Of a stretch of DNA of 40,917 nt, positions 1 to 40,917 are shown piece after piece. Numbering within the stretch: position 1 is the first letter of the stretch; each line of letters begins with the position of its first letter. A model generated the notes under the pieces. It made no database searches. It worked only from the letters and a program-made list of their open reading frames with translations, and was not told the DNA's origin. Origin of the DNA: Actinomycetes bacterium (GTDB lineage: Bacteria; Planctomycetota; Phycisphaerae; JAACET01). The stretch is from contig JAUXAG010000018.1 in NCBI GenBank assembly GCA_030614915.1, positions 1-40,917 on the forward strand, written 5' to 3'. A program made the position numbers and the translations under genes.

Positions 1-300
1 GCAAGGATAAACCTGGGGGCTAAATATAAGATGGATCCGGAGCCTGCGCAGGGATGACAGCAAGGATAAACCTGGGGGCTAAATATAAGATGGATCCGGA
101 GCCTGCGCAGGGATGACAGCAAGGATAAACCTGGGGGCTAAATATAAGATGGATCCCTGCCTGCGCAGGGATGACAGCAAGGATAAACCTGGGGGCTAAA
201 TACAAGAGCAGAAAACCCCCAGGATAAACCTGGGGGCTAAATATAAGATGGATCCCTGCCTGCGCAGGGATGACAGCAAGGGTAAACCTGGGGGCTAAGC
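1..300. repeat. Compound palindromic repeat cluster
   Basis: Two modules alternate. One ends in a REP-like palindrome with GGATCC and TGCGCAGGGATGACAG, and the other contains AAACCTGGGGGCTAAA. Near-identical units begin at 1, 60 and 119 (period 59, then 58), and the pattern then decays. Positions 216-236 hold a perfect hairpin with 8-bp arms (CCCCCAGG / CCTGGGGG) around a 5-base loop. Translated in reverse, the REP-like part gives the VIPAQAGIH peptide typical of such repeats, so no gene is called. The array may continue upstream of the window. From 300 to 360 nothing is recognised. Confidence 0.85.
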
Positions 301-360
301 AAAGAATTTGCCTGGCCGACGAAATCTCCGGATCAGGCTACAGGTCTCCAAGCCCTCAAA

Positions 361-407
361 ATAAAATTAATTTTATAGTTGACAATATTCATATTTGTCG
401 ATATAAA
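361..407 (+). promoter_or_regulatory. Promoter with palindromic operator candidates
   Basis: A -35 box TTGACA (379-384), a 17-bp spacer and a -10 box TATAAA (402-407) form a near-consensus sigma70-type promoter for the DUF2089 gene at 440. Directly upstream lies a perfect 16-bp palindrome ATAAAATTAATTTTAT (361-376). The -35 box also overlaps an inverted repeat GACAA (381-385) / TTGTC (395-399). These could be operators or an UP-like element; the regulator is not known. Confidence 0.75.
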
Positions 408-439
408 ACTTCAGTATTGTTTATTTGGAGGTGAAGCTA

Positions 440-796
440 ATGTCTGAGCTTTCCACGCGGTGCCCGTACTGTTTCGGGAAGATGGGGGTGAAGAGCCTCT
501 TTTGCCCGGGCTGTTCTACGGAGATCAAGAGCGATTTCGCTACGCCGAGGTTCCTGGAACTTTCGCCGGAGCAACAGAAGTTTGCTATCGAGTTTATCCT
601 GTCCAGCGGCTCGCTGAAGGAGATGGCCAAGATTCTGGACGTTTCTTATCCAACGGTGCGGGCCAGGCTGGACCGGATTATCGAGTGCCTCAAGAGCGAG
701 AAGAGCTCGGAAGACGAACGCCGGGCGGCTATCCTGGATGCTGTCGAGGAGAAGAAGATTTCTTCGACCGAGGCCTCGCGGCTATTGTCGAAATAG
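440..796 (+). CDS. DUF2089 family zinc-ribbon/HTH regulator
   Basis: A 118-residue protein of the DUF2089 type. The N-terminus has a zinc ribbon with CPYC and CPGC pairs. It is followed by a helical segment with a helix-turn-helix look (LKEMAKILDVSYPTVRARLD) and a C-terminal helix reading ISSTEASRLLSK. The start is ATG at 440, behind GGAGGTG at 427-433; an in-frame TTG at 425 lies inside that ribosome site and is rejected. Proteins of this type usually sit beside short SHOCT-like or membrane regulator genes, as here: the next gene begins 25 bases downstream. A DNA-binding, possibly autoregulatory role is inferred from the HTH and the palindromes in its promoter. Confidence 0.85.
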   Translation: MSELSTRCPYCFGKMGVKSLFCPGCSTEIKSDFATPRFLELSPEQQKFAIEFILSSGSLKEMAKILDVSYPTVRARLDRIIECLKSEKSSEDERRAAILDAVEEKKISSTEASRLLSK

Positions 797-821
797 CAGG
801 ACAATCTCAAGGAGCGAAATC

Positions 822-1718
822 ATGGACGAAGAACGCAGACGAATCCTACGAATGATGGCTGAGGGGACCATCTCGGTCGAGGAATGCGACGAGCTGCTGC
901 GGTCGCTTTCAAATCGGCGCAAAGAAAAGACTGAAAAGGAGGTCCAGGCGGTCCAGGCAGATCGGCCCGTTTGGCCGTACATAATGCTTGTGATTTTGGC
1001 TATGTTTGCTTTGCCCGCTTCTTTTGCAGGTTTCAGGCTGGTTCCACGGTTTTCGGGCCTGATCGGCATTCTCGCCTTCATCTTCTGGGTCTGGATGATT
1101 GTGGACTGTCTTTCGCGCCTTCCTTATGATTTCAGGCTCTTATTCACCACCCAACACAAGTACGAAAAATGGATCTGGTTAGGTGTTGTTATCCTGGCCT
1201 TCCCCGTCGGCTCAATAGTGTACTTTTTCATCATCCGTCAGCCCAGCCAACAGATCTCCCCACTTTCGAGCGTACCAAAGCCTCCAGCCCCGCCGGAAAG
1301 GCCGCTCCGGCCCTCGCGCCGAGCCCGCTCGATCAAGCCACTGGTTATAATCACTATTCTTCTGGCACTGTGCCTTCCGGTAGCAATGATGTTGGATCGC
1401 ATACTTTTCGGGCAGGCGATGTGGGCCACAGCCTTTCACCACATTGGACCATCGTCTCATGTAAGACAGATGAGCGCCGTTGGTTTGTTCATTATTCCCG
1501 CGCCAATAATCGTCTTGATTTGGCTTATATTCTGGATATGGATGCTCATAGACTGCCTGGCTCGGGACTATCGAGAGTTCGGGACGCTGATAACGTCCGA
1601 TAAGTCGGCCGACAAACTGCTATGGATATTGCTGATCCTCTTCCTGCCTCTAATTGGAGCGATAGCCTACCATATCTCAGTTCGGCGACGGCCACGGTCC
1701 GTGGAAGAGGCTAGGTGA
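822..1718 (+). CDS. Membrane protein with SHOCT-like N-terminus and two PLDc_N-like units
   Basis: A 298-residue protein started at ATG 822, preceded by AAGGAG. The first 30 residues (ILRMMAEGTISVEECDELL) form the short amphipathic module commonly paired with DUF2089 proteins. Two copies of a two-helix membrane unit follow. Each contains a WVWMIVDC- or WIWMLIDC-type helix, a charged middle and a second helix (about residues 75-140 and 220-290). This resembles the N-terminal membrane domain of phospholipase D/cardiolipin synthase proteins (PLDc_N), but no HKD catalytic motif is present. The two units are joined by a Pro/Arg-rich linker near residues 145-175. It probably forms an operon with the DUF2089 gene. 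Function is unknown; a membrane sensor or partner of the regulator is possible. Confidence 0.75.
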   Translation: MDEERRRILRMMAEGTISVEECDELLRSLSNRRKEKTEKEVQAVQADRPVWPYIMLVILAMFALPASFAGFRLVPRFSGLIGILAFIFWVWMIVDCLSRLPYDFRLLFTTQHKYEKWIWLGVVILAFPVGSIVYFFIIRQPSQQISPLSSVPKPPAPPERPLRPSRRARSIKPLVIITILLALCLPVAMMLDRILFGQAMWATAFHHIGPSSHVRQMSAVGLFIIPAPIIVLIWLIFWIWMLIDCLARDYREFGTLITSDKSADKLLWILLILFLPLIGAIAYHISVRRRPRSVEEAR

Positions 1719-1722
1719 GATT

Positions 1723-1815
1723 ACTGCTAAAGCAGTGATAGGAGGCCGCGGCCTGCTTCGCAAGCCTCGTAATGACAGAAAAAAAGATGGATCCCCGCTT
1801 GCGCGGGGATGACGT
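1723..1815. repeat. REP-like palindromes after the DUF2089 operon
   Basis: Three inverted repeats lie in succession: ACTGCT/AGCAGT (1723-1736), GGCCGCGGCC with a CTGCTTCGCAAGC-type arm, and GATCCCCGC...GCGGGGATGAC near 1788-1812. The last is the same module as in the cluster at 1-300. They follow the stop codon at 1718 and could double as a transcription end, but there is no clear T-run. Confidence 0.7.
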
Positions 1816-1868
1816 TTGGAGACTTCACCGTTGAATTAGCCATTCAAACATCAATAAGACAGTCTGAC

Positions 1869-1897
1869 TTGACAGGACGGTGTGTGGAAGGTATGAT
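1869..1897 (+). promoter_or_regulatory. Promoter of the hicBA pair
   Basis: TTGACA (1869-1874), a 17-bp spacer and TATGAT (1892-1897), 55 bases upstream of the HicB start. This is close to the sigma70 consensus. Confidence 0.7.
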
Positions 1898-1951
1898 AAG
1901 CACAGTGCCGGCGGGGCAAATCAAAGGCAAAAACCGTAAGGAGGCGTAAGG

Positions 1952-2173
1952 GTGACCTATCATTACACCATTATTCTGGAGCGGGAGGCAGATGGTGGGT
2001 TTCACGCCTACTGTCCAGTCCTGAAAGGTTGTCATTCTCAAGGAGACTCGCTGGATGAGGCTCTGGAGAACATCCGTGAAGCAATTGTAGCTTACCTCCA
2101 GAGCGTGAAGGCTCATGGTGAACCCATCCCACAGGAGGATCTCCTGATCAAGCCTGTGGAGATAGGCATATGA
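1952..2173 (+). CDS. HicB-like antitoxin
   Basis: A 73-residue protein with the partial RNase H-like fold signature of the HicB family: an N-terminal strand (YTIILEREADGGFHAYCP), the motif LKGCHSQGDSLDEAL and a helix ENIREAIVAYL. It has no added C-terminal DNA-binding domain. The GTG start at 1952 follows AAGGAGG at 1938-1944. Its stop overlaps the start of the HicA gene by four bases (ATGA), so the two are translationally coupled. HicB proteins bind and neutralise HicA. The order antitoxin-then-toxin is the reverse of the common hicA-hicB arrangement and of the second pair at 35976-36404. Confidence 0.85.
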   Translation: MTYHYTIILEREADGGFHAYCPVLKGCHSQGDSLDEALENIREAIVAYLQSVKAHGEPIPQEDLLIKPVEIGI

Positions 2174-2397
2174 GCAAACTGCCAGTAGTAGCGGCACGGC
2201 AGGTTGTGAAAGTAGCCCAGAAGGTGGGATTTGAGTTTGATCGCCAAAAAGGTAGTCATGCTGTCTATGTACGAGCGTCCGACAAGCGGCGAATAGTCAT
2301 CCCTGTGCACAAAGGCCGGGATCTAAAGCCCGGAACACTTCGCGGACTTATTGAGGACATGGGTTTGTCGGTAGAGAAGTTTCTGGCCATGCTCTAA
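2170..2397 (+). CDS. HicA-like mRNA interferase toxin
   Basis: A 75-residue protein with the HicA double-stranded RNA-binding fold: a helix with VVKVAQKVGFEFDRQ, the GSHAVY segment carrying the catalytic-type histidine, and the strand RRIVIPVHKG followed by LKPGTLRGLIEDMGLS. HicA toxins cleave mRNA when free of HicB. The gene overlaps hicB by four bases and converges on the mscS-like gene, with only 11 bases between the stops and no room for a strong terminator. Confidence 0.85.
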   Translation: MSKLPVVAARQVVKVAQKVGFEFDRQKGSHAVYVRASDKRRIVIPVHKGRDLKPGTLRGLIEDMGLSVEKFLAML

Positions 2398-2408
2398 AGA
2401 GCGAATGG

Positions 2409-3452
2409 TTAGGTCTTCTGGTATAGGTGGACGTCGCGCTGGGGGAAGGGGATCGCGATGGCTTCCTGGGCGAAGCGCTTCTGGATGGCCAGGTTGATCT
2501 CGTCGGTAATGGAGAACTTCTGGCGGTAATCGGCTACCCAGGCTATGAGCATGACCTCCAGGGCTGAATCGCCGAAGGACATGAAGTAGGCAACAGGGGC
2601 GGGCTCGTCCATGACGCGGGGGTTCTTGGTGGCGATGTCCACGAGGATCCCCTTGACCTTGGCCATGTCCGAGCCATAGGCCACGCCCATGCGGAGGCGC
2701 ATCTTGACCTTGGCGCTGGGATAGCCGTGGTTGATGACCCGGGCAGCAGAGATGTCGGAGTTGGGGACAACGAGAATGGTGTTGTCGAAGGTCAAAATCT
2801 TGGTGCAGCGCAGGCCGATCTCCTGCACGTCGCCGATCTTGCCGTCGGGCAGCTCGATGCGGTCGTTGACGCGAAAGGGCCGATCCACCAGGATCAAAAA
2901 ACCGGAAATCATATTGGCTACCGTATCCTTGGCAGCCAGGGCTACTGCCAAGGAGGCAATTCCAGCCGTGGCTACGAAGCCCATAATGTTGATCTTGAAC
3001 TCGTTGAGAACGATCATAGCCCCTACAAAAAAGATGGCTATTTTGCTCAGCTTGCTGAACAGAGGAATGAACTCGTCATCCAGGGTGGTCTTGGTCCGCT
3101 GAGCAATCGTAACCCGGTACCACTCGAACAAGGCTCCCAGGAATTGCCCAGCCAACAGAGACAGGCCGATGACCAGGCCCACAAACAGTACGTTTTGGGC
3201 CATATTCAGCCAGCCACTTTCTTTATAATCCTCTATCTGCTGTAAGGCCCATAGCGCCCAGCAAAAGCCGCCCAGCAGCACGATAAAGGCCAGCGTACTT
3301 GCAGTATTGGCCAGCACTTCGGGTACTAATTGTCCAGGCCGGCGTTTTTGAATGGCCCGGGCAATCCGCAGCCATACGGTTTGCAGCAGGGCCCAGGCGA
3401 GCATGGCCCCGCAGGCCAAGCCCAGGGCAATCCATAACTGTAGGTGCGGCAT
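2409..3452 (-). CDS. MscS family mechanosensitive ion channel
   Basis: A 347-residue inner-membrane channel. There are three or four N-terminal hydrophobic helices (about 5-30, 48-70, 85-108, 135-155), then the pore-lining Gly/Ala-rich helix ATAGIASLAVALAAKDTVAN. The beta domain follows, with LVDRPFRVNDRIELPDGKIG, and an alpha/beta cytoplasmic domain ends in IPFPQRDVHLYQ. The length fits small MscS homologues. The role is release of solutes on hypo-osmotic shock (family knowledge). The start ATG follows GGAGG (TAGTACAA spacing). The 179 bases upstream up to 3631 are AT-rich and gene-free, with no convincing promoter picked out. Confidence 0.9.
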   Translation of the reverse strand: MPHLQLWIALGLACGAMLAWALLQTVWLRIARAIQKRRPGQLVPEVLANTASTLAFIVLLGGFCWALWALQQIEDYKESGWLNMAQNVLFVGLVIGLSLLAGQFLGALFEWYRVTIAQRTKTTLDDEFIPLFSKLSKIAIFFVGAMIVLNEFKINIMGFVATAGIASLAVALAAKDTVANMISGFLILVDRPFRVNDRIELPDGKIGDVQEIGLRCTKILTFDNTILVVPNSDISAARVINHGYPSAKVKMRLRMGVAYGSDMAKVKGILVDIATKNPRVMDEPAPVAYFMSFGDSALEVMLIAWVADYRQKFSITDEINLAIQKRFAQEAIAIPFPQRDVHLYQKT

Positions 3453-3631
3453 TTGTACTACCTCCGGTTTAGTAATCCCCCCTCTTATATCGCCTTTATT
3501 ATCAAAAAGTTATAACAACTCATTTTTGAAAAACATTATTTCAAACATTTATGGGGTCCGGATTATAGGCTAAAAATAGGGGGTAAAAATGTGGAATACC
3601 ACAACAGATGATATAGAAGTTGGTTGGATAA

Positions 3632-4246
3632 TCAGTAGGAATACTCTTTCTCTTCTTTCTCCATTTGTGATGCAATATACATCAGGAAAACTGGAAATAT
3701 GACTAATTGGACTATTCCAAAAAGCACAATTGCTATTAGAACAAACCAGGGACCTAAAAAGATACTTATCAGGAATACTAAATAGAGAACTGAGGCAACA
3801 AATACTGTCATACCTGAAAACTCATTATCAGGTTCTTTAGATACAAAAAATCGCCAAGGACCTAATGCCATTCCCCAGGACCATAATAAATAAGGTATAA
3901 GGCTAAGAGAAGTTGCACCCTCATAGTACCTTGTGCATATCCAAAAAGCAAGCCCACAACTCCCAACAATTAATACGTTTGTAAATAGTTGGTACAAGAA
4001 CGCAAACAAATGTCTAAGGGGGCTTTGGTTCTTATAAAAATAGAGAGCAAGAAAACTCAAACCCACACCAGGCAGCAGTAGAATTGATAGATAAAAATGA
4101 GAGGTAAAGACGAGTATAATTCCAATCCCAATCAATCCCCATTGCCCTAAGAAACCCAACCAAATCCCACCAACAATACCTCCTATCACATTTAGTATTA
4201 GAATAGGAATACCCAACAGTTCTATTATTGGTTCTAGTATTTTCAT
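3632..4246 (-). CDS. Hypothetical multi-pass membrane protein, AT-rich
   Basis: A 204-residue protein that is mostly hydrophobic. About six membrane segments can be drawn: around residues 8-28, 36-70, 80-105, 115-128, 145-168 and 172-192. The tail is highly charged (MEKEEKEYSY). No family is recognised. The gene follows the neighbouring 178-residue gene on the same strand by 17 bases, so they probably form an operon. Base composition is clearly lower in GC than the surroundings (roughly 35-40% by eye), suggesting acquisition by transfer. The ribosome site is weak (CGGGAATATCT before ATG). Confidence 0.7.
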   Translation of the reverse strand: MKILEPIIELLGIPILILNVIGGIVGGIWLGFLGQWGLIGIGIILVFTSHFYLSILLLPGVGLSFLALYFYKNQSPLRHLFAFLYQLFTNVLIVGSCGLAFWICTRYYEGATSLSLIPYLLWSWGMALGPWRFFVSKEPDNEFSGMTVFVASVLYLVFLISIFLGPWFVLIAIVLFGIVQLVIFPVFLMYIASQMEKEEKEYSY

Positions 4247-4263
4247 AGATATTCCCGCGGTCT

Positions 4264-4800
4264 CTATTCGGCACTATAAGATTCGATGGTAATTCCTTGG
4301 TTATCCATTCTGCATCTGATGGACACTGGATATTCATCTTTTGAAGAAACACCTTTATACTTCAAAGACATATTAATGAGAATATAGAGTTCTCCTTTCT
4401 TCCATTTATCCATCACCTTTCCAGGTGCATCGGGTTTATCGGGAAATGATAGATATGAGCTTGTTAATATGATGACAGCCATACTGGGACTCAATGACTT
4501 TACAACTCCTGAGGTATCAATATCTATAATTCTACTATCCCCCGAACTTAATATCACTCTTGTCCAGCTATCCAAAGAAGTAATATTTACTGCGGGGGTC
4601 TTACCTGTATTTTCCATCCGAATAGGCAAAGAGAAAGTAACTCTATCCCCACTCCGTTCAACTTTGTGCCCAGCAACAGGTTCTAGTTTTAGTTGAGGTC
4701 TTTGCTCCTCAATAGAAGTACGATTTCTGTGTTGTAAGGCTCTAATGGCAACAAATACACCTATTCCTATAATAATAATTGTGATAATTGCTATCACCAT
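4264..4800 (-). CDS. Hypothetical single-pass membrane protein with extracytoplasmic domain
   Basis: A 178-residue protein. The chosen start is ATG at 4800 because AAGGTGG lies just upstream; an in-frame ATG at 4860 would add 20 charged residues but has no ribosome site. The N-terminus is one membrane anchor (VIAIITIIIIGIGVFVAIRA). The rest is a soluble beta-rich domain that includes ENTGKTPAVNIT, the kind of phrase seen in immunoglobulin-like domains describing tissue-exposed lipoprotein or DUF11-like modules, but no family is assigned. It is AT-rich like its downstream partner (3632-4246) and likely co-transcribed with it. Confidence 0.65.
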   Translation of the reverse strand: MVIAIITIIIIGIGVFVAIRALQHRNRTSIEEQRPQLKLEPVAGHKVERSGDRVTFSLPIRMENTGKTPAVNITSLDSWTRVILSSGDSRIIDIDTSGVVKSLSPSMAVIILTSSYLSFPDKPDAPGKVMDKWKKGELYILINMSLKYKGVSSKDEYPVSIRCRMDNQGITIESYSAE

Positions 4801-4860
4801 ATTTCCACCTTCTTTATTTCTTTTAGCTTTCATTTTTGTAAACTGTTCTTCTTCATTCAT

Positions 4861-5283
4861 AATTTATTATGTTCCTAGTCTGATTTATCCCTTAACAATA
4901 ACAAAATACTCCCTCTAAGAGCCTTTAATTATATAGGTCCTACGATATATCCCCTTTGTAGTTTTGCCAAGGACTTATAGAAACATTTATTGAAACATTT
5001 ATTAGGTGTTTCTGCCCTCTAAACCCTTATTCTACCGTATGTTGCTCTGTCTCCGGTTCAGTATCGAGCGTCCGCATCGGTGGGGCTATTATCCGCCTCG
5101 GCAGCCAGGCTGTCAAATCATGGTCTAAAGAAAGGCACAAAGGCACAAAGTAAGAAAAGAAACCCCCAGGATAAACCTGGGGGCTAAACAAAGGGCCTGA
5201 GAGCCTGATTCCCCAAAACAAAGTGTCCTTCCCGTAGGGACCTGTGGTCGGAAACCCTAATTCACCCCGAACAAACCATTGCC
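4861..5283. other. Gene-free intergenic region with dispersed repeats
   Basis: No coding sequence is supported. The left part is AT-rich and should contain the promoter of the minus-strand pair; a weak candidate is TTGGCA, 17 bp, TATCGT read on the minus strand. The right part holds repeat pieces. These are a GGCACAAAGGCACAAAG stretch (about 5132-5150), the CCCCCAGG/CCTGGGGG hairpin (5163-5183) also seen at 216-236, and a 32-bp segment (5225-5256) repeated exactly at 14279-14310. Confidence 0.7.
5163..5183. repeat. Perfect 8-bp hairpin repeat
   Basis: Arms CCCCCAGG and CCTGGGGG around ATAAA, followed by GCTAAA. It is identical in its arms and loop to the copy at 216-236. A bidirectional terminator function is possible, but recurrence in tandem near position 1 argues for a dispersed repeat element. 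Confidence 0.75.
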
Positions 5284-5312
5284 TTGCCCAGAGGCTGAGC
5301 ATCTGCTAAGAT
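5284..5312 (+). promoter_or_regulatory. Promoter of hisI-lpxI
   Basis: TTGCCC (5284-5289), a 17-bp spacer and TAAGAT (5307-5312), 64 bases before the chosen hisI start. Confidence 0.55.
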
Positions 5313-5376
5313 AAGTGTGAAAATCGGTTGGGGGCTCGGCTGGCGCTTTGGGCTGTTAGAGAGGCAAGAAACGCAA

Positions 5377-5805
5377 ATGTCATCAGAAAGAAAAGACATA
5401 GAAGAAGGCCTGAGCTTCAGGCCGAAGTTCAACGAGCAGGGTTTGATCGCCGTGGTTACCGTTGATGCGGGCAGCAACGAGGTGCTGATGGTTGCCAATA
5501 TGAATGCTGCGGCCCTGGAGGCTACGCTGGCCAGCGGTAAAGGGACGTATTATAGCCGCAGACGAGGCAAATTGTGGGTCAAGGGCGAACAGTCCGGCCA
5601 TGGGCAGAAGGTTGTGGAAATACTGGTTGATTGCGACCAGGACTGCCTTGTGATGAAAGTCGAAGCTGAAGGAGGGCAATGCCACGTGGGCTACGGCGGG
5701 TGTTTCTATCGACGAGTAAAAAAGGGCAGCCCCGATCAACTGGAACTTGTGGGCCGGCGGGTGTTCGAGCCAAAAGAAGTTTACGGTGAATCGAAGGACG
5801 ACTGA
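5377..5805 (+). CDS. hisI: Phosphoribosyl-AMP cyclohydrolase
   Basis: A 142-residue HisI without a fused HisE domain. It hydrolyses the purine ring of phosphoribosyl-AMP, the third step of histidine synthesis. The metal-binding signature is intact: VDCDQD gives D85, C86, D87 and D89, and GGQCHVGYGGCFYR gives C102 and C109, the zinc cysteines. The start ATG at 5377 gives the normal family length; an upstream in-frame GTG at 5317 would add 20 residues without resemblance to the family. It overlaps the start of lpxI. The other his genes of the window (hisD, hisC, hisB) lie about 9 kb away, so the pathway is split. Confidence 0.92.
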   Translation: MSSERKDIEEGLSFRPKFNEQGLIAVVTVDAGSNEVLMVANMNAAALEATLASGKGTYYSRRRGKLWVKGEQSGHGQKVVEILVDCDQDCLVMKVEAEGGQCHVGYGGCFYRRVKKGSPDQLELVGRRVFEPKEVYGESKDD

Positions 5806-6697
5806 ACAAACGCGAACAAGCATAAGGCGAGATAAGCTGGGAGTGATAGCCGGCGGCGGAGAATTTCCCTTTCTGGTTACTCGCGGTGCCAAACGTGCAG
5901 GGCTGGAAGTGATTTGTCTGGGCTTCAGGGGGATGGCCAATAAAGAGTTGGCCCAAGAGGCGGATAAATTCGCCTGGGTCAACATGATGAGGATCGGTCA
6001 GTGGCTTCGGGTGCTCAAGAAGGAGGACGTGCGGCGGGTGATCATCGGGGGAAAAGTGAAAAAGTCCGCGATGTACCATCGCTGCCGATGGCTGCGCTAC
6101 ATTCCGGACCGGAGGATGCTGCGGATATGGCACCGCCGAAGTAAGAATCGGCAAACGAACAGCCTGCTGAACGCCTTGGCGGATGAATTAGCTCAAGAGG
6201 GTATAATAATGGAAGATTCGATACAGTTCTGTCAAGACGACCTGGCTCGAGTCGGGCCACTTGGAGGGGGGATCCCCAGCGAAGAGCAAGCTAAAGAGAT
6301 CGCCTTTGGCTGGAAGATAGCCAAGGCGATGGGAGGCCTGGATATCGGGCAAAGCATCTGTGTGCGAGAGCTAGAGGTGATAGCCGTGGAGGCCATCGAA
6401 GGTACGGACCAAACCATCCGCCGAGCAGGGCAGATATGCAAAGTAGGTGGATTCACCGTGGTCAAGGTGGCCAAGCCTAATCAGGACATGCGTTTCGATG
6501 TTCCGACTATCGGACCGGAGACCCTGAAAGTCATGCAGCAGTCCGGTGGGACGGTTCTGGCGGTGGAGGCAGGCAAAACCGTGGTGGTCAATCGACAACA
6601 AGTCGGCAAACTGGCCAAGAAGTATGGCATCGTAGTGGTGGGTGTGTCCAACGGTCAGTTAGGCGCAAATGTTACGCTTGCGGCCAAGAGAAAATAG
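5786..6697 (+). CDS. lpxI: UDP-2,3-diacylglucosamine diphosphatase LpxI
   Basis: A 303-residue protein of the LpxI (former DUF1009) family, which splits UDP-2,3-diacylglucosamine to lipid X in lipid A synthesis. Recognisable parts are the N-terminal LGVIAGGGEFPFLVTRGAKR, the segment GPLGGGIPSEEQ, the conserved GQSICVRELEVIAVEAIEGT and the C-terminal DMRFDVPTIGPETL. The start is uncertain. GTG at 5786 is preferred, overlapping hisI by 20 bases; TTG at 5747 is the longest reading. Presence of lpxI implies a lipid A-bearing outer membrane. Its 3' end overlaps the minus-strand gene at 6655-7026 by 43 bases. Confidence 0.9.
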   Translation: MNRRTTEQTRTSIRRDKLGVIAGGGEFPFLVTRGAKRAGLEVICLGFRGMANKELAQEADKFAWVNMMRIGQWLRVLKKEDVRRVIIGGKVKKSAMYHRCRWLRYIPDRRMLRIWHRRSKNRQTNSLLNALADELAQEGIIMEDSIQFCQDDLARVGPLGGGIPSEEQAKEIAFGWKIAKAMGGLDIGQSICVRELEVIAVEAIEGTDQTIRRAGQICKVGGFTVVKVAKPNQDMRFDVPTIGPETLKVMQQSGGTVLAVEAGKTVVVNRQQVGKLAKKYGIVVVGVSNGQLGANVTLAAKRK

Positions 6698-7026
6698 GCA
6701 ACCATTAGGAAAGCCATAAGGATGGCCAAGGCCAGGGCGTTGAGCAAAGAAGCAATAGTGCACTTGACGGCGCTTGGTCCGGTGAGAGAGTTTATCTGAC
6801 GCAGTGCCCAAATGCCGGTAGCAACCGCCAAAACGATCGTGGCAATGGAAACGATCACCAGGCCTATCCGGGTCCTTGGCCCAATGATCACGCCAACTTC
6901 CCCCCAACGCAGCCAAACGACTGTGGCTACGACTAAGGAGCCCAGCAAGGACAAAATGCCGCCGATGAGCATCAGAGAAGAACTTGATTCGGGGCTGGCA
7001 AACAACTTTTTGATATTCATAGCCAT
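6655..7026 (-). CDS. Small hypothetical membrane protein
   Basis: A 123-residue protein with three hydrophobic helices: about residues 18-41 (LMLIGGILSLLGSLVVATVV), 52-73 and 90-117. No family is recognised. The start at ATG 7026 follows GGAG at some distance (spacing about 13); ATG 7020 is an alternative. A longer reading to 7179 would add a poorly hydrophobic stretch and is rejected. Its 3' end overlaps lpxI on the other strand, which makes it less certain, but the regular transmembrane pattern supports a real gene. Confidence 0.55.
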   Translation of the reverse strand: MAMNIKKLFASPESSSSLMLIGGILSLLGSLVVATVVWLRWGEVGVIIGPRTRIGLVIVSIATIVLAVATGIWALRQINSLTGPSAVKCTIASLLNALALAILMAFLMVAYFLLAASVTFAPN

Positions 7027-7178
7027 TTTATTTAGATCTCCATGAGAGCCAAGCTGGGCGATTTGCGGGCCTGAAAAAAAAGCCGGGTCAAGCACATACT
7101 GATGCCGAGAGCCTAACAGGGCGGTGCTGCGAAAGCAAGTGTGCAAAGCCAGATCGGCCCCAGCAAAGGAATCGAACA

Positions 7179-8093
7179 ATGGGCCCTATCCACTTCAGAG
7201 AAATTTTTAAGGAAAAAATCTGGGGGGGGCAAAACCTGGCCAGGTTGCTGGGTAAGAAGCTTCCGGCCGGGAAGAAGATCGGTGAGTCCTGGGAACTGAG
7301 CGACTTCGGCGAAGACCGCTGCGTGGTGGCCGACGGTGAGTTTGCCGGCGTGGACCTGCCGAGCTTATTGGCCGAGCACAGCCGGCAGATCACCGGGGGC
7401 GAGAGGGTCAGGCAGTTCGGGCTGTTGTTCAAGTTTCTCGACGCCGTCGAGACGCTTAGTATACAAGTGCATCCGCAGAAGCACGAGGCCTGGTACATTC
7501 TGGAGGCTCGCCCGGGGGCCAAGCTGTACCTGGGATTAAATGAAGGAGTGGACCGAGGGTGCTTCGAGGCGGCCGTGGCCGAGGGCACCGTAAAGCAGTG
7601 CCTGAGGATCATAGAACCGCAGCCTGGCGAATGCTACTATCTGCCGGCTGGATTGACTCATGCCCTGGGCGCCGGCCTGGTGGTCGCGGAGATACAGACC
7701 TGCGAGCAGATAACCTACAGGGTTTACGACTGGCAGCGCGGCCGGCCCATACAGGTGCAGTTGAGCCTGGAGACCATCAATTTCCAGGCCCGTCCGGAGC
7801 AGATATCCCCGCCGGACCAGCAGCCGGGCCAGATGCAAAAACTACTTCAGAGCGATTACTTCAGCATCGAGCGTGGTGTTTGGCCTTCGGATGGAACAAT
7901 CGAAATTGCTCCGGGGCAAATGCAGGTCTGGATGGTCCTGGGCGGCAAGGCCCATTGCCGTTACCAGGACACAAGCGTGCCCTTCGAGCGCGGTCAGACA
8001 GTGCTGCTGCCGGCCTGCTGGGGCGGAACAATCCAAGTGGACCAAGAAATGTGTGCCCTTATTACTCGCTCCGGGCCTGGGGAAGAGTTCTAG
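7179..8093 (+). CDS. manA: Mannose-6-phosphate isomerase, type I (short form)
   Basis: A 304-residue cupin isomerase interconverting fructose-6-phosphate and mannose-6-phosphate, the entry to GDP-mannose. Family marks are KIWGGQNLARLLGK at the N-terminus, GESWELSD, the zinc-binding QVHPQKHEAWYIL, the second set PAGLTHALGAGLVVAEIQ, and ITYRVYDWQR. The length matches the short ManA form of Bacillus-type rather than the 390-residue enterobacterial enzyme. ATG at 7179 follows AAAGGAATC. It supplies mannose units for the surface glycans implied by the genes at 23-35 kb. Confidence 0.9.
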   Translation: MGPIHFREIFKEKIWGGQNLARLLGKKLPAGKKIGESWELSDFGEDRCVVADGEFAGVDLPSLLAEHSRQITGGERVRQFGLLFKFLDAVETLSIQVHPQKHEAWYILEARPGAKLYLGLNEGVDRGCFEAAVAEGTVKQCLRIIEPQPGECYYLPAGLTHALGAGLVVAEIQTCEQITYRVYDWQRGRPIQVQLSLETINFQARPEQISPPDQQPGQMQKLLQSDYFSIERGVWPSDGTIEIAPGQMQVWMVLGGKAHCRYQDTSVPFERGQTVLLPACWGGTIQVDQEMCALITRSGPGEEF

Positions 8094-8160
8094 AAGTTAT
8101 CCACAAACCTGCTTTCGTGGCGAGAACGAGCAATTTCACGTTAGTGATGCTACGCATTGT

Positions 8161-8340
8161 CGGCTGGCGAGGATCGAGGATACAACCAGCCAAGGCCTCG
8201 ATCAAGCCGATGCGTCTGTCGACTTCCCGCAAAAGGGCTGCCCCGGCGCCGGAGGTGAGTTTTCCGCCGGCAAAATCAGCCTGAATTCTTTTTCGCCCCA
8301 GACTTGAAAATGTAAGTGGTAATTCGTTACACTCTGTCAT
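8161..8340 (-). pseudogene. IS1380-type transposase N-terminal remnant
   Basis: The reading frame starting at ATG 8340 gives about 60 residues typical of the start of IS1380-family transposases, including FAGGKLTSGAGAALLREVD, RRIGLIEALAGCILDPRQP. The frame then continues for about 32 residues without similarity to the family's next segment (which should reach an ALGYEDLNDH-type motif) and stops at 8062, inside manA. The catalytic domain is missing, so this is a decayed insertion scar. No intact terminal repeats were identified; the 8341-8567 stretch upstream holds only a loose inverted repeat (TCAAAATCAAG... GTTTGATTTT). Confidence 0.65.
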
Positions 8341-8567
8341 TGTAATGGCCTTCCTTTCCCAGTTAAGAATTTGTTATAAGTGCCTATACTACAGAAAGTA
8401 AGTCCATTGCGCTATCAAAATCAAGTCAAACTCATGCAATATCCTGGCTATGGCATTGTGGCGTTTGATTTTAGGCTTAGGTTCTTTCGGCCGATCACTC
8501 CTTCAGATCAAGGATGATTTCAAGGAGTACGAGGACTCACAAAACTCTTGACAAGTAATCTTGATAG

Positions 8568-11096
8568 ATGGAAAATCAATTTTTGATGGTATCTGGCAAA
8601 CATAGCAAATATTTTACTGTTCTGGCTCTGCTGCTAGTGGTGATCGTTGCAGTTGGGGTAGGGTTGCTGCGGCGATTCGTATGGCCTGCACATGGTATAG
8701 ATCACATCATCCTGATCAGCATTGACACTTGCCGGGCCGACTATCTGAGCTGCTACGGCTATAGCCAGCAGACCACCCCAAACATCGATGCTGTCGCCGC
8801 AGAAGGCATTCTCTTCGAAAATACAATCACCCCGGTTCCTATGACCTTGCCGGCCCATAGCTCCATGCTGACCGGCACGATCCCACCCTATCACGGTGTC
8901 CATGACAACGTTAACTATAAACTGTCGAAATCCAATCTGACGCTGGCGGAGGTTTTGGGGGCGAATGGATTTAAGACGGCCGCTATTATAAGTGCCTTTG
9001 TCCTCGATTCTCAATTCGGCATTGCTCAGGGCTTCGATACGTATAACGACCAGTTTGAAGAAGCTCATGTGGCCGTTGGTATCAGCGAGCGTAAGGGCGG
9101 GGAGGCTACCCGGTTTGCACTCGAATGGCTGGAAAAACAAAAAGGCGAAAAGTCTTTTCTCTTTCTACATTATTTTGATCCCCACTACGATTATGTCCCT
9201 CCTGAGCCATTTGCCTCACGATTCGCGGACAATCCTTACGCCGGCGAAGTCGCCTATACCGACCATTGCATCGGTCAGGTCTTGGACAAACTCAAAGAGC
9301 TCGGTTTTTATGATTCGACCCTTATTATCATAACTTCCGACCACGGCGAGATGTTGGGCGAACACGGCGAAGATGCTCACGGTTATTTTATTTATCAGAG
9401 CGCCATAAGAGTTCCCTTAATTTTCAAATTGCCCAGAAGCCGTGAATCTCACAGAATTAGCGAGCTTGTTGGTCTAGTCGATATCGTACCTACCATTTGC
9501 AGTATGCTGGGGATTACAGTGCCGCAGCAGGTTCAGGGGCAAGATCTGTCGCCCTATTTTAATGGGAAATCTCCAGCCAGTGCAGACCGGAATCTGTACT
9601 GCGAAACCGTGGAGCCGGTGAGATTCGACGCCAATTCCCTGCTGGGTATCGTAAACGAGAGCTTCAAGTACATTCAGACTACTCGGCCGGAACTGTACGA
9701 TCTTATCAAAGACCCGGCTGAATCCAACAACCTTGTTGAAGCTCAGCAACCGCGGGCCAGAATTATGAAAGACACACTGGCGCAGTTGTTGGAGCAATGT
9801 GTTCGCGAAGATGCCACAGACAGTAGGATAACATTGGACACGCAGGCCCTCAAACGCCTCGAATCCCTCGGTTATCTCCGCGGTGGGACAACCGAGCCGT
9901 TCAAGTTCGATCAAAGCAAGAAAGACCCCAAGGATTTGATTGAGTTTGTTATGTGTTACGAAGGTGGGATTATACTTGCTCACCAACACAAGCACGACCA
10001 GGCAATCGCCGCGTATGATAAAGCCATCGAGCTGAATCCGGCATTTGCCATGCCCTACAACAGCCGGGCGCTCATGTATTCAGCAAAAGGCGACTATGAC
10101 CGGGCCATCCGTGATTTCGACCAGGCCATCAAACTGGATCCTGAATTTACCAATGCCTACCACGACCGGGGATTCATGTATTTGACGAGAGGCGATCTTG
10201 ACCGGGCTATCCGCGACTTCGATCAGGCCATCGAACTGGATCCTGCAAACGCCGACGTCTACAACAACCGGGGGCTCGCATACTATGGCAAGGGCGACTA
10301 TGATCGGGCCATCCGGAATTTCGATCAGGCCATCGAACTAAACCCCGAATATGCCGAAGTATACAACAATCGGGCGCAGTTGTATTTGAGAAAAGGCAAG
10401 CATGACCTGGCTATCCGTGATTACGACCAGTCCATCAAACTGAATCCGAAAAATGTCCAAGCCTACACCGAGCGGGGATTCGCATACTATGGCAAGGGCG
10501 ATCGCGATCAGGCCATCCGCGATTTCAGCGAGGCCATCCGGTTGAATCCGAGCTATGCCCTAGCCTATCAAAGCCGGGGGCTCGCCTATCAAAGCAAGGG
10601 TGACAATGAGCTGGCTATACGTGATTTCGGCAAGGCCATCGAGCTGAATCCCGCAGACGCCCTGAGCCACAAGGCCATCGGCCAGGTGTTAATGGGTTTG
10701 GGCAGGGCTAAAGAGGCTACCAAGCACTACCGCCGGGCATTAGAGCTGCGTGGCGACTGGCCGGAGGTACTAAATGACTTGGCTTGGATACTGGCTACGC
10801 ACGAGGATCCTGAACTTCGTAATGGGGCTGAAGCTCTTCGCTTTGCAGAACGAGTCTGCCAATTGCAGAACTACAAAGCTCCTGCAGCTCTGGATACTTT
10901 GGCGGCCGCGTACGCGGAAGCAGGCCACTTCGACCAGGCCGTCGAAACTGCCGAAAAGGCTGTCCGCTTAGCCTTGGCTGCGGGGCAGCAAGAATTGGGC
11001 AAGGGTATCCGGAACCGGCTGAAATTGTACCAAGCCAAACGCCCCTATCATGAGTCGTTCAGCCCGGAAGGTCTTAGCAGGCCGGAATCGAAATAG
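8568..11096 (+). CDS. Membrane-anchored sulfatase-fold hydrolase/transferase with C-terminal TPRs
   Basis: An 842-residue protein. There is one N-terminal membrane anchor (about residues 15-33), then an alkaline phosphatase/sulfatase superfamily domain (44-420). Metal-site motifs are present: ISIDTCRADYLSCYGY (D53) and ITSDHGEMLGEHG (D258, H259). At the nucleophile position the sequence reads MTLPAHSSMLTG (T93). There is no Cys or Ser in a C/S-x-P-x-R formylglycine motif, so Thr is the likely nucleophile, as in phosphoethanolamine transferase-type relatives. Residues 460-740 hold at least eight 34-residue TPRs with nearly identical DRAIRDFDQAIELDP cores, followed by two degenerate ones. A TTGACA at 8548-8553 lies very close to the ATG, so a start at 8586 is possible. 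Confidence 0.85.
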   Translation: MENQFLMVSGKHSKYFTVLALLLVVIVAVGVGLLRRFVWPAHGIDHIILISIDTCRADYLSCYGYSQQTTPNIDAVAAEGILFENTITPVPMTLPAHSSMLTGTIPPYHGVHDNVNYKLSKSNLTLAEVLGANGFKTAAIISAFVLDSQFGIAQGFDTYNDQFEEAHVAVGISERKGGEATRFALEWLEKQKGEKSFLFLHYFDPHYDYVPPEPFASRFADNPYAGEVAYTDHCIGQVLDKLKELGFYDSTLIIITSDHGEMLGEHGEDAHGYFIYQSAIRVPLIFKLPRSRESHRISELVGLVDIVPTICSMLGITVPQQVQGQDLSPYFNGKSPASADRNLYCETVEPVRFDANSLLGIVNESFKYIQTTRPELYDLIKDPAESNNLVEAQQPRARIMKDTLAQLLEQCVREDATDSRITLDTQALKRLESLGYLRGGTTEPFKFDQSKKDPKDLIEFVMCYEGGIILAHQHKHDQAIAAYDKAIELNPAFAMPYNSRALMYSAKGDYDRAIRDFDQAIKLDPEFTNAYHDRGFMYLTRGDLDRAIRDFDQAIELDPANADVYNNRGLAYYGKGDYDRAIRNFDQAIELNPEYAEVYNNRAQLYLRKGKHDLAIRDYDQSIKLNPKNVQAYTERGFAYYGKGDRDQAIRDFSEAIRLNPSYALAYQSRGLAYQSKGDNELAIRDFGKAIELNPADALSHKAIGQVLMGLGRAKEATKHYRRALELRGDWPEVLNDLAWILATHEDPELRNGAEALRFAERVCQLQNYKAPAALDTLAAAYAEAGHFDQAVETAEKAVRLALAAGQQELGKGIRNRLKLYQAKRPYHESFSPEGLSRPESK

Positions 11097-11154
11097 AAAA
11101 GCAGAAATTGGGGTTTTAGGATGGCTTCTAAGAGCCAGCAGAAGGAATAAGTTC

Positions 11155-12015
11155 ATGGTTTGCCCGAAGTCAAGGAGCAGCAAGGCGGCTCAAGAGCCAG
11201 GCCCTAAGGCTGGGCCCGTCAAAGAACGTCTGCACAAGTTGATGGCCAGAGGGGGGCTGGGCAGCCGCAGAGCTTGCGAGCAGATGATCCTTGACGGGCT
11301 GGTCAGCGTAAACGGCCAAGTAGTCAGCAAGTTGCCGGTCCTTGTGGATCCGAAGGGCGACAGGATAATCGTCGAGGGCCAACTGCTTACCAAAACTGCC
11401 GGCGTATCCGGAGCTCGCAGGGTTCGACCTGAAAAGCTCGTCTACTACCTGTTGAACAAGCCCAAGGGTGTAATTTGCACCAACCGCGAGCGGACCGACC
11501 AACGAGAAGTTAATCCGAAAAGATTGCGAGCCATCGACCTGATGCCCGGCGTGAGGCAGCGGCTGGTCAGCGCCGGCCGACTGGACGTGGCCTCTCGGGG
11601 GCTGCTGATCATGACTAATGACGGAGATTTAGTCAATCGGCTGAGCCATCCCCGCTACGGGGTAAGCAAGACCTATCGGCTGCGGATAGACGGCTATTTG
11701 CGGGCCTGCGATATTGAACGGCTTAAAAAAGGATTATGGCTGGGCAAAAACAGGCCCGGCGGCAAAGATGCCCAGCCGGCCGGGGCCGCCAGCGTCAAAG
11801 TGGTACAGCGGGACCGCAAGCGAAGCGTCCTGGAGATAGTGCTGAGGGAAGGACGTAACCGCCAGGTGCGGCGGATGATGGCTCGACTGGGCTATAAGGT
11901 CCGGGAGCTAACAAGGATCAAAATTGGGCCGCTCAGCATAAAGTCCCTGCCCACAGGGGCCTATCGAAAGCTTACATCCAGAGAGCTGGCCAAGCTGAGG
12001 TCGGCAGGCAAGTGA
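11155..12015 (+). CDS. RluB/RsuA-family pseudouridine synthase
   Basis: A 286-residue protein that isomerises a uridine in ribosomal RNA to pseudouridine. An S4 RNA-binding domain lies near residues 22-75 (GLGSRRACEQMILDGLVSVNG). The catalytic domain has SAGRLDVASRGLLIMTNDG, whose Asp in GRLD is the family nucleophile, plus LSHPRYGVSKTYR and LREGRNRQVRRMM. The ATG at 11155 is preceded by AAGGAATAAG; a longer reading from 11050 would overlap the upstream gene. The exact rRNA target (RluB-, RluE-, RluF- or RsuA-type) cannot be told from the sequence alone. Confidence 0.88.
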   Translation: MVCPKSRSSKAAQEPGPKAGPVKERLHKLMARGGLGSRRACEQMILDGLVSVNGQVVSKLPVLVDPKGDRIIVEGQLLTKTAGVSGARRVRPEKLVYYLLNKPKGVICTNRERTDQREVNPKRLRAIDLMPGVRQRLVSAGRLDVASRGLLIMTNDGDLVNRLSHPRYGVSKTYRLRIDGYLRACDIERLKKGLWLGKNRPGGKDAQPAGAASVKVVQRDRKRSVLEIVLREGRNRQVRRMMARLGYKVRELTRIKIGPLSIKSLPTGAYRKLTSRELAKLRSAGK

Positions 12016-12031
12016 AAGAGCGGAAATTTCG

Positions 12032-12060
12032 TGGACAGAAAGGACCGGAAGAGCTAACAT
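12032..12060 (+). promoter_or_regulatory. Promoter of the methyltransferase-LarA unit
   Basis: TGGACA (12032-12037), a 17-bp spacer and TAACAT (12055-12060). The sequence AAGAGCTAACAT at its 3' end is the same as in the promoter at 40084-40112. Initiation near 12066 rules out the TTG codon at 12064 as start of the next gene. Confidence 0.55.
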
Positions 12061-12111
12061 ACTTTGGCTGATAAGGTTGTACGGCCAGGCAGACAGAGGG
12101 AGGCCCGCCCG

Positions 12112-12768
12112 GTGGAACTCCACAGAAACAAGACTCGCTCTATCCGAGAATTCGAGAGCTGGGCTCAGAGCTACGATCATTCGATCCTGAATTCGCTGCT
12201 CTTTGAACCCTCCTACAAGCTCATGCTGGCGGAGGTGCACAAGCAGGCCAGGGGCAAGAGCACGTTTCGGATGCTGGATATAGGCTGTGGGACGGGAACC
12301 TTTCTGGCCAAATGTTTGGCCAGCGGCTTGAAGATGGAGGTCACGGGTCTGGACATAGCTTACAATATGATCCGGCAGGCCACGTACAAATCAGAGCAGA
12401 TCGGGCCCAACGGGTCGGGGATGAGCTTCATGGTCGGCGATGCCGAACATCTTCCCTTCGCGTCCGGCTACTTCGATATGGTAACCTGCTCAAATTCGTT
12501 TCACCATTATCCGAACCAGTTGCAGAGCGTGCGGGAGATGCGGCGAGTGCTCAAGTGCAATGGGCAACTGCTGATCGTCGACGGGCACCGCGACGACCCG
12601 CTGGGATACCTGATCTTCGACGTGTGTGTAGATGCCGTGGAAAAACACGTCCACCACTGCTCCCGACGTCAATTTATAAAAATGTTCAAGGAGGCGGGAT
12701 TCCAGAAGGTAACTCAGCGGATGGCAGGGCTGTGCTTTCCCTTACTGGCAACCCTGGGAAAGGCTTGA
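12112..12768 (+). CDS. Class I SAM-dependent methyltransferase
   Basis: A 218-residue methyltransferase. The GTG start at 12112 follows GGGAGG at 12098-12103. Motif I is MLDIGCGTGTFLAKCL, followed by the acidic end of strand 2 (VTGLDIAYNMI), motif FMVGDAEHLPFASGYFDMV, and SFHHYPNQLQSVREMRRVLK, typical of the UbiE/COQ5-like Methyltransf_11 group. The substrate is not predictable. It is followed 39 bases later by the LarA-like gene and shares its promoter, so the two may act on the same pathway. Confidence 0.8.
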   Translation: MELHRNKTRSIREFESWAQSYDHSILNSLLFEPSYKLMLAEVHKQARGKSTFRMLDIGCGTGTFLAKCLASGLKMEVTGLDIAYNMIRQATYKSEQIGPNGSGMSFMVGDAEHLPFASGYFDMVTCSNSFHHYPNQLQSVREMRRVLKCNGQLLIVDGHRDDPLGYLIFDVCVDAVEKHVHHCSRRQFIKMFKEAGFQKVTQRMAGLCFPLLATLGKA

Positions 12769-12807
12769 CTTTGACGTTTACCAGACGGCCCGGTCTGTGG
12801 AGTTACT

Positions 12808-14181
12808 ATGCCCAGGACGAGCGTTCGCTGGACAGATAATGAGCAACTGAGCCTCGATTTGCCTCAACATTGGCAGATTCTGGGGCGCTACGTTGCCCAG
12901 ACTACAACTGGGATAGAAGATGTTCGTGTTCACCTGGAGCAGATGCTCGAAGAGCCGACGGGACGGTGTGCGTTCTCGAAATTCTTGGCCGGGGCCGAGA
13001 AAGTAGCCCTGGTAATAGATGACTTGACGCGCCCAACCCCGGCGGGGGAATTGCTGGGCCCGGTAGTGGCTGCGTTGGAAAAGGCAGGCATTTCCGATGA
13101 GCAGGTCACGGGCGTGGTGGCCACGGGGCTTCATCCGCCGATGAGCCGGGAACAGTTGCTCGGCAAGATCGGAACTGAACTTGCCAGCCGCTTCAAGTGG
13201 GTGCAAAACGATTGCCGTGAGCTCGACAGATATGTGTACGTGGGCACAGTGCCGAAAGCCGCCTGGCTCCGACGGAAGATCTGGGCCCCGGGCGGGACCA
13301 GGACAACAAGAGGTCTGGATGTTTATCTGCTAAAGGAAGTGGCCGAGGCGGACCTGATTGTATTATTCGGCTCGGTTTCGCCGCATCTGCAGGCAGGCTT
13401 CGGCGGAGGATTCAAGCTTGTCGTTCCCGGATGCTCCCACTCCCGGACCATAGGTCGTCTGCACAAGATAGGCTTGAACGAGCAGGTGGCACGGCTGATC
13501 GGCCAACACCCCGCCGAGAACCGCATGCGCCGAGCAGTGGAGCAGGCGGGGCAGTTTCTGGGCAGCAAAATGTTTTCGGTAAACGCTCTGCTAGACTCGT
13601 CGGGGCGGGTCTGCAGGCTGGGACTCGGTGAACCACAGGAGGTCCAAAAGCAGTTGTCGCTGGCCTGCGAGCAGATGTGCGGACTGGCAGTGGACGGCAG
13701 GGCAGACGTGGCTATCGTGTCTGCCTTCCCGCGTGATTACGACCTGCTGCAAGGGCTTAAGTGCCTGGTCAATACGCAGATGGCTGCCAGGAAGGGGGGG
13801 ATAATAATTGGGGTGATGAATCTTCGCTCAGTGGGGCACTTGAAGCTGAAGGGGTTCTTGCCGCTGCCGACGGGTCTTTTTCGGTGGTTGCTGCAGCTGA
13901 TTAACGCTAAGTTTGCCAGCGCTGTGCTGGGTAGATTGGATAAAGGGCTTGACGCTGAAGCCAAGTTTTTCATACGACTGGGAGTGGAGACCCTCAGACG
14001 AAATCGGCTCCTGATCTATTGCCCAGAAATGGTCAGGGCAGCAGAGAAGCTTCCTTACGTCGAGATATTTGATGATCTGAAGAGCCTTTGGGAGCGAACA
14101 GAGAAACTGCTGGGCAGACCAAGGCAAGTGCGGGTGAACGTCTTTGCAGAGGGGGGAACCACCTATCCCAGGGTACATTAA
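12808..14181 (+). CDS. LarA-like (DUF2088) racemase-family protein
   Basis: A 457-residue homologue of the nickel-pincer enzyme LarA (lactate racemase) family, whose members racemise or epimerise 2-hydroxyacids. Key family residues are visible: R75 in DDLTRPTP, H109 in ATGLHPP, H193 in SPHLQAGF, and K203 in GGGFKLVVPG, the position that carries the pincer cofactor in LarA. The cofactor-making genes larB, larC and larE are not in this window. ATG at 12808 follows GGAG. The substrate may differ from lactate. It is co-transcribed with a methyltransferase. Confidence 0.78.
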   Translation: MPRTSVRWTDNEQLSLDLPQHWQILGRYVAQTTTGIEDVRVHLEQMLEEPTGRCAFSKFLAGAEKVALVIDDLTRPTPAGELLGPVVAALEKAGISDEQVTGVVATGLHPPMSREQLLGKIGTELASRFKWVQNDCRELDRYVYVGTVPKAAWLRRKIWAPGGTRTTRGLDVYLLKEVAEADLIVLFGSVSPHLQAGFGGGFKLVVPGCSHSRTIGRLHKIGLNEQVARLIGQHPAENRMRRAVEQAGQFLGSKMFSVNALLDSSGRVCRLGLGEPQEVQKQLSLACEQMCGLAVDGRADVAIVSAFPRDYDLLQGLKCLVNTQMAARKGGIIIGVMNLRSVGHLKLKGFLPLPTGLFRWLLQLINAKFASAVLGRLDKGLDAEAKFFIRLGVETLRRNRLLIYCPEMVRAAEKLPYVEIFDDLKSLWERTEKLLGRPRQVRVNVFAEGGTTYPRVH

Positions 14182-14182
14182 T

Positions 14183-14316
14183 CATTAGCTATTAGTCATT
14201 AGTCATTTGTTATTTACCCCGAAACCTTGGGCCTGTTCAAAATGACAAATAGCTAATAAACCCCCGGTAACGCGTAGCGTCCTTCCCGTAGGGACCTGTG
14301 GTCGGAAACCGGGGGC
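14183..14316. repeat. AT-rich inverted repeat plus GC hairpin module
   Basis: Two nested repeat types lie between the LarA-like gene and hisD. An AT-rich pair has ATTAGCTATTAGTCATT near 14185-14201 and its inverted copy near 14240-14257 (16 of 17 match). Next, arms CCCCCGGT (14261-14268) and ACCGGGGG (14308-14315) enclose a 32-bp segment (14279-14310) identical to 5225-5256. That segment contains small hairpins TCCC/GGGA and GACC/GGTC. Confidence 0.75.
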
Positions 14317-14369
14317 TAAATATCGTATGATTCCCCAAAAGCCTAATGCGCCCTAGTTTAGCGGTGGGG

Positions 14370-14398
14370 TTGCCAGAAGCATCGATTGAGCGTATGAT
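14370..14398 (+). promoter_or_regulatory. Promoter of hisD-hisC
   Basis: TTGCCA (14370-14375), a 17-bp spacer and TATGAT (14393-14398), 22 bases before the hisD start codon. The short leader leaves no room for an attenuator or T-box. Confidence 0.65.
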
Positions 14399-14420
14399 AG
14401 GCTCAGCCAAAGGAGTAGTG

Positions 14421-15755
14421 ATGAGTCTGCGAATAATCGACGCACGGACAGATGAGGGCCGGGCTGAGTTGGAAGAGCTTCGGCAACGGCTGCACTCCGT
14501 GGCTGGATACAACTATCTCAAGGAGAACTGGGAACAGTGGAATAAGGAAGTTCACGATATTATCGAAGATGTGGCCAAGAATGGCGACCGGGCGGTTGTC
14601 AAATACACCAAGAAGTTCGACAAACTGGAACTCACGGCTGACACTCTGAGAGTAAGCGACGAGGAACTGGAGGCAGCCAAGGATAAAGCTAACCCTCGAT
14701 TTATGAAGGCAGTTCGGGGGGCGATTGGCAACGTCCGCAGTTATCAGAAAAAGTTAACCATACCTCAGTCCAGCGTATGGCAAGATCAAGGTATTCAGTT
14801 AGGTATACTTTGGGAAGCTATCGAACGGGTAGGGGTTTATGCTCCTGGGGGTAAGGCGGTGTATCCGTCGAGTGTAATAATGAGTGTGGTGCCGGCCCAG
14901 GTGGCGGGGGTCAAAGAGATAGTGGTCTGCTGCTCGCCGGGTCTGGCTGGGAAAGTGAACGCGAATATGTTGGCGGTGTGCGCGGAGCTTGGGGTGAAGG
15001 AGGTCTATCAGATCGGCGGGGCTCAGGCGATCGCGGCCATGGCCCTTGGAACTGAGACAATCAAACCGGTGGCCAAGATTGTCGGGCCGGGTAACATGTA
15101 CGTGCAACTGGCCAAGAAGGAATTGTACGGGCAGGTGGATATTGACAGTTTTGCCGGGCCCAGTGAGGTCTTGATAATAGCTGATGAAACAGCCCCAGCG
15201 GATTACATTGCCGCCGATTTACTGGCTCAGGCTGAGCACGATCCGGGAAGTGCGGTACTGGTGACAACAAGTGAGACATTGGCCAAGGAAGTAGTTGAGG
15301 CCGTGGAAAAAGAATTGCAAACAGCCAAGCGGGCTAGGGCCATTGGCAACTCGCTGGGAAAGTTCTCGGCTGCGGTAGTGGTGGGCGGTATGGACGAGGC
15401 TATCAGAATAGCTAATGATTTTGCACCGGAGCACTTGCAGGTTATGGTGGCTGAGCCGGAGAAGGTGGTGGGGCAGATGAAAAACGCTGGGGCTATCTTT
15501 GTTGGCAAGTACAGTCCGGTTGCGCTGGGCGATTACTATGCGGGGCCTTCGCACGTGCTGCCGACTGCTGGGACGGCCAGGGCTTTTAGCGGGTTGAGTG
15601 TGTATGATTTCCTCAAGCGGATGAGCCTGATAAGCTACGACAGGCAGGCGTTGGGGAGGGCGGCAGAGGATGTGCAGGAATTGGCCCGGGTGGAAGGGCT
15701 GGATATGCACGGCAAATCGATTGCGGTGCGGGTGGACAAGAAAGAGCAGGGATGA
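14421..15755 (+). CDS. hisD: Histidinol dehydrogenase
   Basis: A 444-residue HisD, the bifunctional NAD enzyme that oxidises L-histidinol to histidine in the last two steps. Visible motifs are [52 protein letters not shown] (zinc and substrate site), [11 protein letters not shown] (catalytic Glu-His) and [11 protein letters not shown] at 14421 follows AAAGGAG. The stop overlaps the hisC start by four bases (ATGA), so hisD-hisC is a coupled operon. Confidence 0.95.
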
Positions 15756-16810
15756 GCTATTTTCGGGACAACATAGAGCGGATGGTCGGCTATGTGCCGG
15801 GTGAGCAGCCGAGCGATCCGGAGGTAGTCAAGCTCAATACCAACGAGAATCCGTATCCGCCCAGCGAGCGGGTCCTGGCAGCTCTGGGGAGTATGAACGC
15901 CGAGCAATTACGTCGATATCCCGAGCCGACGGCAGTTATGTTCCGCGAAACGGCGGCCAAAATTCTGGGATTTTCGCCGGAACAGATTATCTGCGGGAAC
16001 GGCTCGGACGAGCTTCTGACCATGGCCAGCAGGGCGTTTGTGGGGCCGCAAGGGTTGATGGCCTATCCGGTGCCGACCTATTCGCTGTATCGCACGTTGG
16101 CCCACATCGAGGATGCAGGGTTCGTGGAGATACCCTTTGGTCCGGACTGGAGTTTGCCGGAGGAGCTTTACTCTACGGGTGCAAAGCTGACGCTGCTGTC
16201 TAATCCCAACGCGCCGAGCGGGACGATGATAGAAGCGGACGAAGTGGCACACTTGGCCAAGAAACTGGACGGCGTGTTGATCGTGGATGAGGCCTACGTA
16301 GACTTTGCCGAGAGCAATTGCCTGGAGCTGGTCGATAAGCACAAGAACGTGCTAATTCTGCGGACACTGTCCAAGGGGTATTCGCTGGCGGGGCTGCGTT
16401 TCGGCTACGGAATCGGAAACGGCAAGCTGATAGCCGGTCTGAACAAGGTCAAGGACAGCTATAACTGCGATGCGGTCAGTGTGATGCTGGCCAGCGAGGC
16501 TATCACTGATCAAGAAGCTATGGGGGAAAACGCTCGCAAAGTTAAGGATGAGCGAGAGCGACTTAGTGAGCGGCTGCGGGCAGTGGGCTTTGAGGTGCCC
16601 GAGAGCCAGGCGAATTTTCTTTTGGCCCGGATGCCCGCGGAATGTCCTTTGACCGCCAAACAGTTATATAAAAAGCTCAAGCAACACAAGGTGTATGTGC
16701 GCTATCTCGAACAGACTCATTTGGCCGATTGCGTGCGGATCACGGTGGGCAGGCCGGAGGAAAACGGAGCCCTGCTGGAAACGATGCGACAAGTGGGAAT
16801 AGAGATATAG
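15752..16810 (+). CDS. hisC: Histidinol-phosphate aminotransferase
   Basis: A 352-residue fold-type I PLP enzyme that transaminates imidazole acetol phosphate to histidinol phosphate. Motifs are LNTNENPYPPS at the N-terminus, CGNGSDELL, SNPNAPSG, VDEAYVDF and the PLP lysine K208 in TLSKGYSLAGLRFGYG. It is translationally coupled to hisD. It is not directly linked to hisB, because a 198-base repeat-rich gap follows. Confidence 0.94.
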   Translation: MSYFRDNIERMVGYVPGEQPSDPEVVKLNTNENPYPPSERVLAALGSMNAEQLRRYPEPTAVMFRETAAKILGFSPEQIICGNGSDELLTMASRAFVGPQGLMAYPVPTYSLYRTLAHIEDAGFVEIPFGPDWSLPEELYSTGAKLTLLSNPNAPSGTMIEADEVAHLAKKLDGVLIVDEAYVDFAESNCLELVDKHKNVLILRTLSKGYSLAGLRFGYGIGNGKLIAGLNKVKDSYNCDAVSVMLASEAITDQEAMGENARKVKDERERLSERLRAVGFEVPESQANFLLARMPAECPLTAKQLYKKLKQHKVYVRYLEQTHLADCVRITVGRPEENGALLETMRQVGIEI

Positions 16811-17008
16811 AAAAATCAAAAGTAAAAATGCAAAGTGACAAATCAAAATGCAAAATCACAAAAGAAGGCTGGAGACTGTAGGAAATCAAGAATTGTCTTC
16901 CTCCAGCCTACAGTCTGGAGCCTTGGGCCTGTTTGAGTTTTGCCATGTATTTTCCGAAGGACGCTTCGCGTTGATATTTGATACTTGGTTTTTATATGAG
17001 GTGATGCC
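16811..17008. repeat. Repeat-rich gap between hisC and hisB
   Basis: It starts with an AT-rich stretch of repeated AAAATGCAAA-type words. Then AGGCTGGAG and AGACTGTAGG (16866-16882) pair in two alternative ways with CTCCAGCCT and CCTACAGTCT (16901-16916), giving 9- and 10-bp arms that cannot form at once. A CCTTGGGCCTGTT stretch is shared with 14224-14236, and GGACGCTTCGCGTT is similar to the reverse of 14271-14282. No clear promoter; TTGATA (about 16971) with TATGAG 18 bp later lies too close to the hisB start. Confidence 0.6.
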
Positions 17009-17686
17009 ATGCCTGAGAGAAAAGCTCAAGTCTCGCGGAAGACTACGGAGACCGAGATCGAGCTGAGCGTGAACCTGGACGGTACGGGGCAGACGGCGGT
17101 GTCCGTCGGCGTGGGGTTTTTGGACCACATGCTGGAGCTTTTGGCTAAGCACGGTCTTTTTGACCTGGTGGTTAAGGGCAAAGGCGATGTCCAGGTCGAT
17201 TCCCACCATACGGTTGAAGATGTGGGCATATGTCTAGGCGAGGGTATCAAAAAGGCGCTGGGCGATAAAAAGGGGATAACCCGCTTCGGGCAGTCGTTGG
17301 TGCCGATGGACGAGGCCTTGGCTCAGGTGGTGGTGGATATCAGCGGTCGAGGGCACTGTGAATGCAGGATGGATGTGGTCCATGGCTTGAGCTATCTCCG
17401 CGGAGCGGTGCAGACCACCATCGAAGCGGTTACCAAGAAGGATGTGACCCTGGAACATGCGGTCGATCAACTGATGGAGTACTCGGACGAGCGGGAATTG
17501 CTGGAGGAGTTCGCCCGGGCCCTGGCGGTGAACGCGGGGATAACACTGCACATAAACGTGCCCTACGGCAAGAACGCACACCACGTGGTCGAGGCAGTTT
17601 TCAAGGCCCTGGGCAGAGCCCTGCGGCAGGCGGTGGAGCCGGACCCGCGGCAAAAAGGGCTGCCCTCGACCAAAGGCGTGCTGTAA
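17009..17686 (+). CDS. hisB: Imidazoleglycerol-phosphate dehydratase with internal insertion
   Basis: A 225-residue dehydratase of histidine synthesis, monofunctional (no phosphatase domain). Metal-site motifs are GFLDHML (37-42), DSHHTVEDVG (64-73), PMDEALA (99-105) and NAHHVVEAVFK (189-199); the C-terminus LPSTKGVL is typical. Between SGR (112-114) and LLEEFARAL (164-172) there are about 28 more residues than in E. coli or mycobacterial HisB, including LRGAVQTTIEAVTKK and DVTLEHAVDQLMEYSD. The metal sites lie outside the insert, so activity is probably kept. It starts at ATG 17009 after GAGGTG, followed 21 bases later by ispF. Confidence 0.92.
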   Translation: MPERKAQVSRKTTETEIELSVNLDGTGQTAVSVGVGFLDHMLELLAKHGLFDLVVKGKGDVQVDSHHTVEDVGICLGEGIKKALGDKKGITRFGQSLVPMDEALAQVVVDISGRGHCECRMDVVHGLSYLRGAVQTTIEAVTKKDVTLEHAVDQLMEYSDERELLEEFARALAVNAGITLHINVPYGKNAHHVVEAVFKALGRALRQAVEPDPRQKGLPSTKGVL

Positions 17687-17707
17687 GAGGATCGGCGGAT
17701 CAAATCG

Positions 17708-18193
17708 ATGGCCAATATAACCCGTGTGGGAATCGGATTCGACATACACCGGCTGGTGAGCGGAAGGCCGTTGTGGCTGGCCGGTGTGAAGATTGAATTT
17801 GCCAAGGGCCTGCTGGGTCATTCCGACGGGGACGTGATCCTGCACGCGGTGGCCGAGGCGGTGGCTGGGGCTGCGGGCCTGGCTGACATAGGGGAGCAGT
17901 TCCCGGATAATCTGGCGGCTACGGAAGGAATCGAGAGCAGAGTAATCGTCGAGAAGATTCTGCGTGGGGCCAGCGATAAGGGCTTTGGGGTGATTAATCT
18001 GGACGCGGTGGTGCAGGCGGAGAAACCGAAGATATCCGACTACAAACAGCAGATGAGGGAGTCGTTGGCCCGGATACTGAAAGTGGACGTCGAAGCGGTT
18101 AATCTGAAAGGGCGCACGGCTGAAGGGCTGGGCGATATCGGCAGGGCCGAGGCCATCGCCTGCACGGCAATCGTAGGACTGGGACCGAAATGA
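17708..18193 (+). CDS. ispF: 2-C-methyl-D-erythritol 2,4-cyclodiphosphate synthase
   Basis: A 161-residue IspF of the non-mevalonate isoprenoid pathway; it closes the cyclic diphosphate with loss of CMP. The metal ligands D12, H14 (GIGFDIHRL) and H46 (GHSDGDVILHAVAEA) are present, and also INLDAVVQAEKPKI and the C-terminal GRTAEGLGDIGRAEAIA. The usual FPDTDP motif reads FPDNLA here. The stop overlaps the cysS start by four bases. Isoprenoids feed the undecaprenyl carrier used by the transferase at 33010-34872. Confidence 0.93.
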   Translation: MANITRVGIGFDIHRLVSGRPLWLAGVKIEFAKGLLGHSDGDVILHAVAEAVAGAAGLADIGEQFPDNLAATEGIESRVIVEKILRGASDKGFGVINLDAVVQAEKPKISDYKQQMRESLARILKVDVEAVNLKGRTAEGLGDIGRAEAIACTAIVGLGPK

Positions 18194-19734
18194 GCTTGCG
18201 AATCTACAACACCCTGAGCAGAAAAAAGGAAACGTTCGAGCCACTGGTGCCGGGCGAGGTAAGCATCTACCTGTGCGGGCCGACGGTTTACAAAGAAAGC
18301 CATATTGGGCACCTGGTGGGGCCGATCATCTTCGACGCTTTCAAGAGGTATCTGCAGTACAAAGGATTCAGCGTCAAACTGGTGGTCAACATTACTGACG
18401 TGGAAGACAAGCTGATAACTCAGGCCAAGGTTGAAGGAGTGGCGGTTGAAGAGTTGGCGGGGCGGATTACGGAGCTATACTTTGATAGCCTGCGCGAACT
18501 CGGCGCTTATGAGAGCGTGGATGAATTCCCGCGAGCGACGGAAAACATCACGGAGATTATCAAAATCGTGCAGGGATTGGTAGATAAGGGTTTGGCCTAC
18601 GTGGTGGACTCCGACGTGTATTTTGAGGTGGCGAAATTTGACGGCTACGGCAAGCTGTCCGGGCGGAAGCTGGAAGATCAGTTGGCGGGCACGCGGCAAC
18701 TGCAGGGCAAGGCGAAATCACCGGGTGATTTTGCCCTGTGGAAAGAATCGAAGGAGGATGAGCCGGGCTGGGATTCGCCGTGGGGCAGGGGCAGGCCCGG
18801 CTGGCATATCGAGTGCTCGGCTATGAGCATGAAGTATCTGGGCCAGACCATAGATATCCACGGCGGAGGGCAGGACCTGATCTTTCCGCATCATGAAAAT
18901 GAAATCGCCCAGTCGCAAGGCTACAGCGGCAAACCCTTCGTGCGCTACTGGATGCACAACGGGCTCACGCGGATGCCGACCAAGGCGGCGGGCGGAGCTT
19001 GGCAAAAGATGAGCAAATCGCTGGGTAATATTATGCCCATCGGCGAAGCGCTCAGTGAATATGACGGTGAGACTGTTAGATTTTTCGTGCTCAGCACACA
19101 CTATCGGCGGCCGATCCCCTATTCGAATGAAGGGCTGGCTAATGCAGCCAAGGCCCTGGGGCACTTCCGCGATCTGTTCTCAGTGGTAGAAAACATTACT
19201 GGGGCAAACGTTTACAATCTGGCACAAGTCAGCGAAGAGCCCCCGGTGGAGCTGGGTGATTTCGGCAAAAAATGCCTTGAACATAAGCAACGATTCCTAA
19301 AGCATCTGGATGATGACTTCAACACAGCCGGGGCAATCGGGGTCCTGTTCGATTCGGCTCGCAAGACGCGAAACCTGGCCTCGGAGGGACCTGTAACTGA
19401 TGAGGAACTGGCCTCGGAGGGACCTGTAACTGATGAGGGGCTGCTCTCGCTGGCCCGCAAGACGGCGAACCCGGAGGACCTGCTCTGGGCCACGGGCCTA
19501 ATCGTACAACTGGGTAGGCTACTCGGACTGTTTGAAGGTCCTAAGGCCATAACTATAGAGATTCTTGACAAGCTCACACTTCCGAGGGACCGGGTGGAGC
19601 TACTGATTGAGGAGCGCAACGCAGCGAGGCAAAAAAAAGACTTCGACAGCGCTGACACTATCCGCAAAAAACTGGCTGAGATGGGCATAACCCTGGAAGA
19701 TTTGCCGAGCGGTAAGACAATTTGGCATATGTAG
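18190..19734 (+). CDS. cysS: Cysteinyl-tRNA synthetase
   Basis: A 514-residue class I synthetase that charges tRNA-Cys in the cytoplasm. HIGH is exact at 38-41, KMSKS at 273-277; zinc ligands are C29 (YLCGPTVY), C209 (WHIECSAMS) and H234 (FPHHENE). It carries a two-fold in-frame repeat of LASEGPVTDE at residues 396-417, just after DDDFNTAGAIGVLFD in the DALR-domain region; E. coli-type enzymes (about 461 residues) lack it. The C-terminus IRKKLAEMGITLEDLP is standard. It is coupled to ispF through an ATGA overlap. Confidence 0.95.
   Translation: MSLRIYNTLSRKKETFEPLVPGEVSIYLCGPTVYKESHIGHLVGPIIFDAFKRYLQYKGFSVKLVVNITDVEDKLITQAKVEGVAVEELAGRITELYFDSLRELGAYESVDEFPRATENITEIIKIVQGLVDKGLAYVVDSDVYFEVAKFDGYGKLSGRKLEDQLAGTRQLQGKAKSPGDFALWKESKEDEPGWDSPWGRGRPGWHIECSAMSMKYLGQTIDIHGGGQDLIFPHHENEIAQSQGYSGKPFVRYWMHNGLTRMPTKAAGGAWQKMSKSLGNIMPIGEALSEYDGETVRFFVLSTHYRRPIPYSNEGLANAAKALGHFRDLFSVVENITGANVYNLAQVSEEPPVELGDFGKKCLEHKQRFLKHLDDDFNTAGAIGVLFDSARKTRNLASEGPVTDEELASEGPVTDEGLLSLARKTANPEDLLWATGLIVQLGRLLGLFEGPKAITIEILDKLTLPRDRVELLIEERNAARQKKDFDSADTIRKKLAEMGITLEDLPSGKTIWHM
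19375..19440 (+). repeat. 33-bp in-frame tandem duplication inside cysS
   Basis: Unit 1 at 19375-19407 and unit 2 at 19408-19440 match at 31 of 33 positions, and each codes for 11 residues. The pair is bordered by a 9-bp direct repeat CGCAAGACG at 19360-19368 and 19456-19464. The frame stays open. Confidence 0.9.
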
Positions 19735-19765
19735 AACCGGATTTCTAAGCACGAAGGGCATGATC

Positions 19766-19798
19766 ATTGGTTATTAGCCATCAGTCATTTGTTATTTA
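19766..19798. repeat. AT-rich dispersed repeat
   Basis: ATTGGTTATTAGCCATCAGT followed by CATTTGTTATTTA. It is the same family as the copies near 14185-14217 and 34951-34967, and lies between cysS and ruvC. Confidence 0.7.
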
Positions 19799-19837
19799 CC
19801 ATTTTTCTAAGCCGGGTTAGGATGGGAGAACTTCGGG

Positions 19838-20344
19838 ATGCGAATTGTAGGCATAGATCCGGGGCTGGAGGTAACGGGGTATGCAGTGCTGGATAGTGCC
19901 GACGGAAATGTGAGCATAGTGGATGCGGGGATAATCAAAACGAACCGTAGGTGGGAGTTGGCTAAGCGGCTGGTGGTTTTGTCGAAGGAACTGGGGGAGC
20001 TGCTGGCTGAGCATGAGCCGGAGGTGATGGCTGTGGAGGAGTTGTATTCGCACTATCGCTTCCCGCGGACGAGTATCCTAATGGGACACGCCAGGGGGGT
20101 GATCCTGGAGGCGGCGGGCAAGCTGGATGTGAAAGTGATGGCCTATGCGGCTACGCGGGTGAAAAAAAGTATTACGGGCAACGGGCGAGCGAGCAAGGAG
20201 CAGGTCCAAAGGGCGGTCAAAGCAGAGTGCAAGCTGAGGAAAACGCCTCGGCCGGCAGACGTGGCCGACGCTCTGGCCATCGGTCTCTGCTGTGCTAAGG
20301 AGCTGGAAAAGGGGGCCTTGACAGGATTGGTGGTGAAAGGATGA
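19838..20344 (+). CDS. ruvC: Holliday junction resolvase RuvC
   Basis: A 168-residue endonuclease that cuts Holliday junctions in pairs. The four acidic catalytic residues fit the family: D7 (GIDPGLEVTGY), E67/E68 (AVEELYSHYR), D141 and D144 (PADVADALAIG). ATG at 19838 follows GGGAG. It overlaps ruvA by four bases. A weak promoter TTTACC, 17 bp, TAGGAT may lie in the preceding repeat. Confidence 0.94.
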   Translation: MRIVGIDPGLEVTGYAVLDSADGNVSIVDAGIIKTNRRWELAKRLVVLSKELGELLAEHEPEVMAVEELYSHYRFPRTSILMGHARGVILEAAGKLDVKVMAYAATRVKKSITGNGRASKEQVQRAVKAECKLRKTPRPADVADALAIGLCCAKELEKGALTGLVVKG

Positions 20345-20979
20345 TAGCTAAGATCAGCGGGACATTGGCGGAAGTGGCCAAGGCGGCGGTGCTGATAGAG
20401 GTGGGCGAGATCGGCTATGAGGTGATGGTGCCGGGATACGCGTTGGAGCTTCTGGCCAGCAAGATCGGCCAGCAAGTTTCGCTGTACACGTTGGAATATT
20501 TAGAGGGCAGCCTGGCGACGGGGGGTAATCTGGTGCCTAGGCTGATCGGTTTTATGCACAGCGAGGAGCGGGCCTTCTTCGAGCGGTTCACCTCGGTCAA
20601 GGGAGTAGGGATGCGCAAGGCACTGAAGGCTTTGAGTATGCCTATCAGCCGGGTGGCCTCGGCGATCGAGGCTAAGGATAGCAAGCTGCTGCAGAGTTTG
20701 CCGGGCGTGGGCCGACGGCTGGCGGACCAGATGGTGGCGGAATTGGCGGGGAAGATGGATGAGTTCGCCCTGGAGGCTGCAGCCCAGCGCGGCGATAGCA
20801 GCGGCTGGGCTCAGGGACATAGTGAAGCCCTGGAAATCCTGCTGCAATTGGGTGAGCGGCGCAGCGATGCACAGGAGTTGATCGAGCGAGTGCGACAAGT
20901 CGATCCGAAAATGGACAGGCCGGAGGAAATCGTCCAGGCGGTGTATCGGCTCAAGGCCGGACAGTCCGCGATCAGTTAG
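20341..20979 (+). CDS. ruvA: Holliday junction branch migration protein RuvA
   Basis: A 212-residue subunit that binds four-way junctions and recruits RuvB. It has an OB-like N-terminal domain (ISGTLAEVAKAAVLIEVGEIGYEV), two helix-hairpin-helix motifs (SVKGVGMRKALKALS and SLPGVGRRLADQMVAEL) and a C-terminal RuvB-contact domain (EALEILLQLG). The stop codon TAG (20977-20979) falls inside the TTAGACGCTGA end of the repeat-bounded cassette, suggesting that the insertion defined the present C-terminus. Confidence 0.93.
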   Translation: MIAKISGTLAEVAKAAVLIEVGEIGYEVMVPGYALELLASKIGQQVSLYTLEYLEGSLATGGNLVPRLIGFMHSEERAFFERFTSVKGVGMRKALKALSMPISRVASAIEAKDSKLLQSLPGVGRRLADQMVAELAGKMDEFALEAAAQRGDSSGWAQGHSEALEILLQLGERRSDAQELIERVRQVDPKMDRPEEIVQAVYRLKAGQSAIS

Positions 20980-21000
20980 ACGCTGAAAGAAAAGAAGAAT

Positions 21001-21124
21001 TTTGACGCTGATTACGCTGATTACGCTGATGAATACAGAGAATACAGAAAGAAATACAGAATTTTGACGCTGATTACGCTGATTACGCTGATGAATGCAG
21101 AGAATACAGAAAGAAATACAGAAA
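21001..21124. repeat. 62-bp direct tandem repeat
   Basis: Units at 21001-21062 and 21063-21124 match at 60 of 62 positions. Each begins with TTTGACGCTGATTACGCTGA and itself contains the short word GCTGATTAC repeated. Related words in opposite orientation lie at 21600-21664. Confidence 0.9.
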
Positions 21125-21155
21125 TCAGCGTCCAAGATATTAGCGTGGAGCGAAG

Positions 21156-21536
21156 ATGTATAAACATGCTGAACTAACACAAGAGATTATTAAAGCGGCC
21201 CAGAATGTTCATAATACGTTAGGTCACGGCTTTCTTGAAAAAGTCTATCACAATGCGATGGCTTTGGAATTGCGTAAAATGGGACTTGAGCTTATATGCG
21301 AAAAGCCAATCCAGCTATACTACGACGGCCAAGTCATTGGTGAATACTATGCAGACATAGTTGTCGATGATAAGGTGATACTGGAGATTAAGGCGGTCCA
21401 GGCGGTTAATCCAGTTCACGAGGCTCAACTGGTTAACTACCTCAAGGCGACTGACATAGAGGTGGGTCTGTTGTTGAACTTTGGGAAATCGTTGGAGGTT
21501 AAGCGCAGAATATTTGAGACTGTTCGGAGGCGATAG
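21156..21536 (+). CDS. GxxExxY family (PDDEXK-like) protein
   Basis: A 126-residue protein with the name-giving motif G25-x-x-E28-x-x-Y31 (GFLEKVY). A PD-(D/E)xK-like nuclease core follows: D67 in YYADIVVDD, then E77 and K79 in ILEIKA, and the strand VGLLLNFGKSLEVKRR. The ATG follows GGAGCGAAG. Proteins of this family are common, often multi-copy and of unknown function; the nuclease fold is from family knowledge. It lies inside the ruv cluster, bounded by inverted repeats. Confidence 0.85.
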   Translation: MYKHAELTQEIIKAAQNVHNTLGHGFLEKVYHNAMALELRKMGLELICEKPIQLYYDGQVIGEYYADIVVDDKVILEIKAVQAVNPVHEAQLVNYLKATDIEVGLLLNFGKSLEVKRRIFETVRRR

Positions 21537-21692
21537 TCTTGGCTGTAAACTCTACTGACTACGGGGAACTCGGAGGACTCGAAAGATAGAAGCAGTTGGA
21601 ATCGGCGTAATCTGCGGAATCAGCGTCTAATTATCTTTCTGTATTCTCTGGATTCGGCGTCTAATTGAATCTTATCATAGTAAAGGAATAAC

Positions 21693-22727
21693 GTGGCTCG
21701 GGAACGAATAATCGATGCCAACAGCAGCGGGGAGGCAGAGGATAATTACAATCTTTCTCTGCGCCCTGCGAGTCTGAATGAGTGCATAGGACAGAAGGAG
21801 CTTCTGGATCGGCTGGTGATTGCCATCCGGGCGGCGAGGGAGCGCAAGGAGCCTCTGGATCACGTGCTGCTGCACGGTCCGCCGGGGCTGGGCAAGACAA
21901 CGCTGGCCTACGTGATTGCCCACGAGATGGGGGCCAGGCTGCGACAGACCTCCGGGCCGGCCCTGGCCAAGCCGAGCGACCTGGTAGGGATGCTGACTAA
22001 TCTGCAAAGATGCGACGTGGTCTTTATCGATGAGATCCATCGGCTGCCGGCTATCGTGGAGGAATTCATCTACCCGGCGATGGAGGACTTCCGGGTGGAC
22101 TTCACGGTGGATAGCGGGATGCACGCCCGGACGATTAATTTGCCACTAAAGCCGTTCACGCTGATTGGAGCGACAACGCGGGCGGGGCTGTTGACGGCTC
22201 CGCTGAGGGCTAGGTTCGGCATTGTGCATCATCTGGAGTTCTGGGGTACTGAAGATTTGCTGGAACGGGCTAGGCGGACAGCGGATATGCTGGGCATAAA
22301 GTATGAGGAGAAGGCGTTGGCTATGTTGGCTGGGCGCTCGCGGGGCACGCCGAGGATTACTAATCGGCTGCTGCGGCGAGTGCGGGACTTCGCCCAGATA
22401 AAGGCTGACGGCAAATTGAGCCAAGCTGTTGTGGGGGATGCTTTGGAGCTGGAGGGTATCGATCAGGAGGGGCTGGACAAGCTCGACCATGCCTTTTTGC
22501 GAACCTTGATCGAAACTCACAAGGGCGGCCCGGCTGGGATTGAAGCCCTAGCTGCCACGCTGGGCGAAGAGCGAGACACACTCGAAGACGTGATTGAACC
22601 CTTCCTGCTGCAGAGGGGTTTGGTTGCTCGGACAAGGCGCGGCCGAGTCGCGACGGCGGCGGCATATAAGCATTTGGGCCTAGAAGAACCAGACGCTGAG
22701 CCTAAAACAGATACAACTCTGTTTTAG
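21693..22727 (+). CDS. ruvB: Holliday junction branch migration ATPase RuvB
   Basis: A 344-residue AAA+ helicase that drives branch migration with RuvA. The Walker A motif GPPGLGKTT lies at 62-70, Walker B is VVFIDEIHRLP near 106-116, the sensor is IGATTRAG and the arginine-finger region APLRARFG; the C-terminal winged helix ends with RRGRVATAAAYKHLG. The GTG start at 21693 follows AAAGGAATAAC. It is separated from ruvA by the GxxExxY cassette, so it may need its own promoter, and none is convincing. Confidence 0.94.
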   Translation: MARERIIDANSSGEAEDNYNLSLRPASLNECIGQKELLDRLVIAIRAARERKEPLDHVLLHGPPGLGKTTLAYVIAHEMGARLRQTSGPALAKPSDLVGMLTNLQRCDVVFIDEIHRLPAIVEEFIYPAMEDFRVDFTVDSGMHARTINLPLKPFTLIGATTRAGLLTAPLRARFGIVHHLEFWGTEDLLERARRTADMLGIKYEEKALAMLAGRSRGTPRITNRLLRRVRDFAQIKADGKLSQAVVGDALELEGIDQEGLDKLDHAFLRTLIETHKGGPAGIEALAATLGEERDTLEDVIEPFLLQRGLVARTRRGRVATAAAYKHLGLEEPDAEPKTDTTLF

Positions 22728-22775
22728 ATGCCGAGGAAGCTCGCAGGCACCCGCAAAGTATTCTGATTTACAACC

Positions 22776-23360
22776 TCAGGAAGAGCCATAGCGTTGGTGG
22801 TGGAGGACGTCTTTGAGTTTTCGTTTGGGGACGTGGAGGACGTCGTTGTCGTCGAGGTAATAGGCGATGTCATCGTCGGTATCTTCGGCCATCGGCGATT
22901 CGTCAGGATAGCCGAAGGCAACCACCGAATCGATGGTGCAGTGGTCGGGGATGCTGAGGATGGGGGTTAATTTGTTGCGTTGTACCGAACCGATCCAGCA
23001 GGAGCCGAGGCCGGCTTCGACGGCAGTGAGGAGCATGTTCTCGATGGCAGCGGCGGCGTCGGCTGCGGCTGTGACTGGGCCTCGCTGAGAATTGAGCAAA
23101 ACAATCACCCAAGCTGTAGGCTCCTGGCCGGGCTTGGGCGTGCGCCTAGGAGCTACGCCGCCGGCCCAGGCGGTGGTGGCAAAGACCTGCCGACAAAGGT
23201 CCGGCTCGGTGACCAAAATGAATTCGACCGGCTGGCAATTGCCTCCGGAGGGGGCTACTCGGCCGGCGTTGACGATCCGCTCGAGAACGGCGGGGTCAAT
23301 GGGTTTTTGCTGGAAACGGCGAATAGTACGGCGAGCAGTGATGGCCTGGTAAACGTCCAT
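22776..23360 (-). CDS. Nitroreductase family protein
   Basis: A 194-residue FMN-dependent oxidoreductase. The N-terminus shows the FMN-phosphate site (ITARRTIRRFQQKPI), followed by APSGGNCQPVEFILV and AIENMLLTAVEAGLGSCWIGS, which fit the single-domain nitroreductase fold. The ATG at 23360 follows GGAGCGATC; an in-frame TTG at 23375 is rejected. The substrate is unknown. It is on its own on the minus strand, convergent with ruvB. Confidence 0.88.
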   Translation of the reverse strand: MDVYQAITARRTIRRFQQKPIDPAVLERIVNAGRVAPSGGNCQPVEFILVTEPDLCRQVFATTAWAGGVAPRRTPKPGQEPTAWVIVLLNSQRGPVTAAADAAAAIENMLLTAVEAGLGSCWIGSVQRNKLTPILSIPDHCTIDSVVAFGYPDESPMAEDTDDDIAYYLDDNDVLHVPKRKLKDVLHHQRYGSS

Positions 23361-23417
23361 GATCGCTCCATTCAAAAAGAGAGGCCTTCAAACGCGGCAG
23401 AGTATTCTAACTCAAAG

Positions 23418-24464
23418 TCAAGCCGACGGGGGTTGTTTGTCCGGGAAACCCTGCGGGAAGCGCTGGTGAAAGTTCCAGGCGCTTTGGATAATGCCGCTGA
23501 GCTGGGTTAATTTGGGCCTCCAGCCAAGGGTCCGTTTGGCTCGGGCGGAATCGCTGATGAGCTCGGGCGAGTCGCCGGGCCGACGGTCGGCCAATTCATA
23601 TTCGATGGGTAGAGCGGTAACCGTTTTGCAGGTCTCGATCACTTCCTTGACGGAAAAGCCGGCACCGTTGCCAAGGTTCAAAGCAACTGATTGGCCGTTG
23701 TCGCTGAGGTAATCCAGGGCTAACAGATGGGCGTCGGCTAAATCGCAGACGTGAATGTAATCGCGGACGCAAGTGCCGTCCGGCGTAGGATAATCAGAAC
23801 CAAACACCTTCAAGCTGCCCGGCAAGGCGTTGCTCAAGTCCGGGTGCCTTATCTTCAAGGCGGCCTTGAGGACCAGGGGGATCAGGTGGCTCTCAGGATG
23901 GTGGTCTTCGCCAATGCTAGCATCGGGCAGGGCGCCGGCGGCGTTGAAATAGCGCAGGGCCACCCAGTGCAAGTCGTAGGCCGAGCCGAAATCATGTAGC
24001 ATCCGTTCGAAAGTTAACTTGGTCCAACCGTACGGATTTACCGGAGCGGTTGGATGTTCCTCAGTCAGGGGAGAAAACTGGGGGTCGCCATAAACCGCGG
24101 CCGTGGAGGAAAAGACAATAGTTCGAACGTCGTGGGCGAGCATGGCCTCGAGCAGAACCAGGCCGTTGCCCACGTTGTTGCGGTAATACTTGAGCGGGTC
24201 CCGAACCGATTCAGAGACCAATATACTGGCACAAAGGTGCACCACGGCCTCTGTCGGGTACCGGCTGAAAACCTCATTTAGAAGTGGGCGGTCCCCGATG
24301 GAACCGCAGACCAAAGGGACCGACTGCGGCAGGGCCGCGGCATGGCCGGTGGAGAGGTCGTCGATGACCACGGGATTGCGGCCGGCCTCGATCAGGGCCC
24401 GGACAACATGGGCACCGATATAACCGGCTCCGCCGCAAACGAGAATTGTCTTATCCGTTTTCAT
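23418..24464 (-). CDS. galE: UDP-glucose 4-epimerase
   Basis: A 348-residue extended short-chain dehydrogenase that interconverts UDP-glucose and UDP-galactose. The NAD motif is GGAGYIGAH (11-19), then SSTAAVYGDPQFSPLTEEHP, and the catalytic pair in NPYGWTKLTFER (Tyr/Lys). DGTCVRDYIHVCDLADAH and NLGNGAGFSVKEVI are typical of GalE. The start ATG at 24464 shares one base with the stop of the upstream epimerase (TGATG), so the two are coupled. Confidence 0.92.
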   Translation of the reverse strand: MKTDKTILVCGGAGYIGAHVVRALIEAGRNPVVIDDLSTGHAAALPQSVPLVCGSIGDRPLLNEVFSRYPTEAVVHLCASILVSESVRDPLKYYRNNVGNGLVLLEAMLAHDVRTIVFSSTAAVYGDPQFSPLTEEHPTAPVNPYGWTKLTFERMLHDFGSAYDLHWVALRYFNAAGALPDASIGEDHHPESHLIPLVLKAALKIRHPDLSNALPGSLKVFGSDYPTPDGTCVRDYIHVCDLADAHLLALDYLSDNGQSVALNLGNGAGFSVKEVIETCKTVTALPIEYELADRRPGDSPELISDSARAKRTLGWRPKLTQLSGIIQSAWNFHQRFPQGFPDKQPPSA

Positions 24465-25411
24465 CAATGATCGCTGCGAAACCAAGTGACAAAACTTTCC
24501 AAGCCCTTAGCCAAGTCGGTGCTGGGGTTGTATCCCAATTCTTTCCGGGCCAGGCTGATATCGGCAAAGGTGCGGTTGACGTCGCCGGGCTGAAGCGGCT
24601 GGCGGTCGATAACGGCCTTTTTGGCAAGGGCCTTCTCGATGGCTGCCACGAGATCCCGCAGGACGATAGGTTGTGATTCGCCAAGGTTATATATGTGATA
24701 GCCCCGGCAGAGGTCAATAGCCGCCAGGACCCCGGCAATAATATCGTCAATGTAAGTGAAATCCCGGCTCATGCTACCATCGCCAAAGACAGGTATCGGC
24801 TGGCCGGCCTCTATCAGCCGAGTGAATTTGTGAATAGCCAGGTCCGGACGCTGGCGAGGGCCGTAGACCGTAAAGAAGCGCAGACAAGTGATGTTGATCC
24901 CGAACAGATGGCAATAGGTATGGCAGAGAAGCTCGCCGGCTTTCTTGGTGGCCGCATAGGGCGAGATGGGAAAGTCCACGTTGTCCGACTCGGCAAAGGG
25001 AATCTTTTTGTTGTTGCCATAGACGCTGGAGCTGCTGGAGAAGATGAACTTGGGCAGGTTGTGCTTTCGAGCAGCCTCCAGCAGAGATGCGGTACCGGCT
25101 ACGTTTACGTCCTGGTATGCCAGGGGATCGGCAATGCTGGGCCGAACCCCGGCCTTGGCGGCCAGGTGGACCAATACGTCGACGTCTTCGTCCTTTAGGA
25201 GCGACTCGAGCAGGGGACGGTCGCGGATATCTCCCTCGACGAGCTTGAAGTTCCGGTGGTCCCGGCACTGTTTGAGATTGGAACGCTTGATGGCTGGGTC
25301 GTAGAATTCGTCAAAGTTGTCCAGGGCTGCCAGCTGCCAGCCGCGGGCCAAGAGAGCCTCGCACAGATGTGAGCCGATAAATCCCGCTGCCCCGGTAACC
25401 AGTGCCTTCAT
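24464..25411 (-). CDS. NAD-dependent epimerase, UDP-glucuronate 4-epimerase type
   Basis: A 315-residue extended SDR protein. It contains GAAGFIGSHL (7-16), ALDNFDEFYDPAIKR as in UDP-glucuronate/galacturonate epimerases, HLAAKAGVRPS, FSSSSSVYG, YAATKKAGE (catalytic Tyr and Lys) and VYGPRQRPDLAIHKF, plus DFTYIDDI. Most likely it turns UDP-glucuronate into UDP-galacturonate; the dehydrogenase at 26865 could supply a uronate. ATG at 25411 follows GAGGAG. The 145 bases upstream up to 25556 hold nothing recognisable. Confidence 0.85.
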   Translation of the reverse strand: MKALVTGAAGFIGSHLCEALLARGWQLAALDNFDEFYDPAIKRSNLKQCRDHRNFKLVEGDIRDRPLLESLLKDEDVDVLVHLAAKAGVRPSIADPLAYQDVNVAGTASLLEAARKHNLPKFIFSSSSSVYGNNKKIPFAESDNVDFPISPYAATKKAGELLCHTYCHLFGINITCLRFFTVYGPRQRPDLAIHKFTRLIEAGQPIPVFGDGSMSRDFTYIDDIIAGVLAAIDLCRGYHIYNLGESQPIVLRDLVAAIEKALAKKAVIDRQPLQPGDVNRTFADISLARKELGYNPSTDLAKGLESFVTWFRSDH

Positions 25412-25556
25412 ACGGGCTCCTCAGTCGGTCCAGACTGATATTTCCGGGCAGCGGCTTGTAAAAGCGCCAGCGGCGGAGGGACAGTGCATCGAAGATATTG
25501 TTTTGCAATCAGATGCGGACTTTCTCAGCAATAGTACGACCGGCCCTGACGGGGGT

Positions 25557-26690
25557 TCAGGAGGCTAATATCTCCAGGGCCTTGCCGGTGCCGGTGCCGG
25601 GGATGACTTTATGGCCACAGGCATTCAGGGCCTGCTCAATGGCGGCAATGACGCTGACGGCATCCAGGGCGTCCACGTAGCCCATATGGGAGATGCGGAA
25701 TATCTTGCCGGAGAGGTCGGCCTGCCCGCCGGCCACCCAGATGCCAAATTTCTCCCGGAGCAGCGAGCGGAACTGCTTATCATCAACGCCCTGGGGATAG
25801 CAGATGCTGGTCAGGCTGTCCACGGGGTCTGCGGCGAAGAGTTTCAGGCCCATGGCCAGGGCTGCCTGACGGGTGGCTTGGGCAATCTTGGCGGTACGGG
25901 CCCAGATGTTCTCCAGTCCTTCGGCCTTGATCATTTCCAGGGCCTTGGCCAGGCCGCGAACCAACGTAATGGCCGGCGTATAAGGATTGTCCCAGGTTTT
26001 CAGCGACTTGCGGTAGCGTTTGATGTCCAGGTAGTAGGCCTTGGGCTGGAAGGATTTGGCGATTTTCCAGGCTTTTGGCGAGACGGCCAGAAAGGCCAGG
26101 CCGGGCGGCAGCATCAGGGCCTTCTGGGAGCCGGTGGCGGCGACATCTATAGACCATTTATCGACTTCCAGCGGAATGGCGGCGGCGGAGGTGATGCAAT
26201 CGACCATGAAGAGGGCCTCGGTGGGGGCGACGATTTTTCCGATGGCCTCGACGTCGCTGCGAACTCCGGTAGAGGTCTCCGAGTGAGTGACGATGACGGC
26301 TTTAATGGCTGGATCGTCGGCCAGGGCCTTTTCGATGACGGCAGGATCGACGGCCCGGCTCCACTCGACGTCAATGTTGATATGATCCAGACCATAGGCG
26401 GTACAGACTTCGGCCCAGCGCTGGCCGAATTTTCCGCCGCGGACCACCAGGGCCTTGGCCCCGGGGGCGAGGCAGCAGACGATGCCGGCCTCCATGGCAG
26501 AAGTGCCAGAACCGGTGAAGGTCAGGACCTCATTGTTGGTGCGGAAGACGTACTGCAAGCCCTGGGTGAGCTGCTTGAGAAAATCGCGATATTGGCCGGT
26601 CCGATGGTGAAATATCGGCCGGGCCATCTCCAGAAGGACTTCCTCGGGAACGCCGGTCGGGCCGGGCGTAAATAAACGAATCTTGGTCAC
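25557..26690 (-). CDS. Class V aminotransferase (alanine-glyoxylate/serine-pyruvate type)
   Basis: A 377-residue PLP enzyme of fold type I. It starts MTKIRLFTPGPTGVPEEV, the usual beginning of serine-pyruvate/alanine-glyoxylate-type proteins. FTGSGTSAMEA binds PLP phosphate, HSETSTGV and VDCITSAAAIP follow, and the PLP lysine is K190 in TGSQKALMLPPGL. The GTG start at 26690 follows AGAGGTGAG. A phosphoserine or serine-glyoxylate role is possible; the substrate cannot be fixed. It is transcribed away from the dehydrogenase gene. Confidence 0.85.
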   Translation of the reverse strand: MTKIRLFTPGPTGVPEEVLLEMARPIFHHRTGQYRDFLKQLTQGLQYVFRTNNEVLTFTGSGTSAMEAGIVCCLAPGAKALVVRGGKFGQRWAEVCTAYGLDHINIDVEWSRAVDPAVIEKALADDPAIKAVIVTHSETSTGVRSDVEAIGKIVAPTEALFMVDCITSAAAIPLEVDKWSIDVAATGSQKALMLPPGLAFLAVSPKAWKIAKSFQPKAYYLDIKRYRKSLKTWDNPYTPAITLVRGLAKALEMIKAEGLENIWARTAKIAQATRQAALAMGLKLFAADPVDSLTSICYPQGVDDKQFRSLLREKFGIWVAGGQADLSGKIFRISHMGYVDALDAVSVIAAIEQALNACGHKVIPGTGTGKALEILAS

Positions 26691-26740
26691 AAACTCACCT
26701 CTTGGCAAACCAAACGCACTTGTCCAACGTAGAAACTGGC

Positions 26741-26768
26741 ATTATGTCCATTGGCGGGGCTTTGTCAA
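26741..26768 (-). promoter_or_regulatory. Promoter of the class V aminotransferase
   Basis: On the minus strand: TTGACA (26768-26763), a 16-bp spacer, CATAAT (26746-26741), 51 bases before the GTG start. It lies back to back with the promoter at 26798-26826. Confidence 0.65.
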
Positions 26769-26797
26769 GCCCAGGTTGATTAGAGCCGATGCAGTAT

Positions 26798-26826
26798 TTG
26801 ACGAAAATCATCAAGCAACGTATGAT
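26798..26826 (+). promoter_or_regulatory. Promoter of the nucleotide-sugar dehydrogenase
   Basis: TTGACG (26798-26803), a 17-bp spacer, TATGAT (26821-26826), 38 bases before the ATG. Confidence 0.7.
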
Positions 26827-26864
26827 GGCGAGCCAGTCCAGAATCCAGGAAAGGAGTTTAAAAA

Positions 26865-28514
26865 ATGCCGGAATACTCCATAAGTCCCAGCGGTGAGAAA
26901 TTCGTTATCCCCAGCAAGAAGGAATACGCCACTGAGATGCGGCGTCTGCAGCGGCGGGTGAAAAAGGCCCACGGACAAGGCCAGGAGGTCGTGGTGGTTA
27001 TGGGCGTGGGCTTCGTGGGGGCAGTCATGGCTGCAATCGTAGCCGATACGTCCGATAAAAAAGGCAGGAGCAGCAAGTTCGTTATCGGCTGCCAGCGGCC
27101 CAGCACCCGAAGCTACTGGAAGATCCCTCTGCTGAACCGCGGTGAATCACCGGTCAAGGCAGAGGATCCGCAGGTCGATCCGATGATCGCCCGCTGCGTT
27201 CTGGAAAAAAAGACCCTCACGGCCACCTTCAACAGCGATTGCCTGAAACTGGCTGACGTGGTGGTGGTGGACGTGCAGTGCGACTACACCAAGCAGGAGC
27301 TGGGCAACATGCGCAGCGGCCAAGCGGAGATGAACGCCCTGGAAGCAACAATGCGGACGATCGGGGGAAAGATTGGGCCCAAGTGCCTGGTGCTTATCGA
27401 GACGACTGTAGCTCCGGGGACGACAGAGTTCGTGGCCTGGCCGATCATGAAAAAGGCCTTTGCCAATCGGGGTATCAAATCCGTGCCCCTGTTGGCCCAC
27501 AGCTTCGAGCGGGTTATGCCCGGCAGGGAATACGTCTCCAGCATCCGGGATTTCTGGCGGGTCTGCAGTGGATGCAATACGGTTGCACGGAGGCGCGTGG
27601 TGAAATTCCTCAAGGAAGTGCTCAACACCGAGGAGTTCCCGCTGACGGTGATGGATCGTCCCATCGAGTCGGAGACCACCAAGATTGTGGAAAACTCCTA
27701 CCGGGCGACAATCCTGGCCTTTCTGCACGAGTGGAGCCTGTTTGCCGAGCGGAACGGGGTAGACCTGATCAAGGTTATCAAAGCTATCAAGGTGCGTCCG
27801 ACGCATAGCAATATCATTTTTCCCGGGCCGGGCATCGGCGGCTACTGCCTGCCCAAGGACGGCGGGCTGGGTTACTGGGCGTATAAGCATATCCTGGGGT
27901 TCGAGGATCAGGATGAGGTTTTCCGAATTACGCCGCAGGCCATCGACACCAACGACACTCGTGGGCTGCACGTGGCCACTTTGACGCGGGATGCCCTGCG
28001 GAACATGGGCCGATATATCGCCGGGGCGGAGGTGCTGATCTGTGGGGCCAGCTATCGGCAGGACGTGGGCGACACACGCTACAGCGGCTCGGAGATGGTA
28101 GTCCGCAGGCTCACTGAAATGGGAGCCGAGATGCGGGTGCACGATCCTTATGTGGACCACTGGTACGAGCTGGAAAAGCAGGACGTATATCCAGCTCCGG
28201 GACATTCCTGGGCGAGGTTCTTCCACAATCAGGAAGAGCTGGCCAACACGGTGGTGCAGAAGGACCTGGCCAAGGCGATCGGAGGTGTCGAGGCGGTAAT
28301 CCTGGCTGTGCCGCATGAGCCGTATCTGGAGTTGGAGCCCGAGCAGTTGGTCAAGTGGGCCGGCGGGCCGATTGGGGTAATCGACTGTTTCGGTATCCTG
28401 GACGACGAGAAGATCCGGCGGTACTTCGAGTTGGGTTGCGAGGTCAAGGCCCTGGGGCGAGGACACATCCAACGGATCAAGGAAGAAGTGCGCAAGAAAG
28501 CTGGGAACAAGTAA
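26865..28514 (+). CDS. Nucleotide-sugar (UDP-glucose/GDP-mannose family) dehydrogenase
   Basis: A 549-residue NAD-dependent four-electron dehydrogenase that makes a sugar uronate. The Rossmann motif GVGFVGAVMA lies at 47-56, ETTVAPGTTE at 179-188, the catalytic cysteine is C328 in PGIGGYCLPKDGG, and C-terminal substrate-domain motifs are LICGASYRQDVGDTRYSGSE and HDPYVDHW. It is about 100 residues longer than ordinary UDP-glucose dehydrogenase: 40 charged residues precede the Rossmann fold, and there are additions around the N-terminal domain and near 425-460. The substrate is uncertain (UDP-glucose, UDP-GlcNAc or UDP-ManNAc). The ATG follows AAAGGAG. Confidence 0.85.
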   Translation: MPEYSISPSGEKFVIPSKKEYATEMRRLQRRVKKAHGQGQEVVVVMGVGFVGAVMAAIVADTSDKKGRSSKFVIGCQRPSTRSYWKIPLLNRGESPVKAEDPQVDPMIARCVLEKKTLTATFNSDCLKLADVVVVDVQCDYTKQELGNMRSGQAEMNALEATMRTIGGKIGPKCLVLIETTVAPGTTEFVAWPIMKKAFANRGIKSVPLLAHSFERVMPGREYVSSIRDFWRVCSGCNTVARRRVVKFLKEVLNTEEFPLTVMDRPIESETTKIVENSYRATILAFLHEWSLFAERNGVDLIKVIKAIKVRPTHSNIIFPGPGIGGYCLPKDGGLGYWAYKHILGFEDQDEVFRITPQAIDTNDTRGLHVATLTRDALRNMGRYIAGAEVLICGASYRQDVGDTRYSGSEMVVRRLTEMGAEMRVHDPYVDHWYELEKQDVYPAPGHSWARFFHNQEELANTVVQKDLAKAIGGVEAVILAVPHEPYLELEPEQLVKWAGGPIGVIDCFGILDDEKIRRYFELGCEVKALGRGHIQRIKEEVRKKAGNK

Positions 28515-28540
28515 TTGGAGGCAATCATTTGGAGCCAATC

Positions 28541-30175
28541 ATGTTGGGAAAGGTGGCCCTGGGGTTGCTAATACTGTGGGTCTTGGGCTGCGGGGCGGGT
28601 CTTATCGCCGACGACGCATTCCTTTACATTCTCAGCTTCATAATGCTGGTTGGGTCTATTCTATTCGGCCTGTTAGTCCTGGCTGTAAACGTCATATGGA
28701 GGCTTCTGCCGGGGGATTTGAAGGAAATCCACCGGAAAAGGAGGGGACGTTTCAGCACCATTTTTTTCTCTTTTGTTGTCTTCTTTTATATTGTCATCGG
28801 ACTCGTCGACGAGATGTACCTGCGTAAGTCCTCTGGATTCGTCAGGTTACTTGGGATTGCTACGATAATCATTTTCGCGACTTTTTTGTGGTGGAGTCTA
28901 ATAAGACGTAGCAAAGTAAAGGTAGTTACAGGGTGCGTTGTTTTCATCTTATTTACTTTGGCAGTACTGTTCTTTAATTCTGTCTCCTTTGAAGCGGGTG
29001 GAACTGTTGCGAGCACGGATATGCAAAGAATTCGGTCGCTGCCATATGTTGAGTGGATTTCTGCTAAGGAGGACATAGACAAGACCAGTGTGGTGGGCCA
29101 TGATCCTGAATTGGCCCTGGAGGGCCTGAACGTGTATGGCTCCTGGACCTTGCCGGAAGCCTACCTGGTTGATATGGACGGAAAGGTGGTGCACAAATGG
29201 AGCAAGAAAATTGCCGGTTGTAGCAAGTGGAAGGATCATGTGGAATTGTGCAAGAACGGCGATCTGCTGGTCCTAGTCCAGGACAAGATGATTATCTGCC
29301 TGGATTGGAACTCAAATATCAGATGGAAGCAAGAACTGCGCGTCCACCACGATCTTTTCCCCGACGAGGACAAGCAGACATTTTACGTCTTGGCTAGAGA
29401 AGATGCCATAGTCTACTGGCATGGAATCCCCGTGCCGATAGCAAACGATTATATTGCCGTTCTGTCGCCGCAGAAGGGCATCCAGCGCAAAATACACCTC
29501 TATGAGCTGGTAAAAGACCGCATCAAGCTGGCCAGGATTATCAGGCTCTATACAGAAATGCTTAGGATGGACAAAATAGTCAGAGTCTTTGAGCATAAGA
29601 TAAAGAACAACTGGGTCTGTCAGGATGGTCTGAATTTTGACATTATGCATATCAACAGCGTCGAAGTTATGGATCGAAACGTTAGGGGTTTCTGCCAGAA
29701 AGGGGATTTGCTGATTTCGGTCCGGGAACTGGACCTGGTGGCTGTCCTGGACATTGATAAGGGGGAGTTTGTCTGGAGCTGGGGGCTGGGTGAGTTGAGC
29801 AGGCAACATGATGCCCAACTCCTGCCCAATGGAAATGTGTTGATTTTCGATAATGGGTGTCGCAATCGCTTCAGCCGGGTGGTTGAAATCGATCCACTAA
29901 GCAAGAAGATAGTCTGGGAATACAAAGCTGATCCGGTGCAGAAGTTTTACTCCGCTCTTTGTGGCAGTAGTCAAAGGCTTTCAAACGGCAATACTCTTAT
30001 CGCCGAAAGTTCAAAAGGACGTGCTTTCGAAGTGACCAAAGATGGCAAGATCGTGTGGGATTATTACAATCCTAAGACCAAGAAAAAAAGCCACAAAAGA
30101 GAAACGATATATCGCATAAGGCGCTTCAGCGATCCGCAAATACGGAATCTGCTGGAAAAAGACAGGCGAAATTAG
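28541..30175 (+). CDS. Membrane-anchored arylsulfotransferase-like protein
   Basis: A 544-residue protein. Five hydrophobic helices lie at about 5-22, 28-53, 72-92, 102-121 and 127-146. A periplasmic-type beta-propeller follows, with repeated DxDGKVVHKW and LSNGNTLIAESSKGRAFEV blades. This pattern (AYLVDMDGKVV..., HDAQLLPNGNVLIFDNG) is that of arylsulfotransferase/PQQ-like propellers. Candidate active-site histidines are H269/H270, H370 and H423, where ASST enzymes use several His to move sulfate between aromatic donors and acceptors. The ATG at 28541 follows GGAG; TTG 28529 is an alternative. It begins 26 bases after the dehydrogenase, so is likely in the same operon. Confidence 0.7.
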   Translation: MLGKVALGLLILWVLGCGAGLIADDAFLYILSFIMLVGSILFGLLVLAVNVIWRLLPGDLKEIHRKRRGRFSTIFFSFVVFFYIVIGLVDEMYLRKSSGFVRLLGIATIIIFATFLWWSLIRRSKVKVVTGCVVFILFTLAVLFFNSVSFEAGGTVASTDMQRIRSLPYVEWISAKEDIDKTSVVGHDPELALEGLNVYGSWTLPEAYLVDMDGKVVHKWSKKIAGCSKWKDHVELCKNGDLLVLVQDKMIICLDWNSNIRWKQELRVHHDLFPDEDKQTFYVLAREDAIVYWHGIPVPIANDYIAVLSPQKGIQRKIHLYELVKDRIKLARIIRLYTEMLRMDKIVRVFEHKIKNNWVCQDGLNFDIMHINSVEVMDRNVRGFCQKGDLLISVRELDLVAVLDIDKGEFVWSWGLGELSRQHDAQLLPNGNVLIFDNGCRNRFSRVVEIDPLSKKIVWEYKADPVQKFYSALCGSSQRLSNGNTLIAESSKGRAFEVTKDGKIVWDYYNPKTKKKSHKRETIYRIRRFSDPQIRNLLEKDRRN

Positions 30176-30200
30176 CTTTTTGTGGGCCCGGCAGATAACG

Positions 30201-31568
30201 ATGAAACGAATCTTAGCGACATGCTTGATTGTTCTTTGTGGGGAGCTTGTGGCCTGGGCCCAATCCGGACCGCTTGAGCCGCGCGAAAAGCCCCAACAGC
30301 AGCTAGCCTTCTACTTAGCGCCTGAAAAAGCAAGCAAACAACAACCCCAAGATACCCCCTCGCAACCAGCCAGACTCTTTGTCAACGCTTTCGAGAAGCT
30401 AGCTGTGAACTTCGGGCGCGATCAGATAACCGCTTGGGCACAGGTAGATGTGGACGACAAGCAATGTCGTATCTCAGGGCCTATCATCGCTGGCCCGAGA
30501 TTTGAATTGAACCATCATCGTATCACAGTTGATTACACTGGTAGCGGAACTGTTGAACTCAGCGTCGCCCACGCCGGTAAGAATGACCGTGAGTACGTAT
30601 TGAGTAAAAAGCACCTCCACCGTCGCTTCGTTAAACTCACGACCGGCAAAGAAGTCGTGCTGCAAAGTCCATACAAGGGCGAAAACCATGCCTGGCTGCT
30701 GCTACGGAGCACAGGTAATGTGCACATAAGTCAGATTCGCTATCGAGCTTTGCGCGGCCGCAACACCCTCTACGGTCACGCTCCAGCGAGGTTCACGTTC
30801 GCACACGCCTTCCTGCCCTACCGCATCATGGCCCCCAAACACATCGATCCTGATAAACGCTATCCCTTGGTGATCACAATCGGTGGCTCAGGCGGCATCG
30901 GCACCGGCAATCGCAAGAATATGGAAATGGTGGGACTGTCAGCCTACCTCTTCCGAAATTACTTTGATGACGCCCAGTTCGCTTGTTACAGCATCACGCC
31001 ACAGATCATACCGTCCAAGGATTGCCCGGCGCCGTACTGGCCCAAAGGCTCCCGCGGCGCACCCACAGCGGCACACCCCGACGCTCCGCTGGTCAACGCA
31101 GACGGTTGGTACACCCAGGCGGTCCTGGCACTAATTAGGCAGATGCTCGCCGACCCGGCCTATCGCATCGACCCCGACCGCGTGTACCTGACAGGCTTCT
31201 CTTACGGCGGCAAGGCAGTGTGGGAGTTTCTGCGAGCTGCGCCGGATATGTTCGCCGGGGCCATCAGCTCCGGCGGCTGGGCGATTGGGCGACTGAACGA
31301 GAATCCATCCATCCGGCTGCGTAACATGCTGAGCCAGGAAGTGCAAGCCTATAAGCACGTGCCTATACTCATCACCGCAGGTGAGAAAGATACTAGAATG
31401 TCCAAAGCCAGCCGCTTGGCGAATGAGGTCCTCGGCAAAGTTGGCGGTAACTGCACATACGTGGAATTCGCCAAGACCGAACATATCCCCAGCGCCGGAA
31501 AAACCTGGGGGAATCGGAAATATGTTGCTTGGCTCTTCGAGCAGAATCGCAAAAGAACGCAGCCGTAA
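30201..31568 (+). CDS. Secreted alpha/beta-hydrolase (esterase/peptidase S9-like)
   Basis: A 455-residue exported protein. A signal peptide is visible at 1-21 (MKRILATCLIVLCGELVAWA). Residues 60-190 form a beta-rich domain of unknown type. From 205 there is an alpha/beta-hydrolase fold with YPLVITIGGSGGIG (oxyanion loop), nucleophile S334 in TGFSYGGKAVWE, D397 in AGEKDTRM and H428 in TEHIPSAGKTW. This resembles the prolyl oligopeptidase/feruloyl-esterase-like enzymes with a PHB-depolymerase look. Substrate unknown. The start ATG at 30201 has no clear ribosome site, which is odd; it lies 25 bases after the previous gene. Confidence 0.8.
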   Translation: MKRILATCLIVLCGELVAWAQSGPLEPREKPQQQLAFYLAPEKASKQQPQDTPSQPARLFVNAFEKLAVNFGRDQITAWAQVDVDDKQCRISGPIIAGPRFELNHHRITVDYTGSGTVELSVAHAGKNDREYVLSKKHLHRRFVKLTTGKEVVLQSPYKGENHAWLLLRSTGNVHISQIRYRALRGRNTLYGHAPARFTFAHAFLPYRIMAPKHIDPDKRYPLVITIGGSGGIGTGNRKNMEMVGLSAYLFRNYFDDAQFACYSITPQIIPSKDCPAPYWPKGSRGAPTAAHPDAPLVNADGWYTQAVLALIRQMLADPAYRIDPDRVYLTGFSYGGKAVWEFLRAAPDMFAGAISSGGWAIGRLNENPSIRLRNMLSQEVQAYKHVPILITAGEKDTRMSKASRLANEVLGKVGGNCTYVEFAKTEHIPSAGKTWGNRKYVAWLFEQNRKRTQP

Positions 31569-31697
31569 TGGGCGAGAGAGATGACGTAGAGCACAGCCAA
31601 TTCGCGAAAGACCCAGATTGGCATTGACGCCGCCGGGAGACGCCGGGCATTTGGCGCTGGAATCTCCAAACAATTATACAGACATTCGGTCTCATAC

Positions 31698-31726
31698 TTG
31701 ACTTTCATTCGGCTGGTGCGGAAAAT
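31698..31726 (+). promoter_or_regulatory. Possible promoter of the DegT gene
   Basis: TTGACT (31698-31703), a 17-bp spacer and GAAAAT (31721-31726). The -10 box is weak. The remainder of the 252-base gap (31569-31820) shows nothing recognisable. Confidence 0.35.
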
Positions 31727-31820
31727 GGGGTAGAGATGGATTTATAAGAAGCAATTAATCTGGAAAAGCCCTAAATAGGATATATAACCTGTTTCGACAG
31801 TCATTTGCAGGAGCTCATTG

Positions 31821-32930
31821 GTGATCCATCTTTCGATTCCCGATCTGAGGGGCAATGAATGGAAGTATCTCAAAGAGTGTCTGGATACCAATTGGATCAC
31901 CTCCGTTGGTCGCTTCCTTGACGATTTTGAGAATTCGCTGGCCTCTTTTGTAGGTGCCAAATATGCCGTGGCCTGTGCTTCGGGGACAGCCGCTATGCAC
32001 GTCGGCCTGCAGATGCTCGGCGTACAAGCCGGCGACAAGGTTATCGTCCCGGCCTCGACCTTTATCTCTACTGTCAACGTCGTCCTCTACTGCCGGGCCA
32101 CACCCGTCATAGTTGACGTTGAGGAGCGGACCTTCAATATGGACCCGGCCAAGCTCGCCGAAGCCATCGATGACCGCACCAAGGTGATCCTTCCGGTGCA
32201 CCTTTATGGCCAGCCTTGTCGAATGGACAAGATCATGGCCATTGCCGAGAGCACGGGTGTTGCCGTCCTGGAAGATGCCTGCGAGAGCATCGGCGCTCGC
32301 TACAAGAAAAAACATACTGGCACCTTCGGCCGGATCTCGGCCTTTAGTTTCAACGGCAACAAACTCGTAACCTGCGGGGGCGGTGGCATGATCGTTACCA
32401 ACGAGGAAGAGCTGGCCCGGCAGTGCCGACACCTGGTGAGCCAGGCCCGCAGCAGCGATCTGGAGTACCTTCACGACGCTCTGGGCTACAACTACCGTCT
32501 GACCAATATGCAGGCCGCCGTCGGCTTGGCTCAAATGGAGCGCCTCGAACAGATGATTGACCGCCGCCGTCAGATATTCAGTAAATACCAACAGGGCTTG
32601 GCCGAGTTGGGCGGCTGGCAGGGCCCCGGCTACGTAGACGGCGGTGAGTCCAACTACTGGCTCTACACCGCCCTGGTTGATCCTCAAGAGTTCGGCATGA
32701 CCAGCCGAGAGTTGATGGCCCGTTTGCGAGAGAGGCGAATCGAGGCCCGACCTATCTTCGCACCGGTCTGTGAAAACGAACACCTCAGTTGTGCCGATGG
32801 TCGCGAACGCTTCCCGGTGGCCTACAGAATTTGGGAACAGGGCATTGCCCTGCCCAGCGGCGCGGGACTCACCGACCAGCAGATAGACCAAGTCATCGAC
32901 GCGGTCCGCTTGGCCGCCGGCGGCTCTTGA
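31821..32930 (+). CDS. DegT/DnrJ/EryC1/StrS-family sugar aminotransferase
   Basis: A 369-residue PLP enzyme that adds an amino group to a keto-sugar nucleotide. The beginning IPDLRGNEWKYLKECLDTNWITSVG, the substrate region ACASGTAAMHVGLQ and EDACESIGARY are classical, and the PLP lysine is K181 in FSFNGNKLVTCGGGG. It resembles the perosamine/LegC/PglE type that acts at C4 of a UDP- or GDP-4-keto-6-deoxy sugar. GTG 31821 follows AGGAG (TTG 31818 is an alternative). The 4,6-dehydratase that should supply the keto sugar is not in the window. Next gene: the fused transferase/acetyltransferase, 79 bases on. Confidence 0.88.
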   Translation: MIHLSIPDLRGNEWKYLKECLDTNWITSVGRFLDDFENSLASFVGAKYAVACASGTAAMHVGLQMLGVQAGDKVIVPASTFISTVNVVLYCRATPVIVDVEERTFNMDPAKLAEAIDDRTKVILPVHLYGQPCRMDKIMAIAESTGVAVLEDACESIGARYKKKHTGTFGRISAFSFNGNKLVTCGGGGMIVTNEEELARQCRHLVSQARSSDLEYLHDALGYNYRLTNMQAAVGLAQMERLEQMIDRRRQIFSKYQQGLAELGGWQGPGYVDGGESNYWLYTALVDPQEFGMTSRELMARLRERRIEARPIFAPVCENEHLSCADGRERFPVAYRIWEQGIALPSGAGLTDQQIDQVIDAVRLAAGGS

Positions 32931-33009
32931 ATGTTTACAAACCGGCCGGAACCGCGTGGCTAAAATCGACGCCTGCTGCACTGAGCCTGTATTGTGGAGA
33001 AAATAGCTC

Positions 33010-34872
33010 ATGCTTCCGCCTAATGCCCCAAGTCTGATCGAGGTCATACGAACCCTCTGGCAGCCCTGGTGGGTGTACGTCATTTCCTTTGCTGCGGTCG
33101 TGGTTCTAACACCCTTGCTCCGCAGCCTGGCCATTCGCTGGCAGTTCTACGATCGCCCCGAGGGCTTGCTCAAACCCCACGCCAGGCCCACTGCCTATTT
33201 GGGAGGCCTGGCCATCTTTATCGCCTGGGTCCTCCCCGTGCTGATCTGGGTCTTTAGCGGCAGCGGCCAGTACCTGGGGGAAATAATGGCCATCGTCCTT
33301 GGTGGTGCGATACTATTGAGCCTCGGTCTGGTCGATGACCTCAAGAAAATTCGCCCCACTTACAGACTCATCGGGCAGATCGCGGTAGCCGTCGGCTTGT
33401 ACATCTCCGGCGTGCGGTTCGAGGCCATTCCCGAAATCACCATACAGGGCCTTGTTTTCTTTGCCCCAGGCAGCTCGGAGTTCATAGCCGCCGGGGTGTT
33501 TATCCAGATCTTGCTCGTCACCGGAGCTTCCAACGCCATCAACCTCCTGGATGGGTTAGACGGTCTATGTAGCGGAGTCAGCGTTATCATAGCGGTTGGC
33601 TTTCTTTTGGTGGCCACCCATATCGGCGCCTGGGCTGTGCCCGGTTGGTGCGCCAACATGGTTGGTCCTACTTACCGCTTTAACGAATTGGCAATAGTCT
33701 TAGCCATGGCCCTGACCGCGGCGGCTCTGGGCTTTTTGCTTTACAACTTCAACCCAGCCACCATATTTCTGGGTGACGCCGGCAGCACCTTCCTGGGATA
33801 CCTGGCCGCAGTGTTTATTATTCTCTTTGCCGACAAGCCGGGTATGATCAAATGGTTCTTGGCCGGCCTGATGATTATGGGCCTGCCCATATTCGATACT
33901 GCTTTGGCTCTAGTACGCCGACTTCGCAATAAACGCCCCATCTTCGGAGGAGACCGCAGTCACTTCTACGACCAGCTCGTCGATCGAGGTCTCTCCATCC
34001 GCACGACCGTGGTGGTTAGCTACGGCTTGGCCATACTGGCCGTGGTCGTTGCCGTGGGCACTTTGGCGCTGAGAACCAGACACATAGCCCTATTATACGT
34101 CCTGATCCTGGCAGCAGTGGCTGCTCTTGCTGCTTTCGGAGGTTTTATCAAAGTGGACCCCTCTTCTGCCCAGACAAAACGCAAATCCAGATCATCATCT
34201 CTGGCCAAACCGCCCAAGAAGCTCATCATAATGGGCGCCGGGGGCTTGGCCCGCGAATTGGCCAACGCCGTGGCCCAGATCAATAGTATTTGCCCAACCT
34301 TTGAGCTGCTCGGTTACCTCGATGATAAGCAGACACTGCGCGGCCAGAAACTCCTCGATCTGCCTGTTCTGGGAACCGTGGAGCAGCTCGGCGAATATAA
34401 ATCCACCGATTTGTGGGCCGTCGCCGCTACCGGTGATGGCTACGTGCGCGAAAAATTCGCTCGTACCGCCCAACACAATAATGTTCCTCTAGCCACCATC
34501 ATCCATCCCAGCTCAACTATTGGAGGCGATAGTTCGGTCCAGGACGGGGTATTCATCGCTGCGGCTTGTGTGATTACCGTCAACGTCTATTTGGATCAGG
34601 CCGTCCTGGTAAATATGGGTTGCACCATCGCTCATGACGTCCGCCTCGGTAAATTCGCCAGCGTGCATCCCGGAGCCCGCATCTCCGGCGAAGTCATCGT
34701 CAAGGACTACGCTCTGATAGGCTCCCAGGCCGTTATTCTCAACAAATGCACCATCGGCCAAGGAGCGGTCGTCGCCATGGGTGCGGTTGTGGCCCATGAT
34801 GTGCCCGACTACACCCTGGTCGCTGGAAACCCCGCCCGCATCGTTAAACGCCTGGAGAAGCCAGGAAAGTAG
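33010..34872 (+). CDS. Fusion: polyprenyl-phosphate sugar-1-phosphate transferase plus PglD-type acetyltransferase
   Basis: A 620-residue two-domain protein. Residues 20-380 are a WecA/MraY-type integral membrane transferase (about ten helices) with the catalytic acidic motifs VDD (108-110), INLLDGLDG (177-185), LYNFNPATIFLGDAGS (244-259) and the cytoplasmic DRSHFYDQL (315-323). A 20-residue Ser/Lys-rich linker follows. Residues 403-618 form a PglD/NeuD-like acetyltransferase: a Rossmann-like start (IIMGAGGLARELA), then left-handed beta-helix hexapeptides with a candidate catalytic His (H542 in CTIAHD) and VAGNPARIVKR at the end. With the aminotransferase upstream it would acetylate an amino sugar and load it on undecaprenyl phosphate. 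The ATG at 33010 follows GGAG. Confidence 0.9.
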   Translation: MLPPNAPSLIEVIRTLWQPWWVYVISFAAVVVLTPLLRSLAIRWQFYDRPEGLLKPHARPTAYLGGLAIFIAWVLPVLIWVFSGSGQYLGEIMAIVLGGAILLSLGLVDDLKKIRPTYRLIGQIAVAVGLYISGVRFEAIPEITIQGLVFFAPGSSEFIAAGVFIQILLVTGASNAINLLDGLDGLCSGVSVIIAVGFLLVATHIGAWAVPGWCANMVGPTYRFNELAIVLAMALTAAALGFLLYNFNPATIFLGDAGSTFLGYLAAVFIILFADKPGMIKWFLAGLMIMGLPIFDTALALVRRLRNKRPIFGGDRSHFYDQLVDRGLSIRTTVVVSYGLAILAVVVAVGTLALRTRHIALLYVLILAAVAALAAFGGFIKVDPSSAQTKRKSRSSSLAKPPKKLIIMGAGGLARELANAVAQINSICPTFELLGYLDDKQTLRGQKLLDLPVLGTVEQLGEYKSTDLWAVAATGDGYVREKFARTAQHNNVPLATIIHPSSTIGGDSSVQDGVFIAAACVITVNVYLDQAVLVNMGCTIAHDVRLGKFASVHPGARISGEVIVKDYALIGSQAVILNKCTIGQGAVVAMGAVVAHDVPDYTLVAGNPARIVKRLEKPGK

Positions 34873-34882
34873 GCTTGAGGCG

Positions 34883-34903
34883 CCTGAGGCCGTAGGCCTC
34901 AGG
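34883..34903 (+). terminator. Perfect hairpin after the fusion gene
   Basis: Arms CCTGAGGCC (34883-34891) and GGCCTCAGG (34895-34903) with a three-base loop GTA, 11 bases after the stop. No T-run follows, so termination would be weak or need Rho; it may also be a repeat element. Confidence 0.45.
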
Positions 34904-34950
34904 AGAAAGTAGAGAGTAGATAGTAGAAAGGTGAAGAACAAAAGAAAATC

Positions 34951-35029
34951 ATTGGTTATTAGTCATCAATTATTTGTTATTGGTTATTTTTAAGACGAGT
35001 CTTTCAGTCAAATGACTGATGACAAATAA
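34951..35029. repeat. AT-rich dispersed inverted repeat
   Basis: ATTGGTTATTAGTCATC (34951-34967) and, in opposite orientation, TGACTGATGACAAATAAT (35012-35029). This is the same family as 14183-14257 and 19766-19798. Confidence 0.7.
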
Positions 35030-35067
35030 TCGGGTTCGCCGTAGTGAAACAAACCTCTGGCACGCCA

Positions 35068-35086
35068 AAATAGGTAATTGTCCCCT
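35068..35086. repeat. Left flanking inverted repeat of the 133-residue gene
   Basis: AAATAGGTAATTGTCCCCT. Its inverted partner is at 35517-35535 (17 of 19 positions match). Confidence 0.75.
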
Positions 35087-35108
35087 ATTTCCGGAAAGGA
35101 GTTTCGAC

Positions 35109-35510
35109 ATGAAAAATCTCCTCTTGAAATTTGTGGCATTCACCGTTGTGATCTTTGCGTGTCTCATGGCAGTCAGTGGCAATGAGGGCGTTGTAAAGGC
35201 GTTCGAAGAGAACCGATGGACTGCGCGTCGCGAACCTGACGACTTTCCGGGCCGATACGTTCTGTTGAGTAATCCTGGCCCGAAAGACAAAGTTTTGGCT
35301 TATGAACGTAGGCACTTTGGATGGCCTTTTTGGGCGTTTTACTTTGATAGCTCCGTAGAGCACGGTTTTTGGTATGGAAAGATAGACATTCCTCGACTCG
35401 CGGCTAACTTGTGCATAGCCGCAGTTCCGGCTGCTTTAGCGTCATTCGCCCTTGTAATCCGTCGCAAGCGCAGGAAGAATTCAAGGGAACTGTCTCTTCC
35501 GGCAGTCTGA
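35109..35510 (+). CDS. Hypothetical small membrane protein in a repeat-flanked segment
   Basis: A 133-residue protein with an N-terminal membrane helix or signal (LLLKFVAFTVVIFACLMAVSG), a soluble middle with DDFPGRYVLL and PFWAFYFDSSVEHGFWYGKIDIP, and a C-terminal helix (IAAVPAALASFALVI) followed by a basic tail (RRKRRKN). No family is recognised. ATG at 35109 follows AAGGAG; a longer reading from 35019 runs through the flanking repeat. It is bounded by inverted repeats at 35068-35086 and 35517-35535, so it may have arrived as a unit. Confidence 0.65.
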   Translation: MKNLLLKFVAFTVVIFACLMAVSGNEGVVKAFEENRWTARREPDDFPGRYVLLSNPGPKDKVLAYERRHFGWPFWAFYFDSSVEHGFWYGKIDIPRLAANLCIAAVPAALASFALVIRRKRRKNSRELSLPAV

Positions 35511-35516
35511 GGTAAT

Positions 35517-35535
35517 AAGGGACAGTTACCTATTT
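35517..35535. repeat. Right flanking inverted repeat of the 133-residue gene
   Basis: AAGGGACAGTTACCTATTT, the inverted counterpart of the repeat at 35068-35086, four bases or so after the gene's stop. Confidence 0.75.
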
Positions 35536-35550
35536 CCGGTATAGCCCCGC

Positions 35551-35784
35551 TCAGGTCAGAAGGGCCTTGATGTCCTGGGGGGTGATTTTTTTGGCGGGTT
35601 TGCCGAGCTGACGGCTGAGCCAACTCATTACCGCAGGGGTATAGGGCGGCTTGCTGCGTTTGATCAGGGCGATCATGTTGGCTGCCCGCCGGCTGCGCTC
35701 CTTGGTCTTTAGGGGTGAGTTCTGTCGGCGAGTCTTGATGGCTTTGGCAAGCCGGCCGTCGAGTCGGTCACGTCTGGCACCCAT
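35551..35784 (-). CDS. Small basic hypothetical protein
   Basis: A 77-residue protein rich in Arg and Lys, largely helical: RRDRLDGRLAKAIKTRR at the start and SWLSRQLGKPAKKITPQDIK at the end. No family is recognised. ATG 35784 is preceded by AGGAG at a 10-base distance. Nucleic-acid binding is conceivable because of the charge but is only a guess. It is alone on the minus strand; the reading frame could still be chance. Confidence 0.5.
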   Translation of the reverse strand: MGARRDRLDGRLAKAIKTRRQNSPLKTKERSRRAANMIALIKRSKPPYTPAVMSWLSRQLGKPAKKITPQDIKALLT

Positions 35785-35975
35785 CGTTCATTATCTCCTG
35801 ATTATCTGTTTCCTGCCTGGCAAAGCAGAGGTTATTATATTGCCTGGACAGCAGCACGCAAGGAATAAACCGCTGTGCGAGGCGATGCCCTGGGACGAGA
35901 CCTTTTTTGGGCGGATCAATAAAATCTTCCCTCTTGCTCTCGCATTGTCACTAAGTGTTGCTTATAGAAAGAATT

Positions 35976-36179
35976 ATGCAGCCAATGAAAGCCAGAGAGA
36001 TAATCAGGATGATTGCAAAAGACGGCTGGTACAGAGTTCCTGCTAAGGGCGGACATCGGCAATTTAAGCACCGAATCAAGTCGGGTCGAGTTACAATCGT
36101 AGGAAATCTTAATAAGGACGTGCCTCCGGGGACTCTCAATAGTATAATGAAACAGGCGGGCATAAGAAAGACGAGGTGA
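35976..36179 (+). CDS. HicA-like toxin (second pair)
   Basis: A 67-residue HicA-family double-stranded-RNA-binding-like toxin. It reads KAREIIRMIAKDGWYRVPAKGGHRQFKH with the catalytic-type His in GGHRQF, then GRVTIVGNLNKDVPPGTLNSI, as in classical mRNA interferases. The start is either ATG 35976 (with AGAAAG upstream) or ATG 35985, which gives the classical MKAREI. It is followed by hicB three bases later, in the canonical hicA-hicB order. Confidence 0.88.
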   Translation: MQPMKAREIIRMIAKDGWYRVPAKGGHRQFKHRIKSGRVTIVGNLNKDVPPGTLNSIMKQAGIRKTR

Positions 36180-36182
36180 GCT

Positions 36183-36404
36183 ATGCCTTATAGAAAGTAC
36201 TTGGTTGTGATTGAGCAGGCCCAGGACGGCAGCTATAGCGCCTATGTGCCTGATTTGTCGGGTTGTGTTGCCGTGGGACAGGATACGCCAAAGCACGCAA
36301 AGAAACTTATACGCGAGGCCATCGAAGCACATATTCAAGGGCTTATCAAAGACGGCGAGCCAATCCCAGAGCCAACTACACAGGCTGAATATGTGGTTGC
36401 CTAG
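36183..36404 (+). CDS. HicB-like antitoxin (second pair)
   Basis: A 73-residue antitoxin: YLVVIEQAQDGSYSAYVPDL, SGCVAVGQDTPKHAKKLIREAI and AHIQGLIKDGEPIPEP. It has a single domain with no added DNA-binding part, like the first pair. ATG 36183 follows GAGGTG. It converges on the DUF1844 gene, with 17 bases between stops. Confidence 0.88.
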   Translation: MPYRKYLVVIEQAQDGSYSAYVPDLSGCVAVGQDTPKHAKKLIREAIEAHIQGLIKDGEPIPEPTTQAEYVVA

Positions 36405-36421
36405 GGATAGCATCAAGCATT

Positions 36422-36799
36422 TCAGGATAGCTGCACGTAGCGCAGCCTCAACTCGTAGAGCACAGAGTCCAGAAGTTTTTTCTCCTCGTCGCTGAGATTG
36501 CCCTTGGTCTTGAGATCGAGCATTTCCAGCATGTCGATATGGTGCTTGGCGGCCTCAAGGTCGAGCTGCTTCTTCCTGGTGATGGGGTTGTCCATATCAG
36601 CAAGGCAAATGCGGGCCTGAGTAACCAGGGAAATCACCAGGAGGGTGAAACTCGGCGGGGGTAAAGGGCCTCTGTCGGTCTCGGGCTCGGCAGCGGGCTC
36701 TTCTTTGCTGAGCTTTTCCTTCTCGGCCTGGGCCTGGGCCTTCCAGTCGTCGTCAATGTGCAGCTTGGGCTCTTTGTCTTTGTCTTTGTCATTTTTCAT
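36422..36799 (-). CDS. DUF1844 family protein
   Basis: A 125-residue protein. A charged, low-complexity N-terminus (KNDKDKDKEPKLHIDDDW) is followed by the DUF1844 core: PPPSFTLLVISLVTQARICLAD, then EAAKHHIDMLEMLDLKTKGNLSDEEKKLLDSVLYELRLRYV. Function is unknown. ATG 36799 is chosen; a TTG at 36817 would add 6 residues. It lies 55 bases downstream of pyrG and is probably in the same transcript. Confidence 0.85.
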   Translation of the reverse strand: MKNDKDKDKEPKLHIDDDWKAQAQAEKEKLSKEEPAAEPETDRGPLPPPSFTLLVISLVTQARICLADMDNPITRKKQLDLEAAKHHIDMLEMLDLKTKGNLSDEEKKLLDSVLYELRLRYVQLS

Positions 36800-36854
36800 T
36801 GATCGGTGAATCCTCAATTATCATCTGTTGGTAGCGGGTAAGTTTAGAACTGGA

Positions 36855-38573
36855 CTACTGAGCCCATCTTAGAGCTGCCTCTACCAGGCCCAAGAACATG
36901 GGGCTGGGCCGTAGAGGGCGGGAGGTCAGGCAAGGATGGGCTTGAGTGCCGATGAAGTAGGGATGCAGCTCGCGGGGCAGCTCGAGAATCTGCATTATGG
37001 GCTGGCTCGGATGACGGCCCGAAAAGATAAGGCCGGCCTTTTCCAGCTGCTCGATGTACTTGGGGTCCACTTCATAACGGTGGCGAAAGCGCATGCGGAT
37101 CCGGTCGGCTCCGGCGAAAAGATCGGCGGCGAGGGTTCCCGGCGTGATGTTGATATCTTGGCCGCCAAGGCGCATGTTGCCGCCGAGGCCCTCGATCTTT
37201 TTCTGCTCGGGCAGGATATCAATGACTGGCAGGGCACAATCGGGCTGGATCTCGGTGCTGTTGGCCTCGCTCAGGCCGCAAACGTTGCGGGCGAACTCCA
37301 GCACGGCCATCTGGAAGCCCAGACATATGCCCAGATAGGGCAGCTTGTGAATTCGAGCGTACTCGATGCAGGCAATCTTACCCTGAGTCCCCCGGATGCC
37401 GAAACCGCCGGGCACGATAATGCCCTGGACATTTTTGAGTAGTTCAGGAACGTTTTGGCCGTTGACCTCGGTGGTATCAATCCACTGGATAGACACCTTG
37501 GCGTCCAGATGGGTGCCGGCATGTTCGAGGGCCTTGATGATGCTGGCGTAGCTGTCGCGCAGGGCGGTGTATTTTCCGGTAATTCCGATAGTGAGTTTCC
37601 GGTCGGCTTCCTTGATGCGCCGGACAAAGTCAGCCCACTGGCGGTGATGCAACTGGTCCTCTTTTTCGTCCATTCGATCCGTCAGACCCAGGATATCAAG
37701 GACCTGACGATCGATGCCGGCCTGGCGAAGCTGCCCGGGAATCATATAGATTGACTCGCGGTCGTGCATAGAGACGACACGTTCGAGAGGGACGTTGGTA
37801 TAGATGGAGATTTTCTGCCTGACCTTCTTGGTGGCTGGGGAAGCGGCGCGGCAGGCTATGATGTGGGGCTGAATGCCCATTTCCATCAGGCGTTTGACGC
37901 CGAGCTGGGCGGCTTTGCTTTTCTGCTCGCCGAGGGTAGTGGGCTCCATGATGTAGGTCAGAGCCACGAAGCAGACCTTGCCGGGCCCTTCTTCGTAGGC
38001 CAGCTCGCGGGCGGCCTCGATGTAATAGGCGTTCTCATAGTCCCCGACGGTGCCGCCGACTTCAACGAAGACGACATCGGCTCCACTCTTGAGGGCCAAG
38101 TTGCGGAGCTTCATTTTGACTTCGCCGGTAACGTGGGGGATCATCTGGACATCGCGGCCGAGGTAGCCGCCTTGCCGCTCCTTGTTGAGCACTTCGGTGA
38201 GGATTTGGCCAGAGGTGGCGAAATTGTCGGAGGAAAGGTCCTGGTCGAGCATCCGCTCGTAAGTGCCCAGGTCCATGTCGCACTCTTTGCCGTCGTCGAG
38301 GACGAAGACCTCGCCGTGGCGATAGGGATTCAAGGTGCCCGAATCGATGTTGAGGTATCCTTCGAGCTTAATGGGAGCGACGACAAAGCCCTTGTCCTTG
38401 AGCAGCTTGGCCAACGAACTGGAGAATATGCCCTTGCCCAGGCCGCTCATCACCGTGCCGACGACGATGACGTAACGGCATTGGCCGAGCTTGTAACCGT
38501 CGGGCAGGGGGGTGTAGAACTCGGTCTCCTCGCTGAGGCTGCCGACACTGGCGAGTAGGTCACGGGCTTCCAT
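36855..38573 (-). CDS. pyrG: CTP synthase with altered glutaminase triad
   Basis: A 572-residue CTP synthase: an ATP-dependent amidoligase domain (33-320) and a class I glutaminase domain (326-572). The P-loop region is GTVMSGLGKGIFSS, Mg ligands are D101 (ECDMDLGTYER) and E171 (VVFVEVGGTVGDYE), and the glutaminase nucleophile is C417 in PYLGICLGFQ. The triad His is H546, but the following Glu of the HPE motif is Cys (C548, reading TQAHPCLTSRP). About 32 residues precede the family start. KLEGYLNIDSGT replaces the usual KxDPYxNVDPGT. ATG 38573 is two bases after the kdsB stop; AGGAG lies within kdsB. Confidence 0.92.
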   Translation of the reverse strand: MEARDLLASVGSLSEETEFYTPLPDGYKLGQCRYVIVVGTVMSGLGKGIFSSSLAKLLKDKGFVVAPIKLEGYLNIDSGTLNPYRHGEVFVLDDGKECDMDLGTYERMLDQDLSSDNFATSGQILTEVLNKERQGGYLGRDVQMIPHVTGEVKMKLRNLALKSGADVVFVEVGGTVGDYENAYYIEAARELAYEEGPGKVCFVALTYIMEPTTLGEQKSKAAQLGVKRLMEMGIQPHIIACRAASPATKKVRQKISIYTNVPLERVVSMHDRESIYMIPGQLRQAGIDRQVLDILGLTDRMDEKEDQLHHRQWADFVRRIKEADRKLTIGITGKYTALRDSYASIIKALEHAGTHLDAKVSIQWIDTTEVNGQNVPELLKNVQGIIVPGGFGIRGTQGKIACIEYARIHKLPYLGICLGFQMAVLEFARNVCGLSEANSTEIQPDCALPVIDILPEQKKIEGLGGNMRLGGQDINITPGTLAADLFAGADRIRMRFRHRYEVDPKYIEQLEKAGLIFSGRHPSQPIMQILELPRELHPYFIGTQAHPCLTSRPLRPSPMFLGLVEAALRWAQ

Positions 38574-38575
38574 AA

Positions 38576-39340
38576 TTATGGCTTCTCCTGTTGGAGCGGA
38601 GTAGTCGGCTGTTTCGAGCGTGCCCAGGCGGCGTATTGCTCGGGCGTATCAATTCCTTGGCCGTGATAATCAACTACGTCGACGGCTATGCGGACCCCGG
38701 CCTGTAGAGCCCGGAGCTGCTCGAGCTTTTCGAGTTTCTCCAGGATCGAGGGCTCCATATTGGCCATGGCCAGCAGAAAGTCTCGGCGATAACCGTAAAT
38801 GCCCAGATGCAGCAGGTACTGATCGGCCTGAGCGAGGCCGCGGGAGGAGTCTCGGCCGAAAGGTATCGCACTCCTTGAAAAATACAGGGCATAACCCTGA
38901 TGGTCCAGGACCACTTTGACGAGATTGGGATCGGAGGGGTCCTCCGGGGCGGTGAAACGCCTGGCCAGGGTGGCCATTTTGATCTGCGGCTGGGCCTGCA
39001 TTCGGCTAATGAGCGTTTCGAGGACTGCTGAGTCCATGTCCGGCTCATCGCCCTGGACATTAATGATAATCTCAGCCCGCAGCTCAGCAGCCACCTCGGC
39101 GATGCGGTCAGTGCCGCTGGGATGATCGGCCCTGGTCATCCGGCAATCAGCGGAAAATTCGCGGGCGGCCCGGACGATGCGCTCGTCATCGGTGGCTATA
39201 ATGACCTTCTCTATCAGATCGCAGGCGCGGACGCATTCGTAAACGTGTTGGATGAGATACTTTCCCGTGGCCTTGGCCAGGGGCTTACCTGGAAAGCGCG
39301 TTGAGCCATAGCGAGCCGGAATTACGGCCACGATCGACAT
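38576..39340 (-). CDS. kdsB: 3-deoxy-manno-octulosonate cytidylyltransferase
   Basis: A 254-residue enzyme that makes CMP-Kdo from Kdo and CTP for lipopolysaccharide. It starts with IPARYGSTRFPGKPLA, has VIIATDDERIV, the metal/CTP segment NVQGDEPDM and ends with GQGIDTPEQYAAW. It is coupled to the CTP synthase, which would supply its substrate. The ATG at 39340 follows AGGAG. With lpxI at 5.8 kb this supports an LPS-bearing outer membrane. Confidence 0.95.
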   Translation of the reverse strand: MSIVAVIPARYGSTRFPGKPLAKATGKYLIQHVYECVRACDLIEKVIIATDDERIVRAAREFSADCRMTRADHPSGTDRIAEVAAELRAEIIINVQGDEPDMDSAVLETLISRMQAQPQIKMATLARRFTAPEDPSDPNLVKVVLDHQGYALYFSRSAIPFGRDSSRGLAQADQYLLHLGIYGYRRDFLLAMANMEPSILEKLEKLEQLRALQAGVRIAVDVVDYHGQGIDTPEQYAAWARSKQPTTPLQQEKP

Positions 39341-39369
39341 GCACTGCTCCTGTTCCTAGCGGTCGGCAT

Positions 39370-39398
39370 AGCATATCTGCCCGGACGCCGCGAGTCAA
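39370..39398 (-). promoter_or_regulatory. Promoter of kdsB-pyrG
   Basis: On the minus strand: TTGACT (39398-39393), a 17-bp spacer, TATGCT (39375-39370), 29 bases before the kdsB start. Confidence 0.65.
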
Positions 39399-39430
39399 GC
39401 TTGTCTCAGAACAGCCCAGCAGCAAAGCAC

Positions 39431-39459
39431 TTGAGTCTATGGCGGACAAGAGCTAAAAT
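39431..39459 (+). promoter_or_regulatory. Promoter of the DinB-like gene
   Basis: TTGAGT (39431-39436), a 17-bp spacer, TAAAAT (39454-39459). Its spacer ends in GGCGGACAAGAGC, nearly the same as in the promoter at 40084-40112. Confidence 0.65.
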
Positions 39460-39502
39460 GCGGATCGATTCCCGCCGCTGATGGCCACGTTAGGAGCATA
39501 CC

Positions 39503-39988
39503 ATGAATCTGAAGGAGCACTTCCTCTACATGTACAGCGATGATTTCTGGTACTCCAAACTGGACTATGAACTGCTCAAACGGGCTGGCGTTGATCTCTA
39601 CGCGTTACCGATCCGAACTGAAAAGCCCATCATCTGGCACTTGGCTCATATCGTTCACAAGGAAGAAGTACATGTCGGCCAATTTCTTGAACGCCCTCGC
39701 AGACAGTTGCTTCATCCTGAACTCGATCCGCTGGTCATGGCCGGAGAAGGTCTCGATGTAATCTCGGATCTAATTCCAGACCTTGGCTTCATCATAGAAT
39801 GGCATAAGAAGGTCAGGGTCGCTACCCGTTCATTCATCAATGGCTTATCTGCTGACGATTTCTTCGTCGTACCGGATGGGTCCCCCAAGGATCTATGCAT
39901 AGCGAATTGGCTCGCTATCACTCAGGTGCACACAGGCGTTCACTTTGGCCACGTCGACAGTATCATCAAGGCACAGGAATGCTCCTAA
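39503..39988 (+). CDS. DinB-like four-helix-bundle metal protein
   Basis: A 161-residue protein with the DinB/YfiT-type helical layout. Metal-ligand-like histidines occur as expected: in IIWHLAHIVHKEEVHVGQ and in the last helix, ITQVHTGVHFGHVDSII. Members act as thiol-dependent transferases or damage-related enzymes, but a specific role cannot be assigned. The ATG follows GGAG at 39493-39496. It has its own promoter, and the ABC gene downstream has another with a near-identical spacer. Confidence 0.75.
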   Translation: MNLKEHFLYMYSDDFWYSKLDYELLKRAGVDLYALPIRTEKPIIWHLAHIVHKEEVHVGQFLERPRRQLLHPELDPLVMAGEGLDVISDLIPDLGFIIEWHKKVRVATRSFINGLSADDFFVVPDGSPKDLCIANWLAITQVHTGVHFGHVDSIIKAQECS

Positions 39989-40060
39989 CAATTGGATGCC
40001 CCTGACCTCTATTTCGCTGGCGCTTCGTGGAAGCAAGTGATCCAGGCTTAAATGCCGGTA

Positions 40061-40082
40061 CCGAGAACTTGGTTTTTCTCGG
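40061..40082. promoter_or_regulatory. Inverted repeat next to the ABC gene promoter
   Basis: CCGAGAA (40061-40067) and TTCTCGG (40076-40082) with an 8-base loop, ending one base before the -35 box at 40084. It could be an operator or the terminator of the DinB-like gene; no T-run follows. Confidence 0.45.
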
Positions 40083-40083
40083 C

Positions 40084-40112
40084 TTGAGATTATAGCGGAC
40101 AAGAGCTAACAT
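40084..40112 (+). promoter_or_regulatory. Promoter of the ABC transporter genes
   Basis: TTGAGA (40084-40089), a 17-bp spacer, TAACAT (40107-40112), with AGCGGACAAGAGC before the -10 box. It lies 58 bases upstream of the ATG. Confidence 0.65.
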
Positions 40113-40170
40113 GTTGGCTTGAATATCCGCTGTGGGGGTCCGAGCAGTCGCAGGCCCAGTGGAGTTGCGT

Positions 40171-40890
40171 ATGATAGAAGTATCGAATCTGGTCAAGCGG
40201 TTTGGGCCGGTGCTGGCTGTGGATGATGTGAGCTTCCAGGTGCGAGCCAACACCGTCGTGGGCTTTCTGGGAGCCAACGCGGCGGGCAAGACCACGACGC
40301 TGCGGATGTTGGCGGGCCTGCTGAGCCCCACCTCGGGCAGGGCGCGGATAGGGGGCTACGACTGCCTGAGCGAGTCGCTGGAAGTCTGCAAAATCCTCGG
40401 CTATATGCCGGAGAACGTGGCCTTGTACGACGATATGCGGGTGGGCGAGTTTCTAAAATACATGGCGGCTATGCGCGGCGTAGCCGTGCGGGAGCGAAAG
40501 GCAGCTGTCGAAGCGGCTATGGATCATTGCCAGATAAGCAATATGCGCCGGCGGCTGGTGGGGACTCTGAGCAAAGGCTACCGGCAGCGAGTGGGCCTGG
40601 CCCAGACGTTGGTGGCCAAGCCCAAAGTGGTCATCCTCGATGAGCCGACCATCGGACTGGACCCGGTGCAGATCAAAGAAACACGGCAGATGATTCGCTC
40701 ACTGGCTGCGAACTGTACGGTGCTGCTGAGCACGCACATTCTCAGCGAGGTCGAGCAAATCTGCTCCAGGGTACTGATCATAAGCTCGGGCAAGCTGCTG
40801 GCCGATGACTCGCTGGCAAACCTGGTCAAAGACGGGCAATCTCTGGAAGATGCCTATATGGACATAACGGCCTCGGAGAAGGTGGTGTGA
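40171..40890 (+). CDS. ABC transporter ATP-binding protein
   Basis: A 239-residue ATPase. Walker A is GANAAGKTT (34-42), the signature LSKGYRQR (133-140), Walker B VVILDEPTIGLDP, and the switch His is in LLSTHILSEVEQ. The style is that of CcmA/NatA-like exporters, typically gliding-motility/Nos-type ABC-2 systems. ATG 40171 follows GGAG; an upstream in-frame GTG at 40132 would add 13 residues and is rejected. It is coupled to the next gene through a GTGA overlap. Confidence 0.9.
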   Translation: MIEVSNLVKRFGPVLAVDDVSFQVRANTVVGFLGANAAGKTTTLRMLAGLLSPTSGRARIGGYDCLSESLEVCKILGYMPENVALYDDMRVGEFLKYMAAMRGVAVRERKAAVEAAMDHCQISNMRRRLVGTLSKGYRQRVGLAQTLVAKPKVVILDEPTIGLDPVQIKETRQMIRSLAANCTVLLSTHILSEVEQICSRVLIISSGKLLADDSLANLVKDGQSLEDAYMDITASEKVV

Positions 40891-40917
40891 TAAAACCGCC
40901 CCCCAGGACGCTCGTGC
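40887..40917 (+). CDS. Partial: start of the gene after the ABC ATPase
   Basis: GTG at 40887 overlaps the ABC ATPase stop by four bases and opens a frame (IKPPPRTLV) to the window edge. It is likely the membrane partner of an ABC-2 exporter, but only ten codons are visible. Confidence 0.4.
   Translation, partial: MIKPPPRTLV

Follow-up and report, generated by a model that had tools for sequence, protein, structure and literature searches.

The nearest described phenomena to the locus reported here are the REP/RAYT systems (REPtrons and REPINs) and the TIRtrons (TIRYT), along with the TAACTGA repeats (PMC3733652; PMC4679880). REP/RAYT systems and TIRtrons consist of one gene between inverted repeats, copies of which are scattered through intergenic regions, singly and as inverted pairs, in families that vary between genomes (PMC3733652). 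The unit found between ruvA and ruvB shares flanking and dispersed inverted repeats, including gene-less pairs. However, a PD-(D/E)XK nuclease stands where a REPtron has a Y1 HUH transposase gene, and the arms are tandem words of 8–10 bp rather than GTAG-tagged palindromes of 20–40 bp or plain terminal inverted repeats. The TAACTGA direct repeats of Beggiatoaceae, cyanobacteria and Bacteroidetes are likewise short intergenic tandem words, patchy across distant phyla and of unknown mechanism, but they comprise a fixed heptamer found mostly in direct sets upstream of start codons, with no linked gene reported (PMC4679880). Insertion sequences and MITEs resemble the unit in having terminal inverted repeats, autonomous and gene-less copies and dispersal within a genome. 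They differ in that the cassette has no DDE or other transposase, shows no consistent target-site duplication in comparisons short of strain level, has arms built of word arrays and has relatives in which hairpins are nested centrally. Cas4/RecB-type nucleases (SSO0001, LHK-Exo, ACE1) share with GxxExxY proteins a fold and the D...ExK...QxxxY motif, whereas the GxxExxY protein has 126 residues, a single cysteine and no adjacent cas genes. The 23S rRNA intervening sequences with TIGR02436 ORFs also place a small ORF inside inverted arms, with a different protein and words of 7 bp. Intervening sequences proper are located in rRNA. No paper on GxxExxY function or on the repeats was found in a search that did not cover subscription journals and preprints, and the arm words as literal strings were absent from the literature searched. 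The arm-bounded GxxExxY unit is thus apparently undescribed, although a lack of prior description is unproved.

The window, the whole stretch of 40,917 nucleotides analysed, carries ruvC, ruvA, the GxxExxY gene and ruvB in that order. The features of the locus are as follows.

20341–20979, plus strand: ruvA, upstream host gene (TIGR00084, 135 bits)
20976–21135, plus strand: left arm, TTAGACGCTGA followed by two copies of a 62-bp block; absent from G001
20976–20986: TTAGACGCTGA, including the ruvA stop codon TAG (20977–20979)
20985–21046, plus strand: first 62-bp direct repeat
21001–21030, plus strand: first copy of the period-9 array of the 9-bp word ACGCTGATT, reading inward
21031–21052, plus strand: second word block, AATACAGAGAATACAGAAAGA; inverted partner at 21634–21655, 95% complementary
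21047–21108, plus strand: second 62-bp direct repeat, 94% identical to the first
21063–21092, plus strand: second copy of the period-9 ACGCTGATT array, reading inward
21156–21536, plus strand: ORF of the predicted GxxExxY PD-(D/E)XK nuclease, 126 aa (TIGR04256, PF13366)
21601–21664, minus strand: right arm, left-arm words inverted in identical outside-to-inside order
21620–21630: TCAGCGTCTAA
21634–21650: reversed CAGAGAATACAGAAAGA
21654–21664: TCGGCGTCTAA
21693–22727, plus strand: ruvB, downstream host gene (NF000868, 458 bits)

The preliminary description had placed a GxxExxY gene within the ruvCAB cluster, splitting ruvA from ruvB and enclosed by inverted words, with two 62-bp direct repeats on the left and a reversed word on the right. 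Each of these elements was recovered at its position, with a TIGR04256 match of 142 bits between 20979 and 21693. Two long matches join the arms, one of 30 nt at 87% identity (21001–21030 or 21063–21092 versus 21601–21630) and one of 22 nt at 95% (21031–21052 versus 21634–21655). The arm-to-arm local alignment score was 62, compared with a maximum of 28 across 2000 shuffles of both flanks; together with the control ORFs described below, this excludes a chance origin of the arms. The 62-bp repeat, correctly seen as a direct repeat, is more precisely a duplication of the left arm alone, and the ends are therefore best called arms of ACGCTGATT words and ATACAGAGA words. As was also claimed, the ruvA stop codon falls in the left end: it is supplied by the opening bases of the left arm, and the C-terminal residues of RuvA are unlike those of the insert-free relative G001.

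The window protein meets the requirements for family membership, scoring 142.3 bits against TIGR04256 (cut-off 35) and 139.8 bits against PF13366 (cut-off 22). It also has the attributes of a PD-(D/E)XK protein with the QxxxY motif of the Cas4/RecB type, namely the fold and an E, a D, ExK and QxxxY that are invariant or nearly so (E28, D67, E77, K79, Q91 and Y95 in the window protein). No convincing solved homologue was detectable by sequence. An AlphaFold model gave a compact fold (pLDDT 92.8) for which the best Foldseek match in the PDB was SSO0001, a Cas4 (E=1.7e-4), followed by the lambda-exonuclease-type LHK-Exo and, weakly, by ACE1 and archaeal Hjc. dN/dS values of 0.07 and 0.11 for two orthologous pairs indicate purifying selection; synonymous sites of the window orthologue pair were saturated. 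The fold and the conserved residues point to nuclease activity, which is predicted without any assay. Cas4 itself is characterized by four cysteines for an Fe-S cluster and a cas1/cas2 context. The single cysteine among 126 residues precludes such a cluster, and the neighbors are ruvC, ruvA and ruvB. Nor does the locus look like a restriction-modification or toxin-antitoxin system, with a single ORF between the arms and unrelated host genes on either side. Defence models returned merely weak Cas4 and AbiEii matches, and a defence-system identity was rejected. Three GxxExxY copies (L063, L064 and L079) each contain one in-frame stop, that of L063 at the ExK lysine, so GxxExxY copies do decay.

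GxxExxY genes are present in 39 of 61 genomes of the class. The generality of the arms was assessed by scoring how well the 300 bp on one side of an ORF match, in inverted orientation, the 300 bp on the other, with a score of at least 30 defined as armed. By this measure 115 of 147 distinct GxxExxY loci were armed, as opposed to 1 of 216 other ORFs (drawn from the first 106 loci) and 9.7% of mismatched pairs of upstream and downstream flanks from different loci; arms were lacking within 300 bp at about a fifth of GxxExxY loci. Represented in the sample are Planctomycetota, Chloroflexota, Bacteroidota, Acidobacteria, Proteobacteria, Verrucomicrobia, Cyanobacteria and Methanosarcinales, and the armed architecture recurs in a plasmid record from Bacteroides finegoldii. 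The 80 loci from other phyla were retrieved with GPGLLES-subgroup patterns and therefore represent that half of the family. Median lengths were 35 bp for the arm and 498 bp for the cassette. Each arm holds at least three copies of a 7–8 bp core, one per 8–10 bp (spacing of 9 in 80 cases, 8 in 45 and 10 in 34), and of 110 cases in which orientation could be decided, 103 have inward-reading words; TTAACCGCAGAGAACGCAGAGAACGCAGAG, TTTACCACAGAGGCACAGAGACACAGAGG, AACCATGAAGCACATGAAGAGCATGAAG, TTAGCCACAGATGGGGCACAGATGAACACAGATG and GAACCGCCAAGACGCCAAGATCGCCAAG are typical. Genes flanking the cassette were co-directional at 74 of 114 loci versus 85 of 195 control triples (p=0.0004). GxxExxY had no match among 50,697 phage records, and 2.9 million viral contigs yielded only 3 loci; on these scans a phage origin was rejected. 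The linkage of gene and arms across the 147 loci, far above that of control ORFs, supports the earlier proposal of a mobile or repeat-linked system. Finding the repeats unlinked to GxxExxY genes would have refuted that proposal, and was not the case. A special tie to DNA repair was not supported: cassettes also occur at groEL-dnaJ, radA and metabolic operons, and with so many operon kinds occupied we dropped the idea. The ruv location is best read as incidental, ruvA-ruvB being one tolerated co-directional junction among many.

Comparison of orthologous junctions shows the unit present or absent as a whole. G001, of the same genus and with flanks 88% identical, has a short ruvA-ruvB junction without the insert, having neither gene nor arms. 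G002, of the same genus with 71–74% identical DNA, carries an orthologous cassette whose arms read TTTAGACGCAGATTACGCTGATT / TTTTGACGCTGATTACGCAGATT. The spacing comparison proposed earlier is thus answered, and the outcome that would have spoken against the proposal, a ruvA-ruvB gene without repeats in relatives, was not encountered. Occupancy of the site in the source genome (G000) and G002 with vacancy in G001 implies either loss in the G001 line or more than one gain. A second empty site is the groEL-dnaJ junction of G005, compared with an occupied one in G031 (93% identical upstream and 89% downstream), and a third is a further junction in G045. At the site empty in G045, G005 holds an unrelated insert of ~0.5 kb (L328, near 44849–45377 of G005:C19), which may encode a small lipoprotein-like ORF. 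No consistent target-site duplication was seen at the three empty sites or in 21 gene-less pairs, comparisons in which flanks were 81–93% identical and not at strain level. No DDE or other transposase and no recombinase was found, the sole gene between the window arms being the PF13366 gene; in the absence of these and of a target duplication, the chemistry of insertion is undetermined. Duplication within genomes runs exactly from arm to arm: G039 has two copies, 87% identical, with limits at the arms and unrelated flanks, and comparable dispersed pairs occur in G042, G056 and G053. Mobility of the cassette as a unit is well supported. The flanks of L208 (in G052) are those of the groEL-dnaJ cassettes L016 and L018, while its protein lies elsewhere on the tree; L192, with the flanks of L181 and L214, is likewise placed elsewhere. 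Such sharing of junctions by cassettes of different clades, in different genera, suggests that tolerated or preferred sites are reused.

Arm words fall into two classes, an AG type (CACAGAG-type) and a GAT type (CAGATT-type). A tree was built from 72 class proteins identified by HMM; over it, the word class of the 60 cassettes that could be classified changed 2 times, compared with a mean of 19.7 after shuffling, and 0 of 500 shuffles were as low. With both types coexisting in seven genomes, the core word tracks the protein clade and not the genome. Residues that best separate the word classes include those at window positions 24, 26, 94 and 98. Descent as one unit suffices to explain the pairing of word and clade; a protein that recognizes its word, which is not shown, would explain it too. 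Co-inheritance would also be expected if the gene just rides within the arms.

Arms and gene are inherited jointly, and arms are also dispersed in the same genomes as gene-less inward pairs and solo arrays. The AG-arm pattern ACCRCRGAGN{1,3}CRCRGAGN{1,3}CRCRGAG had 514 matches in the 61 genomes versus 1 for the reversed control. Among the matches listed, pairs within 800 bp were inward in 26 cases, outward in 0 and same-strand in 4, most inward pairs being too short to hold the gene. Gene-less inward pairs of 90–400 bp are common and form within-genome families, as seen in the related sequences of G021 and G043; no GxxExxY remnant was detected inside 21 of the shorter pairs. All seven gene-less hairpins of G021 rank 1–2 of 147 for likeness to the arms of its own cassette, a likeness that was not clear in G010, G019 and G029. 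Of genomes at least 90% complete, at least five arms were present in 16 of 36 with the gene and 0 of 16 without it (p=0.0009). At lower completeness, G043 (88%) has 16 arms and G001 (83%) keeps its arrays, with no gene detected in either. Hairpins may also be nested. L318 (637–1035) comprises three inverted pairs, with CACAGAG outermost, CGCAGATT in the middle and CGCGAATGG innermost, and L316 (673–923) comprises two with different words, as if one hairpin had entered the center of another.

A second, unrelated cargo family shows that the arm-bounded architecture is wider than this nuclease. Genes for TIGR02436 four-helix-bundle proteins are present in 50 of the 61 class genomes, with chromosomal copies in inverted-arm cassettes of tandem words of about 7 bp. 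Arms were found at 26 of 29 loci (L151–L180), with words such as AGGCTTG, GGTCGTA, CAGCTTT and GAGTGCC. Such loci in the source genome lie at G000:C5:89156-89470 (L180) and G000:C8:52787-53101.

We interpret the locus, with moderate confidence, as a small mobile element composed of an inward-reading word arm, a GxxExxY nuclease gene and an inverted arm; the role of the nuclease is inferred, and no experiment shows cutting or movement. The main rival explanation, which we think unlikely without dismissing it, holds that mobility or self-propagation belongs to the arms, through host replication and repair or an unknown enzyme acting in trans, and that GxxExxY is a captured passenger, perhaps with its own function. 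Consistent with a passenger, gene-bearing hairpins are far fewer than gene-less hairpins and solo arrays, hairpins are nested within one another, TIGR02436 genes occupy cassettes of the same plan and G043 has many arms but no detected gene. A mere passenger, however, fits poorly with a word class that tracks GxxExxY clade, with the confinement of high arm number to gene-positive members of the near-complete genomes, and with catalytic residues kept under purifying selection. It also fits poorly with two cargo families whose arms differ in period (8–10 versus about 7 bp), a difference that makes the arms cargo-specific. TIGR02436 accordingly cuts both ways, in that cargo-specific arms favor a functional link and the existence of two unrelated cargos makes a nuclease less necessary.

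Other explanations fare worse. A homing-type selfish nuclease would cut arm words elsewhere, and the cassette would be copied in by recombination via its arms. Homing enzymes of the PD-(D/E)XK type exist, the arms beside the nuclease gene could act as homology and dispersed word arrays could be targets. Homing nonetheless requires an intact site in the empty allele, and at the three empty sites the point of insertion is free of arm words and arrays, hence there is no uninterrupted recognition site; we regard it as very improbable. We give slightly less credence still to a transcript-level device, in which the arms would pair in the operon mRNA and act as an attenuator, insulator or RNase III site around a vertically kept gene, in the manner of 23S rRNA intervening sequences. 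The complementary arms and the excess of co-directional flanking genes agree with this explanation, but arm mismatches were not significantly G-U biased on the sense strand (159 versus 131, p=0.11) and no Rfam family matched. These results led us to reject selection for RNA pairing, and duplication within genomes and presence/absence of the unit also count against such a device. Ordinary intergenic simple repeats, or coincidence, can draw on the intergenic heptamer arrays of unexplained cause in other bacteria (PMC4679880) but are refuted by the controls for armed loci and for the arm pattern, and are scarcely credible.

The best reading of the cassette as a mobile element is by analogy, as a putative counterpart of REP/RAYT with a Cas4-like nuclease and no transposase. 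What is well supported is a mobile, arm-bounded cassette and its gene-less hairpin relatives; the nuclease as driver of movement is the most economical reading, yet remains an inference. The nuclease, as a minimal PD-(D/E)XK enzyme of the Cas4/RecB type, would recognize the repeated core; since cores recur about once per turn of the helix, one face of an arm might accommodate several protomers. It may then cut or trim a hairpin or junction formed by the arms, releasing or seeding copies that host repair and replication would insert, without target duplication, into breaks, gaps or the loops of hairpins already present. On this view, hairpins without the gene would be non-autonomous copies that are mobilized in trans, much as RAYTs mobilize REPINs. 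A broader proposal, possible but tentative, is a class of mobile DNA that spreads by means of a Cas4-like nuclease acting alone, with no transposase, its clade-specific arm words read by the enzyme and its copies entering hairpin centers to yield nested palindromes, with the four-helix-bundle family as a parallel class using 7-bp words. A role for GxxExxY, a family of many phyla including archaea, becomes testable through its own arms, and the pairing of protein clade and word offers a ready specificity code. Many anonymous intergenic repeats in environmental genomes would be explained and, if the nuclease drives movement, a transposase-free way to move DNA would be added.

In the source genome, where a search for the 62-bp repeat and other GxxExxY genes had been suggested, the window's left-arm word recurs at dozens of further places, and the GxxExxY gene is single. 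Solo arrays, not pairs, predominate there, mostly intergenic and often adjoining arrays of other words; one gene-less inverted pair was seen, with 18-nt arms 25 nt apart. Elsewhere in the window (14183–14330), and also on G000:C35 and C13, a period-7 word array lies beside a copy of a separate dispersed family, ACCCCCAGG...CCTGGGGGCTAAATATA, and GGGGGCTAAATA was found 21 times in about 437 kb.
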